Source of the DNA: Hallella colorans
Lineage (GTDB): Bacteria; Bacteroidota; Bacteroidia; Bacteroidales; Bacteroidaceae
NCBI RefSeq assembly: GCF_003096815.1
Contig: NZ_QENY01000006.1
Coordinates: 62,001 to 126,000 of the forward strand
Length of the DNA: 64,000 nucleotides
Reading direction: 5' to 3'
Under the pieces are notes generated by a model. It had not been told where the DNA came from and did no database searches. It worked only from the letters and a program-made list of their open reading frames with translations. Made by a program: the position numbers and the translations under genes. Below, one piece after another: positions 1 to 64,000 of this stretch; position 1 is the stretch's first letter; each line of letters opens with the position of its first letter.

Positions 1-1429
1 CAAGTTTCTTTCCATTTTCACTCACCTCTACAATCCATTCGGGGTCATAGTTCCACACGTTGATAAGCACTTTGTTATCGTTTCGGCGTGTGGCATAGTT
101 ATGCGCATATTGCGTCATATCCTTAATAAACTTAGGAGCGTAACTCTTTGGAGCGATCCACGTGGTGTTCAGGTCATAACTTCTGAACTGGTAGCTTCTT
201 GAATGAGCAGCACTTTTATAATACCATTTCACTTGATTGCCTTGCCAAAGGTACACACCGTAACCGCTCGGAGAACCATCTTGGCAAACAGAATTACCCG
301 CTAATTTATCTGTCCACCACCATGTACCACAGATGGCAGGTGTGTTATGGTCAATAATATGAGCCGTTTGTTGCAAATGATGAGCTTTGTGAAGATGTCC
401 GGAAAGCACTTGCACGTTATCAAATCTACGTAGTACCTCCTCTAATTCCCCACCATTTTTAAGGAGATAATCACATGTCTCTTTTCCGTTTTTAAGGTTG
501 GGATGTTTGTATATGGGCGAGTGCATCGCAATGACAATAGGCGTATGACTATTGTCTATGAGCGCAAGATCTTTTTTTAGCCAGTTCATCTGCTGACTTT
601 CAATGGACTCGCGAAAGTTTATTTTACCTACATGACCTTCTCTGCCGTTCTCGTTGATATACTCGGTATTGTCTAATACAACGTAATGTACCTTGCCAAG
701 ATTGAAAGAATAGTATTTGGGGCCGCATGCGTCAATGAACTTTTGAGACGAAGCTCTATCACCTTGTTTATACGGATTACCATCATGGTTTCCCATATTG
801 TGAAACACTGGGGCTTTAATTATCTTCATCTGCTCCTTAGCTTCTCTGATAGTGAAATGATTACTATACCAATAAATATCCCAACTCTCATCCCCCAAAC
901 TTATCCCATAAACTTTATAACCCTGACGTTTAAGATCTGAAATAGAGCTGTTGATATCGTCGGCCACTTTTCTGAACTGCTTGATGTCATCGTTTTGAGC
1001 AGCCAAATGAAAGTCGGCCATAGCCAAAACAGCATGCTTTTCATTGTCCACTTTATTTAGCTCGAAATCGGCCTCTTCTACAGATTTATCTTTTTTTGAA
1101 TCCAGATACTTAAAAAAAAGAGGTGAGTTCCCATCCAAACTCACCTCGTAACCACTTGGTATTGACACAAAAACATAACCTAACTCTTTCTTCGAATTCA
1201 GTCGATATACCCCGTTCGAATCTGTCACCGCAATCTCTACTCCATCCGAGACCTCCACTCCCACGACACCTTCGCCATTACAACTCACTTTTCCCGTAAC
1301 AGTATAATTGGTAGTGAGTGCTTGCTCACGCCAATCAAAGTTACTGGGCAAAATCGTGTCTTCGCCAAAATAGTCTCCCAAAGGCACCATAAGCGTTAAT
1401 ACCAAAAAAGTGAATAAACCTTTTTCCAT
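1..1429 (-). CDS. Calcineurin-like metallophosphoesterase, secreted, 3' end outside window
   Basis: The minus-strand frame is open from an ATG at 1429 to the window edge, so the C-terminus is missing (about 476 residues visible). A hydrophobic N-terminus suggests export. Residues about 40-110 form a beta-rich N-terminal domain of the sort found before Bacteroidetes phosphoesterases. The metallophosphoesterase core follows, with the metal-binding motifs DFHL, GDE, GNHD, a conserved MHSP and GHLH in the right order. The visible tail matches the usual C-terminal domain of this family. Substrate unknown; the family hydrolyses phosphomonoesters or diesters in the periplasm. Fold assignment is firm, function is inference. 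Confidence 0.88.
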   Translation of the reverse strand, partial: MEKGLFTFLVLTLMVPLGDYFGEDTILPSNFDWREQALTTNYTVTGKVSCNGEGVVGVEVSDGVEIAVTDSNGVYRLNSKKELGYVFVSIPSGYEVSLDGNSPLFFKYLDSKKDKSVEEADFELNKVDNEKHAVLAMADFHLAAQNDDIKQFRKVADDINSSISDLKRQGYKVYGISLGDESWDIYWYSNHFTIREAKEQMKIIKAPVFHNMGNHDGNPYKQGDRASSQKFIDACGPKYYSFNLGKVHYVVLDNTEYINENGREGHVGKINFRESIESQQMNWLKKDLALIDNSHTPIVIAMHSPIYKHPNLKNGKETCDYLLKNGGELEEVLRRFDNVQVLSGHLHKAHHLQQTAHIIDHNTPAICGTWWWTDKLAGNSVCQDGSPSGYGVYLWQGNQVKWYYKSAAHSRSYQFRSYDLNTTWIAPKSYAPKFIKDMTQYAHNYATRRNDNKVLINVWNYDPEWIVEVSENGKKL

Positions 1430-1772
1430 CTTTTATTATAGTGTTGATGAATACTTGTAGTTGTCAGTTTTTACACTGCTGCAAATTTACTATCTAATAA
1501 TGTCAATATCGTTACACTTGTTTTGTAATTCTCATACTAAATGATTACAATTCGTTTTCAATTCCAAACCAAGTCCATAATAATATAAGATATTGATAGA
1601 TAGCTCATAAATAAAAAAACCGGAAGCAACCAGAGGCACATCCTACGATTGTAAAACAAACGTTATTGCTGTGAATATTCTGTCTCAAACATTATTGATC
1701 TCACTGTTTTTTGGTATCTTTGCACCACCCCACCACATTTAACATCCACAGCAATCCCACTATAAACGAATA
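1430..1772. other. Intergenic region between divergent genes
   Basis: About 340 AT-rich bases between the minus-strand phosphoesterase and the plus-strand phosphatase. The only clear signal is the plus-strand promoter near 1695-1722. No conserved RNA or further gene is visible. Confidence 0.5.
1695..1722 (+). promoter_or_regulatory. Bacteroidetes-type promoter for the tyrosine phosphatase gene
   Basis: TATCTTTG at 1715-1722 matches the -7 consensus TAnnTTTG, with TTG at 1695-1697 as a -33 element 17 bases upstream. It lies about 50 bases before the ATG at 1773. Confidence 0.6.
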
Positions 1773-2261
1773 ATGAAAGAAAAAAGAATCAAAATTCTTT
1801 TCATTTGCTTAGGCAATATATGCCGTTCTCCGGCAGCTGAAGGCGTGATGCAAAAGATGGTCGACAATCGCGGACTTGCCAACTTGTTTTACATAGACTC
1901 TGCGGGCATTGGCGGCTGGCATGTTGGGCAACTGCCCGACAAACGCATGAGACTCCACGGCAAAGCACGTGGTTACCATTTTGTTCACCACGCCAGACAG
2001 TTTGATGCTGAGAGCGATTTCAAAAAGTTCGATATGATAATCACTATGGACGAAGACAACTATCGCACCATTAGGTCCATGGCAACTGACGATGACGAGC
2101 GCGACAAAGTGCTGCGCATGAAAACATATTTTAAAAGTTATACAGATGCCGAGAGCGTACCCGACCCATATTATGGTGGTGACAGCGACTTTGAATTGGC
2201 TCTCGACTTGATAGAAGATGGATGCGAAAATCTTTTAGACCAATTGACATGTACAAACTGA
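1773..2261 (+). CDS. Low-molecular-weight protein-tyrosine phosphatase
   Basis: A complete 162-residue protein of normal family length. The N-terminal P-loop CLGNICRS supplies the nucleophile Cys12 and Arg18 (Cx5R), and the VPDPYYGG motif supplies the general acid Asp131. It dephosphorylates phosphotyrosine in the cytoplasm. In many bacteria such enzymes oppose the tyrosine kinase (Wzc) that controls capsule export. A capsule locus lies 9 kb downstream, but no Wzc-type kinase is seen in the window, so the partner is unknown. The following HAD phosphatase overlaps by 13 bases, so the two are translationally coupled. Confidence 0.92.
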   Translation: MKEKRIKILFICLGNICRSPAAEGVMQKMVDNRGLANLFYIDSAGIGGWHVGQLPDKRMRLHGKARGYHFVHHARQFDAESDFKKFDMIITMDEDNYRTIRSMATDDDERDKVLRMKTYFKSYTDAESVPDPYYGGDSDFELALDLIEDGCENLLDQLTCTN

Positions 2262-2890
2262 TTATACTTGATTTTGATGGTACCATTGGCGACACCAACC
2301 AGATTATAATTGACACATTGCAAACAACGCTCTGTACGCTCGGTTTGCCCAAACGTTCTAAGGAGCAATGCCGACGCACCATCGGTTTACCACTGGTTGA
2401 AAGTTTCAGGGCCATGATGCCTCTCTCTAACGAACAGAACAGACTATGTGTGGAAACTTACCATCGTCTGTTCCATGAGAAAAACAAGAACTACAAGGTG
2501 AACGTGTTCCCCGGTGTTATTGAGGCCATCAAGAAATGGCATAATGATGGCATTCTCATCTCATTGGCAAGCAGCCGTGGCCATGCCACGCTTGCAGCAT
2601 TTGTGTCCGACTTGAAACTTGACAATTATATTGCGTTGGTTTTAGGAGCAGATGACGTGAAGATTGCTAAGCCAGACCCCTACCCGGTTTTGAAAACACT
2701 GAAGCAGCTTGGTGTCAGCGCAAAAGATACGCTTGTTGTGGGCGATATGAGTTTTGACATACTTATGGGTAAGCGTGCGGGATGCCGAACATGTGGTGTC
2801 ACTTACGGTAATGGTACTGTAGACGAGCTGCGGTTGGCTGGCGCAGACATTATCACAGACTCTCTTATGAAAATAGATAGCATGAGTTGA
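2249..2890 (+). CDS. HAD-superfamily hydrolase, phosphoglycolate phosphatase-like
   Basis: A 213-residue enzyme with all four HAD motifs: DFDGT near the N-terminus (nucleophile Asp8 and Asp10), a serine in ASSRG, the lysine in AKPDP, and the acidic VVGDMSFD. A helical cap domain lies between motifs I and II. It should remove phosphate from a small sugar or glycolate phosphate, but the substrate cannot be read from sequence. The start MYKLIILDFDGT at 2249 puts motif I at its usual distance from the N-terminus. An in-frame ATG at 2222 would add nine residues of no family resemblance. The gene overlaps the end of the tyrosine phosphatase. Confidence 0.9.
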   Translation: MYKLIILDFDGTIGDTNQIIIDTLQTTLCTLGLPKRSKEQCRRTIGLPLVESFRAMMPLSNEQNRLCVETYHRLFHEKNKNYKVNVFPGVIEAIKKWHNDGILISLASSRGHATLAAFVSDLKLDNYIALVLGADDVKIAKPDPYPVLKTLKQLGVSAKDTLVVGDMSFDILMGKRAGCRTCGVTYGNGTVDELRLAGADIITDSLMKIDSMS

Positions 2891-3742
2891 TAAACCTCTA
2901 TTGCTTTCATGATTAATATTTGGCGTGCAACCAAGCATATTTGATAACGGCTAAATAACATAAAATCAATATTACACAAATCCACACGAGGGGGCGTCAA
3001 AATAGGCATACCTTTTTTATGAATAAAGCCCCAATAGCGTCCTAAGTAATTTTGTCAAACATCACGTAAAGTTTCTTTTCTTTAGTTTCCTTTCTCACCA
3101 CGAAGCGAGAAGTCAAGAATGAACTGTGTGCGACCATCGCTCTAACACAGCATAAGGAGCCCTATCCCCGAGAATGCACTTCTGGTGCACAAGCGAGAAA
3201 ATCTTTCCAATGGCTTCCATGCGCAAGTCAGTCTTGGCAAGGTAGGTGTCATACGCTATTAGTACCGCAGGCAAATATGTGTTTCTTTCTTCCAAGCATA
3301 CTGATTAGCACAGAGCCGTTGTAATGTGAGAAGCCTTTTATGACAAAGAATGGATGCATCACTGATATTTGGAACACGTGAAGATTTATGAACTGACAGT
3401 TCCTCTCATGTTTCATTCCGTCATGACTGCGGCAATCCAAGTTAGCGTTTTCAAGGTAGGCGCATGAATGTGTCCATAACGGCAATACGACGTTTTTCAC
3501 TGAAAAAATTGCGGATTTCTAATGGTAATTTTTTTCATGGATTTGATTTTTTGAGTAATATTTTCTCAAATCTTATCTATTCATTTCCTGTGATATACGG
3601 AAATACCAAAGCTTTTTTATGAAAAAATAAACGTTCATATCTTAATCCGAAACTTGCGTAAAATACCGTTAGACTGCAAATTTGTTTAAAAACTATGCAA
3701 GTTTTACGGTCTTATGACGTTTAGAAGACAGAAAAACTATTC
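2891..3742. other. Long intergenic region with possible gene remnants
   Basis: About 850 bases without a convincing intact gene. Two overlapping minus-strand reading frames (3249-3500 and 3113-3295) differ by one frame and could be a decayed coding sequence of unknown family. The last 200 bases are AT-rich and carry a weak promoter-like TTG (3654-3656) and AAATTTG (3678-3684) pair before the sigma factor gene. Confidence 0.4.
3113..3500 (-). pseudogene. Possible frameshifted remnant of unknown gene
   Basis: Two short minus-strand frames overlap between 3249 and 3295 with a one-base phase change. The upstream one begins MKNVVLPLWTHS, and the downstream one has a helical look (YLPAVLIAYDTYLAKTDLRM). 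Neither resembles a family I recognise, and no start with upstream promoter is visible. It may be the scar of an old insertion or simply noise. Confidence 0.2.
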
Positions 3743-4303
3743 ATGACGTACACCCAAACTGGCAAGGAGGAAGATATTATCAACCTGTTTCGCGAAGACA
3801 ACGTCTTGGCGATGAATAAATTGTACGCCGAATTTGCCCCATATCTCACGGGCATTTGTGCTCGTTACATTGCGGAAGACGCTGAGTTGAAAGATGTGTT
3901 GCAAGAGTCTTTTATCAAGATTTTCACACGGATAGACCACTTTGAATATCGTGGCCAAGGTTCGTTACGGGCTTGGATGGCCCGTATTGTGATCAATGAA
4001 AGCCTGCAAACACTGCGTCAGAAAAAGAAGTTCCCTTTGACATCACTCGATAATGAACCGGTCGATTTGCCTGATGAAGAGCCCGCCACTTATGGAATAG
4101 ACACTGAAACGATGGCTCAACTTATCGGGAAATTACCAGCAGGATACCGAACGGTGCTCAATCTATATATCATTGATGGTTTGTCGCACAAGGAGATAGC
4201 GAAAATATTAGGCATTAAGCCAGACACCTCCGCGTCTCAATTACACCGCTCCAAAAACATGTTGGCTAAACTAATTTTGGACTTTAAACGAAGCAAACAA
4301 TGA
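3743..4303 (+). CDS. ECF-type RNA polymerase sigma-70 factor
   Basis: A 186-residue extracytoplasmic-function sigma factor. Region 2 lies at about residues 20-90 and includes LKDVLQESFIKIF, which binds core polymerase and the -10 region. Region 4 lies at about 125-180 with the helix-turn-helix LSHKEIAKILGI. Regions 1 and 3 are absent, as is normal for ECF factors. The next gene starts inside this stop codon (ATGA overlap) and encodes a membrane-anchored protein that is the likely anti-sigma partner. The regulon is unknown. Confidence 0.93.
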   Translation: MTYTQTGKEEDIINLFREDNVLAMNKLYAEFAPYLTGICARYIAEDAELKDVLQESFIKIFTRIDHFEYRGQGSLRAWMARIVINESLQTLRQKKKFPLTSLDNEPVDLPDEEPATYGIDTETMAQLIGKLPAGYRTVLNLYIIDGLSHKEIAKILGIKPDTSASQLHRSKNMLAKLILDFKRSKQ

Positions 4304-5625
4304 AAAAGCAATGGAAGAAAGACCTTGAACGCCTTGGGACGGAATACGTGAAGACTCCGCCCGAAGGGTTATTAGCCGATATCAAACGAGAGATGTTGGC
4401 CCGTGGCATTGTACCAGCTCAGCCCAAACGAAAGATTAGTCACGCGGTGTCTTGGCCACAAATGGCAGTGGCCGCAAGCGCGTTAGTTCTTCTTGGAGTA
4501 AGCGCGATAGGCTATCTACATCACTATCATAAGAGCGAGCGCACTATGGCAGACAAGGCAAAGTGCGAGAGAAAAAAGACTTGGGATTACGGTACATCCC
4601 AAAATGCTACCGCAAATGTAATTTCCACAGCTATCAATGACGCTGGGTATCAACTCAAAAAAAACGAAAAAAAAGATATGGCACAGAGTTTAGGGAAAAT
4701 GGTGTCACGTCTAAAATTTGCCATGAGAAAAAGCCCATCAGCGCATACCAACTACGAGGGCAAGACTCTTTTAGCCCAGTCTGACATTGACCATGATGTG
4801 GTCCAAATACCTTTAAAGCATGAGGGAGATGCCAAAATTGTCGATCAGAATAACGCCAGCCAAACTTTTATGGGCAACGACCTACCCCAATCTCAACACT
4901 ATCGCTCTCAATATTCTACCAACCGGCATAACACATTGCGTCATGCCGATACATGGCAACTTACAGCATACTATATGGGGCAACCCCATCATCAAACGGG
5001 CGGAGGTACAGACATGATGTATACCACCAGCATGACCCATTTTGCAAGCGAGCCAGTAAACGGGGATGACAACAATAAATCCATGTCCGCCATTAGCGCT
5101 CCGCCTGTGAAACGCGAATATCACCATCGTCCCATCAAAATAGGCGTATCAGCTCAGTACATGATTGATGATCGATGGAGCATCCTGTCCGGATTGACTT
5201 ATAGCAAACTAATCTCCACTTTCACCGAAGAAACGGTCGTTTCCACCAAAACGACCGAGCAAACCCTGCATTATATCGGCATACCCATCAGTGTCACTTA
5301 CTCTTTGTGGCAGTCTAATTATTTTAATATATATGTCAAAGCTGGGGCTGAAGTTGAGAAGCTCGTCAAGGGAAAAAGCGTCACGAAATGCGTTGATATA
5401 GACCGTACCGCTCCTCCCATCTCAAAAACTCTAAGCGAACATAAACTATTATTCAGCGCACACGCCGCCGCCGGAATGGCATACAAGCCAGTAAAGATGA
5501 TGAGCGTTTTCGTTGAGCCAGGATTAGAATATTATTTTAAAAATCAAAGCGATATCAAATCCTCGTACACTGATAAACCTTTGGGGGGCAATGTCAATGT
5601 AGGTATTCGGCTGAACATCAAATAG
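4300..5625 (+). CDS. Probable anti-sigma protein with C-terminal outer-membrane beta-barrel-like domain
   Basis: A 441-residue protein overlapping the ECF sigma gene by four bases. Residues 1-50 are charged and probably cytoplasmic (sigma-binding). A single membrane segment spans about 54-74 (MAVAASALVLLG). A low-complexity periplasmic linker follows, and from about residue 285 alternating hydrophobic strands resemble the PorT-type outer-membrane beta-barrel family, ending in a typical strand (NVGIRLNIK). There is no signal peptide; the first hydrophobic segment is internal. The anti-sigma role is inferred from position and topology. A barrel-like domain behind an inner-membrane anchor is topologically odd. 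Confidence 0.75.
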   Translation: MKKQWKKDLERLGTEYVKTPPEGLLADIKREMLARGIVPAQPKRKISHAVSWPQMAVAASALVLLGVSAIGYLHHYHKSERTMADKAKCERKKTWDYGTSQNATANVISTAINDAGYQLKKNEKKDMAQSLGKMVSRLKFAMRKSPSAHTNYEGKTLLAQSDIDHDVVQIPLKHEGDAKIVDQNNASQTFMGNDLPQSQHYRSQYSTNRHNTLRHADTWQLTAYYMGQPHHQTGGGTDMMYTTSMTHFASEPVNGDDNNKSMSAISAPPVKREYHHRPIKIGVSAQYMIDDRWSILSGLTYSKLISTFTEETVVSTKTTEQTLHYIGIPISVTYSLWQSNYFNIYVKAGAEVEKLVKGKSVTKCVDIDRTAPPISKTLSEHKLLFSAHAAAGMAYKPVKMMSVFVEPGLEYYFKNQSDIKSSYTDKPLGGNVNVGIRLNIK

Positions 5626-5807
5626 CGCAACTTTTTCAAAACTCATGCCATTGGCCCCCTCGTAGGGCAGCTATTAAGGTGAATTTTATAATATACTTAT
5701 GTCTCGCGCTGTATTCCCAGCAAAAAAAATTACCAAGACATGCAAGATTTAGACAGTCTAAGCATTTAACGAACAGGAAAAAACAAATTAATAAACATCG
5801 TTAAAAC

Positions 5808-6410
5808 ATGAAAATTATCAGATCTATCTTTCTCGCTTGCTGCGCATGTGCAGCAGTGACGTTCACATCTTGCATTGGCAATGATGAGCCGACAGTGTTG
5901 ACCAAAGAACAAAAGGCGGCAGCTTTCCAACAAATTAAAGGTAACTACACTGGCAAGTTGGTTTACAAAAATCCAACTTCCACCACCGCGTCAAAATTAG
6001 ACTCCGTCGATGTCAAATGGGAAATGCTGACAGACTCCACCATGCGCATCAATAATTTTCCGACCGCCCCACTGGTCAAGAACATAACTAACAAAGAGAT
6101 AAGTGCCGCTCTTGCCACACTCCCACCCCAAGCTCTAAACTGCATGATAGACATACGGAAGAGCGACCCATTGCTCTTTACTGTCAATCCCAAACCTTTA
6201 GAATATAACACGACGTATGAGGGCAAGGCTCATCACCTAAAAATACTATTCTATATCAATATCAGTGGTTCTTTCGGTGGATATATCCCAGCCAAAAAAC
6301 GAATCCAAATTCAGATAGTCATCGCCTCCGTCTTTGTGGATGGCAAGCCTAAACCTGAACTTATCAAAGGTTACATCCCTGTCGTACTGGATGGAAAGAG
6401 AGAGAAATAA
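5808..6410 (+). CDS. DUF4840-family lipoprotein
   Basis: A 200-residue protein with a lipoprotein signal peptide ending at VTFTSC (lipidated Cys22). The rest, starting near KAAAFQQIKGNYTGKLVY, matches the DUF4840 pattern seen in Prevotella and Bacteroides: a secreted beta-rich domain of unknown function. It lies 182 bases after the sigma/anti-sigma pair on the same strand and may belong to the same envelope response, though a separate promoter cannot be excluded. Confidence 0.78.
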   Translation: MKIIRSIFLACCACAAVTFTSCIGNDEPTVLTKEQKAAAFQQIKGNYTGKLVYKNPTSTTASKLDSVDVKWEMLTDSTMRINNFPTAPLVKNITNKEISAALATLPPQALNCMIDIRKSDPLLFTVNPKPLEYNTTYEGKAHHLKILFYINISGSFGGYIPAKKRIQIQIVIASVFVDGKPKPELIKGYIPVVLDGKREK

Positions 6411-6786
6411 AGGTCTCTTAAAACAACCAATTAAGTGCCAATAATAGCTCAAGACACCCAACTTAGCAAATGGCAATTATGCAGACCACATCTTCAAGGC
6501 GTAAATATCATTCATAACATTACAGATGTTTATAGTTTTGGCCAATAATAAAGCTTGCGGCGGAGCAAGCGCCATCTGATCTAAACCATTTTAAACACAC
6601 AGCCCCGTTTTTCGCGACATGCGCGGAGACGGGGCTTATCGTACGCGCCAATTACAAAACAAGGATGCCTTTATATCGCATGGCACAATCTGTCAGGATA
6701 TATATAATAATAAAAATGCTTGAAATTAGCCACACACAGGGTTAATTTCAAGCATTCTTCCTTACTGGTCTACCTTATCCTAAAAG
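6411..6786. other. Intergenic region downstream of DUF4840 and tmRNA genes
   Basis: Convergent region holding a GC-rich hairpin (6601-6636, arms AGCCCCGT/ACGGGGCT) without a T tract, and the tmRNA terminator at 6711-6754. No gene is visible. Confidence 0.5.
6711..6754 (-). terminator. Intrinsic terminator of the tmRNA gene
   Basis: On the minus strand the arms TGCTTGAAATTA and TAATTTCAAGCA pair perfectly over a 14-base loop and are followed at once by TTTTTA. It lies 32 bases beyond the mature tmRNA 3' end. Confidence 0.85.
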
Positions 6787-7182
6787 TGGAGCTGGCGGGA
6801 GTCGAACCCGCGTCCAAACAGGGAAATCATACGCTTTCTACACGTTTATTCCAGCCTTCGATTTTCGTGTGACGGCAAGACCTGGACCACCAACCGGCAC
6901 CTTATCCTCTAAATTTCACCCTTGCATCGAGGCCTACAAAAGCTATTTCCGATTTTCCTGCACCGCTAAACCCTCAGATTCGGAACAACATCCTTGGAGC
7001 GATGTCTCGTTCCATCACCTTGTGACGGAATTAAGCCAGTAACTTACTGTTCTTCAGTTAGGCAGCGAGAGCGTAATTGTTTTCGCCAATTAATTTTTTG
7101 ACAGCTCAGATTAAGGAGCAAGCTACCAAGGCTCCGCGTGCTTACGTACCATCTCATCCTGCTGTCAAATCCAGTCAACCCC
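6787..7182 (-). ncRNA. ssrA: tmRNA (transfer-messenger RNA)
   Basis: About 396 bases. The 5' end GGGGTTGACTGGATTTGACA and the 3' end CGGGTTCGACTCCCGCCAGCTCC form the tRNA-like acceptor and T arms; GGGGTTG pairs with CAGCTCC over seven base pairs. The template does not encode CCA after the discriminator A, so it must be added. The internal reading frame gives the tag GENNYALAA followed by TAA (7058-7087). It rescues stalled ribosomes with SmpB and marks the product for proteolysis. Confidence 0.95.
7058..7087 (-). other. tmRNA proteolysis-tag reading frame
   Basis: Resume codon GGC followed by codons for GENNYALAA and stop TAA. The C-terminal ALAA is the usual ClpXP degradation signal. Confidence 0.85.
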
Positions 7183-7299
7183 GATACATCGTGTTCTACT
7201 GAAAAATCAGCATTCTACGTGTTTGCATGGCCTTTAGTGCGAACGACGCTTGCCATCATTTCATGGACATTATCCTCATTTCGGCCATTTTCCAATTTG

Positions 7300-7330
7300 C
7301 AAAGATAGTACAAACAAGCGAAAAGACAAA
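7300..7330 (-). promoter_or_regulatory. Promoter of the tmRNA gene
   Basis: Read on the minus strand, TTTG (7330-7327) and TATCTTTG (7307-7300) are separated by 19 bases, a full match to the Bacteroidetes consensus. It lies about 115 bases upstream of the mature 5' end, implying a precursor that is trimmed. Confidence 0.8.
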
Positions 7331-7676
7331 ATAAAACACCCCGAAATTGCACTTCTATCTTGAATATTTACAACTTTACGTTAAAACTATAGTCGATGCC
7401 CGATGCGCCGCGAGAGCGGAATAGGCTGCGATGTCGGCATGTCAAAAGCTGGGAAATGTCAGGATAATTCCGAATTTTCAGGGGTTACGAAATGGATTCA
7501 AATAGCTTCGGAAAGGCAAGAGGCGAGCTTCCAAACGAAGAGAACAAGACAATTTCCGTGGAAAATCCATCGATTTTTACCCAAAAATCACTCAAAAAAC
7601 GGACTCAAGATTGCCCTTTACTGCTTTTTCTTCATGCGACAAAGACCTAAACGGCGAGCCTTTACTATCCCATCGC

Positions 7677-7723
7677 GTTGCCATTGCTATCTAATCACTG
7701 TGCGATTGGATAGCAATGGCAAC
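7677..7723. repeat. Long perfect hairpin in a dispersed intergenic repeat
   Basis: The arms GTTGCCATTGCTATC and GATAGCAATGGCAAC pair perfectly, then continue through one T.G wobble and AATC/GATT around a 7-base loop. The left arm and preceding bases resemble sequences at 45.33 kb and, inverted, at 58.13 kb. No T tract follows directly, so it is not a standard terminator. Confidence 0.6.
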
Positions 7724-7982
7724 ACCGATTTTTGTTAAGAAAGCACAAGTCTCTGTCTTCAAGCGCTTTGCCAAATTGTCATTTTTTGCCCATTTTTCCG
7801 CCCCCCTGCCTTGTCTTTTTGCAAAAAAGCTAAAAACAGAATGGTTTTATCCGTTTTTTTCAACGTTATTTTTTTATCCACGCTTTTGACGGAACAGCCA
7901 CATCAAGCACACAGACAACCGCCCCGTGAGCATAGTGCCAATTTTTGGCGGCGGAAAGAGCGGCTTTCCATATAGGATTTGC

Positions 7983-7990
7983 TATCTTTG
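7983..7990 (+). promoter_or_regulatory. -7 promoter element directly before the ThiD-AraC start
   Basis: TATCTTTG ends four bases before the ATG at 7995. Transcription should start at or within a few bases of the start codon, so the mRNA would be leaderless or nearly so. No good -33 element is seen. Confidence 0.55.
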
Positions 7991-7994
7991 CACC

Positions 7995-9083
7995 ATGAAA
8001 CCAATGATTTCAGTGCTAAGCATCACCGGCTCCGACAACACGGGCGCGGCCGGCATACAGGCCGACATCAAGACCATCACGGCCCTTGGCGGCAACGCCT
8101 TGACAGCCATCACCACCATGACCGTGCAAGACAGCGGCGGCATCCGCAGCCTGCTCGACCTGCCGTGCGACATGGTTGTGGGACAAGTGAAGGCCATCGT
8201 CGAGGATCTTCATCCCCGTGCCGCCAAGGTAGGCATGGTGCGCGATGCCGCGACCATCCGCGCCCTGAGGCGTGAGATCATCGGATGTCCGCGGACTGTG
8301 CTCGTGCCTGGCATCGTCAGCTCGCGTGGCCAGCGGCTCCTCTCCGACGACGCTGTCGACGCGTGGCGGCGAGAGCTTGTTCCAGAGGCCACGCTTCTCA
8401 TCCTACGCTGCAATGAGGCCGAGCTGCTACTGGGACGTGCCATCCGTTCAGACGACGACATGACGGCGGCCGCCGAGGCACTGAAGGAGATGGGAGCCGA
8501 GGCCATTCTCCTGCGTGGCGGTCACCAGACGCAAGGCCGGCTCACCACCCTACTCTACGGAGCGGGCCGTCCGCAGTTTTTCACCTCGCAAAACACCGAG
8601 GGCTGGCAGCGTCACGGTGTGGGCGGTGTGCTATCGTCGGCCGTCGCCACCCGACTGGCCATGGGCGACGACATTGCCACGGCCATCCGATTAGCCCACG
8701 ACTATCTGCACTCGCAGGTGGTCTATGCCGTGGAGCCACACGGAGGAGGACTTCGGCCCGCCGACCTCTACAACCAGTACATGACGCTCATTGCGGCCCA
8801 CTACCGCACGGCCCACGGCGTGGCCTTCTACGCCGACCAGCTGGCCATCACGCCGAGATACCTCGCCCGTATCACCTCGCAGGTGGTGGGCAAGTCGCCC
8901 AAACAAATCATCGACGACTACCTGATGACGGAAGCCGAGAGCCTGTTGGGCGCTACGAGACTGTCGGTCAGCGAGGTGGCCTATCGGTTGGGATTCTCCT
9001 CCCCGGCCATGTTCAGCAAGTTTTTCGGCGCGAACGCCAATTGTCCGCCCAACGCATACCGGAACAAATTGGGCGACTTGTGA
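7995..9083 (+). CDS. ThiD-like pseudokinase fused to AraC-type DNA-binding domain; candidate B6 regulator
   Basis: A 362-residue fusion. Residues 1-255 follow the HMP/HMP-P kinase (ThiD) fold: TGSDNTGAAGIQADIKT near the start, KVGM at 78-81, RGGH at 184-187. Residues about 265-362 are an AraC-type double helix-turn-helix (LAITPRYLARITSQVVGKSP, then VSEVAYRLGFSSPAMFSKFF). Key kinase residues are lost. The ThiD anion-hole motif HGTGC reads HGVGG at 207-211, removing the threonine and the catalytic cysteine, and the usual DPVM motif reads VPGI at 104-107. It therefore probably senses a pyrimidine or B6 vitamer rather than phosphorylating it. pdxST follows after its own terminator and promoter. 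The start at 7995 is preferred over an in-frame GTG at 7926 because the promoter sits between them. Confidence 0.82.
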   Translation: MKPMISVLSITGSDNTGAAGIQADIKTITALGGNALTAITTMTVQDSGGIRSLLDLPCDMVVGQVKAIVEDLHPRAAKVGMVRDAATIRALRREIIGCPRTVLVPGIVSSRGQRLLSDDAVDAWRRELVPEATLLILRCNEAELLLGRAIRSDDDMTAAAEALKEMGAEAILLRGGHQTQGRLTTLLYGAGRPQFFTSQNTEGWQRHGVGGVLSSAVATRLAMGDDIATAIRLAHDYLHSQVVYAVEPHGGGLRPADLYNQYMTLIAAHYRTAHGVAFYADQLAITPRYLARITSQVVGKSPKQIIDDYLMTEAESLLGATRLSVSEVAYRLGFSSPAMFSKFFGANANCPPNAYRNKLGDL

Positions 9084-9106
9084 TTTTCGGAACAATATTT
9101 TACGAT

Positions 9107-9138
9107 AAGGGAACGACCGTTATGCCGTTCCTTTTTTT
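9107..9138 (+). terminator. Intrinsic terminator after the ThiD-AraC gene
   Basis: The arms AGGGAACG and CGTTCCTT are followed by a T tract. The loop and right arm contain CCGTT twice, eight bases apart, just upstream of the pdxS promoter, so the site could also be an operator (inference). Confidence 0.7.
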
Positions 9139-9143
9139 ATGTT

Positions 9144-9151
9144 TAGCTTTG
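9144..9151 (+). promoter_or_regulatory. -7 promoter element for pdxST
   Basis: TAGCTTTG matches TAnnTTTG and lies 31 bases before the pdxS ATG, directly behind the preceding terminator. No clear -33 element is present, which would fit an activator-dependent promoter. Confidence 0.55.
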
Positions 9152-9182
9152 CGGACAAACCATAAATTAATACAATCATACA

Positions 9183-10055
9183 ATGGAAGATAGAACAACT
9201 CTTAACCGCAACTTGGCACAGATGCTCAAAGGCGGTGTGATCATGGACGTGACAACCCCCGAGCAAGCGCGCATAGCCGAAGACGCTGGCGCATGCGCCG
9301 TAATGGCTTTAGAGCGCATCCCAGCAGACATCAGGGCAGCTGGTGGCGTGTCGCGCATGAGCGACCCACACATGATCAAAGGTATCCAAGAGGCCGTCAG
9401 CATACCCGTGATGGCTAAATGCCGCATAGGCCATTTCGTGGAGGCGCAGATATTGCAAGCCATCGAGATAGACTACATAGACGAGAGCGAGGTGCTCTCT
9501 CCGGCCGACGATGTTTACCATATAGACAAACGCCAATTCAGCGTACCATTCGTATGTGGCGCCAAGGATCTCGGCGAGGCCCTGAGACGCATTAGCGAAG
9601 GCGCGACCATGATACGCACCAAGGGCGAGCCCGGCACCGGAGACGTCATTCAGGCCGTGCGCCACATGCGCATGATGCAAAGCGAAATACGCCGCATCAC
9701 CTCACTTAACCACGATGAACTGTACGAGACTGCCAAGACGCTGCGCGTGCCGTTTGAATTGGTGGAATATGTACATGACAACGGCAAGTTGCCAGTGGTC
9801 AATTTTGCCGCCGGAGGCGTGGCCACCCCCGCCGACGCAGCCTTGATGATGCAACTTGGAGCCGAGGGCGTGTTCGTGGGCAGCGGCATATTCAAGAGCG
9901 GTGATCCCGAGAAACGAGCTCGCGCCATCGTGCAGGCCGTGACAAACTATGACAATGCCAAGATGCTGGCCGAGCTGAGCGAGAACCTCGGTGAGGCTAT
10001 GGTGGGCATCAACGAGAGCGAGATACAAATACTGATGGCCGAGAGAGGAAAATGA
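9183..10055 (+). CDS. pdxS: Pyridoxal 5'-phosphate synthase, synthase subunit PdxS
   Basis: A 290-residue full-length PdxS (Pdx1) TIM barrel. It condenses ribose 5-phosphate, glyceraldehyde 3-phosphate and ammonia to pyridoxal 5'-phosphate, with PdxT supplying ammonia. [17 protein letters not shown] carries Asp22. Lys79 in MAKCRIGH is the first Schiff-base lysine and Lys147 in [10 protein letters not shown] the second. The C-terminal phosphate-binding region is intact ([14 protein letters not shown]). pdxT overlaps by four bases (ATGA), so the subunits are co-translated in the cytoplasm. Confidence 0.97.
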
Positions 10056-10612
10056 GAATAGCCATTTTAGCACTGCAAGGAGCGTTTGCCGAACACCAGC
10101 AAACGCTTCAGAAAATGGGCATCGAGACCTTTTTGGTAAGAAACCTGTCAGACTGGCGGCAACCCAAGGACGGACTTGTGATACCGGGGGGCGAGAGCAC
10201 CACGATGATGAGGCTTGTTCGCGACTTGGGGTTGTACGAGCCCATCAGGCAGGACATCATCGACGGCCTGCCCACGTTTGGCACTTGCGCTGGCCTTATC
10301 ATGCTTGATGGCGAGCATTTGGGCACCATGAGCATAGACGTGAGACGCAACGCCTATGGCCGACAGCTCGGCAGCTTCGTGACAAGAGCCGAGATGAGAG
10401 GCGTGGGCGAAGTGTCGATGGTCTTCATCAGAGCACCATATATAAACAAGGTGGGCAAAGATTGCGAGGTCTTGGCCATCGTAGACGGACACATCGTAGC
10501 CGCGCGACAGGGCGACCAGTTAGTCACGTCGTTTCATCCCGAGTTAAGTGATGAGACCGCCGTGCACCAATATTTCATCGACATGTGCCAAGATCGAGCC
10601 AAACGCAAATAG
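10052..10612 (+). CDS. pdxT: Pyridoxal 5'-phosphate synthase, glutaminase subunit PdxT
   Basis: A 186-residue class I glutamine amidotransferase that hydrolyses glutamine and channels ammonia to PdxS. The catalytic Cys79 is in [10 protein letters not shown], and His162 and Glu164 are in SFHPEL. The oxyanion motif PGGEST is near residue 45. Length and motif order match PdxT closely. It overlaps pdxS by four bases. Confidence 0.97.
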
Positions 10613-10700
10613 GCTGAAACCGCACTCATAACATGGAACCCAATGGGCTGATAGCCCACCATGATATGTGGCGAGCGCATACGACACACACTAAATTTCA

Positions 10701-10748
10701 AAGAGCAAAGGCATCGTATAAGAAAAATATACGATAGCTTTTGCTCTT
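10701..10748 (+). terminator. Hairpin downstream of pdxST, probable terminator
   Basis: AAGAGCAAA and ATCGTAT pair with ATACGAT and TTTGCTCTT around an A-rich loop, with one small internal mismatch. The T tract after it is poor (TGTTGG). Confidence 0.5.
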
Positions 10749-10854
10749 GTTGGTTATAGTTTTGCCATCATCATACACCCAGCGCATATAAACCTTGTAG
10801 TTAGAAGTGATACAAAAACATATCAGATTTGCTTCGTTGCAATTTTTTTTGTCG

Positions 10855-10862
10855 TAACTTTG
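10855..10862 (+). promoter_or_regulatory. -7 promoter element for the capsule operon
   Basis: TAACTTTG matches the -7 consensus about 60 bases before the SLBB exporter ATG. TTTG at 10828-10831 and TTG at 10837-10839 flank the ideal -33 position. Confidence 0.55.
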
Positions 10863-10924
10863 CACAACGCCCACAATATTTTGATAAAAAGAAAGTTTAA
10901 ATTATAATTAAGAACTTAATAAGA

Positions 10925-13525
10925 ATGAAAAAAAACATCGTTTGTATCATACTGTTGAGCTTATTGCCATTAAGTTTATGGTCACAATCGTCCATGACCG
11001 ACTCGCAAGTAGCCGAATTTGTGCAGAAAGAAACAGCAAGAGGAACCTCGCGGGCACAGATAGTGACAAAGCTGATGCAGAGCGGTGTGGATATAACGCA
11101 AATGCGACGCGTTGAGAAAAAATATAAGCGCATGATGAATAACGATGGTTTGGGGGATGCGAGCCAGACCACCAAGGGAAAGAGCCGCATGCGCGCCAAC
11201 AACTCACAGGACAAGGAATACGACAAACAGGCCACGGAGACAGAAACAGAGAAACGCGCCACCACCACCACCCATCGACTGCAAGGAAACACAAAGTGGA
11301 AAGCGCAATACAACGAATACGACCCTGACTTCACGCAAATGCAGGTGGCGCTCGACAATATGACCCCCACCGACTCTTTGAAACTGCTGAGAGACATCCT
11401 AAGCCACAAGGAACAAGAAAAAAACAAGGTTTTCGGGCGCGACGTCTTTAACAACAAGGACCTGACTTTCGAACCAGCCATGAACATCGCCACCCCCCAG
11501 AACTATAGGCTGGGACCGGGCGACGCGGTGATTATAGACATATACGGTGCGTCGCAAAAAACGATAGATACCACTATATCGCCAGATGGCGATATAGTGA
11601 TAGAAAACTACGGACCCATCCAAGTGAGCGGACTGACCGTGGCCCAAGCCAACCGCCGTATACGCAGCATGTTGGGCACGAGATACCAAAGCAGCCACAT
11701 AAAGATTTCTCTGGGGCAGACACGCACCATATCCATCAACGTGATGGGCGAGGTGAAAACACCCGGCACCTATACCTTGTCAGCATTTGCCAGCGTGTTT
11801 CACGCACTGTACATGGCAGGCGGCACAAACGACATGGGAACGCTACGCGCCATCAAAATATATCGCCACAACCGATTGGTAAGCGTATGCGACATCTACG
11901 ACTATATCCTAAATGGCAAGATGAGGGGCAACGTGCGTCTGGCTGATGGCGACGTGATCATCGTGGGACCATACGATTGCTTGGTCAACATATCGGGCAA
12001 GGTGAAACGCCCCATGTTCTACGAGATGAAAAAGAGCGAGAGCGTGGAAAGCCTGCTCAAATACGCGGGTGGATTTACGGGCGACGCCTACACCAAGTCG
12101 GTACGCGTAAATCGCAAGACAGGACGCGAGCGCGCGGTATTCAACGTGGAAGAATTTGACATGAGCAGTTTTCGCGTGGCGGATGGCGACAGCGTGAGCG
12201 TGGACTCCATATTGCCCCGATACCACAACACGGTCGAGGTGAAAGGAGCCGTGTTTAGACCTGGGATGTATCAATTAGGCGAAAGTATCAACAGCGTGCG
12301 CACACTGATAAAACACGCCGAGGGATTGACAGAGGAGGCCTTTACCTCTCGAGCCGTGATGCACCGCATGAAAACAGACCGAACGCTGAAAGTGATAAGC
12401 GTGGACGTGGATGGCATAATGAGCGGTCGCGTCGCAGACATACCACTGAAAGAAAATGACGTGCTCTTCATACCCAAGAAACAAGAGGCCATGACAGAGC
12501 GTACGATAACCATACACGGCGAAGTGCAATACCCCGGCATATACAAATACGCCGATAACGAGACATTGGAAGACTTTGTGCTGCAAGCCGGCGGACTGAA
12601 AGAGACGGCGTCTACCGTGAGAGTGGACGTGGCTCGCAGGGTGAACAACCCCAAAGCCCTAACCACAGATAGCATCATCGCACGCAATTACAGTTTCGCG
12701 CTGAAAGATGGCTTCGTGATTGACGGCGAGCAAGGGTTCGTGCTACAACCCTTTGACGAAGTGTACGTGCGCAAGAACCCCGCCTACTCAGAGCAACAAA
12801 ACGTGACCATTGAGGGAGAGGTGATTTTTGGCGGCACATACACCCTAAACAAGCGCAACATGCGACTCACCGACCTGTTGCAGGCAGCAGGTGGGGTGAC
12901 AGACATGGCCTATATCCAAGGGGCGCGCTTAGAACGCATACCAAACACGGCCGAACGAGCACGCATGGAAGCAGCCTTGAAAATGCAGCAAGAACAGTTG
13001 CAGCAACAACTCCTCTCGCTTGCGTCGAGCAGCAACAACGCCGCCAATATACAGCAAATAGGACAACAGGCATCATCGACACAGCTTAAGAAGTTTGAGG
13101 TGCCCAACACTTTCCCCGTTGGCATAGAGCTTGACAAGGCACTCGCTAACCCTAAGAGCGACGCCAACATCGCGCTGCGAGCTGGCGACCGCCTCATTCT
13201 GCCCCAATACACCGCCACCGTGAAGATTAATGGCGCCGTGATGTATCCGAACACCGTGGCTTACAAAAAAGGAAAAAATCCAAGATATTACATCAATGCC
13301 GCAGGCGGTTTTTCTCAAAACGCATACAAGAGCAAGGCTTTCGTCATCTACATGAACGGCATGGTGAGCAAGGTGAGCCAAGGCGCGAAAATCCAGCCAG
13401 GATGCGAGATCGTGGTTCCAAGCAAGATCTCACGCAAGATGAGCATCGCAGAAACCATGAGCCTTGGAACCGGCATGGCCAGTATCGCCGCGATGATCGC
13501 GACGATAGCGAACGTGACAAAATAG
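10925..13525 (+). CDS. Polysaccharide export outer-membrane protein with six SLBB domains (Wza-like)
   Basis: An 866-residue secreted protein with signal peptide MKKNIVCIILLSLLPLSLWSQ removed. A polysaccharide-export (poly_export) domain starts at about 190 (YRLGPGDAVIIDIYG). It is followed by six SLBB repeats recognisable by GxVxxPGxY...AGG, for example GEVKTPGTYTL, GKVKRPMFYEM, GAVFRPGMYQL, GEVQYPGIYKY, GEVIFGGTYTL and GAVMYPN. A glutamine-rich stretch lies before the last repeat. The C-terminus has a hydrophobic helix. It should form the periplasmic/outer-membrane channel for the polysaccharide assembled by the following genes. Longer than E. coli Wza (about 380), as is usual in this phylum. 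Confidence 0.93.
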   Translation: MKKNIVCIILLSLLPLSLWSQSSMTDSQVAEFVQKETARGTSRAQIVTKLMQSGVDITQMRRVEKKYKRMMNNDGLGDASQTTKGKSRMRANNSQDKEYDKQATETETEKRATTTTHRLQGNTKWKAQYNEYDPDFTQMQVALDNMTPTDSLKLLRDILSHKEQEKNKVFGRDVFNNKDLTFEPAMNIATPQNYRLGPGDAVIIDIYGASQKTIDTTISPDGDIVIENYGPIQVSGLTVAQANRRIRSMLGTRYQSSHIKISLGQTRTISINVMGEVKTPGTYTLSAFASVFHALYMAGGTNDMGTLRAIKIYRHNRLVSVCDIYDYILNGKMRGNVRLADGDVIIVGPYDCLVNISGKVKRPMFYEMKKSESVESLLKYAGGFTGDAYTKSVRVNRKTGRERAVFNVEEFDMSSFRVADGDSVSVDSILPRYHNTVEVKGAVFRPGMYQLGESINSVRTLIKHAEGLTEEAFTSRAVMHRMKTDRTLKVISVDVDGIMSGRVADIPLKENDVLFIPKKQEAMTERTITIHGEVQYPGIYKYADNETLEDFVLQAGGLKETASTVRVDVARRVNNPKALTTDSIIARNYSFALKDGFVIDGEQGFVLQPFDEVYVRKNPAYSEQQNVTIEGEVIFGGTYTLNKRNMRLTDLLQAAGGVTDMAYIQGARLERIPNTAERARMEAALKMQQEQLQQQLLSLASSSNNAANIQQIGQQASSTQLKKFEVPNTFPVGIELDKALANPKSDANIALRAGDRLILPQYTATVKINGAVMYPNTVAYKKGKNPRYYINAAGGFSQNAYKSKAFVIYMNGMVSKVSQGAKIQPGCEIVVPSKISRKMSIAETMSLGTGMASIAAMIATIANVTK

Positions 13526-13545
13526 AGAAACAACCTGTATATCTG

Positions 13546-14880
13546 ATGAGTATAATCAGAACAAAGAATGAGCGTAACAAGATGCTACGCAACAACATAT
13601 TAGGTTCGGGAGCGCTGAAGTCTATCGGACTACTTACCTCTTTGCTTATAGTGCCAGTTACAATCAATTACTTAGATAATGAAGTATACGGCATATGGAT
13701 GACTATCAGTTCCATGCTTTTCTGGATAGGAATTTTCGATATTGGCTTAGGCAATGGCATGCGCAATTATCTAGCAGAATCTATATCAAATGGAGACTAT
13801 AAAAGAAGTAGGAAATATATTAGCACTACTTTTTCACTATTATCCATTGTGGCAATCGTTATATTTCTAATGGCACAGATTCCAATGTCATTAATGAATT
13901 TTAATTGGCTGTTTAATACCACGCACATTGACAACACCACTTTACGCGATGCGTTATTTGTAGCCATTTCGTTCACCTTGCTCAACTTTGTGCTGAAAAA
14001 TATCGGGTTGGTTTTCGTGGCACTCCAGAAATATGCACTCAATGACTTGCTGAATGTATTAGGCAATGTTATTTCCCTGCTCATTATATACCTGCTAACC
14101 AAATTCACAACCGGCAACCTCCTTTATGTAGTGCTTGTATATACAGGTACTTATACTTGTATATACCTATTCGCTATCTTTCCTACATTTAGACATTATC
14201 CACAACTCAAGCCTTCATTAGCAGATTTCGACAGAAGCATAGGCAAGCAAGTTATAAGCAAGGGATTAGGATTTTTTATCATACAAATCACAAGCTGCCT
14301 TTTTATTTTCGGAGCTGCCAATGTTTTCATTACACGCTTTTGTGGGCCATCACAAGTGACTGTATATAACATTGCCTATAAGTATTTCAATCTTTTGGTC
14401 ATAGCCTATACAGTTCTTATATCTCCCATGTGGAATGCTTATACAGATGCTTATGTGAAAAAAGATTGGATTTGGATAGAAAAAAATTTTAAACGATCAT
14501 TACGTTTTTGGCTACTCTCTGTAATGGGAGGCCTGATCATGTTGTTGTTAGGAAACTCTTTTTACTATTTATGGGTAGGCAATAAAGTCGTGGTTCCACT
14601 TTCAGTTTCTATGAGTGTATTGGCCTATGTATGCTTTTTTAACTTAAATAACTGCGCAACCTATCTGATTAACGGTTTAAACAAAATCAGAATACAAATT
14701 ATTACATCCGTAAGTTTCACGGTAATATATTTTGTGGCGGTTGTTTTTGTAGGTAAACAACATGGAATAGAGGGTATCGTGATAGCTATGGCGGCAAGTT
14801 ATGCACTGATGGCCATTATCCATCTCTATCAGTGCCATCTGCTTATCCAAAACAAAGCACAAGGAATATGGAATCATTGA
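13546..14880 (+). CDS. Polysaccharide flippase (Wzx-like)
   Basis: A 444-residue integral membrane protein with about 12 hydrophobic segments, in the MATE/PST flippase superfamily. It flips lipid-linked repeat units across the inner membrane. The start at 13546 (MSIIRTKNERNKMLRNN) lies 20 bases after the exporter stop and gives the typical N-terminus before the first membrane helix. A frame opening at 13402 overlaps the exporter and adds a charged, unrelated extension. Base composition shifts to AT-rich here compared with the exporter gene. Confidence 0.88.
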   Translation: MSIIRTKNERNKMLRNNILGSGALKSIGLLTSLLIVPVTINYLDNEVYGIWMTISSMLFWIGIFDIGLGNGMRNYLAESISNGDYKRSRKYISTTFSLLSIVAIVIFLMAQIPMSLMNFNWLFNTTHIDNTTLRDALFVAISFTLLNFVLKNIGLVFVALQKYALNDLLNVLGNVISLLIIYLLTKFTTGNLLYVVLVYTGTYTCIYLFAIFPTFRHYPQLKPSLADFDRSIGKQVISKGLGFFIIQITSCLFIFGAANVFITRFCGPSQVTVYNIAYKYFNLLVIAYTVLISPMWNAYTDAYVKKDWIWIEKNFKRSLRFWLLSVMGGLIMLLLGNSFYYLWVGNKVVVPLSVSMSVLAYVCFFNLNNCATYLINGLNKIRIQIITSVSFTVIYFVAVVFVGKQHGIEGIVIAMAASYALMAIIHLYQCHLLIQNKAQGIWNH

Positions 14881-16160
14881 AACTGATAAGCAAAAACAAT
14901 AAAATAAGCGTAATCACCGTTGTCTTTAATGATGCGAAACATATCAGAGAGACGATGGAAAGCTTTTTCTCACAAACGTGGGAAAACAAGGAATACATTG
15001 TGATTGATGGTGGTAGCAATGACGGGACTGTCGAAATCATTCGCGAATACGAAGAAAGGATAGCTTATTGGTGCTCAGAACCCGACAAAGGCATATACGA
15101 TGCCATGAACAAAGGTATCGCACACGCAACAGGAAATTGGATCAACTTTCTCAATAGTGGTGATCTTTTTGCCGAGAAACAGTCGTTGGAAAAGACTATC
15201 AAATATACTCCAGACATTCAAAATGTAGCTGTTATCTATGGCAACAGTATCAAACGAGATGACGATACGGACATATTCCAAGAAGCATCTCAAAATCTTG
15301 AGGATATGCGGCATGGACCAATTTACCGTCATGGATCGTCTTTGGTGAGAACGGACGTGCATCAAACACATCTGTTTGATGTCTCTCAAGCAGAGAAATA
15401 TGGTTTTGCCCTTGATTGGTTGATGATCTATAAACTTTATTCCAAGGGTTATAAGTTTAAGAAAACAAATGTTACAATTCAGATTTTCCTAACAAAAGGT
15501 ATATCAAATCAACTGGAGCAGAGCCTCAAACACAATAGAATAATCGTCACAGGAAGACCTCTTTCCTGCATAGACAAGTTTAAAATCAAAAAGCATATAG
15601 TGGTTGAGCGACTGAAAATGAGCCTACCCTACAAGTGGATAGTCGCATTTGGAACCGAATATCTGCTCAACGACTGGTTACCACTCATCCCTTTTTGGAA
15701 ACTCAGAAAGCCTTTTATGAAGATGCTCAAAATGAAAATAGGTAACGGGACTATTATCATGAAGCGAGTTTATATCATGACTCCGCAGAAAATCAGAATA
15801 GGAAGATACTCCCATATCAATAGAGGCTGCCTGCTCGATGGACGTGGCGGGATCACAATTGGCGACAATGTATCTATATCCTATCATGTGAACATCATGA
15901 CAGGAAGTCACAATCACAACACCCGACAGTTCAGAGGAGTCTTTCTCCCCATCGTGGTTGAAGACTATGCGTGGATTGGAGTCAATGCGACGATATTGCA
16001 AAATGTAAAAATTGGTAAAGGGGCGGTGGTCTGTGCCGGTGCAGTGGTCACCAAGGATGTGAAGCCATTCACCGTTGTTGCTGGAGTGCCAGCTCGTTCA
16101 ATTGGAGAGAGAAATCGTGATTTAAATTACCATTGCAAGTGGGATGTTCCCTTTACTTAA
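14868..16160 (+). CDS. Family 2 glycosyltransferase fused to hexapeptide-repeat acyltransferase
   Basis: A 430-residue fusion. Residues about 8-220 are a GT2 transferase (VITVVFNDAKHIRETMESFF; DGGSNDGT; SEPDKGIYDAMNKGI; NSGD), similar to WcaA-like enzymes that add a sugar to the growing repeat. Residues about 285-415 are a left-handed beta-helix acyltransferase (IGRYSHINRGC, IGDNVSISYHV, catalytic-type His in GSHNHN, IGKGAVVCAGAVV, VAGVPAR). It probably adds and acetylates a sugar of the capsule unit. The start at 14868 gives the normal GT2 N-terminus and overlaps the flippase stop by 13 bases. Confidence 0.87.
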   Translation: MESLKLISKNNKISVITVVFNDAKHIRETMESFFSQTWENKEYIVIDGGSNDGTVEIIREYEERIAYWCSEPDKGIYDAMNKGIAHATGNWINFLNSGDLFAEKQSLEKTIKYTPDIQNVAVIYGNSIKRDDDTDIFQEASQNLEDMRHGPIYRHGSSLVRTDVHQTHLFDVSQAEKYGFALDWLMIYKLYSKGYKFKKTNVTIQIFLTKGISNQLEQSLKHNRIIVTGRPLSCIDKFKIKKHIVVERLKMSLPYKWIVAFGTEYLLNDWLPLIPFWKLRKPFMKMLKMKIGNGTIIMKRVYIMTPQKIRIGRYSHINRGCLLDGRGGITIGDNVSISYHVNIMTGSHNHNTRQFRGVFLPIVVEDYAWIGVNATILQNVKIGKGAVVCAGAVVTKDVKPFTVVAGVPARSIGERNRDLNYHCKWDVPFT

Positions 16161-16171
16161 AAAAAACAAAA

Positions 16172-17233
16172 ATGGAAGAAAACAAAATATCGCATGAAAT
16201 CGACCTGTTGAAATTGGCCGGAAAAGTTTTAAAAGAATGGAAAACCCTTCTGCTCTTTATATTATGCTCGATGACTATTGGGATTATTGTTGCCTTGAGC
16301 ACACCCAAAGAGTATAGTGCCAACGTGTTACTCGCTCCCGAATTGTCATCCGGTGGCCTGGGATTGTCGAGCAATTTGGAGGACATGGCCTCTTCTTTCG
16401 GATTTGATATCAGTGGCAAATCGTCCATGGATGCCATCTACCCAGAACTGTATCCAGATATTTTCCAGTCGACAGACTTTCTCTTAGGTCTGTTCAGCAC
16501 ACCCGTGAGACTCAAAGACAACCCCACCATTCGTTCCTATAAAGATCATATTCAGAACGAAACTAAGTTTCCATTTTGGTACTATCCTAAGCTATGGGTT
16601 GCCAATCTTCTGAAAAAGAAAACATCAACCAGTGAACAAGCAGGACAAAAAGACCGCTTTAAGATTTCCAAAATTGACTATGATCTTTGTAACGCTATTA
16701 GTAAAAAGATCCTCTGCAACATCGATAAAAAGACCAGCGTGATATCTATTTCGGTTTCCGATCAAGATCCATTGGTGGCTGCCATCATGGCTGACACACT
16801 ACAAAACCGGCTTCAAACCTACATTACCAACTACCGAACGCAGAAGGCCAGAGCCGATATGAACTACTATAAAGCACTCACTGTCAAAGCTAAGCAAGAC
16901 TATGAGAAAGCCCGTAGAACCTATGGTGGATACGCAGACGCCAATACCGATATAATCCTCGAGAGCTTTAAGGCCAAACAGGAAGATCTTGAGAACGACA
17001 TGCAATTAAAATATAATGCCTACACATCTCTGAATACACAGTTGCAGGCAGCTAAAGCAAAGGTACAGGAACGTACTCCGGCTTTCACCATCCTACAGAA
17101 ACCCATCATGCCTTATATTGCGTCAAGCATGCCAAGGAGCCTCATGGTAATCTTATTCATGCTCGTCGGACTCTTCCTTGATGTATTATGGATTCTCTAC
17201 GGAAAAAACTATTTGAAGAAAAAAAAATCGTAA
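16172..17233 (+). CDS. Chain-length determinant protein (Wzz family)
   Basis: A 353-residue inner-membrane protein with a Wzz domain: a first membrane segment at about 25-46 (TLLLFILCSMTIGIIVAL), a long periplasmic part with coiled-coil at about 215-300, and a second membrane segment at about 325-345 followed by a lysine-rich tail. It sets polymer length. No C-terminal tyrosine kinase domain is present and no separate kinase gene follows. The start at 16172 fits 11 bases after the preceding stop. Confidence 0.88.
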   Translation: MEENKISHEIDLLKLAGKVLKEWKTLLLFILCSMTIGIIVALSTPKEYSANVLLAPELSSGGLGLSSNLEDMASSFGFDISGKSSMDAIYPELYPDIFQSTDFLLGLFSTPVRLKDNPTIRSYKDHIQNETKFPFWYYPKLWVANLLKKKTSTSEQAGQKDRFKISKIDYDLCNAISKKILCNIDKKTSVISISVSDQDPLVAAIMADTLQNRLQTYITNYRTQKARADMNYYKALTVKAKQDYEKARRTYGGYADANTDIILESFKAKQEDLENDMQLKYNAYTSLNTQLQAAKAKVQERTPAFTILQKPIMPYIASSMPRSLMVILFMLVGLFLDVLWILYGKNYLKKKKS

Positions 17234-17899
17234 ATGTCTATCGAACTGCTCCTCTCCTTGCCTAAAAGTTTCTATGTCTCGTGGCGCCTCACATCGTTTA
17301 AGGAGGCATTTAGACTCCCTGTTTTGGTGAGATTCAACACAAAGCTGATCTCACTGAAAGGCCATATGTCTATCCATTCGGCTCACAAGGGAACAACTCG
17401 GCTGATTATCGGTTTCAATTCCGTAGGCATCTATGACAAAAAATATTCCCGTTCCATACTCCAAATAGATGGGAATATCGCTCTCCATGGGAAATCCACA
17501 TTCGGTCAGGGAGCCCGCATCTGCGTCATGACAGACGCACTTCTTTCCTTGGGCAATGGGGTCAACAACACGGCTGAAGGCGCTATCGTCTGTCGAAAAA
17601 ATATCAAGATTGGGCAAAATTGTCTCATATCGTGGGAAACTGTTATCATGGATTCAGATTGGCATGCCGTCAGAGATCTCGATAAAAATATGTCCATGGA
17701 CGACACTCAAGATATAGTGATCGGGAATAATTGTTGGCTCGGGATGCGTAGTGTGGTGCTTAAAGGAAGCCGAATAGCCCATGGAAGCATCGTTGCAGCT
17801 CAATCAACCGTGACCCACGCATTCGACACGCCCAACGTTTTGTTGGCAGGCACGCCCGCAATTATCAAAAAAGAAAAAGTGACGCTTCATAGACCATGA
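17234..17899 (+). CDS. Hexapeptide-repeat acyltransferase
   Basis: A 221-residue left-handed beta-helix acyltransferase that starts directly after the Wzz stop. Hexapeptide turns are visible at IALHGKSTFGQGARICV, IKIGQNCLISWETVI and IVIGNNCWLGMRSVVLKG, with a catalytic-type histidine in DSDWHAV and the LAGTPA ending of sugar O-acetyltransferases. It probably acetylates a repeat-unit sugar. It overlaps the polymerase gene by four bases (ATGA). Confidence 0.87.
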   Translation: MSIELLLSLPKSFYVSWRLTSFKEAFRLPVLVRFNTKLISLKGHMSIHSAHKGTTRLIIGFNSVGIYDKKYSRSILQIDGNIALHGKSTFGQGARICVMTDALLSLGNGVNNTAEGAIVCRKNIKIGQNCLISWETVIMDSDWHAVRDLDKNMSMDDTQDIVIGNNCWLGMRSVVLKGSRIAHGSIVAAQSTVTHAFDTPNVLLAGTPAIIKKEKVTLHRP

Positions 17900-19044
17900 T
17901 ATATTCAATACCCTACAGCCTATTGGTCATATTTTTAGGCATCCTCGCCATGTTGTTGCATCAAAGGCGTGATGATCAGGACTTCTGCTATAAGTTGAAA
18001 ATTGTGGGGGTGAGCGTTTATTTTGTGTTTTTTGCTTTTCGTGGCTTTATATTTACCGACTGGCTCACTTATTACATAGAATTCGACAATGTCAACTTAG
18101 ATCTGCTGCTCCACTATGAGTTGGGCAAGAGTCGAGAGCCCTTGTTTCTCATCTTAATGCTGATAACGAAAGGGATTATCAACGATTTCCACTTCCTTAT
18201 TTTTATTTGCACGGCCATCAACACTTGGTTGCTAATTACATTTTTCCGAAAATATACCGACAATATTTTTATATGCCTCGTGCTGTATTTGGTATTTGAG
18301 GGTTTTGGTATTTCCATCAATCTAATGCGTAATTCTATTGCCATTTTCATTTTCCTCAATGCTATAGAACACCTCGAAAAACGCCAGCCTCTACAATATT
18401 TCGGAATGTGCCTGATGGCCGTAGGATTCCATTTCTCTGCATTTGTCTATATTCCATTATATTTTTTTTTCCATCGAAAAATGAACAAATGGGGGTATCT
18501 AACAATATTGATAATGTGTAATGCCGTTTTTATCTTTCATATTCCTATATTCATGAGACTCATCTCCCTATTTGGCATCGGCGGAGCATTTCTTGAAAAT
18601 AAAATCGACGTGTATTCCGAGATCGGAAATCGATTAGGATTCGGCATGGGATTTATCGAGCGTTTTATCACTGGCTTACTAGTGTTTCTCTATTATGACA
18701 AACTCAACAGCATACGTCCCACAAACAAGATATTCATCAATGGACTGATCACATATTTCATTTGTAGCTTCATGTTCAGCGAATTTACAGAAATCAGCAA
18801 GCGATTGGCCATGCTCTTCGTGTTCTCCTATTGGATTATCTGGGGCGACCTCATTAAATGTTTTGCCATCAAAAACAACCGACGTCTGTTCATTGCATAT
18901 CTCTGCGTCTATTGCCTACTGAAGACAACCGTCACCATTAATCAACCAGTAGACCAATATGAGAACTTGCTGTTTGGCAAGACCAAGTCGTTTCAGGAAA
19001 GAAAGTATATATACGACCGAACCTTCGAAGAGCCCAAATACTGA
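17896..19044 (+). CDS. EpsG-family polysaccharide polymerase (Wzy-like)
   Basis: A 382-residue membrane protein with about ten hydrophobic helices and the EpsG-family signatures RGFIFTDWLTYYIEFD near residue 50 and NLMRNSIAIFIFLNAI near 140. It should join repeat units at the periplasmic face of the inner membrane. The gene overlaps the acyltransferase gene by four bases and is AT-rich. Confidence 0.83.
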   Translation: MIYSIPYSLLVIFLGILAMLLHQRRDDQDFCYKLKIVGVSVYFVFFAFRGFIFTDWLTYYIEFDNVNLDLLLHYELGKSREPLFLILMLITKGIINDFHFLIFICTAINTWLLITFFRKYTDNIFICLVLYLVFEGFGISINLMRNSIAIFIFLNAIEHLEKRQPLQYFGMCLMAVGFHFSAFVYIPLYFFFHRKMNKWGYLTILIMCNAVFIFHIPIFMRLISLFGIGGAFLENKIDVYSEIGNRLGFGMGFIERFITGLLVFLYYDKLNSIRPTNKIFINGLITYFICSFMFSEFTEISKRLAMLFVFSYWIIWGDLIKCFAIKNNRRLFIAYLCVYCLLKTTVTINQPVDQYENLLFGKTKSFQERKYIYDRTFEEPKY

Positions 19045-19064
19045 CCTCAACCAAGATTTACACC

Positions 19065-20159
19065 ATGAGAAAAATACTTTTCGTGACATTTGCCAATCAA
19101 AGCGCCTATTCTGGTGGAGAACAATGTGCCAAAAGAAATTTGAAAGCCATTGAAGATATTTACGGGCAAGAGAATGTGACTGCCTATATTATCCGTCCTG
19201 ACAATGCTGAGCGAAAAATTCGCGACAAGCTCGTAAGAATGGCCGAAATCATGAAATGCTATATGGGCGGATTGCGAAAGTCGGTGCTCAACGATATTAT
19301 CCGTATAGTCAAAGAGCAACAGATCACGGATCTTTTCATAGACAGTTCGCAATTGGGTTATCTTGCCAAGAAGATCAAGCAGATAGCCCCAAAGACCAAG
19401 GTTTATGTCTTCTTCCAAAACATAGAATACGATTTTTTTTCCTCCACAACGCTTCACAGCTACGACTACCTACATCTCTTTTGGATACCCTTGTCTTTTC
19501 AAAATGAAAAATGGGCTTGCCGATGGGCTGACAAGGTGGTAGTGCTCAACCAGAAAGACTCCAGTCGGTTAGAAAAGCTCTATTACAGGCAGGCCAATGC
19601 CATCATTCCCATTACAATGGTCGACGACTACGCACCCACCATGGAAGCAATGAAGGCACCCACTTCAAGACCGCTCAGTGCTGTTTTTGTAGGTAGCTAT
19701 TTCACGGGGAATGTCAAAGGTATCAAATGGTTTTGCCAAACAGTAGTGCCATGCGTCGATTTGCGCCTTACGATTGTGGGGGCAGGCATGGACAAGTTGG
19801 CCAACGACATAGCCCCGTCAGACAAAATAAGTATTCATGGTACAGTTCGAGACCTCGCCCCATACTATGAAGAAGCCGATGTGGCCTTGATCCCTATCAC
19901 TTCGGGAGGAGGCATGAAAGTGAAGACAGCTGAAGCCTTGAAATATGGCAAGCATATCATCGGTACCCGGAATGCATTAGAAGGGTATGAGGGCGACAGT
20001 GAAATCATCACCGAATGTAATACGGCAGATGAGTTTGTTCAAGCCATTGAGAAGTATCGCAATCCATGGAAATTTCAGCCTAAGGCGAGACAACTGTTTC
20101 TCGAAAAGTATGCCTACGAGGCATCTCTACTATTGTTCCACCAACTCTTTCAATCATGA
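19065..20159 (+). CDS. Glycosyltransferase, GT-B fold (group 1-like)
   Basis: A 364-residue cytoplasmic transferase. The C-terminal half has the GT-B donor-binding pattern (FVGSYFTGNVKGIKWF, then TSGGGMKVKTAEALKYGKHIIGT). The N-terminal Rossmann half begins KILFVTFANQSAYSGGEQ. It adds one sugar to the capsule repeat; donor and acceptor are not readable. It overlaps the next transferase gene by four bases. Confidence 0.85.
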   Translation: MRKILFVTFANQSAYSGGEQCAKRNLKAIEDIYGQENVTAYIIRPDNAERKIRDKLVRMAEIMKCYMGGLRKSVLNDIIRIVKEQQITDLFIDSSQLGYLAKKIKQIAPKTKVYVFFQNIEYDFFSSTTLHSYDYLHLFWIPLSFQNEKWACRWADKVVVLNQKDSSRLEKLYYRQANAIIPITMVDDYAPTMEAMKAPTSRPLSAVFVGSYFTGNVKGIKWFCQTVVPCVDLRLTIVGAGMDKLANDIAPSDKISIHGTVRDLAPYYEEADVALIPITSGGGMKVKTAEALKYGKHIIGTRNALEGYEGDSEIITECNTADEFVQAIEKYRNPWKFQPKARQLFLEKYAYEASLLLFHQLFQS

Positions 20160-21289
20160 ATGTACTTATCGATGGCCGGCCATTGGTCACCAGCAGTGCC
20201 GGCATTACGTTTTTTCTAATAAACAGTCTTCAAGCCTGGGCAGCGTCAAGCCCCGAAAATCTTTTTTATGTGGCTATTCCGAAGCCACTTAACAAGACGG
20301 TAGATACCACCGGCTGGCCCAACAATATCCATATCATAGAGAACCGATCCCCATTCCTTCGTCGACTCCCCAATCTGATTTGGCTCAACCTGATTATGCC
20401 ATGGTTAGTGCGCAGACTGAATGCCGACCTTTATTTTTCACCCCTACCCTGCATTCCTTTCTTGCTGCCCCAACATCTATTTCGGCTCATTGTGGTGCAC
20501 GATGTGGTCAATATTGAATATCAATCGACCATGCAGTGGACCAATATAATATCTAACGCACTGTTCTTCTCACGTTCGATACGCAAGGCTGACCTCATCT
20601 GGACCAACTCGCTTTATACCCGTTCAAAGGTGCAACAGTATTTTCCCAAACGGCGATGCCAACAGATTTTCACCGGATGCTCCGTCAACCGTACATTATT
20701 TCGTCGCCTCTCGCTCACCGAAGAAGACCGAGCCGCTGTCAAGAGTAAATACCGAATCAACGACCGTTTTATACTCTTTGTAGGCTCATTAGAGCCTCGC
20801 AAAAATCTTGGCTATCTATTGGGGCTTATGCCTGACATCTACGAGACCACCAAAGTGCAATTGGTTGTAGTGGGCGGCATGAGCTGGAAAAGCTCTGCCT
20901 TAAAAGACATTATCCAACAGGATGGATTTCCTCGCGAGAGCGTTGTATTCTGCAATTTTGTGCCTAACGACGATCTCGTCAAGCTTTACAACATGGCTGA
21001 CAGTTTCGTATCGACCTCGTTGAACGAGGGGTTCGGCATGCCCCAATTGGAAGCCCTGTCGTGCGGCTGTCCCGTCATCACCTCACGAAACTCGGCCATG
21101 GCCGAGATAACAGAAGGAAAAAGCGGAGCTGTGGCTATCGAAGGCTACGATAGAAAACAATGGATCAGTGTAATCAGAAAGGTAATAGACCAACGACCCA
21201 CTCCGAAAGATGACGAAATAAGCTCATACGACTGGACTTCGATCATCGCCAAACTGAAAGAGCGCCTGCCGTTCCACCGTAAACATTAA
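20156..21289 (+). CDS. Glycosyltransferase family 4
   Basis: A 377-residue GT4 enzyme. The N-terminus MNVLIDGRPLVTSSAGI is a typical acceptor-side loop, FVGSLEPRKNLGYLL begins the donor domain, and NEGFGMPQLEALSCGCPVI carries the EX7E motif. Cytoplasmic; adds a sugar to the repeat unit. Confidence 0.92.
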   Translation: MNVLIDGRPLVTSSAGITFFLINSLQAWAASSPENLFYVAIPKPLNKTVDTTGWPNNIHIIENRSPFLRRLPNLIWLNLIMPWLVRRLNADLYFSPLPCIPFLLPQHLFRLIVVHDVVNIEYQSTMQWTNIISNALFFSRSIRKADLIWTNSLYTRSKVQQYFPKRRCQQIFTGCSVNRTLFRRLSLTEEDRAAVKSKYRINDRFILFVGSLEPRKNLGYLLGLMPDIYETTKVQLVVVGGMSWKSSALKDIIQQDGFPRESVVFCNFVPNDDLVKLYNMADSFVSTSLNEGFGMPQLEALSCGCPVITSRNSAMAEITEGKSGAVAIEGYDRKQWISVIRKVIDQRPTPKDDEISSYDWTSIIAKLKERLPFHRKH

Positions 21290-21300
21290 AAACAACCAAT

Positions 21301-22362
21301 ATGAAAATAGCGATAGATTGCCGCCTGATCGGCTCCAGTGGCATCGGGACTTTCATCGAAAACGTTGTGAACTACATGGTAAAATATGCGGATCATTCGT
21401 ATGTCCTCATTGGGAACCCAGACTATTTAGCAACTTATCGATACCATTCGCATTGTCAAATCATAACCTGTACCCATCGTAGTTTTTCCCTCAAAGAACT
21501 ATTATTTTTTCCAGTCGGGATCATTAACCAATGTGACGCATTCTACACGCCAAACTTCAATGTTCCCTTAGGTATCCATGTGCCTACCTACTCCACCATC
21601 CACGACATTGTAATGCTCGATACCGAACATTTCAACAACCGACTGAAACGCTTCATTACAAAGTTGTATCTACGTCATGCTCTCTACATCTCAAATACTG
21701 TATTCACTGTCTCTAAGTTTTCGCAAGAGCGCATCCGGTCCACTTTCAAAACTAACACTTCCATAAAGGTGGTGCCTAACGGAATTTCCAACGAACTTAG
21801 AAACTATGCAAATAACCACTTGGAAACTACATGGCGCAAGGGCATTGTTTTTCTCGGCAACCTGAAGAAACATAAGGGTTTAAGTACACTCATCCAAGCT
21901 TTCGACCTCTTGGTCCGCAACGGCCTTGCCAAACAGCTCACGGTTATAGGACGATTTGACTTTCGAACCAAAGACAAAGATATTATAAAAGTGCTTAAAA
22001 CCCATCACGAACACATTCGTTTTGTCTCCAATGCCAGCAATTCCGACGTTTTCCACATGGTTTCTGAGGCTGAGCTACTTGTTTCACCCTCGCTTTACGA
22101 AGGCTTCGGAATTCCTCCCCTCGAAGCAATGTATCTTGGCACTCCTGTCATCATCTCCAACATACCAGCATACCAAGAAATCTATCGAGACCTACCTGTC
22201 ACCTTTTTTAAGGCAGGAGACGCTAAGGACTTGTTTGAGAAAATACGAGATCACAGTCCCCACGCACTTCACATTAGGGGAAAAATAGACAAGCTCTACA
22301 ACTATCAAATGGCGGCAAAGCGTATAATAGACGTGATCTATGAGCAACGGCATCCACAATAA
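21301..22362 (+). CDS. Glycosyltransferase family 4
   Basis: A 353-residue GT4 enzyme that starts 11 bases after the preceding transferase and resembles it (MKIAIDCRLIGSSGIGTFI at the N-terminus; FLGNLKKHKGL; YEGFGIPPLEAMYLGTPVI with EX7E). The two may have arisen by duplication. It is the last plus-strand gene of the block. Confidence 0.92.
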   Translation: MKIAIDCRLIGSSGIGTFIENVVNYMVKYADHSYVLIGNPDYLATYRYHSHCQIITCTHRSFSLKELLFFPVGIINQCDAFYTPNFNVPLGIHVPTYSTIHDIVMLDTEHFNNRLKRFITKLYLRHALYISNTVFTVSKFSQERIRSTFKTNTSIKVVPNGISNELRNYANNHLETTWRKGIVFLGNLKKHKGLSTLIQAFDLLVRNGLAKQLTVIGRFDFRTKDKDIIKVLKTHHEHIRFVSNASNSDVFHMVSEAELLVSPSLYEGFGIPPLEAMYLGTPVIISNIPAYQEIYRDLPVTFFKAGDAKDLFEKIRDHSPHALHIRGKIDKLYNYQMAAKRIIDVIYEQRHPQ

Positions 22363-22391
22363 AACGTAAAAATCAAAACAACAGAAACTTT

Positions 22392-23513
22392 CTAAAACAA
22401 CGACTGATAAATTTTGCGGCATCCATCAATCATCTCGTCAAATTGAAATATCTCTTTATAACGACGCGATGCACCCTGCGACAACCGCTTTCGGAGGCTC
22501 TCGTTTTCCATTATTGATACCAAAGCTTCGGCCAAGGCATGACTGTCCGCGACTGGCACATTCAAGCCCGAAACACCATGCGCATTGACCCACGACACAC
22601 CTGACCCAGGAATGTTAGTGGCGACAATAGGCTTACCACACGACATAGCTTCCAATTGAACAATAGCAAATGCTTCAGTTCTCAAAATAGAACTCAAACA
22701 AAACAGGTCGCATGCCTGGAAATAGTTAGGCAGGTCTTCGTCTGGCACACGTCCAAGAAGCTTTACCCTATCACTGAGTCCATAGATATCAATACGATCT
22801 TGAAGTTTCTCCCGTAACTCGCCACCGCCGCCAATAAGCACTACATAGTCATCGGAAAGCTCGCGAGCCGCATCGACAAGGTACTCAAAACCTTTATAGC
22901 GCACCAGCCGACCTAACGAAAACACAATGTGCTTTCCCGGATACTGGGCTCGAATCCGTGCCACTCTCTCATCATTCCAAACCACAGGATGAGTACCGAT
23001 GGGCAAATAAGTACATTTTTTTTGAACAGCCTGTAGATGTGGAGATTGCTGAACATAGACAGGAGTGGTACCCACTACAACCGCTGCACGTCTGAGCAGC
23101 CAATTTTGCAGGGGCATATAAAGCCGTAGGAGAGACCTCTGGGATAGAATATCACTGTGCCAATGAACCACCACCTTGCCTTTAAAGCCCGACAATAGCA
23201 ATGCTAACGCAGCCATTGGATCGGGATGATGTACATGGATGATATCGTAATTGCGACAAATACGTCTCAACTCAATTATCATCTGTATAGAAATCATTGT
23301 GGAATATTTTTTTAGCAAAGATTTCTCACAAATAATATGAGCATTCGAAGCCACTTCCAAAACTCGTCGCGATGCTCCAACCACTGCATTACAACATAGC
23401 ATATCACAGATTAAGCCTTGCTCAGATAGTCCTTGCAGCAAGTCAACCATCACCCTCTCAACACCACCAGAAACTGGATAGAATTTGCCTAACTGAAGTA
23501 TCCTCATTAACAT
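22392..23513 (-). CDS. Glycosyltransferase family 4, opposite orientation
   Basis: A 373-residue GT4 enzyme on the minus strand within the capsule locus. The N-terminus reads LQLGKFYPVSGGVERVMVDL, then HVHHPDPMAALAL, FSLGRLVRYKGFEYLV and TEAFAIVQLEAMSCGKPIV with EX7E. It has its own promoter (TACCTTTG at 23531-23524). ATG codons at 23513 and 23507 are both usable; 23513 is about ten bases from the promoter element. It converges on the upstream block with 29 bases between stops and no clear terminator. Confidence 0.92.
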   Translation of the reverse strand: MLMRILQLGKFYPVSGGVERVMVDLLQGLSEQGLICDMLCCNAVVGASRRVLEVASNAHIICEKSLLKKYSTMISIQMIIELRRICRNYDIIHVHHPDPMAALALLLSGFKGKVVVHWHSDILSQRSLLRLYMPLQNWLLRRAAVVVGTTPVYVQQSPHLQAVQKKCTYLPIGTHPVVWNDERVARIRAQYPGKHIVFSLGRLVRYKGFEYLVDAARELSDDYVVLIGGGGELREKLQDRIDIYGLSDRVKLLGRVPDEDLPNYFQACDLFCLSSILRTEAFAIVQLEAMSCGKPIVATNIPGSGVSWVNAHGVSGLNVPVADSHALAEALVSIMENESLRKRLSQGASRRYKEIFQFDEMIDGCRKIYQSLF

Positions 23514-23523
23514 TTCTTTTGTG

Positions 23524-23531
23524 CAAAGGTA
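23524..23531 (-). promoter_or_regulatory. -7 promoter element for the minus-strand glycosyltransferase
   Basis: On the minus strand TACCTTTG is followed ten bases later by the ATG at 23513. Confidence 0.55.
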
Positions 23532-23614
23532 TTGAATTAATTATAAAAAATCACAAGAAAAATGTATAATAGTATTGAGAATTGTTTATTTGCTACTTAA
23601 CAAAGTTACTCTGA

Positions 23615-23713
23615 ATGAAAATTCTACGTCAAAAAATGATAATCCCTATCTCTTTCATAGTATTGGCAACCACTCTCGTCTTCTTGCCGCTACCACTGAT
23701 GTCAGATCCGTAA
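23615..23713 (+). pseudogene. Short membrane-segment fragment
   Basis: Frame of 32 codons with one hydrophobic segment (IIPISFIVLATTLVFLPLPL). No promoter or homologue is recognised. Probably the 5' remnant of a lost gene. Confidence 0.2.
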
Positions 23714-24143
23714 ATCAAACTAATTCAGGCGTTCCCTTTGGCCAATATATAGCATGAAACCTCTTTATTTAATTAATTTGCCAGATCAACAGAAGTGGCA
23801 ATGGGCCAAACAGCCTCTTTCCAGTTTATACTACTTTCTCCCAAATTCCTTAAAGAAATATATCAAGACAAAAAAATCCGCAACGAGCGGTTCAACTCTG
23901 TAATAACATCATAAAGGACTGGGACAACAATGAAACAAACCTTGTTAAATCTTAAAACACAAGGCATCTCTGTTGCTAACTGCTCTCTGCAAAACAAATC
24001 GAAGATAAGACTAAATTAGCCATAAAATTCAAATAAAATATGGATAACGATATAATAAAAATGAGCCTTTCGTGTTTTAATATAATAGAATGCACTATAA
24101 CAATAAGAAACTTTAACAGAAGTTATATTACAAACTTAATCCA

Positions 24144-24809
24144 ATGTTCGACAACATCCTTTCAAGTACTATATACAACGACGACATTGCCAACAAACGG
24201 TTCATTCCCGATGGGATGAATGAATTTGAGCGTAATGTTAAGCGTGTCTTTGATTTTCTTACAGCCATTGTCTGTATAATCATTTTCTCTCCTGTATTTC
24301 TTATTTGTTATTTTCTTGTCAAGCGAGAGGATGGTGGGCAAGCCATTTTTCGGCAAGAACGCATCGGACGTTTTGGACGACCGTTCACCATCTACAAGTT
24401 TCGCAGCATGCGAACAGATGCCGAGAAACACGGACCGCAACTGTATGGGCACGACAAAGACGACAGAATGACCAAGATTGGGCATTTTCTCCGCAACCAC
24501 CATCTCGACGAGTTGCCCCAGCTATGGAATGTTGTTAAAGGCGACATGGCTTTCATCGGTCCACGGCCAGAGCGAAAATATTATATAGACCAGATTGTCG
24601 AGCGTGACCCAAGGTATGTTTACCTTTACCAAATCCGCCCGGGTGTCACGTCTTACGCCACCCTGTACAATGGCTATACCGATACCATAGAAAAGATGCT
24701 CAAGCGCTTAGAGCTTGATCTTTATTATTTGGAGCATCGATCATGGTGGTTCGACGTGAAAATATTGGTGAAGACATTCATCAATATCGTATTTGGGAAA
24801 AAATTCTGA
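24144..24809 (+). CDS. Initiating sugar-phosphate transferase (undecaprenyl-phosphate glycosylphosphotransferase)
   Basis: A 221-residue short-form polyprenyl glycosylphosphotransferase (WcaJ/EpsL C-terminal type) with one membrane segment at about 37-58. The catalytic domain carries YKFRSMRTDAEK, LDELPQLWNVVKGDMAFIGP (with the Asp-Glu pair) and RPERKYY. It transfers a sugar phosphate to undecaprenyl phosphate, the first step of repeat-unit assembly. The N-terminal four-helix part of long forms is absent. It lies after an AT-rich gap and probably has its own promoter. Confidence 0.92.
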   Translation: MFDNILSSTIYNDDIANKRFIPDGMNEFERNVKRVFDFLTAIVCIIIFSPVFLICYFLVKREDGGQAIFRQERIGRFGRPFTIYKFRSMRTDAEKHGPQLYGHDKDDRMTKIGHFLRNHHLDELPQLWNVVKGDMAFIGPRPERKYYIDQIVERDPRYVYLYQIRPGVTSYATLYNGYTDTIEKMLKRLELDLYYLEHRSWWFDVKILVKTFINIVFGKKF

Positions 24810-24835
24810 GGTTTCGTCATCATCAGGTTTTCAAC

Positions 24836-25273
24836 CTAATATTTTCTGAACGTCAGTCTTAGCGTCTCGCTTCTAAGAATCATCCTTTGGCTGGTGAGTT
24901 GCTCCACCACGAACAATTCCTCCAGCTTGCTCATGCCGTAAAGTCTCAACCGGTCCACGTTGGTCACGGACACATCACCAGCCTCACGATCGTTTATCCT
25001 CGCGTCATAAATTTTCAATTTGTTGTCGTTCAGCGAGAACCTGAAGATATATCGCTCACCATTCGCGGTGGCGTTCATCTGCAGCATGTTGCCTTGCACG
25101 GCATAATACACGCGGTTTGCCGTCGTCTCAAGGATGCCTCCCGTGGCCAAGGTGTCCACGCGGGTCATTTGCCACAAGCCGTCCAACTTGCCGTTTCTTG
25201 ATGTATCGACCCATTCACTACAAGCAGTCAGTCCCACCAATATCAATGCGAACGCAAAAAACAATTTCTTCAT
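24836..25273 (-). CDS. Lipocalin-like lipoprotein
   Basis: A 145-residue protein with lipoprotein signal MKKLFFAFALILVGLTACS (Cys18). The remainder begins GLWQMTRVDTL and has the strand pattern of Bacteroidetes lipocalin-like domains. It overlaps the Wzi-type gene by four bases and is co-expressed with it. Role in capsule assembly is inferred from that linkage only. Confidence 0.75.
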   Translation of the reverse strand: MKKLFFAFALILVGLTACSEWVDTSRNGKLDGLWQMTRVDTLATGGILETTANRVYYAVQGNMLQMNATANGERYIFRFSLNDNKLKIYDARINDREAGDVSVTNVDRLRLYGMSKLEELFVVEQLTSQRMILRSETLRLTFRKY

Positions 25274-26844
25274 AAGTTGAATACCCCCGATTTTGTAACC
25301 GTAAATTGAAAACCAAAATTATTTCCTATCAGCGTGCCAAAGTCCAAGCCACAGGCCGCCTTCATCTGCCAATGTCTTGGAAAACAGTATGTGGTCTCCA
25401 TCATGAGGCTCGTGTTGCGTCTCTTGTCAGTGTAAGGCTTGTCGTAAGTGCCCCACCCCGTCTGCCAGGTTATCATAGCCCGATAGCCTATGCGCTTCGT
25501 GGGCTGGCCATCAAAGGCGAGATGCCACGCCACGAACCGGTTGTTCTTAAATTCTATTCTGCCATCATCATTATAAATGGGCGATGTGTACAGTGGATTG
25601 CCCATAGCCTGCCCCCAATGTTGCCACCCTGTAAAGATATAGTGATTGTAGAAATTGTCTCGCCCGCCCAAATGATCAGGCAGTCCCATCGAGTGGTCGT
25701 GGTAGATGGGGCCGCTCTGGTATTTTGTGTAGATATATTCCAGCACAATGTCGCGCAGCCAACCGCCGAACTTAAAATTTAGCTCGGCACCCACCATCAC
25801 GTCTTTCAGGTCGTACATGAAAAAGTGGTTGCGCTTCCTCACGTTCCATTCTTCACCCACGCCATATCCGTCATAATCGAGGAGTAACATAGACGAGTGG
25901 TCCTCGAAAAACTTATCCGCGTACACGCCCAAACGCCATGAATCCGTATCGTAGTTTACGCGTGCCACCCAGCTACCCAACACGTCTCCCTCTGCGTTTT
26001 CATACACAGTGCCTTTCTCCGGCACATCCTCTCCACCGGGAACAAAGGCTTTCAAAAAACTTTTCAATCCCGTGGCGTTACGTATCGTCACCAAATGGCC
26101 ATTTTCGTCCATGCGACAACTCTTGCCGCCAAACAGCGTGGCCATCTCCAAACCCACCTCCACCGACAAGGGCAAGAACCTGTCCTCCTCACTGCCTATC
26201 TTCAGGTAGCCCGCCTTGCTATGGTAAAGCGCATCTGCCATGTACTTCGATTTTCCACCCGTGAACCGTCGCTGCCAGCCATCGTCAGTCATCTTGCCGT
26301 ACGCTATGTGCCCTTTTAGGTGCAGCCACCTGCCCAATGCGGGTATCGTCCAATACTCGGGCAGGGCCAATCGCACCTGCGGCACCGGGCGGGCGTTCAC
26401 TCCCAGCGTTTGCGACCCAGTGCTCAGCCGGTTGTTTTTCAGTTCCATGGCATACTCCTTGGCACCCACGGTCAGCGTTCCATGCAGCCATCGGCCCTCC
26501 ACGAATACTTGCTGCGCCATCACGTCAGCGGCATGGTTAAGGGCCAAAGCCATGTCCACGCCATATCCACAACCCCATCTCCGGGCTGAGTCAGCACTCA
26601 GGGGTCGTACCACTTGGCATCGCCAATAGCCGTTCACGGCGTCTATCGACGACAGTCCATGCTTGTTGGCATTGAGCCACAATGGCGTGTGCCCATCAGA
26701 CACAGATGCTTGCGCCTCTATCTTGTAATGGATATTCTTGCCCAAACACAATTTTTCGCGCTCGGTGTCATATTGTCGGGTATATTGAGCCGCCACATTT
26801 TGGGTCGCCAATATCATGGCGAGAAGTATAGGCAAACGGTTCAT
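25270..26844 (-). CDS. Capsule assembly protein, Wzi family
   Basis: A 524-residue outer-membrane beta-barrel of the Wzi family with signal peptide (MNRLPILLAMILATQNVAAQ). Recognisable parts are TPLWLNANKHGLSS near residue 53, GAKEYAMELKNNRLSTGS near 127, and many alternating strands to a terminal GFQFTVTKSGVFNL. Wzi proteins attach capsule to the cell surface or shape its layer. It is transcribed against the main capsule operon, followed by the lipocalin-like gene. Confidence 0.9.
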   Translation of the reverse strand: MNRLPILLAMILATQNVAAQYTRQYDTEREKLCLGKNIHYKIEAQASVSDGHTPLWLNANKHGLSSIDAVNGYWRCQVVRPLSADSARRWGCGYGVDMALALNHAADVMAQQVFVEGRWLHGTLTVGAKEYAMELKNNRLSTGSQTLGVNARPVPQVRLALPEYWTIPALGRWLHLKGHIAYGKMTDDGWQRRFTGGKSKYMADALYHSKAGYLKIGSEEDRFLPLSVEVGLEMATLFGGKSCRMDENGHLVTIRNATGLKSFLKAFVPGGEDVPEKGTVYENAEGDVLGSWVARVNYDTDSWRLGVYADKFFEDHSSMLLLDYDGYGVGEEWNVRKRNHFFMYDLKDVMVGAELNFKFGGWLRDIVLEYIYTKYQSGPIYHDHSMGLPDHLGGRDNFYNHYIFTGWQHWGQAMGNPLYTSPIYNDDGRIEFKNNRFVAWHLAFDGQPTKRIGYRAMITWQTGWGTYDKPYTDKRRNTSLMMETTYCFPRHWQMKAACGLDFGTLIGNNFGFQFTVTKSGVFNL

Positions 26845-26928
26845 TCTTCAATGTTATAAATCCAACGATTATTTTATATAGTACCACGTGGGCATCCGTC
26901 CCACATAGCCTAACGTAACCTTACATTG

Positions 26929-26936
26929 CAAAGATA
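26929..26936 (-). promoter_or_regulatory. -7 promoter element for the Wzi/lipocalin operon
   Basis: TATCTTTG on the minus strand about 85 bases before the Wzi ATG; no clear -33 element. Confidence 0.5.
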
Positions 26937-27003
26937 ATGCTTTTTTAGGGATTTTCCCCCACCTACATAGGGAAAAACCTTTCCCACCCTGTCACGATAT
27001 GGT

Positions 27004-27011
27004 TATCTTTG
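27004..27011 (+). promoter_or_regulatory. -7 promoter element for the RSFG-repeat protein
   Basis: TATCTTTG about 58 bases before the ATG at 27070, with a weak TTTC at the -33 position. Confidence 0.55.
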
Positions 27012-27069
27012 CAATATATAGCAGGGAGAAACGCTCCTTGAAGCTGTTGAACCACAAATTATCAAGGAT

Positions 27070-28146
27070 ATGAAAAAATTAGCATTAGCATTTGTAGCAT
27101 TGCTCGCCATCACCATCCAAGCATCGGCTATGAGCTATGAGCAGGCCCGCGAGCAGGCCTTGTTTCTCACCGATAAAATGGCTTACGAGCTCAATTTGAC
27201 CGAAGACCAGTATGAGGCCGCTTACGAGATAAATTTAGACTATCTTATGGGCATAGAAGATTATACAGACCTTTATGGCGCATATTGGACACGCCGTAAT
27301 CTCGACTTAAGCTATATCCTGCTCGATTGGCAGTACCGCACCTATGTCAACGCGACCTATTTTTATCGCCCACTCTATTGGAATGCAGGCTACTGGCATT
27401 TCGGTGTATACGCGCGCTATCCACATCGCGACTATTTTTATTTTGGAAGGCCACGCTTTTATGTAACCTATAATGGCTACCACAGTTGGCATAGCAATGG
27501 TGGGCGCAGTTGGTATCGTGGCCGTAGTTTTGGTGGCAGGTACTCCAATGGCGCGGCTCGAGTAGGCATGCGCGACGGCTTTGATCGGGGCGATTTTGGC
27601 CGTGGCACCCGATTCTCGTCTAATGGCAATCGGTCTTTTGGCAATGGCACCCGTCGCATAGATGCCGACACACGTTCCTTCGGCAATGGCAACGGTCGTT
27701 TTGGCTATAGCAACAGGTCGTTTGGCAACGGCGATCGTCGATTTGACGGAGATACACGCTCATTTGGCGGTGGCAATCGTCGCATGGGGTCCAGTTCACG
27801 CTCGTTTGGTTTCGGCCGTCGTTCAGATGATCAGCGCTACGGAAGTCCACGTTCGTTTGGGCATGGCTCCTTTGAGGGAAGTCCACGTTCGTTTGGACAT
27901 GGCCGACAGAGCAGTACCCGTTCCACTGTCACTCGCCCCAATTCTAACCCATCGTTTGGCAGAGAAGCACCTCAATTCACAGCCCCACGACGCACGTTCA
28001 CACCTCGTAACAGCAATGGCTCGCAATCATTTGGCAACCGTCCTTCCATCCGTCAGCCTAACGCGCCAGCTCGCTCTTTTGGCGGTGGCAACGGCGGCAG
28101 CTCTAACAGCCAGTCCACGGGTGGTCACTTTGGTCGTGGCAGATAA
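27070..28146 (+). CDS. Secreted RSFG-repeat protein of unknown function
   Basis: A 358-residue protein with signal peptide (MKKLALAFVALLAITIQASA). Residues about 20-150 form a helical then aromatic-rich domain (ELNLTEDQYEAAYEINLDYL; many Tyr, Trp and His). From about residue 155 it is low complexity with at least nine RSFG units, often RSFGNG, separated by short Arg/Asp/Gly spacers. The tail is Gly, Ser and Arg rich and very basic. Such tails can bind polyanions such as capsule, nucleic acid or teichoic-type polymers, but nothing proves this here. It has its own promoter next to the Wzi gene, divergently transcribed. Family not recognised. Confidence 0.7.
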   Translation: MKKLALAFVALLAITIQASAMSYEQAREQALFLTDKMAYELNLTEDQYEAAYEINLDYLMGIEDYTDLYGAYWTRRNLDLSYILLDWQYRTYVNATYFYRPLYWNAGYWHFGVYARYPHRDYFYFGRPRFYVTYNGYHSWHSNGGRSWYRGRSFGGRYSNGAARVGMRDGFDRGDFGRGTRFSSNGNRSFGNGTRRIDADTRSFGNGNGRFGYSNRSFGNGDRRFDGDTRSFGGGNRRMGSSSRSFGFGRRSDDQRYGSPRSFGHGSFEGSPRSFGHGRQSSTRSTVTRPNSNPSFGREAPQFTAPRRTFTPRNSNGSQSFGNRPSIRQPNAPARSFGGGNGGSSNSQSTGGHFGRGR

Positions 28147-28676
28147 TATCGACAAACAATTCCAGGCATGCGTGCCTATAATCATTGGTCGTGCATAGTC
28201 TCCACGCGCGGCCATTTTTAGTAGGTGCCCACCTTGTTCCACCGTGTTGTTTGTCAATAAAACATCACAAAAAACAGCACTTCCAAACACTTAGTTTTAG
28301 CACGCTCCTAAATCCATCACGGCATACATTGCATTCGTTTTGCCACCGCGTTCACGGTGTCGGCTCTGCCTTGAAGCACCATTCGCACTGCCAAAACTAT
28401 CTAAACACGAGCTGATTGCAACCCATTCAGCTTGCCTTTAGGCCTTATTCGCATCTCGAATAATGGCTAATGGCAAGCCTATCAAAAAACTTTCGAGACA
28501 ACACCGGCTTGAAAAATGCACAACATTCTATAATACAACCAATTACAAAAAACTCAAATACAGCGCGTATTTGCGCCCAGCCGGCAGTCCATTTGCAAAT
28601 ACGCCAAGCACACGATGGCTTTTGTCGTATTTTTTCAACGCCGTATTCCCACGGCCAGCACCGATTGCACCAAATC
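28147..28676. other. Intergenic region carrying a dispersed element
   Basis: About 530 bases between converging genes. It holds the repeat at 28250-28636, whose blocks match 57992-58376. Frames across it are unsupported. Confidence 0.5.
28250..28636. repeat. Dispersed intergenic element, copy 1
   Basis: The 41-base left block (28250-28290, starting TTTGTCAATAA) matches 57992-58032 at 34 of 41 positions without gaps. The right block has arms GCGTATTTGCG (28565) and GCAAATACGCC (28595), then GGCTTTTGT (28617) and a T-rich tract, at the same spacings as copy 2. Left-to-right distance is 315 bases here and 314 in copy 2. The middle is strongly diverged. Confidence 0.65.
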
Positions 28677-29183
28677 TCACAGCATGAGTACGCGCACCTC
28701 AGCATTGCCCATCTTGCGTATCTCTCCCATGGGTTTGTCAAAGTAGACACTCTGAATGGCCTTGTTGATGATGCCATGCCCCACGGCCAGCACCGTGCGC
28801 CCGGGGTAGGTCTCCTTGAGCCACGACATAAAATCGCGTGCCCTACCCCTCATGCGCTCCAAACTCTCAATGTCTGGCGGCCATTCCGCATCTCGCAGAT
28901 CGGGGATATACCTGCCGGTGAACCCTCCCCAATCACGCTCCCTAAGCAATGGCGTGGTGACCACAGCCTTGCCGTGTGGTTCGGCGACAATCTCGCAAGT
29001 ATGCACCGCTCTGCGCAAGTCGCTCGCCACAAACACGTCTATGCGCTCATGGCTCAGTGCGTCTCTCAACGCCCTGGCCTGCTCGATTCCCTCGTCGCTG
29101 AGCCGCCCGTCTGTCTGCCCCTGCATAATCTGGGCCTTGTTCTCCACAGTCTCACCGTGCCTTACCAACAATAATTTTACCAT
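28677..29183 (-). CDS. Histidine phosphatase family protein (phosphoglycerate mutase-like)
   Basis: A 168-residue histidine phosphatase. The phosphorylated His is in LLLVRHGETVEN at the start, RRAVHTCEI supplies an arginine, and VLAVGHG the second catalytic His. It is short for a phosphoglycerate mutase and nearer to alpha-ribazole or small-molecule phosphatases. Cobalamin genes are absent here, so the substrate stays open. Cytoplasmic. Confidence 0.88.
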   Translation of the reverse strand: MVKLLLVRHGETVENKAQIMQGQTDGRLSDEGIEQARALRDALSHERIDVFVASDLRRAVHTCEIVAEPHGKAVVTTPLLRERDWGGFTGRYIPDLRDAEWPPDIESLERMRGRARDFMSWLKETYPGRTVLAVGHGIINKAIQSVYFDKPMGEIRKMGNAEVRVLML

Positions 29184-29294
29184 CGCGCGTTTTTTAGATA
29201 GGTGTTAAAAAATAAGCGTATAGCGTGCACCACCGTTTATCAACGTGTTTTCGGCTCACGAGCCGTAAAATTACAAATTATATGTGACGATGCC

Positions 29295-29324
29295 TTGTAT
29301 ATTCAAAAAAATAATATAAATTTG
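29295..29324 (+). promoter_or_regulatory. Promoter of the DUF308 gene
   Basis: TTG (29295-29297) and TAAATTTG (29317-29324) are separated by exactly 19 bases. It fixes the downstream ATG at 29367 rather than an earlier in-frame codon at 29202. Confidence 0.7.
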
Positions 29325-29366
29325 CAAAAGAATACCTATAGATATCCCCAACTAAATTTTCTAACA

Positions 29367-30194
29367 ATGAAATTACTCCAAAGCGGCATATTCCGTGCCA
29401 TCTGTTCCATCATCGTCGGCGCACTGCTTGTGAAATATCGTGAGCAGACAATGACATGGCTCACCGTGGCCATAGGCGCACTTTTCTTCCTGTCGGGCCT
29501 CATCAGCTGCATCGTTTATCTCGCGGACAAACGCAACAGCGACAAAACTCAAGTTTTCGACTCTGAGGGGAAACTCATCCAAGGTGGCAAGCCCAATTTC
29601 CCCCTTGTGGGTATTGGCAGCATCGTGCTTGGTGCAATATTGGCCTTGGCGCCCAACTCGTTTATCAACGGACTAATGTACGTCCTCGCCGCAATTCTCA
29701 TTCTTGGTGCCATCAACATGTTTTACAATCTCGCCTCCATCACACGCATAGCCAAGATAGGCGTGGCATGGTGGGTGGTACCCATATTGCTGTTGGTCAC
29801 AGGCGTTATCATCATCGCCAAACCCACCCTTCTTCCGGCCTCTGCCCTGTTCATCATAGGCTGGGCCATGATGGTTTACGGCGTGATAGACCTCGTCAAT
29901 ACCATTAAAATTCAGCAGGTGGTCAAAGCCTACGACCGATCGCTCAAGGCCCAAGAGGCCACCGCCATAGAGGTGGAAGACATTGCGCCAGCCGACCCCG
30001 CACCTATGGACCAAACGGCCTTGGAATCAGGTGCTCAAGCCACGGGCAATGATACGCCCGACGTATCCAAGGATGGGGCTGGGAGAAACGACGATCAACC
30101 CAGCGACTCCACCACAAGAACCATTGACCACAACGCCCCGAACCAAGATTGGTCTACGACCACAAGTGGCACGCTCAACAAGCCGACCAACTGA
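29367..30194 (+). CDS. DUF308 (HdeD-like) integral membrane protein
   Basis: A 275-residue protein with about six membrane helices in the first 190 residues (FRAICSIIVGALLVKY; ALFFLSGLISCIVYL; VGIGSIVLGAILAL; WWVVPILLLVTGVIIIA), as in HdeD-type DUF308 proteins. A hydrophilic, Asp/Asn/Thr-rich cytoplasmic or periplasmic tail follows. In enterobacteria HdeD helps acid resistance; that function is not established here. The start follows a full promoter. Confidence 0.85.
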   Translation: MKLLQSGIFRAICSIIVGALLVKYREQTMTWLTVAIGALFFLSGLISCIVYLADKRNSDKTQVFDSEGKLIQGGKPNFPLVGIGSIVLGAILALAPNSFINGLMYVLAAILILGAINMFYNLASITRIAKIGVAWWVVPILLLVTGVIIIAKPTLLPASALFIIGWAMMVYGVIDLVNTIKIQQVVKAYDRSLKAQEATAIEVEDIAPADPAPMDQTALESGAQATGNDTPDVSKDGAGRNDDQPSDSTTRTIDHNAPNQDWSTTTSGTLNKPTN

Positions 30195-30231
30195 TTTTCA
30201 CTACCGCTCCAACGAGCGCCGTAGCTCAACG

Positions 30232-30281
30232 CGATGGCCACGCAGTGCCCACTATCAGTAGAGGAGGCTGCGTGGCCATCG
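30232..30281. other. Inverted repeat, 14-bp arms
   Basis: CGATGGCCACGCAG and CTGCGTGGCCATCG pair perfectly around a 22-base loop, 37 bases after the DUF308 stop. There is no good T tract. It could be a transcript 3' end stabiliser. Confidence 0.45.
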
Positions 30282-30453
30282 GCGTCTTATCGTCCATGTG
30301 CGCATCGAGCGCACTATTGAACGTTTCGCACATACCTTGATTTTCACAATTTTACGTCACGTCGCGCCATTACATGTTAAGAATAGCCGTATCACCGCAA
30401 GGCAAGGCGATCTCGACGAGACGGTTTGACCCGCTCGTCACGGAATGAGGTGG

Positions 30454-31110
30454 CTACTGCATCGCCCCCGTAAGCTCTGACTTCGAGGCCAACCCCTCAA
30501 TATATTTGCACAATATGCCTATGCCTTTAAGGTTCTCGCCGCCCTGCGGTATGATGAGGTCGGCATAGCGTTTGGTCGGCTCGATAAACTGCTCATGCAT
30601 GGGCTTGAGCACCTTGAGATATCGCTCCACCACCATCGACACCGTGCGGCCACGGTCTATGGTGTCGCGCTGGATGTTGCGAATGAGGCGCTCGTCGGGG
30701 TCTGTGTCTACGAAAATCTTGAGGTCCATCATGTCGCGCAACTTCTTGTCAATAAGGGTCATGATGCCCTCAATGATGATAACGGGCTTGGGCTCTATGT
30801 GAATGGTCTCAGGCAGGCGGTTGCTCAGCAGATAGCTGTAGGTGGGCTGCTCCACGGGATGCCCCTTGCGCAACTCATTGACGTGCTTGATGAGAAGCCT
30901 CCAATCAAATGCGTCAGGGTGGTCAAAGTTGATGGCCTTACGCTCTTCGTCTGTCATGCCCGTGGTGTCATTATAATAGGAATCCAAGGGCACCACGACC
31001 ACATAGTCTGGTGGCAACGCCTCCACAATCTTGTTGACCACGGTGGTCTTGCCCGAGCCGGTACCACCGGCTATGCCAATGATGGTGATATTGTCTGTTT
31101 TTGCGTCCAT
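30454..31110 (-). CDS. udk: Uridine kinase
   Basis: A 218-residue uridine/cytidine kinase, which phosphorylates uridine to UMP in the pyrimidine salvage pathway. The P-loop GIAGGTGSGKTT lies at residues 12-23; the DHPDAFDW motif and the RRxxRD-like lid (RNIQRDTIDRGR) are in place. It follows the glycosylase-family gene on the same strand after 55 bases and may share its transcript. The neighbouring secreted nucleases would supply its substrate. Confidence 0.95.
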   Translation of the reverse strand: MDAKTDNITIIGIAGGTGSGKTTVVNKIVEALPPDYVVVVPLDSYYNDTTGMTDEERKAINFDHPDAFDWRLLIKHVNELRKGHPVEQPTYSYLLSNRLPETIHIEPKPVIIIEGIMTLIDKKLRDMMDLKIFVDTDPDERLIRNIQRDTIDRGRTVSMVVERYLKVLKPMHEQFIEPTKRYADLIIPQGGENLKGIGILCKYIEGLASKSELTGAMQ

Positions 31111-31165
31111 AGTGTATCTGTTGACTGTTGTTTTTATATGCTATAGCATGTTGAGGTTGCGAGCT

Positions 31166-31810
31166 TTACAGCAGGCCGATGTCGCCAAACATCTTTGCGT
31201 AGTACTCAGCCTTGGCCTCCAGCCTCATGGGATAGGCCCTCGACGAGCTGGGCAGGCGGTATAACGACAAATCGCGACCATCAAACTGGAAGTCTCTATG
31301 GTCGCCCATCCTCATGCCCTTGGCATCGATGCCATAATGCTCGGAAAATATGCGGGTGGCCAATTGTCCGGCTGCCACCACGGCCCGGCATTGTGGCAAC
31401 GCACGCAGCATGCCGTCGAGGTCTGCCTGCCGCACCACCTCGAGGTCCTTGTCCGATGCCGTACCCTTGGTGCGGCGCACGCGCAGGCAGGTGTCAAAGA
31501 TGGCTATGCCCTTGTTTTGTAAAAATGCTTTCAGCGGTTCAAGTCGGTAAGTCTTGCGCTCCACGTCCACGAAGCGCAGCTTGTCGCCAAAAAAGCAAAG
31601 GCCAACGATGCGCCACATGTCGTTGGTGAAGTTGGGATAATACCACGGTATGCACCAACGCTTGGGCGCCGGGGGAAACGTGCCAAGCATGAGAAGTTTG
31701 GCGTTGGGTGGCAAAAATGGAACAAAGGGGTGGACTTCCACGCCACCCCGTTCCTCTTTTTGAACCAAATCACACGCGGATTTGGATATCTCGGTAGTTT
31801 CTGACATCAA
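31166..31810 (-). CDS. Uracil-DNA glycosylase superfamily protein
   Basis: A 214-residue protein with the UDG-like fold of a family common in Bacteroidetes. It opens at KLLMLGTFPPAPKRW, continues with WYYPNFTNDMWRIVG, and ends with RLPSSSRAYPM. By analogy to Mug-type enzymes it would excise uracil or mispaired thymine from DNA. Catalytic details for this subfamily are uncertain. It lies between the uridine kinase and the secreted nuclease gene. Confidence 0.82.
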   Translation of the reverse strand: MMSETTEISKSACDLVQKEERGGVEVHPFVPFLPPNAKLLMLGTFPPAPKRWCIPWYYPNFTNDMWRIVGLCFFGDKLRFVDVERKTYRLEPLKAFLQNKGIAIFDTCLRVRRTKGTASDKDLEVVRQADLDGMLRALPQCRAVVAAGQLATRIFSEHYGIDAKGMRMGDHRDFQFDGRDLSLYRLPSSSRAYPMRLEAKAEYYAKMFGDIGLL

Positions 31811-31898
31811 CTTTTGGTTTTCAACGTCCGTGCTTTCTGGCTGTCAGCGAAGCGTGCCTTTTCGCTCCACGCACCGGAAACACGCATGCGGAGTGCTA

Positions 31899-32945
31899 TC
31901 ATTTCTGCTCTTTAACCAAATAGACGCACACCGGCAGGTGGTCGGAGAAACCGTCCAGCCATACGCCCCCGGCCGAGGTGCGCTTGGGAGCTCCCTTGTA
32001 TTTACCCTCGGTCTGGAACAGGTAGGGCATGCGCTGTATCTCGTTTTTCCAGTATTTCAGGGTGCGGTAGTCTTTGGAGCCCTTGGGGTTGAGCAGGTTT
32101 GGTGTCATCAAAATCTGGTCAAACAGGTTCCAGCGACCTTGATACATCAGCGTGCCAGTGCCCTGTTTGACGAGGATGTTGTACCAAGGGTTATACATGT
32201 CGTCTGGTCCCACTTTCTCAATCTCCTCCTTGCCACCAAGCACCTCGTACATACTTTTGTTGGTGGGATCATCGTTCATGTCACCCATGACAAACACTTT
32301 GCAGTGCTTGTCGTCTCGGAGCAACGAGTCTTTGACAGCCTTGGCCTGCGCGGCGCCTACCTCGCGATAGTAAGAGCCGCTGAAACGACTGGGTAGGTGA
32401 CACACGATGAAGGCTACGTGCTCGCCTGCCATCTCGCCGCTCACGGTGAGAAAGCCGCGTGTGGCAAAACCGCTGTCTTGCTTGGCGGTGGGCACGTATG
32501 ATACCAACTTAACGTTCTCAACCTTGAAAAGGGCCGGATTGTAGAGCAGGGCGCAGTCTATGCCTCGCTTGTCGGGACCCTCAACATGGCAAAACTGGTA
32601 GCCGCGAGTCTTGAGCGCCGGCTGGGCGCAGAGGTCAGCCAGCACCCTTGCGTTCTCCACCTCGGCCAGACCGATAACGGCACAGCCCACGTTTGGTAGC
32701 ACGTTTGTGCCCATGTCGCTCAGCGCACGGGCCATATTGTGGAGCTTGTGACCATATTTCAAGCCGTTCCAACGGTACGACCCCGTGGGGAGAAAGTCGA
32801 AATCCCTCTTCCCCTCGTCGTGACACGTGTCAAAAAGGTTCTCCTGATTATAGAACCCCACAGCGTAAACAGAATACTTCTTTTGTGCTGACAGTGGCAA
32901 AAGTGTTGCTAATGCCAAGGCAACAAGCATGATTTTGTGTTTCAT
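31899..32945 (-). CDS. Secreted endonuclease/exonuclease/phosphatase-family nuclease
   Basis: A 348-residue protein with signal peptide (MKHKIMLVALALATLLPLSAQ). The EEP fold is marked by FYNQENLFDT, GLAEVEN with the metal-binding Glu, MGDMNDDP and the terminal SDHLPV catalytic His. Export suggests it cuts extracellular or periplasmic nucleic acid. The start at 32945 gives a clean signal peptide; an in-frame ATG nine bases earlier (32954) is possible. It is divergent from the TonB receptor gene and shares its 145-base upstream region. Confidence 0.9.
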   Translation of the reverse strand: MKHKIMLVALALATLLPLSAQKKYSVYAVGFYNQENLFDTCHDEGKRDFDFLPTGSYRWNGLKYGHKLHNMARALSDMGTNVLPNVGCAVIGLAEVENARVLADLCAQPALKTRGYQFCHVEGPDKRGIDCALLYNPALFKVENVKLVSYVPTAKQDSGFATRGFLTVSGEMAGEHVAFIVCHLPSRFSGSYYREVGAAQAKAVKDSLLRDDKHCKVFVMGDMNDDPTNKSMYEVLGGKEEIEKVGPDDMYNPWYNILVKQGTGTLMYQGRWNLFDQILMTPNLLNPKGSKDYRTLKYWKNEIQRMPYLFQTEGKYKGAPKRTSAGGVWLDGFSDHLPVCVYLVKEQK

Positions 32946-33090
32946 CGTGTACATATAATATTTGTTGCAAATATCGTAATAAAATCCGAAACAGAACCGT
33001 CTTTCACGAAATTTTATCGAAAATGCTGCGCCGATTTAAAATAAATTTCGTTATTTTGTAAACACAAATACAAATATTAATCTCTTTATT

Positions 33091-35574
33091 ATGCAAAAGA
33101 AGCTTATCATGGCCATGATGGCCCTAAGCTGCGCACCATTGGCTTATGCACAATCCGACTCAACAAGCGTTGGCGAGGCGGCATTCACCTTTACAGAAGC
33201 ACAATTAGGCGAGGACGACAACATGGAGCAAAACATATCCATTGTCAACTCTAACTCGAACGCTTACGCCTCGGGGCTGGGCTATCTTTTCTCACCAATG
33301 AGATTTAGATACAGGGCCTTGAACCAAAAGTACAACGAGATTTACATTAATGGGGCACCCGTCAATGACATGGAATCAGGACAGTTTCGCTACTCTTTGA
33401 TTGGAGGACTAAACCAGCAAACGCGTGGCATGGAATCGGCGTTGCCCTTCGAGAGCAACAATTTCGCCATGTCGGGCATGGGCGGGTCAAACAACTACAA
33501 CTTCAGGCCGGCTGCCATGCCGACAGGCCACCGCATGACTTTATCGGGTGCCAACCGCAACTATACACTGCGAGGCATGTACACATACAATAGCGGACTG
33601 ACCAATGACGGCTGGGCCTTCTCTGCCAACGTGACCTATCGGTGGGCCAACAGGGGCTACGTGCCAGGCACATTCTACAACGCCTTGTCTTATTTCTTTG
33701 GCATCCAGAAACTCATTGGAGACCACCACTCCATCTCATTGTCCACGTGGGGCAACCCCACCGAGCGCGCGTCGCAAGGTGCGTCGACCGACGAGATGTA
33801 CTGGCTGGCCAACAACTACCAGTACAACCCATATTGGGGCTACCAAAATGGCAAGAAACGCAACAGCCGTGTGGTGAACGACTTCTCGCCAGCGGCTATC
33901 TTGACATGGGACTGGGACATGAACGACAAGAACAGGTTGACCACCTCGCTATTTGGCAAATACGGCATGTACTCAAGCTCAAAACTCAACTATAACAACG
34001 CCGAGAACCCCCACCCAGACTATTACAAGCGTCTGCCGTCCAACAGTTACAACCCTTGGGGGGTCGGCGCCGCAAACTCGAGGCAGGGATACAACGATTT
34101 CATTTTCACGCGAGACTATCTCATGGGTAACGAAAGGGCACGCCAAATAAACTTTGACGAGCTGATATTCGCCAACCGCCAAGCAGCCAAGCAGGGCACC
34201 GACGCCATGTACTACATACAGGCCAAGCACAACGACGCGCTCAACGTGACACTATCCTCAACGCTCTCCTCTCGCGTGACAAGGAACAGCGTTTGGAACA
34301 ATGGCTTCGTCTTGGCGCACAACAACATCAACCACTACCAAACCATGGAAGACATGCTGGGAGCCTCTTCTTACCACAATGTCAACAACTACGCCTTGGG
34401 TAGGTACGCGGCAGGGTCGGACAAGTTGCAATACGACTTGAACAACCCGAACGCAACGATCAAGGAAGGCGACCGCTTCGCTTACGATTACCACATCATC
34501 ACCAACAAGGCGCAATTCTGGACAAGCTACAGCGAGGACTTCGGCTTGGTACACTACAACGTCTCCGCCCGCGTGGGTGGCAAGACCATGCAGCGTGACG
34601 GCAAGATGCGTAACGGTCTATTCGCAGACAACTCGTATGGCAAGAGCAAGACGGCCAAATTTGTCGAGGGCGGCTTCAAGGCCAGCGGAGATTTCAATCT
34701 CGGGCGCGGCAACACGCTGACGCTGGGCCTTGGCTATGAATCGCACGCTCCCGAAGCATACACAGCGTTCTACGCTCCGGAGATGAACAACGACTTTGTG
34801 AGTAACCTTTTCAACGAGCATATATTCTCAAGCGAAGTGGGCTACCAATTGAGCACCAGCTGGCTGCATGCCAACATCACCGCATACTACAACCATTTAT
34901 CGCACGTGACAGAGTGGACATGCTTCTATTTTGACGACATCAACAGTTTCTCGTACAACTCCCTGAGCAACCTAACCAAGGAATATTACGGCGTGGAGGC
35001 CGGATTGAAGTTCAAATTGTCTTCGGCGCTCGACCTGAAACTTATCGGGACGATGAGCGACGCCAAGAACACGAGCGACGCCAAGGTGCGCTACTTGAAC
35101 TCGACACAGGGCATATACAACGACGACGTGGCCTTGGTGAAAAACATGAGAGAGAGCGGAACGCCACTCACAGCCACATCGATAGGACTGAGCTATCATC
35201 AAGGCGGATGGTTTGTCGACCTCAATGGCAACTGGTATGACCGCATCTACCTGAGCTACTCGCCCTATTACAGATACAAAGGCGCATTGGAACGCATTGG
35301 CAGACAAGTATCGCCACAGGATAAAGGACATGGAGGCTGGATGCTCGACGGCTCTATTGGCCGAAGCATTTATCTCAAGCGAGGCAGCCTTTCTATCAAT
35401 CTCATGGTGACAAATATCCTGAACAACCAGAAGATTGTGACCGGAGGATACGAACAAAGCCGTTCCGACTACAGTGCGTCAGGCAACAATCGCATGTATA
35501 TCTTCTCTAAAAACCCCAAGAAATATTATGCCTTTGGCACAAATGGCATGCTTAACATCGCTTACAAATTCTAA
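33091..35574 (+). CDS. TonB-dependent receptor-like outer-membrane protein
   Basis: An 827-residue protein with signal peptide (MQKKLIMAMMALSCAPLAYAQ). A short plug-like region at about 45-140 includes NEIYINGAPVNDMESG, followed by a large beta-barrel of alternating aromatic strands to the terminal MLNIAYKF. The N-terminal carboxypeptidase-like domain of SusC-type receptors is absent. It should import a large substrate across the outer membrane using TonB. The two OB-fold lipoproteins that follow in the same operon, 10 and 18 bases apart, are its likely surface partners. Given the flanking nucleases, the substrate may be oligonucleotides (inference). Confidence 0.82.
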   Translation: MQKKLIMAMMALSCAPLAYAQSDSTSVGEAAFTFTEAQLGEDDNMEQNISIVNSNSNAYASGLGYLFSPMRFRYRALNQKYNEIYINGAPVNDMESGQFRYSLIGGLNQQTRGMESALPFESNNFAMSGMGGSNNYNFRPAAMPTGHRMTLSGANRNYTLRGMYTYNSGLTNDGWAFSANVTYRWANRGYVPGTFYNALSYFFGIQKLIGDHHSISLSTWGNPTERASQGASTDEMYWLANNYQYNPYWGYQNGKKRNSRVVNDFSPAAILTWDWDMNDKNRLTTSLFGKYGMYSSSKLNYNNAENPHPDYYKRLPSNSYNPWGVGAANSRQGYNDFIFTRDYLMGNERARQINFDELIFANRQAAKQGTDAMYYIQAKHNDALNVTLSSTLSSRVTRNSVWNNGFVLAHNNINHYQTMEDMLGASSYHNVNNYALGRYAAGSDKLQYDLNNPNATIKEGDRFAYDYHIITNKAQFWTSYSEDFGLVHYNVSARVGGKTMQRDGKMRNGLFADNSYGKSKTAKFVEGGFKASGDFNLGRGNTLTLGLGYESHAPEAYTAFYAPEMNNDFVSNLFNEHIFSSEVGYQLSTSWLHANITAYYNHLSHVTEWTCFYFDDINSFSYNSLSNLTKEYYGVEAGLKFKLSSALDLKLIGTMSDAKNTSDAKVRYLNSTQGIYNDDVALVKNMRESGTPLTATSIGLSYHQGGWFVDLNGNWYDRIYLSYSPYYRYKGALERIGRQVSPQDKGHGGWMLDGSIGRSIYLKRGSLSINLMVTNILNNQKIVTGGYEQSRSDYSASGNNRMYIFSKNPKKYYAFGTNGMLNIAYKF

Positions 35575-35584
35575 TAGAACCACT

Positions 35585-36442
35585 ATGAAAACATTAAAAT
35601 ATATCATGGCTATAGCTATGACATGCAGCGTCAACATGGCCTGCATGAACAGCAATTGGGACGAGCCAGAGCTTACTCCCGAACAGGCTGGTATCGGCAA
35701 CAACGCCATCAAGGAAACTCACGTTGTGAGCATCGCCGACCTGAAGGCCAAATATAAGGAATATATCAACACCGATTACCGTGATGGAAACTCTTTTACG
35801 CAGGTAGCCGAGGACATGCAAATAAAGGCCGTAGTGACTGGTAATGATGTGCAGGGCAACCTCTACAACGAGATATCCGTGGACGATGGCACCGGCGCTA
35901 TCATCATTGCCATAGCGCAAGGCGGCATATACGGCCAGCTGCCCATTGGCACGGAAATACTCGTGGACCTGAAAGGACTCTACGTGGGCAACTATGGCAA
36001 GCAAGCCGAGATAGGCACTCCCTTTACCAACGCACGTGGGCAGACTTACGTGAGCCGCATGAATCGTTTTGTATGGGCACAGCATTTCAAGGCCACCGGC
36101 ACCGGCAAGACCGTTGAGCCTATCTTGTTTGACAAGAGCATGACTGTCAACAAGTATGGCAACGTGTACGACGGCAAGCTCGTCACGCTGAAAAACGTGA
36201 GTTTCAAAAGCGCCGACGGCAAAGCCACTTACGCATACGCAAGCAGTGGCCCGGGCTCGAAACAGGTTTATTTTAACGAGTACAACAGCAAGTTGGTGAT
36301 GCTTTACACCAGCAACTTCGCCAAATTCGCCGCCTATCCACTGCCTACCGGCAAGGTGAATGTGACGGGTGTCATGAAGCGGTTTAACAACACTTGGGAA
36401 ATCATCATTCGCACATTGGATGATGTGGAAGAAGTAAAATAA
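35585..36442 (+). CDS. DUF5689-family lipoprotein with OB-fold-like domain
   Basis: A 285-residue lipoprotein (signal MKTLKYIMAIAMTCSVNMAC, lipidated Cys20). The body follows the DUF5689 pattern: IADLKAKYKEYINT, AVVTGNDVQGNLYNEISVDDGTGAI, then LPIGTEILVDLKGLYVG, i.e. an OB-fold-like nucleic-acid or ligand-binding barrel, with a second related half at about 180-280. The start at 35585 is ten bases after the receptor stop; a longer frame from 35474 overlaps the receptor and hides the signal peptide. Likely surface-exposed and working with the receptor. Confidence 0.83.
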   Translation: MKTLKYIMAIAMTCSVNMACMNSNWDEPELTPEQAGIGNNAIKETHVVSIADLKAKYKEYINTDYRDGNSFTQVAEDMQIKAVVTGNDVQGNLYNEISVDDGTGAIIIAIAQGGIYGQLPIGTEILVDLKGLYVGNYGKQAEIGTPFTNARGQTYVSRMNRFVWAQHFKATGTGKTVEPILFDKSMTVNKYGNVYDGKLVTLKNVSFKSADGKATYAYASSGPGSKQVYFNEYNSKLVMLYTSNFAKFAAYPLPTGKVNVTGVMKRFNNTWEIIIRTLDDVEEVK

Positions 36443-36460
36443 TAATAAAAATAATAAGAA

Positions 36461-37813
36461 ATGAAAAAACTTATCTATTCAATGCTGGCGTTGGCCATCG
36501 CCACGCTCGCATTTACAAGTTGCGAGGATGTTCCCGCACCATTCGATACCGACTATCACGAAAATGGCGGCGCCATTCCCACAGACCCCACCGGTGAGGG
36601 CACTTTGGCCTCTCCATACAACGTGGCCAAGGTAATACAGATTATCAAAGCTGGCGAACAAACCGAAAAAGAGGTGTATTTCAAGGGCATCATCACCAAC
36701 ATCAAGGAAATAGACACGGGGCAATTCGGCAACGCCATCTACTCGGTCAGCGACACGAAAGAGGGCAAAAACTCTTTCTTGGTATATCGTGGCAAAGGTT
36801 TGAACGGCCAAAAGTTTACCACTGGAAATGAAATTAACGTGGGCGACACGGTGGTAGTGCTCGGCCAGTTGACCATATTTAACGGCACGCTCGAAACCAC
36901 ACCCGGAAGCAAGATTATATCCATCAACGGCAAAGGCGGCACCGGCGGAGACGATACACCCACCATTACCCCAGCCGGAGAGGGCACCAAAGAGTCGCCC
37001 TACAACGTAGCCAAGGCGCTTGCCCTAACCAAGGCACTGCCTAAGGATGGCAAATCCAACGACGTTTACGTAATGGGCACCATCGTCGGGACCCCTTCTA
37101 TCGACACCGGAACATACGGCAATGCCACCTACGACATATCTGATGACGGCAAATCGGCCGTCACTTTCAAGGTGTTTCGTGGCTACGCTTTCAACGGCAA
37201 AAAGTTTAAGGCAGGAGACAAACTGAAAGCAGGCGACAAGGTTGTGGTCTATGGCAAGTTGCTCAACTACTTTGGCAACACGCCTGAGATGGCCCAAGGC
37301 AACAAACTCATATCCGTCAATGGCAAAACTTCGTTTGACAACACAGGCGAAACACCGGGCGAGAACCCATCCGATACACCCACAGGCCTGACCATAAACG
37401 GTACCATCGTGACGGCCGTGAACGCTAAAGCGACCGTTGGTGCCACCACAGCGACTATCAATCTTGGCAAACTTACGCTGGCCAAGGGTGCGGAAGTGAC
37501 CACCGTACAGCTTTCTGACGGGTCGACCATCACGTTCGGGGGTGGTGAAAACACGAATAACAAACCGGTGTTCTATCCAACCACAAAGGGCGTGCGCGTA
37601 TACGCCAACAACATAATCAAGTTTGACTGCAAAGCCAAGATTGCCAAAATAGTGTTCACATGCGACGCTTACAATGGGCAAAACTATGTTGGCAACAAGA
37701 CCGCGACCATCACTTTTGATGGCAACAAGGGCACCTACATCAACAAACACTTTGAGAACAAAGGTGGCGTCCAGCTGCGCGTGCAAACCATAACAGTGAC
37801 TTACGCAAAATAA
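36461..37813 (+). CDS. DUF6359-family lipoprotein with tandem OB-fold domains
   Basis: A 450-residue lipoprotein (signal ends at TLAFTSC, Cys21). Two repeats of about 110-120 residues, each opening GEGT...SPYNVAKA and containing YFKGIITNIKEIDTG or VMGTIVGTPSIDTG, match the DUF6359 OB-fold. They lie at about 45-160 and 175-290. A third, beta-sandwich-like domain follows at about 310-450 (KIAKIVFTCDAYNGQNYVGN). OB folds commonly bind single-stranded nucleic acid or oligosaccharide. It is the last gene of the receptor operon. Confidence 0.82.
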   Translation: MKKLIYSMLALAIATLAFTSCEDVPAPFDTDYHENGGAIPTDPTGEGTLASPYNVAKVIQIIKAGEQTEKEVYFKGIITNIKEIDTGQFGNAIYSVSDTKEGKNSFLVYRGKGLNGQKFTTGNEINVGDTVVVLGQLTIFNGTLETTPGSKIISINGKGGTGGDDTPTITPAGEGTKESPYNVAKALALTKALPKDGKSNDVYVMGTIVGTPSIDTGTYGNATYDISDDGKSAVTFKVFRGYAFNGKKFKAGDKLKAGDKVVVYGKLLNYFGNTPEMAQGNKLISVNGKTSFDNTGETPGENPSDTPTGLTINGTIVTAVNAKATVGATTATINLGKLTLAKGAEVTTVQLSDGSTITFGGGENTNNKPVFYPTTKGVRVYANNIIKFDCKAKIAKIVFTCDAYNGQNYVGNKTATITFDGNKGTYINKHFENKGGVQLRVQTITVTYAK

Positions 37814-37860
37814 AAAAACTTAATTATCAGCGCCATATAGGCAAAATGTCAGCGAATTGC

Positions 37861-37891
37861 TTGGCGGGTTGCATTATTCTTCGTAATTTTG
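37861..37891 (+). promoter_or_regulatory. Promoter of the L31 gene
   Basis: TTG (37861-37863) and TAATTTTG (37884-37891) separated by 20 bases, about 50 bases before the ATG. Confidence 0.65.
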
Positions 37892-37942
37892 CACCCGCTA
37901 ACAATATAGCATAGACAATATTCACAAATAATAATTGACACA

Positions 37943-38194
37943 ATGAAAAAAGGTATTCATCCCGAAAACTATCGCCCCGTCGTATTCAAGGATATGTCCA
38001 ACGGCGATATGTTCCTCTCAAAATCTACATGCAAGACTTCAGATACAGTAGAGTTTGAAGGCGAAACTTACCCCGTGGTAAAGGTCGAAATCTCAAGCAC
38101 TTCCCACCCGTTCTACACTGGTAAGAAGAAGCTCGTCGACACAGCAGGTCGCGTAGACCGCTTCATGAACCGTTACGGTAAGCTCAAGAAGTAA
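37943..38194 (+). CDS. rpmE2: Ribosomal protein L31, type B
   Basis: An 83-residue L31 protein of the large subunit. It has the type B pattern ([47 protein letters not shown]) and lacks the zinc-binding CxxC pairs of type A. It has its own promoter and terminator and is not part of the flanking nuclease locus. Confidence 0.97.
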
Positions 38195-38231
38195 CACGGC
38201 GAAATACCTATACGGTATAAACGATTTTAAC

Positions 38232-38280
38232 AAAAGTGCGGTTGAATGTAGTTGCATATGCGTTCAGTCGCACTTTTTCT
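38232..38280 (+). terminator. Intrinsic terminator of the L31 gene
   Basis: Arms AAAAGTGCG and CGCACTTTT with an inner TTGAA/TTCA pairing and a T tract. It covers early in-frame ATGs of the next reading frame and so argues for the later start at 38312. Confidence 0.8.
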
Positions 38281-38311
38281 TTTGCTTGCCCTACCCCATA
38301 ACATCTTCTAT

Positions 38312-39217
38312 ATGAAACTCACGCCTCTCCTCATATTGTGCGCCCTTCCACTTTGCTTTGCTTGCGGAGATGACATAGACATCGTTAGGCCAGACAAGCC
38401 TGACAAACCAGCCATCACGAGCGACAACGTCAACGCAAACCCCACCTACAACAAGGCATACACCCGATTGGAAATGCCACGCTTGCGCCAAGGCAACGAC
38501 ACCATCTTGGTGCACCGAACGTCTGGAAACACCGTGAACTATATCACAGAGTGGGACATTGATAAGAAATCGCAGCGATGGAGTTGCTACGTGATGAACC
38601 GCGCGTTGGCCCAGCAAAACGTGACACGTTATTACAGCGAAGACAACCAATACCCTCGCGACCCACTCATCCCCCTATCCATGCAATGGGCAGAAGACCC
38701 ATATTGGTACAACGGTAAAAAACTCGATCATGGACATATCTGCCCCTCGGCCGACCGCCTATCGTCGTTCGACATGAACTATCAGACATTTTTTCTCACC
38801 AACATGCAACCCCAATTCAATGTTTTCAACACTGGTTTATGGGCCAAATTGGAGAAGAAAGTGCGTATCATCGCATCCACTTGCGACACCCTTTATGTAT
38901 GCAAGGGCGGCACCATAGACGAAGGTAAGTACGGCGGTTACAACAAAGTGTATAGCAGATTGGGCAATGGTCTCATCATGCCACGCTACTTCTTCATGGC
39001 ACTGCTCCGCCTGAACAACGGCAGATACAACGCCATAGGTATCTGGACAGACCAGATAGCCAATGCCCACGATAGCGGTCAGCGCATGGCGCAATACGCT
39101 ATCAGTATCGACGAGTTGGAAAAACGCACGGGCATTGACTTCTTTTGCAATCTTCCTGATGCCGTTGAGGACAAAGTGGAAAAGGCTTTCGGCTCCGCTG
39201 TCTCGTGGGGTTTGTGA
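38312..39217 (+). CDS. DNA/RNA non-specific endonuclease (NUC1 type), lipoprotein
   Basis: A 301-residue beta-beta-alpha-metal nuclease. The catalytic motif DHGHICPSADR has His142 in the place of the DRGH histidine, and LTNMQPQFNVFN supplies the metal-binding Asn. The signal MKLTPLLILCALPLCFAC ends with a lipidation cysteine, so it is anchored in the envelope and likely faces outward. It cuts single- or double-stranded DNA and RNA without sequence preference. The start at 38312 is preferred to 38252 because the latter lies in the L31 terminator. Confidence 0.9.
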   Translation: MKLTPLLILCALPLCFACGDDIDIVRPDKPDKPAITSDNVNANPTYNKAYTRLEMPRLRQGNDTILVHRTSGNTVNYITEWDIDKKSQRWSCYVMNRALAQQNVTRYYSEDNQYPRDPLIPLSMQWAEDPYWYNGKKLDHGHICPSADRLSSFDMNYQTFFLTNMQPQFNVFNTGLWAKLEKKVRIIASTCDTLYVCKGGTIDEGKYGGYNKVYSRLGNGLIMPRYFFMALLRLNNGRYNAIGIWTDQIANAHDSGQRMAQYAISIDELEKRTGIDFFCNLPDAVEDKVEKAFGSAVSWGL

Positions 39218-39818
39218 CCTTTGAGCCACACTGACGCACACAGCGTCAAAATCGTTGCCGCATGGCATGGGCAATGAATACAGTGGACAATGACAGGCAC
39301 TATGTCTATAAGCATCCTCTCAAAAGACAAACTAAAACGATCCATTTTCGATTAAATGAAAGTTGCTTCTTGAAAGAGTATGTCTGTCATACTAATCTTA
39401 TTAGGCCTCATGCAAGCCAAGTAAGCACTTTTACGTTTTAACATATAGCAATAAGAAAAATGAGCTGGAAACTTGATCAAGCTACCGAAAAGAAAAGCCG
39501 AACACACGGCCAACGTTAAAATATTATATATATTAACCCTCAAACTTGTAAATTTCGTATTTTTTTTACTAAATTGCATCAAATTAAAGGTAAGCAGCAC
39601 AAAATAGCCTTGAGATGCCTCGATTTCACCTCGAAGTCACAATGCGCAGGCCAAGAAAGGAACAGGATGTATTAAATAGCCTTTTGAGTATATGCCTTGC
39701 GAGGCAAAAAAACAAGAAGAAAACAGGCTGCCAACCATTAAATTTACATCAATTGAAAATTGAAACGGTGGCAATTTATAAGAACCACCATAAATATTTT
39801 TTTAAAAAACTTAAGATT
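39218..39818. other. AT-rich intergenic region
   Basis: About 600 bases with no supported gene, hairpin or clear promoter. The frame that runs into the GlsB gene from 39615 has no resemblance to that family. Confidence 0.4.
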
Positions 39819-40064
39819 ATGAATGGTTTTATTGGCTCCATTATCATTGGAGCATTAGCAGGATGGTTAGTGGGCTTTATCGCCCCCAAAGGCAAAGACG
39901 GTTGTATATGGAACATCCTTATCGGCATTGTCGGAGGATTTATTGGTGGTAATGTGCTTTCATGGATAGGAGTAGATTGGGGCGGTGGCTTCTGGGGTTC
40001 TTTAGGAACCGCTGTCGTAGGTGCCGCCATTCTCTTGTGGGCATGGAACTTAATAAAGAAATAG
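39819..40064 (+). CDS. GlsB/YeaQ/YmgE-family membrane protein
   Basis: An 81-residue protein with three hydrophobic, glycine-rich segments: FIGSIIIGALAGWLVGFI, ILIGIVGGFIGGNVLSW and GSLGTAVVGAAILLWAW. It matches the transglycosylase-associated (GlsB/YeaQ) family, a stress-linked inner-membrane protein of unclear function. The start at 39819 is the normal family N-terminus. Confidence 0.88.
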   Translation: MNGFIGSIIIGALAGWLVGFIAPKGKDGCIWNILIGIVGGFIGGNVLSWIGVDWGGGFWGSLGTAVVGAAILLWAWNLIKK

Positions 40065-40090
40065 CACAGACTACCCATTAATGGTTAATA

Positions 40091-40133
40091 AACAGCAAAT
40101 CCTAACAAGTTCAACCTGTTAGGATTTGCTGTT
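40091..40133 (+). terminator. Strong hairpin after the GlsB gene
   Basis: AACAGCAAATCCTAACA and TGTTAGGATTTGCTGTT form a perfect 17-bp stem with a nine-base loop. The T tract is short (TTTG). Probable terminator. Confidence 0.65.
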
Positions 40134-40340
40134 TGTCCCTCGTCCCACCCTCGTCAGTCTGTAATAGTCAGCTAATGGTAGTGCTAAATGAATGATGCTA
40201 AATGCAATATGCGGTAATCATGCTGGGCAATGCTACATGCAAGAATGGCGAATCGAACGCCGTCAGTGCCCCTATCTGACTACCTAAGAGTTTTTTAGCT
40301 CACACCTATCACAAACGAGACTATACCTGTAAAAACTGTG

Positions 40341-40796
40341 TCAGTCTGCCAACTCCGTAGAAAAATTGGCTGCCTGTATCTTGATTTCAAGTTCGCGAAG
40401 CTGCTTGGAATATGTGTCTATCTGCTTACCAACAGCTCTGACATCTACCGTATTGACATATTTAATTTCCGACCTGCTGTAACGTTCCAATGACTCGGTG
40501 GCCTGTTTAAAAACATTGTGCAAAATAGAAACACGCAGTGTGAGCGCGTCTTTCTCGGCCATAAGCTCCGTGAGAGTTTTACCCTCCACCAGAGTGTGCA
40601 TGTTGGTCTTGTTGATGAGGAATATGAGCTTCTGCAACCTGTCAAGGCAAGCATCCAGTTGGCTCATCAATTCGCTGGGATCTTCGGCCGGCTCATTGCC
40701 CTCCTGCACTTTCACATTGTTCTCCAAACGTGTGCCAAGCTGCTCTATTTTCTTTTGGGTATCCTTGCGGATAGCCAAGGCTTCTGCTAATTTCAT
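40341..40796 (-). CDS. DIP1984-family protein
   Basis: A 151-residue, almost wholly helical cytoplasmic protein. It opens MKLAEALAIRKDTQKKIEQL and continues with EDPSELMSQLDACLDRLQKLI, the pattern of the DIP1984 (septicolysin-related) family. Function unknown. Its promoter element TACCTTTG lies at 40865-40858 on the minus strand. Confidence 0.85.
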   Translation of the reverse strand: MKLAEALAIRKDTQKKIEQLGTRLENNVKVQEGNEPAEDPSELMSQLDACLDRLQKLIFLINKTNMHTLVEGKTLTELMAEKDALTLRVSILHNVFKQATESLERYSRSEIKYVNTVDVRAVGKQIDTYSKQLRELEIKIQAANFSTELAD

Positions 40797-40857
40797 GTTG
40801 TAGGCTATTTTTTTATAGTTATTGGCGGAAAAGCTTCCGTCATTGATACTTATACAA

Positions 40858-40865
40858 CAAAGGTA
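40858..40865 (-). promoter_or_regulatory. -7 promoter element for the DIP1984 gene
   Basis: TACCTTTG on the minus strand, about 62 bases before the ATG. Confidence 0.5.
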
Positions 40866-41113
40866 AGCATTAATTTTGATTAATAATGCTATATTTGAAA
40901 AAATATTTGAAATTATCGGTGTATATAAAGACCTACTGAAGAGTCATCTACCCTGACGATGACTCCGTGGTATGAGGCATGCGGATACAGATTGATGGTC
41001 AAAGCACATCAATGAAACACGTGCGGATGAGACGGCGGAACGTGATCTTGCCATTTTTTTGAACCAAAAATTATTAAGCTGCAACCCATTTGAAACAAAC
41101 CTTATAAAGACAT

Positions 41114-41140
41114 AAAAGCCGCGCTTCACAGCGAGGCTTA
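41114..41140 (-). terminator. Possible terminator of the flavodoxin operon
   Basis: On the minus strand AAGCCTCGC and GCGCGGCTT pair with one mismatch over a six-base loop, followed by TTATG. It is 100 bases past the DUF2023 stop. Confidence 0.4.
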
Positions 41141-41241
41141 AACATATTATACAAAAACATTATGAATTTCTATTTTTACTATTACACAAGATGAAATTTA
41201 TGGCTAATGATGAATTGATTAAAATCTATTTATGTGTTGTT

Positions 41242-41601
41242 TTAGCATCCCGAACATCTGCCCATCTTTGTCTTACGCTGACAATAGCGCTCACACTGCA
41301 TGCGGATGTCATAACCTAAGAGCGTGCCTAACATAAAATCTTCCTCGGGTGTCAGGTCACTCAACGATTTATTAACAACCAACCGAATGGCATCCAAGCA
41401 CTCCTTGCTACCAAAAAAAAGGTTGACGGTGTCGGCTCCGGCAGGATGCATGACATAATTGATGCCCCGATGCTCTAATCGCTTGATGGCATATGCGGCA
41501 TAACGGCGGTTGAAAGTGTAGAGAACCATCTGCCGAACGCCTTTCTGATATTCATAAATGTGGTTCATAAGAACCTTCATCTCTATGGGGACATCAGTCA
41601 T
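41242..41601 (-). CDS. DUF2023-family protein linked to flavodoxin
   Basis: A 119-residue protein matching DUF2023, with MNHIYEYQKGVRQMVLYTF near the start and a cysteine-containing tail (RMQCERYCQRKTKMGRCSGC) that could bind metal. In Bacteroidales this family is usually placed directly after a flavodoxin gene, as here (68 bases), and may be a partner in electron transfer. An in-frame ATG at 41580 is equally plausible as start. Confidence 0.8.
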   Translation of the reverse strand: MTDVPIEMKVLMNHIYEYQKGVRQMVLYTFNRRYAAYAIKRLEHRGINYVMHPAGADTVNLFFGSKECLDAIRLVVNKSLSDLTPEEDFMLGTLLGYDIRMQCERYCQRKTKMGRCSGC

Positions 41602-41669
41602 GTCATTAAAATTTTAAACATTAAACTATAAAAAATACTACAAGGGTCTTTCTCGTGACTTTGACGTGT

Positions 41670-42158
41670 TTAGAACCCGAGCGTCGGTATCCAAGCGTCT
41701 ATGCGTTCTTCGGTTTTGCCATCCTCATTGACATCGTCAAGAGCCAACCCCACGAAATGGCCATCCACCACAGCGTCAGAATCGTCAAACTCATAGCCAT
41801 CTGTCGACACCGCACCAACGAGTGTGGCACCTGCCTCTTGGGCTGCGTCATAGAGTTCTTTCATGGCACTGCAAAAGGTGTCAGAATATGAGGCGGAGTC
41901 TCCACAGCCAAACACGGCCACCTTCTTACCTGACAAGTCGGCCTTTTTAACTATCTCTATACCATCATACCAATCGTCTTGCAACTCTCCTGCGCCCCAT
42001 GTGGAACTGCCAAGAAGGATATTGTCTGCCTCGGCAAGCTGCTCGGCGGTAAGGTCAGAAACAGCTATTACCTCTGCGCCAAGTTTGCTGGCGATAGTCT
42101 GTGCGATGCTCTCACAAGTTCCGGTTGACGAACCGTATACTACAATCGTTTTGCTCAT
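41670..42158 (-). CDS. fldA: Flavodoxin
   Basis: A 162-residue long-chain flavodoxin. The phosphate-binding loop YGSSTGTCESIA is at residues 8-19; the isoalloxazine loops near SSTWGAGE and FGCGDSASYSD are conserved. It binds FMN and carries single electrons in the cytoplasm, replacing ferredoxin, often when iron is scarce. The promoter (TTG at 42228-42226, TATCTTTG at 42205-42198) is close upstream. It is the first gene of a pair with DUF2023. Confidence 0.95.
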   Translation of the reverse strand: MSKTIVVYGSSTGTCESIAQTIASKLGAEVIAVSDLTAEQLAEADNILLGSSTWGAGELQDDWYDGIEIVKKADLSGKKVAVFGCGDSASYSDTFCSAMKELYDAAQEAGATLVGAVSTDGYEFDDSDAVVDGHFVGLALDDVNEDGKTEERIDAWIPTLGF

Positions 42159-42189
42159 TTCGTTTGAAATTTATATGTCGTTTTATTTT

Positions 42190-42556
42190 TACTGTTGCAA
42201 AGATAATTGGTTTTCGAATATGCCACAATACCTAAAAATTAGGATTTTGCGTAAATACCTACATGTGATGAATAATTTCTGAAAGAAAACATGCCGCTTT
42301 TGCAAGTACGGATCAATCTTGAGGATCGCCTGCAAGATGGCGAGGGGGACCAGTAATTTCATCTGCAGTTTGCTGGCAAGCAAGATTGCCGGTAAATACA
42401 TACAGGCCAATTTGTCATCGTTAACGGTCATATCATTGTTATGCTCCATAGCATACACATTAATCTCTACAGCTTTTTGCATGTTTGCCCCGATCTTGTA
42501 GAAAATATCATGGTCATTGAGAGCAGTATAGTAAATGAAGATACCATCTTTTTCAT
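42190..42556 (-). pseudogene. Frameshifted small gene with signal peptide, family unknown
   Basis: An ATG at 42556 after a purine-rich leader opens MKKMVSSFTILLSMTMIFS, a clean signal peptide, but stops after 29 codons (42467). The next frame is open from about 42600 down to 42190 and includes YLPAVL-like helical sequence (CMYLPAILLASKLQMKLLV). A single one-base shift near 42480 would join signal peptide and body. A CTATTTGC promoter-like site lies near 42655. No family recognised. Confidence 0.3.
42198..42228 (-). promoter_or_regulatory. Promoter of the flavodoxin gene
   Basis: TTG (42228-42226) and TATCTTTG (42205-42198) 20 bases apart, about 40 bases before the ATG. Confidence 0.65.
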
Positions 42557-42815
42557 TTCTCTTTCTTTGTTTATAAATCCATCTTGTACATTATACCTTT
42601 ATAAATGAACTGTCATTAAACATATAATTCCCGCGAAATTCACTGATTTATATTGCAAATAGAAAATAAAGTGTCAAACAAAGCAAAGCATATCGTGTAT
42701 TGTATGCGACACCAAAATTTTGTTGTAACACGTCAAGCATGAGTGCCGACTAATATGGTTTGGATTTTTTAAAAACAAAAATGACGATATTATAAGGAAT
42801 TTGTAAAAAATACTC

Positions 42816-42823
42816 TATCTTTG
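42816..42823 (+). promoter_or_regulatory. -7 promoter element for the SlyD-like gene
   Basis: TATCTTTG about 31 bases before the ATG; the -33 element is not clear. Confidence 0.5.
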
Positions 42824-42854
42824 TAAACCAAAATAATAAACGAGCATTTGCAAA

Positions 42855-43433
42855 ATGATGGAAAAGTATATTAGCATATATTACCGACTCTGTGACGTGA
42901 CAGACGGGCAAAATGAACTTATCGAGGAGTTTTCTAAAGACTACCCATACCACTGCATATTGGGTATAGGAGAACTTTTGGACGAATTTGAAAGACAAAT
43001 TTCTGAAATTGAAGCAGGCCATGAGTTTGACATTACCCTACGGCCGGAACAGGCTTACGGGGAATATAGCGACGAGAAGGTGGTGGAGATTGAAAAAGAA
43101 ACTTTCGTGGTGGACGGTGCGTTTGATAACGAAAACGTATATGAAGACGCCGTTATACCTCTTCGGGATGAAGATGGCAACTACCTAAAAGGGATTGTCA
43201 TGGAAGTGAGGGACAACTCTGTGATAGTAAACCTAAACCATCCGCTGGCAGGCCGAGTGCTCAATTTTCATGGGGGTGTTATCGAAAACAGAGAAGCATC
43301 CAATAAGGATGTAAACAATATCATAGAGGAATATGATTGTGTAGGCAATCATTGCAACTGCAATTGCAACTGCGAAGATAATAACAGCAAACATCAAGGC
43401 GAATGCCGTTGTAGACATCGCCGCAGAGAATAA
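42855..43433 (+). CDS. FKBP-type peptidyl-prolyl isomerase, SlyD-like
   Basis: A 192-residue cytoplasmic folding helper. The FKBP core is split by an insert-in-flap domain as in SlyD: residues 1-70 (LCDVTDGQNELIEEFSKDYP; GIGELLDEFERQI; FDITLRPEQAYGEY), insert about 75-125, then VNLNHPLAGRVLNFHG. The C-terminal tail (NHCNCNCNCEDN, then HQGECRCRHRRRE) is rich in Cys and His and should bind nickel or other metals. Two ATGs abut (42855, 42858). It has its own promoter element. Confidence 0.9.
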   Translation: MMEKYISIYYRLCDVTDGQNELIEEFSKDYPYHCILGIGELLDEFERQISEIEAGHEFDITLRPEQAYGEYSDEKVVEIEKETFVVDGAFDNENVYEDAVIPLRDEDGNYLKGIVMEVRDNSVIVNLNHPLAGRVLNFHGGVIENREASNKDVNNIIEEYDCVGNHCNCNCNCEDNNSKHQGECRCRHRRRE

Positions 43434-43606
43434 CGAACGAAAAGCCAGACTCGGACTTCGTTAGCGCGATTGCTTTGGGGGGTAACCACACATTGGCAAC
43501 TATGTCGCATTGCAATCACGGCAATGTATTTTTGCAGAAAAAAAGACAGGGGCGTATTCCCCTTAGACATGAACTTCTATCGGACTTCAACATCGGAAAC
43601 AAATAA

Positions 43607-44683
43607 ATGAGCAATACTTTTGGCAACGTCTTCACACTAACCACTTTTGGCGAGAGTCATGGTAAGGCTGTTGGCGGCATCGTTGATGGCATGCCCGCTG
43701 GCATAAAGATTGACACTGCTTTCATACAGCAGGAATTGAACCGACGCAAACCGGGCCAAAGCAAAATAACCACGTCGCGCAACGAAGAGGATCAAGTGGA
43801 ACTGCTGAGCGGTGTCTTTGAGGGAAAAACGACCGGAGCGCCAATTGGATTTGTGGTTTACAACAAAGACCAGCACTCGAAAGACTACGACAACATGCGT
43901 CACCTGTTCAGGCCATCGCATGCAGACTATACCTATTATGAGAAATATGGCTTAAGGGATTATCGCGGAGGCGGACGTACATCAGCACGCATCACCATCA
44001 GCAGAGTAGTAGCGGGTGCGTTGGCAAAGATGGCATTGCGACAAATAGGCATTTCCATACAGGCCTATACGACTCAGGTGGGTCATATCAAATTAGAAAA
44101 AGACTATCATTTGTATGACTTAAAACAAGCCGAAACCAACGCTGTGCGCTGCCCAGACGCAGAGATGGCCCAGCTCATGGAAAACCTTATTTTACATGTA
44201 AAAGAAGCTGGCGACACCATAGGAGGAGTCATAGCCTGCGTCATTAAGGGCACGCCCATTGGGCTGGGCGAGCCAGAATTTGGAAAGCTACATGCCCAAC
44301 TCGGCGCTGCCATGTTGGGGATCAATGCCGTGAAAGGTTTTGAATATGGCGAAGGTTTTGGCGGTGTGGAAGCCCTTGGAAGTGAACAGAATGACGCTTT
44401 CACTATACAAGACGGCAAAATTGAAACTACCACCAACCATAGCGGTGGAGTTCAGGGGGGGATAAGCAATGGGCAGGATATCTTTTTCAGGGTTGCTTTC
44501 AAACCCGTAGCAACCATTTTACAAGAACAAGACACCGTAGACACAGATGGCAACACCACCACACTTATCGCAAAAGGCCGACACGACCCATGCGTTTTGC
44601 CAAGGGCCGTACCCATCGTAGAAGCGATGGCAGCTATGGTGATGATTGATTATTATCTGCTCAACAAGACAACCCGCATATAA
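43607..44683 (+). CDS. aroC: Chorismate synthase
   Basis: A 358-residue chorismate synthase, the last common enzyme of aromatic amino acid synthesis, converting EPSP to chorismate with reduced FMN. Signatures are [19 protein letters not shown] at the N-terminus, [20 protein letters not shown] near 125 and the C-terminal [18 protein letters not shown]. Full length. It stands alone between the SlyD-like gene and a long intergenic region. Confidence 0.97.
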
Positions 44684-44756
44684 GCTATTTATAAAATATT
44701 ATGCAATTTATTGCCAAAACATACGAAAAAACAAAAATATATCGTATATTTGCGGC

Positions 44757-44860
44757 AAAATATGATGAGGGATTTGTGAAAACCCCAATTCAATTAGTTA
44801 AGTCTAGTTTAGTTTTTGTGTTGGTTGGGGACTGACTTATGGCAGTCCCCACTTTTTATT
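44757..44860 (+). ncRNA. Candidate attenuator-like small RNA
   Basis: TATATTTG at 44745-44752 marks a promoter. About 75 bases on, GGGGACTG and CAGTCCCC form an eight-bp terminator stem (44827-44850) followed by a T tract. Upstream CCCCAA (44783-44788) can pair instead with TTGGGG (44825-44830), competing for the same GGGG. A minigene ATG ATG AGG GAT TTG TGA (44764-44781) ends next to CCCCAA. No gene follows on this strand for over 1 kb. Confidence 0.4.
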
Positions 44861-45291
44861 CTACTAAACGCTTGACTTGTTTTCATTCATGAAATTAGGC
44901 TCAGTAGAAAAAGTATGGAGTTTCATTTTGCTATTGAGATTAACCCATTGGTACAATAAATGCCCGTATGTTTTTTTGAAGAGACGCTCACCATGTACAA
45001 CATAGGTGGGCGAATGGGGCGTGTGTACGCTTCGAGATGGCGACAGAATGTTTGCGCATTTTCGTTTTTTCTCTTTAAAACCCTGCTTGTCCCGAACGCA
45101 TTTTTTGAAAAATTAGAAATAGTCAATTATTTGAACAAATAACCCTCTCAAATTCGCTTATTTAAAAATAAGTTTGCCATCGTCCGAAATACGCGAAATC
45201 TGCGATAGTTTGTAAATGGCTGACATTCAGCATTTTTTAAAAAATAGCCTTTATTCTCCTATTTTGTGGTCTGCGGTTGAATATTAAATGG

Positions 45292-45360
45292 CATGGCGTT
45301 TAGGCCTTAAAAGCAACATGATAAGGCACTAATCGCATTACCATTACTATCTAATCATGC
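45292..45360. repeat. Dispersed intergenic repeat, short family
   Basis: GGCATGGCGTTTAGGCCTTA (45292-45311) and TCGCATTACCATTACTATCTAATCA resemble, respectively, the inverted sequence at 58.18 kb and the sequence at 7.67 kb (22 of 25 positions for the latter). Confidence 0.5.
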
Positions 45361-45870
45361 TGCCAATAAGGCCCAATCATGCTATGAGAAAGCACCAATC
45401 GCAGCACTCTTATGATTTTTGGTAATGCTCGACTTGGTTTTGACAAAAAAAGATAGCCCTTTTTGCTCTGGATGACTCGAAAATAATGATCAAAAAAACA
45501 GTAATTATATTTTATAAAATGAAGACTAAGGAGTGAAGGGTGAAGAATGGGGAGCAAAGAATGAATGAAGACAACTTCACCGGATTCAAGAAGCGTCTGA
45601 GTGCGGTAGAAATTTACACGTATGAACTTTTTATGCCTACATCATATCTTCCTGTTTTTAATCCTGTTTGCGCTTATACATGGTTACCACAATCGTAGGG
45701 ACCTGCGATATCTCCCCAAAAGTAAATGCCTACTGAGCCTTTAGCTCCCCCATTAAATATCAGCTGAGCCCGAAATTAGCCAAATATCTACAGAAAATAT
45801 TCTAAATGCGCACAAACTCCACTAACGATGCCGTCTGATCTCAATGGGAAAAAGAGAGATACGTGAACGA

Positions 45871-46776
45871 TTAAACTACGCCTATAATTTCAGATACATG
45901 CTTACAGCCATGATTTTCAAGCCACTCAGCAATGCCTTCTTTAACCTTCATGGTAATCATGGGATCAACAAAATTAGCCGTTCCTATTTGAATGGCGGTA
46001 GCTCCGGCCATCATAAACTCAATGGCGTCGGCTGCATTCATAATTCCACCAAGTCCTATCACTGGTATTTTAACGGCATGAGCCACATCCCATACCATGC
46101 GAACGGCTACCGGTTTGACAGCTGGCCCACTCAAGCCACCAGTGCGAATGCTAAGTTTAGGGCGGCGATGCTCTATGTCTATAGCCATTCCCATGAGCGT
46201 ATTGATAAGCGAGACAGAGTCCGCCCCCTCCGCTTCGCAAGCTCTTGCGATATCTGCGATATTAGTGACATTGGGCGAAAGTTTCACTATAAGCGTCTTG
46301 TGGTAGACCTTACGTACAGCCTTTACAACAGTGGCAGCACCACTACAAGTTACGCCAAAAGCCATTCCACCCTCCTTGACATTGGGACACGATATATTAA
46401 GCTCTATGGCAGGAATACGCTCCAAGGCATCTATTTTTGCAGCACAAGCCGCATAGGTCTCGGGCGAATTGCCACTAACGTTGACAATGACTGCCGTTTG
46501 GATACTTTTTATCTTAGGATAGATTTGCTCACAAAAATAATCCACACCTTTATTCTGTAAACCCACACAGTTCAACATGCCCGAAGCCGTCTCTGCCATG
46601 CGAGGATAATCGTTTCCTTCGCGTGGCTCAAGCGTAGTGCCCTTGACAATGATGCCCCCAATTGCGTGCAATGGAACAAGATCTTGATACTCCAACCCAT
46701 AACCAAAAGTGCCGCTGGCCGTCATTACTGGGTTGCTCAGTTGTAGATGATTTATTTTTACATTTAAATCTACCAT
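45871..46776 (-). CDS. pyrD: Dihydroorotate dehydrogenase B, catalytic subunit
   Basis: A 301-residue class 1B dihydroorotate dehydrogenase, FMN-dependent, converting dihydroorotate to orotate in pyrimidine synthesis. Signatures are [16 protein letters not shown] near residue 15, [15 protein letters not shown] near 130 and the FMN phosphate loop [19 protein letters not shown] near 240. It overlaps pyrK by seven bases; the pair forms the NAD-linked heterotetramer. Confidence 0.96.
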
Positions 46777-47543
46777 AATAGTCTTTCAATATTAAAAACA
46801 GGCCCATCGGTGCACACACATCTATTTCCTGACACCGTCTTTTCTACACAACAAAGACATGCTCCAAGGCCGCACGCCATCAAGTTTTCTAAAGAAGCTT
46901 CACATTCTATATGATGTGCCATAGCATAACGAGCAACCGACATCATCATTGGCTTTGGCCCACACGTTTGGATAAAATCAAAATAAGCATCCCTCAATAT
47001 GCTATGATCCGTCACAAAACCCTTTTCTCCTTTTGAAAAATCTTCCGTAGTGATATACACGCTGCCCAACTTTTCAAAATATTCAAGTTCTAAAAGATCT
47101 TTCTCTGAACGGGCTCCTAAAAGAAATGACGGTTTGTTGCCTAACTCTGCCAATTTTCGTCCTTGGTATAAAAGAGGTGCAACACCTACCCCTCCCCCAA
47201 TCAAGAGCACTCTTTTATTCCGTAATTGTTCGGCACTTGTAAAACAATTGCCCAATGGAAATAGGCAATTCAAACTATCACCTTCTTGTAATTGACACAA
47301 TCTTCGAGTGCCCTCACCCACGGCAGCAACAAGCAACCACAGCTCGTTTTTAGAGACATCCACATCATTTACAGATATAGGTCTGCGAAGAAACGTATTA
47401 GGAGAATTATCAACACGGACTTCAACAAATTGTCCCGGGCACATTTGGGGTAGCGGATTATCATGCGTTAGCTTAAGCAACACATGCTTATCACTTAATT
47501 TACGCACTGAATTGACACGCAAATCGCGACAATATTTACTCAT
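46770..47543 (-). CDS. pyrK: Dihydroorotate dehydrogenase B, electron transfer subunit
   Basis: A 257-residue FAD/2Fe-2S subunit that passes electrons from PyrD to NAD. The FAD motif RRPISV is near residue 52, GGGVGVAPL near 118 binds NAD, and the C-terminal [13 protein letters not shown] plus a later Cys hold the iron-sulphur cluster. The start at 47543 ([12 protein letters not shown]) is only three bases from the -7 element, so the transcript is probably leaderless. An ATG at 47564 lies upstream of the transcription start. Confidence 0.95.
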
Positions 47544-47546
47544 ACA

Positions 47547-47578
47547 CAAATATATTTGAAGCAATGTTTCACATCAAA
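47547..47578 (-). promoter_or_regulatory. Promoter of the pyrK-pyrD operon
   Basis: TTTG (47578-47575) and TATATTTG (47554-47547) on the minus strand, 20 bases apart, ending three bases before the ATG. Confidence 0.65.
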
Positions 47579-47686
47579 ATAGCGCAAACCAAAAGCTATC
47601 AAGCATAACTTGAAGCCCACAGCAAAGCCTATTTCTTTACAAAGTTAGACATTTTTCTGGTGATGATTTAATGATAATAAGAAAAA

Positions 47687-48151
47687 TTATCGCTTGGGTT
47701 CAAACGTCTCCCACGTCTGATCATCATAGAATATCCTTATTTCTGTTATTTTCCGCTCAGGTTTGTCAATATATTTGATAACAGTTTTTTCTTCACTACA
47801 CGACTGCTGGGGTGCGGAATTATTACTTGTTCGTTGTTGACTTTCAAAAAGACTTGGTGCCTGCTGAAGAGAATGAGAAGTCGAAACAACAGAATGATCA
47901 ACAACGTTAGGTTCTAAGGACGGAGTGTCATTATCGTCGTTTTTTTTATACATAGAACCTATACCAAAAAGCAACCATTCAACGGAAATATTTGGAAGAC
48001 GATCATGAATAGACTCTATCATCTGTACTGTTGGTCTCGTACGGTCATTAAAAATTCCACTTAACGACCCTTCTGATATTCCGGTGAACTGTGCAAAATC
48101 TTTTTGAGACATTTGGAGACTTTCCATAACCTCTCTAATTCGATCTTTCAT
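47687..48151 (-). CDS. XRE-family helix-turn-helix regulator
   Basis: A 154-residue DNA-binding protein. Residues 1-60 hold the XRE helix-turn-helix (MSQKDFAQFTGISEGSLSGIFNDRTRPT), and NISVEWLLFGIGSMY is a conserved extension in Bacteroidetes members. The middle is Ser/Gln-rich and flexible, and the last 30 residues form a basic beta segment (ITEIRIFYDDQTWETF). Function unknown. A promoter (TTTG 48245-48242, TAACTTTG 48221-48214) and operator-like palindromes lie upstream. Confidence 0.88.
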   Translation of the reverse strand: MKDRIREVMESLQMSQKDFAQFTGISEGSLSGIFNDRTRPTVQMIESIHDRLPNISVEWLLFGIGSMYKKNDDNDTPSLEPNVVDHSVVSTSHSLQQAPSLFESQQRTSNNSAPQQSCSEEKTVIKYIDKPERKITEIRIFYDDQTWETFEPKR

Positions 48152-48213
48152 ATACCTAATTTATTATGTCGACAAAGAAAATAATGGATTAAAATCTTAT
48201 TTCTTACAGTTCA

Positions 48214-48245
48214 CAAAGTTAAATATTAAAATTCTAATATCCAAA
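48214..48245 (-). promoter_or_regulatory. Promoter of the XRE regulator
   Basis: TTTG and TAACTTTG on the minus strand, 20 bases apart, about 60 bases before the ATG. Confidence 0.6.
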
Positions 48246-48295
48246 CAAAAAGTTTTAAAATTTATATATTTGAATTTGCATACAAATATCAAAAA

Positions 48296-48348
48296 TTTTA
48301 GATTTCAAATCTAAAACTACGTAATACAATAGTTCAAGTTTGCAAACT
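48296..48348. promoter_or_regulatory. Operator-like palindromes upstream of the XRE gene
   Basis: TTTTAGATTT-C-AAATCTAAAA is a perfect inverted repeat (10-bp arms), and AGTTTGCAAACT at 48337-48348 is a perfect 12-bp palindrome. They lie 50-100 bases upstream of the promoter. Binding by the XRE protein is inference. Confidence 0.35.
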
Positions 48349-48933
48349 CAAATCCTAACGCAAAAATAAGCATTAAGTAATACTATACTCAATAAACGCA
48401 AGTGATTAGTTAGATTACTAATATTATACTTCTTTTTTACTCCTAAGCTATAAATACTCGAACAGCTGATGATTTCTAGCCCAATTTTATATATTAACAC
48501 TTGATTGAAAACTTATAAACCGCTGATTTTAAACATAATAATACAACAAGATACCTTTCTATAAAAAGTTATTCACGTTTTCAAACTTATAAATTTGTAT
48601 TTGCATATTTAAATAATTAAGTTTAAATATGAAAGATGGGTCTGCAATTTATATTTATGTATGTAAATTAATGCTTTTTCCTTTTTGGATTTGACTATAT
48701 AAATTAAGAAAGTTAAATGTTACAAAGTATTAAAATTGAATTATTTGAGGGCGTTTTTGCAAAACATGCTCATTTTTTGCGTATTTACCGGCAAGTGGTA
48801 ATGTCGTTTAAAATATGCGATTTTTGAGGCTACTAAAATTGCGTAACTACCCTATTCCATACGAGTTAAGTCTAAAAAAGAGCACCATAGAAATGCTCAT
48901 TATAGAAGAAAAGAGTCAGTTTGAAAGATGTTT

Positions 48934-49962
48934 TTAGTGCAAAATATAGAAAATAAGCTCTTTCATTAAGTCTCCTGTAGAGGTGTTCGGATTATCTAAG
49001 CCCTTACTTTTAGTATCAGTTTCTCTTATCTTGTCCAAGATTTGCAATGTTTTCCTACCAGAGTAATTTCTCATACCAGTCATATAGTCTGTGACACCCC
49101 AAAGGCTTTTCAATTCTATATAATTAGCTACACTCTGTTTGTCTACCCTATTAGGTGCATAATAGGCAAGCATCAAGTTTTGAAAGAAATTAAAGAGCAA
49201 AGGCAAAAATGAATAAACAGAGCCAGCTTTGGGATTATTGTCAAAATATTTGATAATTTGATTTGCTTTGAAAACGTTTTTGTTTACAATGGCACTTCGC
49301 AACTCAAAAGCATTAAAATCTTTGCTCACTCCAATATTTCGTTCCACCATTTCTGGCGACACACAACGATTATCCTCCGGCAAAGAGATTAACAGCTTAT
49401 CCAACTCTGAATGCAATCGACTAAGATCTGCCCCAATACTCTCGGCTATCATGTTAGCACTTTTTTCGTCTATAGCAACTTTTCGTTTCGAAAGATACGA
49501 TTGCACATATCCTGGGAGCTGCCATTCTCTAAGTTTTTTGCTTTCAAAAACCAATCCTACCTTTTCAACTCCAGACATAAACTTGGTACGACGGTTGATG
49601 GTTCCATTCTTGTAACAAATGACAAGTATGGTTTTCGGTTGTGGGTTTTTGACGTATTTTTCCAACTTCTCAATCGACTTCATACCTTGCGCCTCTTTCA
49701 CAATTATCACGCGCACCGGAGCTGTCATGGGATATTGCATAGCCAAGTCTGTCAATTGAGACGCGTTTGTGTCCAGGCCATAAACAACAATTTGATCGAA
49801 AGCTTGCTGGTCTGGTTTCAAAACATGATTTTGTATGTAGTCGCTTATCTGATCTATGTAATAAGATTCGTCACCCATCAGGACATAAACTGGCAAAAAA
49901 TGACCAGCTTTCAACTCACGCATGATCGCGTCAAAAGATTGCGTTGTTTTCTTTTCAGGCAT
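48934..49962 (-). CDS. holA: DNA polymerase III subunit delta
   Basis: A 342-residue delta subunit of the clamp loader, which opens the beta clamp. The N-terminus FLPVYVLMGDESYYIDQI is the family start of the AAA-like domain; IIVKEAQGM and GADLSRLHSELDKLLI mark the second domain, and the C-terminal collar helices follow. Length is normal. It is divergent from the HsdR-N gene across an inverted-repeat promoter region. Confidence 0.93.
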   Translation of the reverse strand: MPEKKTTQSFDAIMRELKAGHFLPVYVLMGDESYYIDQISDYIQNHVLKPDQQAFDQIVVYGLDTNASQLTDLAMQYPMTAPVRVIIVKEAQGMKSIEKLEKYVKNPQPKTILVICYKNGTINRRTKFMSGVEKVGLVFESKKLREWQLPGYVQSYLSKRKVAIDEKSANMIAESIGADLSRLHSELDKLLISLPEDNRCVSPEMVERNIGVSKDFNAFELRSAIVNKNVFKANQIIKYFDNNPKAGSVYSFLPLLFNFFQNLMLAYYAPNRVDKQSVANYIELKSLWGVTDYMTGMRNYSGRKTLQILDKIRETDTKSKGLDNPNTSTGDLMKELIFYILH

Positions 49963-49997
49963 AGTTTATCACTATTTTTTAAAGTATCTTCATGCGA

Positions 49998-50041
49998 TTT
50001 ATTATCTTTGCACTATCAAAAACTCATGCAAAGATAATAAA
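49998..50041. promoter_or_regulatory. Inverted repeat creating two face-to-face -7 elements
   Basis: TTTATTATCTTTGCA (49998-50012) and TGCAAAGATAATAAA (50027-50041) are perfect 15-bp arms around 14 bases. Each arm contains TATCTTTG, on the plus strand at 50003-50010 and on the minus strand at 50036-50029. The predicted start points lie between the arms, so the two transcripts would overlap at their 5' ends. Confidence 0.65.
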
Positions 50042-50491
50042 ATGATTCCATTAAATCTGCCTTCTTTCAACATAAAATTACAAGGCACGCGGGAGCATCC
50101 GCGCGTATTTGACATTCTGCGAAGACGCTATGTAGCCCTAACGCCCGAAGAATGGGTACGCCAAAATTTCATACATTATCTTATAGAGAGTCTCAACTAT
50201 CCCGCCACCTTACTTGCTAATGAGATGCGTTTGCAAGTAGGGCAAAAGCAATTGCGTGCTGACAGCGTACTATTCGACACCGAATTAAAACCCCGTATGA
50301 TCATAGAGTATAAAGCACCCAATATCGCTATCACTCAAAAAGTCTTTGATCAAATTTCCGCATACAATCTCATGCTTCATGCAGATTATTTGATTGTATC
50401 AAATGGCATGCGTCACTACTGTTGCAAAATGGATTATGACAATAACAGATACCTGTTTATGGACCATATCCCCAAGTACGAAGAAATTTGA
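50042..50491 (+). CDS. HsdR N-terminal-type (type I restriction) domain protein
   Basis: A 149-residue stand-alone protein matching the HsdR N-terminal nuclease-like domain. VALTPEEWVRQNFIHYLIES, QLRADSVLFD and MIIEYKAPNIAIT carry the PD-(D/E)xK-like residues (Asp in RADSV, Glu and Lys in EYKAP). No restriction partner genes are nearby; small proteins of this kind are common in Bacteroidales and their role is not known. The start at 50042 is at the edge of the inverted-repeat promoter region. A longer frame from 49922 crosses that promoter. Confidence 0.85.
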   Translation: MIPLNLPSFNIKLQGTREHPRVFDILRRRYVALTPEEWVRQNFIHYLIESLNYPATLLANEMRLQVGQKQLRADSVLFDTELKPRMIIEYKAPNIAITQKVFDQISAYNLMLHADYLIVSNGMRHYCCKMDYDNNRYLFMDHIPKYEEI

Positions 50492-50531
50492 CAAGACACC
50501 TTTATCTGTCACTCAAGAAACACAACACACG

Positions 50532-50569
50532 AGCACGACATATCACTACATTGAAGATATATCGTGCCC
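50532..50569 (+). other. Hairpin downstream of the HsdR-N gene
   Basis: GCACGACATATC and GATATATCGTGC pair with one mismatch around an 11-base loop; followed by CCGTATG, with no T tract. Possible transcript end. Confidence 0.35.
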
Positions 50570-50635
50570 GTATGTTTATATCATTCTTGGCATTATTGAG
50601 ATTGTGCCAAGGATTTCCCTATTATATAAATATTT

Positions 50636-50845
50636 TCAGCCTACAGCATCGTAACCTCTTGTGCTATTATCGCGCAAGATGTCACGCAGACTTTTTTCCA
50701 CATACTCGCCATCTTGGTGCGCTGTTGGGTCTGGGTGGTGAGGTTTATCTTCTTCATAATGGAAGTTTTTGTAGTTCATTTCTCCAATTCCCCACAACAC
50801 TGCGGCCATGACAAGAAATGCCACAAATACGAAAGCGATATTCAT
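50636..50845 (-). CDS. Small membrane protein of unknown function
   Basis: A 69-residue protein with one N-terminal membrane helix (IAFVFVAFLVMAAVLWGIG) and a charged tail (MNYKNFHYEEDKPHHPDP). No family recognised. It is supported by a promoter element TATCTTTG on the minus strand at 50884-50877, 32 bases before the ATG. Confidence 0.6.
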   Translation of the reverse strand: MNIAFVFVAFLVMAAVLWGIGEMNYKNFHYEEDKPHHPDPTAHQDGEYVEKSLRDILRDNSTRGYDAVG

Positions 50846-50876
50846 TTCTATTGTCTGATTTATTAATTATTTGCTG

Positions 50877-50884
50877 CAAAGATA
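50877..50884 (-). promoter_or_regulatory. -7 promoter element for the small membrane protein
   Basis: TATCTTTG on the minus strand, with TTG at 50903-50901 as a short-spaced -33 element. Confidence 0.5.
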
Positions 50885-51101
50885 GCATTTTTTCAGCTAA
50901 CAATGGATAAGTAAGAGAATATTTTATTAAATTTGCATTAAACAAACGACGAAGGGCTCGGGCAAAAACCACGTCGTTCTTTTAAACAAATATTACTCGT
51001 GACAACGTTGCGCTCAAGACACATACATCGATTGCATCGGAGCAACATGATGACTTCATTTGAAATTCGCATGGTCACAACATAAGAAAGGGAACATAGT
51101 T

Positions 51102-51920
51102 ATGGCCAAAATTGGCAGATGGATAGGTGGCGTGTTAGGTTTTATAGTCACCGGTAGCCCCCTTGGTGCCTTAGCGGGGTACGTGTTAGGCTCTCTCTTT
51201 GACACAAATGACGAAGATACCGACTTTTCCTTCGGTAACGGAGATACACATTATAGCGGCTCCAATTATCAAGATGACACGAGATGGCAAACTAATCCGT
51301 ATGGCCAGCAGCGCAACGACTTTTTGTTTTCGCTGCTCGTCTTGGCCTCTTATATTATCAGAGCCGACAACAAAGTAATGCACTCCGAGATGAATCTTGT
51401 ACGTCGATGGCTACGCACCAACTTTGGCGAGGCCGGTGCCACCGAGGGCGAACAAATCATTCTAAAACTTTTTGAGCAGCAAAAAATACTTGGAGCTGTC
51501 GAATATCGGAACATTGTGATGAGCAGTTGCCAACAAATCAGGATGTACATGTCTTATGAACAGCGACTTCAACTCCTCAATTTCCTCGTGCTTTTGGCAC
51601 AGGCCGATGGTGTCGTTGTCAATGTCGAAATCCACGCCTTAAAAGAATGTGCTATCCAATTAGGCCTCTCAGAAGCCGACCTCAAATCCATGTTGAACCT
51701 CCAAGATGCTAGCACAAGTCTTGACGCAGCCTACAAAGTCTTAGGCGTGTCGCCCAACGCATCTAACGAGGTGGTAAAACGAGCTTATCGCAAATTGGCA
51801 TTGCAACATCATCCAGATAAGGTTGCCAACCTCGGTGAAGACGTTCGCAAGGCCGCAGTCAAGAAATTTCAAGAAATCAACGCTGCTAAAGATACCGTCT
51901 GGAAAGCCCGAGGTTTATAA
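51102..51920 (+). CDS. TerB-DnaJ domain co-chaperone (DjlA-like)
   Basis: A 272-residue protein. A glycine-rich hydrophobic N-terminus (IGGVLGFIVTGSPLGALAGYVLGSLF) probably enters the membrane. Residues about 75-195 form a helical TerB-like domain (LVLASYIIRADNKVMHSEMNLVRRWL). Residues about 205-272 are a J domain with the HPD motif (YRKLALQHHPDKV), which stimulates DnaK. The layout is that of DjlA. The start at 51102 restores the usual N-terminus. Confidence 0.87.
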   Translation: MAKIGRWIGGVLGFIVTGSPLGALAGYVLGSLFDTNDEDTDFSFGNGDTHYSGSNYQDDTRWQTNPYGQQRNDFLFSLLVLASYIIRADNKVMHSEMNLVRRWLRTNFGEAGATEGEQIILKLFEQQKILGAVEYRNIVMSSCQQIRMYMSYEQRLQLLNFLVLLAQADGVVVNVEIHALKECAIQLGLSEADLKSMLNLQDASTSLDAAYKVLGVSPNASNEVVKRAYRKLALQHHPDKVANLGEDVRKAAVKKFQEINAAKDTVWKARGL

Positions 51921-52508
51921 CGTTACAAGAAACACGGTTTGTCGCAACCCATCAACACCTTATATCCTTAGTACATGTCCTGAAATTCTTTCATAAAGAA
52001 AATTTCAACATCTGCCCTTTTACACTTATTGGTTATAGGGTAGTTCTTAAAAATTCCACCGTTTAGAAGAAACAAGAATAACGCCTTGTCTTCTTCGGGT
52101 TTCTATTCGCTTCAAAATGTAAAATCATTCATCTGCCTCGTTATTTTTCTCCGACACTTAACATTTTTTACTTTCTAAAACAAAACCAAAGTCTGTCAAG
52201 GCTAATTATTCCAATATCATTCGCTCAACTACAATACGACGTTTCCCTCAAGTTGGCTGATGGAATGTTGAAAGTAAATAATAATTCCAAGCTAAATAGC
52301 AAACCATCTAAAATTTAACAAAATAGCTTGTAAAGTTTACATATTTTTTATTACCTTTGTAAAGTATTAATGAAAAAGCGCTCAATAGGTTTTAAGTTCG
52401 GCGGCAAAGTTGTTTGCTATTTACCCTAAGCATAAACCATACACATGCGTTATATGAATATGCTTTCATTTACATTTTATTAATTAAATTAATATAAAAC
52501 GTTCAGCA
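51921..52508. other. Intergenic region with promoter for the outer-membrane pair
   Basis: About 590 AT-rich bases. The plus-strand promoter element TACCTTTG (52352-52359, TTG at 52328-52330) gives a leader of about 145 bases before the next gene, long for this region. Nothing else is recognised. Confidence 0.45.
52328..52359 (+). promoter_or_regulatory. Promoter of the outer-membrane protein operon
   Basis: TTG and TACCTTTG 21 bases apart; transcript leader about 145 bases. Confidence 0.5.
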
Positions 52509-54869
52509 ATGAAAAAAAACATTACGAAAACACTTTCTTTAGCAGGAATGCTGCTGTTGGGAAGTCTCAAATCAGCGGCACAAGTCAATGATGTATCTTT
52601 CATCGTGTCTCCCGCTGCAGAGTACATTTGGTGGGACGAGGATCTTTCCATTGACAACATGCCACTATACGGTGGTAAGATTGGATTCGGATTCGGCCCA
52701 CTCTTTGAGTTGCGGGCATTCTATTTGCGTGGCAACGATGCCAACGCCAAAGTGCGCTTGGAAAACTGGCGCACAGACAAGTTATGGCCTGCCAATATCA
52801 AAGACACCAAATTAGACTTGACAAAATATGGCGGAGAATTGAAACTCAACTTGTGGAAAAACGCTTTCTTTACGCCATATCTCACAGCAGGAGCCGGTGT
52901 GCAAACCATGAAGTATAACAGCTACAAGGGCGATGTCTTGATGACAGACGTACCCATGAAAGACGAACAGCTCTTCGTGGCACTTGGGGTGGGAGCCAAG
53001 TTCAACCTGAGCAGTCGCACAGTGCTCGCTCTTGAGGCCAAGAACACCATGTTCAACGCCAGCAATGGAAGCTATCTCATGCGACCCGAATACAACAAGG
53101 CCGATGGCGGAAATCATCTATACAATTGGACAGCAGGTGCAACACTCGATTTTTATTTGGGCGGAACCACCGACAATAGCAGTGACGCCATCAGTCGCGA
53201 ATACCGTAACCTATTCTCCAGTGGTTTCAAAGGTTTGAAGTTCGTTGTAGAGCCAGCCATGGCTTACATCAATTTTGACAAAGACATGCCCATGACCGAC
53301 ACCTATTTGTTAGGAGGTAGCGCAGGTTTTGACTTCTCATCGCTCGTAGGTATCAGGGGATTCTACTATCAAGCTAACAAAGAGGCTGACAAGCTGTCAT
53401 TATCGTTCAACAAGCATCTGGCCCTCTATGGTGGTAACATCATCACCCGATTAAACTTCCCAAGAGGCATCAATCCCTATTTACAACTCGGTGGAGGTTA
53501 CATGAACGTGGGCGATAAGTACACTGACAAGAGAGGTAGCACGGCAGCTGAAAGCTCCGCCTTCGTATTTGGTGGTGCAGGTGTGGAGATACCTTTGTCA
53601 AAATACGTGGCTCTCTTTGGTACCGCAAATGCCCTGTTCACCACGGAGAAAGGCATAAATGAAGAAGACATCCAAAACACAGACCACATCAACACCAGCG
53701 TGATGTACAACGCAGGTTTAAGGCTTAATCTTGGCATGGCAGCCAACGGCGAGAAAAAATACAAAAGATATCTCAACCGTAGGCTTGACGCTCAACGCGA
53801 GGCATCTAACGAAAAGATCAACGAGCTGAGAGCAAATTACGACGATCAAATTGACAATTATGACAAGAAGATCTCAGAATATGATACCAAAATCTCCGAA
53901 TACGACCAGCAGATAGCACAGTACGAAGAGCGCGTCAACGCCCTCAAAGCTGACTACGAAAAGCGTATTGGCAAATTAGACAGAGATTTGGATCAGGCTT
54001 TAAAAGCCAACGATACCATTCGGGTGGCTGAGATAGCACGTTTGAAAGACCGCAACAAGCAAGAACTCGAAGGAATTGAAAACGACGAGATGGCCATGAA
54101 GAGAAAATTGGTCAACGAGCTTGGACAAAATTCTGGTAACAACATGAAAATGACACGTAGCGAGCTCAACGATTTGGTAAGCCGTATCATCAGAGAATCC
54201 AGAGAGAGCGCTCGTTACAGCGACTACGACTACAACTACGTGCAGCCACAAACACCGTACCGTTCTGTCGCTCCATCACAAGGATTGGAACCTGTCCAAA
54301 ACAACGAAACCGAACTTTTGAGAAGAGAGCTTCGCATCGTGAACGAGAAATTGAACAAGGTAATCAGTCAGAGAAGCAATGGTGAAACTACCATTGTTTA
54401 TGGAGACAACGCCACACCAAGAACAGAGTTGACACCCGCTACAGCATATAACGAAGGAGCATACCACCCCACCACTGGCAATCAGTTCAAACTTAACCGC
54501 ATCAGTGTATTCACAGGATTGGGCTTTGGCGACTTGACCGCATGGAATGTTGGCGTAAGAGGATATATGCAGGTTGCCTCCACTAATTTGGATTTCGTAC
54601 CCGAACTGTACGCATCCATGGCAGACAAAAGCGGAATGGGCATCTCTGCCAACATAATTTACAATTTCAAAATCAGCTCTTTGGGCAAGTTCACGCCCTA
54701 CGCAGGTTTTGGTCTTGGCATTTTCCACGGCAAAGACACTCATTTTGGTTCTAACCTCATCGCTGGCGTTAGCACCGACATGTTTGGCGGAAAGGTATTT
54801 GTAGACTACTCCGCACGCAGCCTAACCAAACAAAACCAAGTGGCTATAGGCTATTCATTCATATTCTAA
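52509..54869 (+). CDS. Large outer-membrane protein with three beta-barrel-like modules and a coiled coil
   Basis: A 786-residue secreted protein (signal MKKNITKTLSLAGMLLLGSLKSAAQ). Modules at about 28-225 and 245-415 are homologous to one another: FIVSPAAEYIWWDEDLSIDN with FVVEPAMAYINFDKDMPMTD, and FTPYLTAGAGV with INPYLQLGGGY. Residues about 420-560 form a coiled coil with repeated KISEYD units. A third barrel-like module (RISVFTGLGFGDLTAWNVGV to VAIGYSFIF) ends the protein. Each module resembles OmpA-type eight-strand barrels. It lies 12 bases before an OmpA-domain gene; the pair may form one envelope anchor. No function is assigned. Confidence 0.78.
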   Translation: MKKNITKTLSLAGMLLLGSLKSAAQVNDVSFIVSPAAEYIWWDEDLSIDNMPLYGGKIGFGFGPLFELRAFYLRGNDANAKVRLENWRTDKLWPANIKDTKLDLTKYGGELKLNLWKNAFFTPYLTAGAGVQTMKYNSYKGDVLMTDVPMKDEQLFVALGVGAKFNLSSRTVLALEAKNTMFNASNGSYLMRPEYNKADGGNHLYNWTAGATLDFYLGGTTDNSSDAISREYRNLFSSGFKGLKFVVEPAMAYINFDKDMPMTDTYLLGGSAGFDFSSLVGIRGFYYQANKEADKLSLSFNKHLALYGGNIITRLNFPRGINPYLQLGGGYMNVGDKYTDKRGSTAAESSAFVFGGAGVEIPLSKYVALFGTANALFTTEKGINEEDIQNTDHINTSVMYNAGLRLNLGMAANGEKKYKRYLNRRLDAQREASNEKINELRANYDDQIDNYDKKISEYDTKISEYDQQIAQYEERVNALKADYEKRIGKLDRDLDQALKANDTIRVAEIARLKDRNKQELEGIENDEMAMKRKLVNELGQNSGNNMKMTRSELNDLVSRIIRESRESARYSDYDYNYVQPQTPYRSVAPSQGLEPVQNNETELLRRELRIVNEKLNKVISQRSNGETTIVYGDNATPRTELTPATAYNEGAYHPTTGNQFKLNRISVFTGLGFGDLTAWNVGVRGYMQVASTNLDFVPELYASMADKSGMGISANIIYNFKISSLGKFTPYAGFGLGIFHGKDTHFGSNLIAGVSTDMFGGKVFVDYSARSLTKQNQVAIGYSFIF

Positions 54870-54881
54870 AAATCACCACAC

Positions 54882-55826
54882 ATGCAAAAAAAGTTTAGTC
54901 TGGCAGCATTAGCCTTTCTCGCTTTACCTATCTCTCACGCAGGTGCGACCCCCACACATGGGTCGCTGCCTGTTGGAGAAGACACGATCATCGTGGATCG
55001 AAACGAGCTGATAGACGTGCTTAGAGGCGTAGCGGCCAGCGAAATGAGAAGATGGCATAGGCCTGCCACAAGCTCTTTGCAATATGAAAGAGCCAAAGGC
55101 TACCGGCCTTATCAACAAGGCGAGACCATGCCAGTTTACAACACCGTCTCAAAACAAGTGGAGTATATTCCAGTTTATGTGCCGCGATATACAAGGCAAC
55201 AACCTTACCTTCCATACGAGTCGGTACAAAATTCGCTATCAAAAAGTGCTAAAGACAACGAGTCCAAGCAGACAGAACGTCTCCAAAAGCAAATAGATGA
55301 GCTGCAAAAGCAGATAGAGACACTTGGCAAGACCGTACAAGATCCAGCCATCAAACAACAAATGAGCTCTTTGGCAGACCGTCTCAACACGATCCGTGCC
55401 GAAAAAGACACAGTTGCCATATCCAATACTCTTGCGGAAAACGAGTCGGCAAATGCAATTGAGCAGCCATCAGACGAGTCTGCACAGGTATCAAAAACAG
55501 TACTTTTCGACACCAATATACGACAAGTGTTTTTTGAGATCTCGTCCAATCAGCTCACTAATGAGGCAACACGGACTCTCAAGACAGTGGCTGGTATGTT
55601 GAAAGAAAATAGAAATTTGAAAGTTGAGTTGACAGGTTTTTCAAGCAAGGACGGCCCCAAGGCTTTCAATCGAAACCTTGCCATGCGGCGCATGAAAAGC
55701 GTCAAGGACTTTCTGCTCCACAACGGAGTTAAGGCTCACCAGATTAGCACAATGTCATACGGCATAGACAAAAAATCTGACATGAGCACTTACGCACGCA
55801 GAGTAGAGCTCTGCATCTCATTGTAA
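54882..55826 (+). CDS. OmpA-family peptidoglycan-binding protein
   Basis: A 314-residue secreted protein (signal ends near SHAGA). The middle has a predicted coiled coil (ERLQKQIDELQKQIETLGKTV) at about 130-175. The C-terminal OmpA domain at about 205-314 shows FFEISSNQLTNEATRTL, VELTGFSSKDGPKAFNRNLA and the DAP-contacting MRRMKSV region. There is no barrel, so the barrel is presumably supplied by the preceding gene, with which it shares an operon and a terminator. Confidence 0.87.
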   Translation: MQKKFSLAALAFLALPISHAGATPTHGSLPVGEDTIIVDRNELIDVLRGVAASEMRRWHRPATSSLQYERAKGYRPYQQGETMPVYNTVSKQVEYIPVYVPRYTRQQPYLPYESVQNSLSKSAKDNESKQTERLQKQIDELQKQIETLGKTVQDPAIKQQMSSLADRLNTIRAEKDTVAISNTLAENESANAIEQPSDESAQVSKTVLFDTNIRQVFFEISSNQLTNEATRTLKTVAGMLKENRNLKVELTGFSSKDGPKAFNRNLAMRRMKSVKDFLLHNGVKAHQISTMSYGIDKKSDMSTYARRVELCISL

Positions 55827-55846
55827 GAAATACATTACCTATTATA

Positions 55847-55920
55847 AAATGCCACTTGTGGTGTTTTCAATCATGCCTCCATAGAGACAACTTTGAAAAC
55901 CACACAAGTGGCATTTTTTT
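55847..55920 (+). terminator. Intrinsic terminator of the outer-membrane operon
   Basis: ATGCCACTTGTG and CACAAGTGGCAT, extended by GTTTTCA/TGAAAAC, form a long stem followed by seven T. Confidence 0.85.
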
Positions 55921-55986
55921 AACAAGACCTATTCAAAAAAAACTTAATTGTAGGTCTTGGAAGACAAAACGTCATTTAATATCGGT

Positions 55987-56823
55987 TTATTCAGAAGCCG
56001 TTTCCTCGTCTTTTTTCTTCGTGCGGCGAGTGGTGCGCTTGCGTTTAGGTTTCTCCGCCACCGCGGTCTCGGTCTTCACACCCGCGAGTTCCGGGTCTAT
56101 CAATATACGTCCGCAATATTCGCACACAATAATTTTCTTGTGCATCTTGATGTCAAGTTGGCGCTGTGGCGGTATCTTGTTGAAGCAACCGCCGCACGCG
56201 TCACGCTGCACGTACACCAAGCCCAACCCATTGCGGGCTCCCTTGCGTATGCGCTTGAAGCTATCCAGCAACCGAGGCTCTATCTTTGTCTCCAATTTCT
56301 TAGCCTCTTCTTTCAGCTTTTCCTCTTCCTCGCGCGTCTCTTGCATGATCTCGGACAGTTCATCTCGCTTGTGATCCAAGTCTTCCTGACGCTCGCTTAT
56401 CACGGTCTGCGTCTTGGCAAGGTCTTCCTTGCGCTCTTCCACCTTGGTCATGGCCTCCTTGATTTTCTTGTTGCACAACTCTATCTCGAGTGTCAAGAAC
56501 TCTATTTCCTTGCAGAGGGTGTCATACTCACGGTTGTTTCTCACCTCCTCCAGCTGCCCCTTGTAGCGATCCACGTTCATTTGCGCCGTCTCTATCTCGT
56601 TGCGTTTCTGGGCGATGGCAGAGCGAAAGTCTTCTATCTCTGTCTCTATTTTGCCTTGGCGCGTGCCAAGGCCTTCAAGCTCGTCCTCAAGATCTTGCAC
56701 CTCCAAGGGCAACTCTCCGCGCAAGGCGCGTTTTTCGTCTATAGCCGACAGTGTGGTCTGCAATTGATAAAGGGTGGACAATTTCTCTTCGACAGACAAG
56801 TCTGTAGGGTCTTTTTTAGCCAT
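55987..56823 (-). CDS. Coiled-coil protein with C4 zinc-ribbon domain
   Basis: A 278-residue cytoplasmic protein. Residues about 8-180 are a long coiled coil (EEKLSTLYQLQTTLSAIDEK onward). The zinc ribbon at about 205-245 has ACGGCFNK and CEYCGRIL (two CxxC pairs). The tail is basic (KPKRKRTTRRTKKK). It matches the C4-type zinc-ribbon family thought to bind nucleic acid or ribosomes; the role is unknown. Start at 56823 is the family N-terminus. It is co-transcribed with the Nif3 gene 23 bases upstream, a pairing common in bacteria. Confidence 0.87.
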   Translation of the reverse strand: MAKKDPTDLSVEEKLSTLYQLQTTLSAIDEKRALRGELPLEVQDLEDELEGLGTRQGKIETEIEDFRSAIAQKRNEIETAQMNVDRYKGQLEEVRNNREYDTLCKEIEFLTLEIELCNKKIKEAMTKVEERKEDLAKTQTVISERQEDLDHKRDELSEIMQETREEEEKLKEEAKKLETKIEPRLLDSFKRIRKGARNGLGLVYVQRDACGGCFNKIPPQRQLDIKMHKKIIVCEYCGRILIDPELAGVKTETAVAEKPKRKRTTRRTKKKDEETASE

Positions 56824-56846
56824 AATATAATAAGTGTATTTAAATT

Positions 56847-57668
56847 TTACAAATAAATTATCGGGTTTGTGTTCGTCTTCGCCATGTGGCATGATACGCC
56901 GGGGCACGCGTTTTGAACAATGTCACGAAACACCTCGTTAGTGTATTGTTCGCTCTGGTAGTGCCCCATCACAGCTATCTGTATTTGCTGCTCGTGACCG
57001 AAATAGTCATGATAGCCCATCTCCCCGGTCACGAAAGCGTCCGCTCCCTCGCCTATAGCCTCACCTAACAGGAAAGAGCCGGCGCCACCACAGATAGCCA
57101 CCTTCCTTATCTCACGTCTCAACAGCTGGTTGGCCATCAGGCATTCCACGTCAAACACCCGCTTTAGCATAGTGACAAAGTCATCGGCCGCCATGGGCTT
57201 GGCAAACTCGCCTATCACGCCATCGCCGCCTCTCACTATGACGGACCTGTCTCTATCGTCATCGCCTGGAACGGGAACCTCTCGCTGCTTCCCAAAGAAG
57301 CGCAGGTTCTCAAGCCCCATCTTCTCCGCGATCTTGCAGTTCACGCCCCCCCACGCACTGTCCATGTTGGTGTGCATGGACACGATGACCACGTCGTTTT
57401 TTATCGCCTTGATTACCGTGCGCTGCACATAGTCAGCGCCACATACGCAAGACAACTTGCGAAATATAAGCGGATGGTGCGACACTATAAGGTTGCACCC
57501 CAAGCGAACAGCCTCATCCACGATTTGCTCCGTGACGTCAAGACACAACAAAGCCCCTGACACTTCCGCCTCTGTCAATCCAACCTGCAGGCCGGCATTG
57601 TCAAAATCAGCTTGCAGGGGCAGAGGCGCAAATCGCTCAAGGGCGCTCACCACTTCTTTTATTTTCAC
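56847..57668 (-). CDS. Nif3-like dinuclear metal-centre protein (YbgI type)
   Basis: A 273-residue protein starting at a GTG (57668): VKIKEVVSALERFAPLPLQADFDNAGLQVG is the normal family opening, split here as VKIKEVVSALERF and DFDNAGLQVG. Metal-ligand motifs are SHHPLIF, VSMHTNMDSAWGGVN and GHYQSEQYTNE. It lacks the PII-like insert of long Nif3 proteins. A promoter element (TACCTTTG, 57698-57691) lies 23 bases upstream of this GTG and downstream of an in-frame ATG at 57806, which decides the start. Likely a GTP cyclohydrolase-like or metal-dependent hydrolase; substrate unknown. Confidence 0.88.
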   Translation of the reverse strand: MKIKEVVSALERFAPLPLQADFDNAGLQVGLTEAEVSGALLCLDVTEQIVDEAVRLGCNLIVSHHPLIFRKLSCVCGADYVQRTVIKAIKNDVVIVSMHTNMDSAWGGVNCKIAEKMGLENLRFFGKQREVPVPGDDDRDRSVIVRGGDGVIGEFAKPMAADDFVTMLKRVFDVECLMANQLLRREIRKVAICGGAGSFLLGEAIGEGADAFVTGEMGYHDYFGHEQQIQIAVMGHYQSEQYTNEVFRDIVQNACPGVSCHMAKTNTNPIIYL

Positions 57669-57690
57669 GTTTACAATACGTTTTAGGGTA

Positions 57691-57698
57691 CAAAGGTA
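57691..57698 (-). promoter_or_regulatory. -7 promoter element for the Nif3/zinc-ribbon operon
   Basis: TACCTTTG on the minus strand, 23 bases before the GTG start at 57668. Confidence 0.6.
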
Positions 57699-57991
57699 GC
57701 CATTTTCATAGATACTGACAACGAACGGCTGCCCAGTTTTAGTTAGTTTAACAAATTCGCGCGCTTGGGTGCATTCGTAGCCCACCCTCGCTTCATACCG
57801 CCACATGCCGTCTCACCGCTTTTGGCCGTTTTGCCTTGCGACAGTTTTTGCTTAGCCATCATTTTAGAAGTCACATGTGATTGTATGCGCCAAGGTAGCG
57901 CGAAAAACTCGCACGCCCGACAAAACGGCCATTGAAAACATGCATTGACAGAACCCGACACATCGGCGAAACCATTCGCCGCGCATGGCAT

Positions 57992-58376
57992 TTTGTCAAT
58001 AATATATCACAAAAATCGGTACCTGCAAACACGCCCTTCCAGATTGTCCGCACGGCACATTTAAGCGATTTTTCATGGTTAACGACAGCGCCGTCCGTTT
58101 GCCATAGCCCGTTCAGGGCCTAATAGGCACGCGATTAGATAACAGACGCAACGCGAGAAGCATCAAACGGCATCGCCATTAAAGCCTAAACGCCACGCCA
58201 TTAGTGTCTTATCACGCCATCATAACAAAGCCGTCACGACACATTCCGCGAGAAAATGGCGCAAGAGGTTAATCATCAACCACTTGTCAAACTGTCAAAA
58301 TACGGGCGTATTTGCGGGCGGTGCCCCACTCGCTCGCAAATACGCCAAATACAAAAAGGCTTTTGTATATTTTTTT
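57992..58376. repeat. Dispersed intergenic element, copy 2
   Basis: Left block 57992-58032 and right block with arms GCGTATTTGCG (58306) and GCAAATACGCC (58336), GGCTTTTGT (58358) and a T-rich tract, at the same spacings as copy 1 (28250-28636). Inside it, inverted, lie GCGATTAGATAACAG and CCTAAACGCCACGCC, relatives of the short repeats at 7.7 and 45.3 kb. Confidence 0.65.
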
Positions 58377-58392
58377 CCATGCTGATATAAGC

Positions 58393-58500
58393 ATGACCGA
58401 AAGAAAGCAACCATCTGTATTTTGTGGCAAATCTTTAAAACGGTGGGTAAAACGTGCAGGCATTAATAAACACATTAGTTGGCATTGTGGCCGTCATTAG
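58393..58500 (+). pseudogene. Tyrosine recombinase (integrase) fragment
   Basis: The frame ending KRWVKRAGINKHISWHCGRH then TAG matches the box II region of phage-type integrases, including the HxxRH catalytic motif. The rest of the gene on both sides is missing. The stop falls exactly where the RhuM-like sequence begins, suggesting a deletion junction between two mobile-element genes. Confidence 0.6.
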
Positions 58501-59438
58501 ACCAAATGGCAATCTTATTTGGACGTGACAAATCTACCATTTCACGACATATTAAGAATATATTTGAGGAAGGAGAATTGCAAGATCCTTCAGTTGTTGC
58601 AAATTATGCAACAACTGCAACGGATGGAAAAACTTATCAGGTGGATTATTACAACCTTGACGTAATCATCTCGGCAGGCTATCGGGTGAAGTCGCGGCAA
58701 GGCACACAGTTCCGCATTTGGGCTACCCAGCGGCTAAGAGAATATATCATCAAAGGCTTTGCGCTGAACGATGAGCGATTCAAGACGGGGTCTTCCTATA
58801 ATTATTTCAAGGAACTCTTAGACCGCATTCGTGAGATACGTCTTTCTGAGAAAGTATTTTATCAGCAGATAAAGGATATATACGCAACAAGTATCGACTA
58901 TAATCCATCGGCTGAGATAACATTGGCTTTCTTTAAGGAAGTACAGAACAAACTGCTCTGGGCTGTCAGCGGGAAGACAGCCGCAGAACTCATGTACTAT
59001 CGCGCCAATGCCTCATTGCCAATGATGGGACTTACTTCCACGGAAAAAGAAGGAAAAGTTACCAAGAATGATGTCTTGATAGGTAAAAACTACCTGAATG
59101 AGAAAGAGATTGGTCAATTAAAACTTATAGTGGAACAGTTTCTTGCCTATGCTGAGGCGCAGGCATTAGCCGAAAAACCAATGTACATGAGCGACTGGGT
59201 GCAGAAACTTCGACTTGTACTCACCATGAACGAGAAGAATATTCTTGAGCATGCTAGCACCATTTCTCACGAAGCGGCAGTTGCCAAGGCTACAAAAGAA
59301 TATATTGCCTACAAAGAACAACAACGGAAAATTGAACATCTTGAAAGTATTAAGCAGCTCGACCAAGACCTGAAGCGTATCGCACCACGAAAGCACAATA
59401 AAAAAAAGAAAGACAACGAAGAGAATAATCAATACTAG
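58479..59438 (+). CDS. RhuM-family (virulence RhuM) protein, 5' truncated
   Basis: About 319 codons matching RhuM: a helix-turn-helix (LDQMAILFGRDKSTISRHI), VDYYNLDVIISAGYRV, FRIWATQRLREYIIKGF and the long helical C-terminus. Intact members begin about 25-30 residues earlier. Here a TAG lies just upstream of the TTG at 58479, and the preceding sequence is the integrase fragment. The first ATG is at 58506, inside the helix-turn-helix. The protein may be dead or start there. RhuM genes usually accompany mobile elements or restriction islands. Confidence 0.72.
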   Translation: MALWPSLDQMAILFGRDKSTISRHIKNIFEEGELQDPSVVANYATTATDGKTYQVDYYNLDVIISAGYRVKSRQGTQFRIWATQRLREYIIKGFALNDERFKTGSSYNYFKELLDRIREIRLSEKVFYQQIKDIYATSIDYNPSAEITLAFFKEVQNKLLWAVSGKTAAELMYYRANASLPMMGLTSTEKEGKVTKNDVLIGKNYLNEKEIGQLKLIVEQFLAYAEAQALAEKPMYMSDWVQKLRLVLTMNEKNILEHASTISHEAAVAKATKEYIAYKEQQRKIEHLESIKQLDQDLKRIAPRKHNKKKKDNEENNQY

Positions 59439-59563
59439 TCTCTATGCGCTTAAAGCAGCCTTTAAGTTATCATTATAATCCCCACTATGACTTTAGGGAG
59501 TAGTCACCGCAACTGTGTCAAGCTGTTTTCCGTTAGGCCTTAACCTCAATAGACAATAAACAC

Positions 59564-60895
59564 TTAACCTTGATTGGTTGAATCGCTTTTACCAAACTGG
59601 TCGTCTATTCGCATAAACGCAGCCAAGACATACATCAACGAGCACAGCAACAACGTGAACACGAAAAACTGCCGATAACCAAAAAACTCTTGCAGCGCGC
59701 CCGCCACGATGCCAGGCAGCATCATGGATAGAAACATCAGGGCCGACGCCATGGCGTAATGGCTCGTCTTGTACGCTCCCCTACTGTAATATATAAGGTA
59801 CAACATGTAGGCGGTGAGTCCAAAACCATAACCAAACTGCTCGACAAACACGCATGCGTTGATAATTATCAAGCTCGATGGCAGAGCATAACTGAGATAC
59901 ACGTATACGATTTCCGGCAACGTGAAAGCCACAACCATAGGCCACAACCATCTTTTCAGACCGTCCCTGCTGGCCAGCCAGCCACCCAAAATGCCGCCAA
60001 AAGCTATGCCGATAATACCTACCGTGCCTTGCACCAAGCCATATTCTTGCGGCGACAATCCCAACCCGCCATTGTGTGCGGCATCAATAAGAAAAAGCTC
60101 TGAGACCTTGGACAAAAGCCCCTCTGGCATGCGGAAGAGCATGATGAACATAACGGCGAAAACCACATGGCCCTTAGTGAAAAAGGTTTGAAATGTCTCT
60201 AAAAAGCCACGCCATATCGTTCGAGCGTCGACATATTGATGGGTGACATCTTCTTTGGCATACGGCAAGGCGTAATTATGCCACAGCCACAGTGCCAAAA
60301 AGATGCCAGCCACGCCATAAAACAACAGGCTCCACGAATAGGATATGCTGTTTCGGAACACTACCTGCAAGTTGCCAGCCAACATGATGAGTATGCCTTG
60401 ACCGAATATTGTCGCAAAACGGTCAAATAGGGTGCGCACACCCATGAACTCCGCCTGCTGGTGGGGGTTGAGACCAAGCATGTAGAAACCATCGGCTGCC
60501 ACGCAATGGCTCGCCCCCGCAAAAGCCATAACCCAAAAGAAAAACAGCGTGCCTTGCAGCCACAGTGCCGTGGGGATGGTGAAGGCAACTCCGCCGAGCG
60601 CCGCGCCAACAAGCACCTCCATGGCCAATACCCACCAACGCTTGGTCTTAACCAAGTCTATGAATGGACTCCAAATGGGTTTGAGTACCCAGGGCAAATA
60701 AAACCAAGAGGTGTAGAAAGTGATGGCAGAGTTGCTCAAGCCCATTTGCTTGTAGAAAATTACAGATATGGCCATCACCGCCACGGCTGGCAGGCTGTCG
60801 GCAAAGGAGAGAGACGGTACCCAAAGCCAGGGTTTGCGAGTGAAACTGCCATTGCCTTGGTTATTGGAGGGGGTATGTTGTCGGTTGTCGTACAT
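59564..60895 (-). CDS. AmpG-like MFS permease
   Basis: A 443-residue transporter with about 12 membrane helices. The N-terminal half shows WVLKPIWSPFIDLVKTKRWW, the conserved loop of AmpG-type muropeptide permeases, and the remaining helices follow. It should import anhydro-muropeptides or related sugars. The start at 60895 (MYDNRQHTPSNN) is preferred; a frame from 61042 overlaps the SpoIID gene. It follows that gene by 44 bases on the same strand, and the pair suggests peptidoglycan recycling. Confidence 0.85.
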   Translation of the reverse strand: MYDNRQHTPSNNQGNGSFTRKPWLWVPSLSFADSLPAVAVMAISVIFYKQMGLSNSAITFYTSWFYLPWVLKPIWSPFIDLVKTKRWWVLAMEVLVGAALGGVAFTIPTALWLQGTLFFFWVMAFAGASHCVAADGFYMLGLNPHQQAEFMGVRTLFDRFATIFGQGILIMLAGNLQVVFRNSISYSWSLLFYGVAGIFLALWLWHNYALPYAKEDVTHQYVDARTIWRGFLETFQTFFTKGHVVFAVMFIMLFRMPEGLLSKVSELFLIDAAHNGGLGLSPQEYGLVQGTVGIIGIAFGGILGGWLASRDGLKRWLWPMVVAFTLPEIVYVYLSYALPSSLIIINACVFVEQFGYGFGLTAYMLYLIYYSRGAYKTSHYAMASALMFLSMMLPGIVAGALQEFFGYRQFFVFTLLLCSLMYVLAAFMRIDDQFGKSDSTNQG

Positions 60896-60939
60896 CGAAC
60901 GATGGTTTGGGGTGTAACATGTAAAAGGGCTATAGGCTC

Positions 60940-62313
60940 TTATTCGTAGAGCTGTGACACGCTGGCCCCGGGATAGTAGTGAGCCAATATTTGAAGGTAC
61001 GAGAACCCTCGCTCCCCCATCATGGCGGCACCTATTTGACACAAGCCCACGCCATGCCCCCAGCCGGCCCCGATAAGCTCAAAGGCTACTGGCGCGCCAT
61101 TGAGCGAGCCACGCTTGTCCACCACAAAGGCCGAACTGTAGAGATGGCTCTCGCTCAACGCCCTGCGTATCTCAAGCTCCTTGCCAATGACAATAGATCC
61201 GAGGGTGCCCACTATCCGCAACTTGTAGATACGGCCACTCTTGCCACGCTCCAAAGGCACAAGGTCGACAATTTGCCCCAATCGAGCGCCGAGCTTGCGA
61301 TCGACGATATCACTGAGCTGCCGCTGGGTATAGACAACGCGCCAACGATAAAAGTCGGTGGTTTTTTGGTCATAATTGTTGAGAACCTGCGACAAGACAC
61401 GAGCGTCGCGCGTGTTGCAATAGGCCGGCGGTGCGTTGCGAATCCACGCATCGGCGTTGGCTTCTACCGTGAGGTCCGGGAACGCGCTGGGCGTGGGCGA
61501 GTCTGCGAGAGCTTTGAGATAACCCTTGGGCGTGTTGGCCCAGCAATACTGAAACTCTTCCACCACTCCACCACAACATTTGGAAAAGCGCGCGTCGCAG
61601 ATGGACGCACCATCCGTGAGCGCCTGCCCCCGGGTGGCCTCCACTGCTTGGGCCACGTGTGGCGAGGTGGCCTTGGTGATGCCTTGATAGCGCTGACAAT
61701 GGTCGTCGGCACACACGTCGAACAACTCGTGATCCTCGCGGTCGTACCAACGAACGATCTCTTGGTTGGTCTGCATCAGTTCGGCAGAGCGCGCTTGGCA
61801 ACGAGTCTTGCCGCGACCGAAAATCTGCGCCAACAGCCACGACCGTGAGATGACGGCGTGAGCCTTGAGCAATTCCAGGCTCGACGTGGCGCTCATCTCG
61901 CTGGAGATGACACTTTGGAGATACCGCTCCACCGGCAAATGATTGATGGCTTGTATCTGCCCATCCGCGCAAACAAGGCGCAAGGCTCCCAAAAACGTTT
62001 GCGTCTCCTTGCGCTCCCAATGAAAATGCAGACCGATAGTGACGTCACGCAACGAGAAACTGGCATCGGGCGAAGTGGGCGAAAACATAAGCTCGGTATA
62101 AGAATGGCCTCTCCAAAAAATGGCATCGCCGACATACTCAGCCATCTCGTCGCCACTTACGACACGACCATCTACCTCGAATGGCGCATTGAGCGAAAAG
62201 ACTATCTTGCGCCCACTGACAATGCCCACAGTGACCTGTGGCTCACCTTGGGGTGTTAACGGGCTGTAAATGACAGCCGTGGGTCGCGATTGTGGTTTGT
62301 CTTGATGATCCAT
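60940..62313 (-). CDS. SpoIID/LytB-domain protein
   Basis: A 457-residue protein with the SpoIID domain (YLQSVISSEMSATSSLELLKAHAVISRSWLL with the catalytic-type Glu in SSEM, and GWGHGVGLCQIGA near the C-terminus), here cited in parts. SpoIID proteins cut or modify peptidoglycan lacking stem peptides. No signal peptide is visible from the start at 62313, which is odd for a wall enzyme; an in-frame ATG at 62340 does not add one. A -7 element TACCTTTG lies at 62438-62431, giving a leader of about 115 bases. It is followed by the AmpG-like gene. Confidence 0.85.
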   Translation of the reverse strand: MDHQDKPQSRPTAVIYSPLTPQGEPQVTVGIVSGRKIVFSLNAPFEVDGRVVSGDEMAEYVGDAIFWRGHSYTELMFSPTSPDASFSLRDVTIGLHFHWERKETQTFLGALRLVCADGQIQAINHLPVERYLQSVISSEMSATSSLELLKAHAVISRSWLLAQIFGRGKTRCQARSAELMQTNQEIVRWYDREDHELFDVCADDHCQRYQGITKATSPHVAQAVEATRGQALTDGASICDARFSKCCGGVVEEFQYCWANTPKGYLKALADSPTPSAFPDLTVEANADAWIRNAPPAYCNTRDARVLSQVLNNYDQKTTDFYRWRVVYTQRQLSDIVDRKLGARLGQIVDLVPLERGKSGRIYKLRIVGTLGSIVIGKELEIRRALSESHLYSSAFVVDKRGSLNGAPVAFELIGAGWGHGVGLCQIGAAMMGERGFSYLQILAHYYPGASVSQLYE

Positions 62314-62430
62314 GTGATGTTTCTTAATAATGGCATGCACCGCACCTCAGCAAGGGCACGCAATGACAAAGTGACGCCAAGATGGCAAGCGTGCCGTTAC
62401 GAGATGGGACAGGCGTGGCGAAAGTATATG

Positions 62431-62438
62431 CAAAGGTA
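62431..62438 (-). promoter_or_regulatory. -7 promoter element for the SpoIID-AmpG operon
   Basis: TACCTTTG on the minus strand, back to back with the rlmN promoter element 45 bases away. Confidence 0.5.
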
Positions 62439-62481
62439 GCGAATTTGGGACACAATCGGCATACTTTGTTCAAAAAATTAG

Positions 62482-62489
62482 TATCTTTG
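62482..62489 (+). promoter_or_regulatory. -7 promoter element directly before rlmN
   Basis: TATCTTTG ends four bases before the rlmN ATG, so the transcript is probably leaderless. Confidence 0.55.
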
Positions 62490-62493
62490 CAGT

Positions 62494-63579
62494 ATGAATA
62501 AAAAAATTTTACTCGGCATGACCGCAGCCGAGCTTAGAGCCGCAGCAAAATCAATGGGCATGCCAGCTTTTACCGGCGACCAAATAGCTAAATGGCTCTA
62601 CGAGCGCCATGTGAGATCCATCGACGACATGACCAATATCTCGAAGGCTAACCGCCTGCGCTTGGCTGAGGAATATGAGGTGGGTTGCGCCGATCCCGTG
62701 GAGGCCCAGCGATCCAAAGACGGCACCGTGAAGTACTTGTTTCCGGTTCGTACGGTGGCTTACAAGGCTGGCGAGAACAATACGGCAACGGGACAATCCA
62801 AATTTGTGGAGACGGTCTATATTCCAGACAACGACCGCGCCACGCTGTGCATATCGTGCGAGGTGGGATGCAAGATGGATTGCCTTTTCTGCCAAACGGG
62901 CAAGCAGGGGTTCGAGGGGTATCTCCAAGCGTCTGACATCTTGAACCAAATTTACAGCCTGCCCGAGCGCGACACACTGACCAACATAGTGTTCATGGAG
63001 CAAGGTGAGCCTATGGACAACCTTGACAACGTGTTGAGAGCCACCGAGATCTTAACCGCTCCGTACGCCTATGCATGGAGCCCCAAGCGCATCACGGTGA
63101 GCACCATCGGGCTGAAAGATAAGTTGAGACGATTCCTTGACGAAAGCGATTGCCATGTGGCCATCAGCTTGCACTCGCCCCTTCACGAGCAAAGAGCGAG
63201 TCTTATGCCCATTGAGAAAAGTTCTCCAATAGAGGAAATCGTTGAGTTGCTGCGCAATTACGACTTCTCGCACCAGCGCCGCCTGTCATTTGAATATATT
63301 GTTTTTGATGGGGTGAACGACTCCATGAGCCATGCTAAGGAAATCGTTAGATTGCTCAAGGGACTGTTTTGTCGTGTCAATCTCATTAATTTTCACAAGA
63401 TACCCAACGTGGACTTGAGAGGCGCGGACCACAAAAAGATGGAGGTTTTTCGAGATTACCTCACCTCTCACGGGGTGTTCACGACCATACGGGCCAGCAG
63501 GGGGGAGGATATATACGCGGCTTGCGGAATGTTAACCACCTCCATAGAAAAAGGTAGACACACCCCAAAGCAAGCATGA
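62494..63579 (+). CDS. rlmN: 23S rRNA (adenine-2503-C2)-methyltransferase / tRNA methyltransferase RlmN
   Basis: A 361-residue radical SAM enzyme that methylates A2503 of 23S rRNA and A37 of some tRNAs. The CxxxCxxC cluster motif is in CKMDCLFCQTG; the SAM-binding GEPMDN is near residue 170, and the C-terminal AACGML carries the methyl-carrier cysteine. The start at 62494 follows a promoter element by four bases. It overlaps the next gene by four bases (ATGA). Confidence 0.95.
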   Translation: MNKKILLGMTAAELRAAAKSMGMPAFTGDQIAKWLYERHVRSIDDMTNISKANRLRLAEEYEVGCADPVEAQRSKDGTVKYLFPVRTVAYKAGENNTATGQSKFVETVYIPDNDRATLCISCEVGCKMDCLFCQTGKQGFEGYLQASDILNQIYSLPERDTLTNIVFMEQGEPMDNLDNVLRATEILTAPYAYAWSPKRITVSTIGLKDKLRRFLDESDCHVAISLHSPLHEQRASLMPIEKSSPIEEIVELLRNYDFSHQRRLSFEYIVFDGVNDSMSHAKEIVRLLKGLFCRVNLINFHKIPNVDLRGADHKKMEVFRDYLTSHGVFTTIRASRGEDIYAACGMLTTSIEKGRHTPKQA

Positions 63580-64000
63580 CACGAGGAAACACAGCCATGA
63601 TAGTTGTGGCGCTATGCGTCGTGGCGGCCGGAGGCATATCGGTCTCGTGCGACAACAGCCGGGGAAGGTTGCCAAAATCGGGTGGCGCCCCTTACGAGGT
63701 GTTGGTGGTGGGCGACAAGGACAATTTGGTAAAAAAGGCACTCAGCACAGACATGGAATGCTTACCACAGCGAGAGCCGGAGTTTGACGTGTCCACTGTG
63801 AGCGCCGAAGAATGGGGCGCAACTTTGAAATTGGCCAGAAATATTGTAATTGTGGACATCAACCCCAAGTCGTATGACAAGACAAAAATAAAACTGGCGC
63901 ACAACGTGTACGCCCAACCGCAAATCGTGGCATGCGTGCAATCGCCATCGGTGGACAGCTTGAGAAGGCACCTGCCTACATACGCACCGACATTGATAAA
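63576..64000 (+). CDS. DUF4837-family lipoprotein, cut at window end
   Basis: The first 141 codons of a lipoprotein (MTRGNTAMIVVALCVV, lipobox ISVSC, Cys25). The mature part (PYEVLVVGDKDNL; EWGATLKLARNIVIVDINP) matches DUF4837, an envelope protein family of Bacteroidetes with unknown function. It overlaps rlmN by four bases, an arrangement repeated in related genomes as far as known. Confidence 0.82.
   Translation, partial: MTRGNTAMIVVALCVVAAGGISVSCDNSRGRLPKSGGAPYEVLVVGDKDNLVKKALSTDMECLPQREPEFDVSTVSAEEWGATLKLARNIVIVDINPKSYDKTKIKLAHNVYAQPQIVACVQSPSVDSLRRHLPTYAPTLI

Follow-up and report, generated by a model that had tools for sequence, protein, structure and literature searches.

The window, as we call the whole 64,000-nucleotide stretch of Hallella colorans DNA analyzed here, contains on its forward strand a gene (positions 7995 to 9083) for a 362-amino-acid fusion of a ThiD-like pseudokinase and an AraC-type regulator, which was delineated by its open reading frame, Pfam matches, and homologues. 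It is directly followed, on the same strand, by pdxS (9183 to 10055; SOR_SNZ), encoding the PLP synthase subunit, and pdxT (10052 to 10612; SNO), encoding the glutaminase subunit, and these coordinates agree with the arrangement described in an earlier reading made from the sequence alone (the sequence-only reading). The start codon of the fusion is the ATG at 7995, and the mechanical ORF call opens at a GTG at 7926. Ending 4 nt before the ATG is a sequence resembling a -7 box, TATCTTTG (TAnnTTTG; 7983 to 7990, forward strand), which is kept at loci L057 and L058; we take TAnnTTTG to be the -7-box consensus. This spacing (window positions 7983 to 7997) suggests that the regulator mRNA may be leaderless or nearly so. 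The G+C content of the regulator gene is 63.3% (78.2% at third positions), compared with 45.9% for the window and 56.6% for pdxS.

The ThiD-fold sensor domain occupies residues 1 to 248 (7995 to 8738, forward strand) on the basis of PF08543, an AF2 model, and Foldseek; the Phos_pyr_kin (PF08543) match covers residues 14 to 248 with 194.1 bits against a cutoff of 27. A full AraC helix-turn-helix had also been proposed, and Pfam places an AraC-type HTH_18 domain at residues 279 to 357 (8829 to 9065, forward strand; 71.3 bits, cutoff of 33.6), with the AF2 model showing helices in 276 to 360. The model of the full-length form has a mean pLDDT of 91.8 and 8g1h (E value of 8.7e-23) as its best Foldseek match, and the one short form modelled has a pLDDT of 92.3 and 7r8y (6.8e-17) as its best solved relative. 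In both cases, the solved structures closest to the model are those of ThiD proteins or reconstructed ancestors; pyridoxal kinases of S. aureus and B. subtilis also figure among the solved relatives. When scored with TIGR00097 (NCBIfam), the window protein reaches 193.4 bits, below the curated cutoff of 204.95, and three homologues reach 152.7, 126.0, and 169.4 bits. Among five proteins scanned, with the window protein counted twice, none was matched by a curated NCBIfam model over the whole length of the fusion.

An alignment of 102 fusions (33 full-length and 69 short forms) with 28 ThiD controls from the same order revealed columns that separate the two groups, with S111, T136, P137, N138, N205, T209, C211, and T212 lost in the fusions and T11, I50, D55, P74, and R83 gained. 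From ThiD structures, we take the lost positions to serve catalysis and nucleotide binding. In the window protein, HGVGG (residues 207 to 211; 8613 to 8627, forward strand) is found in place of the catalytic HGTGC, as the sequence-only reading had noted alongside the retained ThiD fold motifs, and its claim that the anion-hole Thr and catalytic Cys are gone turned out to be general: Cys211 and Thr209 occur in 0 of 102 fusions and together in 28 of 28 controls. Homologues with an intact GTGC, searched for as potential counterexamples, were thus not found among the 102. Column 211 is occupied by G (25), S (7), or A (1) in the full-length fusions and by N (65), G (3), or S (1) in the short forms. 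The TPNxxE (NXXE) motif of ThiD is replaced by ILRCNE in the window protein (residues 136 to 141; 8400 to 8417, forward strand), and column 138, that of the NXXE Asn, holds K (22) or R (11) in the 33 full-length fusions, Asn being found in 2 of the 102, both short forms. Likewise, the GGH Lys (Lys174) is absent from all 102 fusions and present in all 28 controls, and column 174 of the full-length fusions holds R (20), Q (10), or H (3). For columns 138 and 174, we presume the functional roles that the NXXE Asn and GGH Lys are given in ThiD. The reported VPGI in place of DPVM is present in the window, but the change from Asp to Val is not general, as 16 of the 33 full-length fusions and 41 of the 69 short ones still have Asp104 (the D of DPVM).

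Other positions are retained almost without exception. All 102 fusions have G12, D14, G20, D24, G80, H207, and G208, 101 have Gln22, and 99 have Gln45 (as do 23 of 28 controls), and we take the kept positions to line the HMP/pyridoxal pocket, again from ThiD structures. Thr11 is found in 94 of 102 fusions and Ala11 in 28 of 28 controls, and Arg83 in 95 of 102 fusions and His83 in 17 of 28 controls; both Thr11 and Arg83 presumably stand near residues of the substrate pocket. By sequence, the fusion is predicted not to be a working kinase. It is very improbable that it is still an enzyme, phosphorylating B6 vitamers or HMP with an altered set of residues and bearing an HTH in addition: the full-length forms have kept the fold as a whole and the loop's HG, but none of the 102 fusions has the Cys, Thr, or GGH Lys, 100 of them lack the NXXE Asn, a part of the kinase domain is missing in most linked members (see below), and a second, intact ThiD (G000:C24; 37% identical to the fusion, with HGTGC) is encoded elsewhere in the genome.

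Within a sample of 200 genomes of one genus, short fusions of 258 to 341 amino acids make up 62 of the 79 fusions linked to pdxST. The short linked forms lack approximately 53 residues of what we presume to be the nucleotide lobe, and the presumed substrate-pocket half is conserved. Across the alignment, the stretch matching residues 137 to 206 has a mean length of 16.6 residues in the 69 short forms, compared with 70 in the 33 full-length forms. In a quick tree, which contains one misextracted row (L184) with a false long branch, a single branch splits the fusions from the ThiD controls (SH-aLRT of 100), and the short forms share one clade with seven full-length forms (support of 95); the residue counts quoted here use the reextracted L184. 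Since the short forms and these seven full-length forms fall into one clade, the simplest history is that catalysis was lost first and that one or two excisions followed. One genome (G018) has two fusions, a full-length one (L207) beside pdxST and a short one (L198) approximately 57 kb away.

PdxS (PF01680) is found in 93 of the 200 genomes, G249 having only a fragment, and 107 are PdxS negative. The fusion is present in 87 of the 93 PdxS-positive genomes and in 0 of 72 PdxS-negative genomes searched (Fisher P of 3e-40, uncorrected for kinship; the counts come from genomes of one genus and are phylogenetically nonindependent, so that independence is overstated). Among the matches listed to approximately 4e-26 for a 45-sequence profile in these 72 of the 107 PdxS-negative genomes, none is a fusion; those listed are ThiD-like proteins, AraC-only proteins, and one N-terminal fragment, and the fusions themselves score 1e-126 and 1e-147 in the same search. 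The fragment (G175:C1:184106-184321) is ThiD-like, covers profile positions 4 to 75, and is possibly a relic of the regulator left after pdxST loss. Six PdxS-positive genomes have no fusion, one of them having PdxS only as a fragment, and no neighboring regulator was found among 10 chosen flanking ORFs at five loci of these genomes.

Seventy-nine of the 92 pdxS regions fetched, some of which end at contig ends, contain the fusion, always within 3.4 kb of pdxS, and the two are codirectional in 76 cases, convergent in 2, and divergent in 1. In eight more genomes (G208, G292, G273, G311, G165, G232, G190, and G265), the fusion lies away from pdxS. Beyond the genus, a sample of 393 genomes of the order yielded the fusion in nine genomes besides that of the window, belonging to six families, and pdxS is within 1.5 kb in seven of them, the exceptions being G501 and G564. 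In a 395-genome phylum sample, no fusion was found outside the order at E values of ≤1e-62; this search and that of the order scored the best five candidates per genome, so that misses are possible. Three phylum matches besides the window's own genome end by model position 207 and are ThiD-like. In a separate homologue search, the matches in G101 and G109 covered the C-terminal part only. All six named genome records inspected (Prevotella sp. S7-1-8, with 99% identity, three other Prevotella assemblies, Bacteroidales bacterium KA00344, and Hallella bergensis) have pdxS and pdxT downstream of the fusion. The linkage seen in the window therefore recurs in other genomes (79/92 genus regions, 7/9 order genomes, 6/6 named records). 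That the fusion is a nonfunctional relic standing beside pdxST by chance is hardly credible: its catalytic motifs are degenerate, but the family as a whole conserves the reading frame, the HTH, and several of the residues common to ThiD proteins, and the fusion is kept in 87 of 93 PdxS-positive genomes along with a conserved promoter element.

This element lies in the gap before pdxS, where a block from 9083 to 9116 stands out as conserved when six close relatives are aligned. Within it, alignment and motif search place a predicted operator, CAATATTTTACGATAAGGGAACGA (9093 to 9116, forward strand; the block itself starts at 9083), and alignment and spacing place the predicted -7 box of the pdxS promoter, TAGCTTTG (9144 to 9151, forward strand). 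The candidate operator can be written as TTTnnCn-N4-nGGAAC, approximately 28 nt before the -7 box. In this block, GGAAC occurs twice, at 9089 to 9093 and 9110 to 9114, 21 bp apart. Half-sites of AraC/XylS regulators are direct repeats approximately 21 bp apart. In operators of the TTTGTCA type, no first GGAAC repeat was apparent by eye.

An unsupervised motif search before the regulator gene in 69 genomes returned gTTTT.tTTGTCAAaA..gGAACa (log likelihood of 656; shuffles, 77.5 and 87.2), and a search before pdxS at 23 loci of the full-length type returned CAAt.TTTT.CcATataGGAACgg (201; shuffles, 74.3 and 77.5); we read these as two versions of one putative element. For the TTTGTCA version, 60 of 79 regulator upstream regions, the majority being training data, exceed the 99% shuffle level, and TnnnTTTG follows 27 to 28 nt downstream in 56 of these 60 sites, compared with 1.4% in shuffles. 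With 2-fold cross-validation, 56 of 79 regulator upstream regions remain above the 99% shuffle score, 54 of these 56 sites having TnnnTTTG at 26 to 29 nt. For the 19 regulator genes without a site, nine genomes of the full-length type have it before pdxS (eight of the nine being training data), and it is also found before pdxS in seven genomes of the short type, G193 (weakly), G204, G209, G166, G168, G279, and G301, whose pdxS upstream regions were not training data. No site above threshold was found at either gene in G153, G164, and G217. Two genomes, G171 and G248 (L104 and L105), have tandem units resembling an operator and promoter, ACAAAATGAAGTTCTGTTTGGCAAAAA...TCTTTGCA, before the short regulator gene.

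The element can also be traced to pdxS genes that are not linked to the fusion. When the regions before unlinked pdxS are scored with a matrix from 10 linked loci, G292, G208, G273, and G232 exceed the 99% shuffle level, their -7 box standing at 27 nt, and G311 and G190 exceed the 95% level; this matrix was built on sites that an earlier, wider model had located in those 10 loci and is thus only partly independent. An unsupervised search on the same 10 loci missed the operator and settled on a T run and the -7 box. The unlinked pdxS of G265 has a site with the other version of the motif (score of 22.4), which was not training data, and no motif was found before pdxS in G165 or at L201, both of which have the fusion. 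In the five fusionless PdxS-positive genomes examined, no site at the operator/-7 spacing was found before pdxS: the site of G285, one of the five, barely exceeds the threshold of the linked-locus matrix (7.6 versus 6.8) and has no -7 box at that distance, and in the first motif scoring, none of the five upstream regions, including that of G285, passed.

The same stretch also contains a hairpin followed by a T run, which is terminator-like (9107 to 9134, forward strand) and whose left arm overlaps the GGAAC of the operator. In the window, the hairpin has a folding energy of -9.8 kcal/mol and a z score of -2.24, 8 of 200 shuffles folding as well, and the z scores at L057 and L059 are -5.42 and -4.28. 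In an alignment inspected by eye, changes in the arms keep the pairing in relatives; a fourth stretch folded, L140, which was badly chosen, showed no hairpin. The sequence-only reading had described a terminator containing two CCGTT copies. The hairpin is borne out by these values, but CCGTT is not a conserved motif or operator: its copies are the loop and right arm of the hairpin and change in relatives, and they were rejected as a candidate operator. A terminator alone was also rejected as an explanation of the conserved intergenic DNA, as GGAAC and the spacing are kept where there is no matching right arm and no upstream regulator gene. By eye, a GGGAAC...GTTCCC hairpin with a T run (window positions 9107 to 9138) recurs before the regulator gene in G329, G277, G209, G343, and G290, and several promoters have it again at their operator, also where the upstream genes differ. 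The fixed GGAAC seems to double as operator core and terminator arm.

With regard to the size of the putative regulon, a search for the operator followed after 29 nt by the -7 box gives one perfect match in the window's own genome, at pdxS, and four operator matches with three mismatches were counted there, compared with five in a reversed control. In 27 relatives, the TTTGTCA version is matched perfectly in 19, once in each and always at the regulator promoter, and 26 weaker matches lie outside the regulator and pdxS promoters, compared with 19 in the reversed control. A wider regulon was rejected on the basis of these near-control counts, and a few further targets may exist. Since there is a single perfect site at the pdxS or regulator promoter, the regulon most likely consists of pdxST, plus the regulator where it shares the operon.

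In light of these data, the explanation that we consider best and, as a whole, likely is that the fusion is a dedicated regulator of pdxST, probably an activator and responsive to a B6 vitamer, which takes the place of PdxR. Its parts carry different weights. At the sequence level, the alignments point to lost catalytic residues, a part of the kinase domain deleted in most members found, and a conserved other half, and the genome comparisons point to pdxS linkage and co-occurrence and to a conserved promoter element at fixed spacing; that the fusion regulates pdxST seems highly probable. We propose that the fusion goes back to a ThiD-family kinase that, once catalytically inactive, took on ligand sensing and was coupled to an AraC-type DNA-binding domain and that this one-component regulator would bind the predicted operator just upstream of the pdxS -33 region or, where regulator and pdxST form an operon, upstream of their common promoter. 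Transcription of pdxST would probably be activated under shortage of a B6 vitamer, most likely PLP.

Activation, rather than repression, seems the more probable mode of action, if with somewhat less assurance. Sites of AraC-type activators are usually just upstream of the -33 region. It is unlikely that the protein is instead a repressor or dual regulator bound to DNA together with PLP; the response to ligand is unreadable from sequence and the operator is close to the core promoter, but the site stands upstream of -33 at a fixed spacing (56 of 60 sites above threshold) and not over the -7 box. For an activator, a ligand in the former substrate pocket would turn activation off, by analogy with PLP and PdxR elsewhere. 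According to PMC5320631, which deals with MocR regulators, apo-PdxR activates pdxST and PLP acts as an antiactivator in several species, and according to PMC9997740, ThiD2/PdxK enzymes phosphorylate pyridoxal. No GntR/MocR match was found in the window's genome by a search that was positive in 12 of 14 control genomes, and hence there appears to be no MocR/PdxR protein there. From the behavior of PdxR, the absence of a MocR regulator, and the action of ThiD2 on pyridoxal, we read the fusion as a PdxR analogue that would sense a B6 vitamer. The ligand is probably such a vitamer. An alternative that we regard as quite improbable is that the same regulator binds HMP or HMP-P and ties B6 synthesis to thiamine status: the sensor domain is a relative of ThiD and 99 of the 102 fusions retain Gln45, a residue that 23 of the 28 ThiD controls have, but the linkage, the co-occurrence, and the operator all concern pdxST, the one perfect operator of the genome being at pdxS, and the ThiD family also phosphorylates pyridoxal (PMC9997740), so that descent does not favor HMP. 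The idea of the sequence-only reading that a sensor analogous to PdxR was built from a dead kinase thus gains support from the missing catalytic Cys (0 of 102), the pdxST linkage, and the candidate operator.

To a broader proposal we would give about even chances, namely, that the fusions form a new B6-sensing family in which the kinase decayed by steps, with catalysis and then the nucleotide lobe being lost, to a vitamin-only "half-kinase" that senses the end product PLP, whose phosphate could be held by Thr11 and Arg83, and replaces PdxR in Prevotella-like Bacteroidales. PdxST-using Prevotella are common in the gut, rumen, and mouth. A regulator as read here would explain how B6 synthesis is controlled in PdxST-using Prevotella without a MocR regulator and would provide a natural progression from an active to a dead kinase and on to a truncated ligand-binding domain, complete with a predicted operator; simple assays could address both the ligand and the regulatory logic. 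A search of the open-licence literature, with subscription journals mostly outside its scope, brought up no account of a regulator that combines ThiD and AraC domains; the passages considered of PMC10434189 and PMC6522883 contain nothing on such a fusion, and PMC6593275 has PdxR among the regulons that it used.

That an enzyme fold can be turned into a sensor is already known in general terms. In the ThiN-domain repressors of archaea, which respond to thiamine, a vitamin pathway enzyme domain is reused in transcription factors, but the enzyme, the vitamin, the HTH, and the domain of life all differ from those of the fusion. With the ThiD/ThiD2 (PdxK) kinases (COG0351, TIGR00097), the fusion has the fold in common; in contrast to them, it lacks the catalytic Cys, Thr, and Lys and the NXXE Asn (the last in 100 of 102), scores below the TIGR00097 cutoff, carries an HTH, and is without part of the domain in most members found. 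AraC/XylS regulators have a usual N-terminal sensor. Like them, the fusion has a C-terminal HTH_18 domain and a predicted operator that borders the -33 region on its upstream side, but its sensor is a pseudokinase. PdxR, a MocR protein with a GntR winged helix and an aminotransferase-like domain, resembles the fusion in that an enzyme fold is combined with a DNA-binding domain next to pdxST and in that a genomic link to pdxST goes together with a shared promoter element there; however, its sensor and DNA-binding domain are unrelated to those of the fusion, which contains neither a GntR nor an aminotransferase domain.
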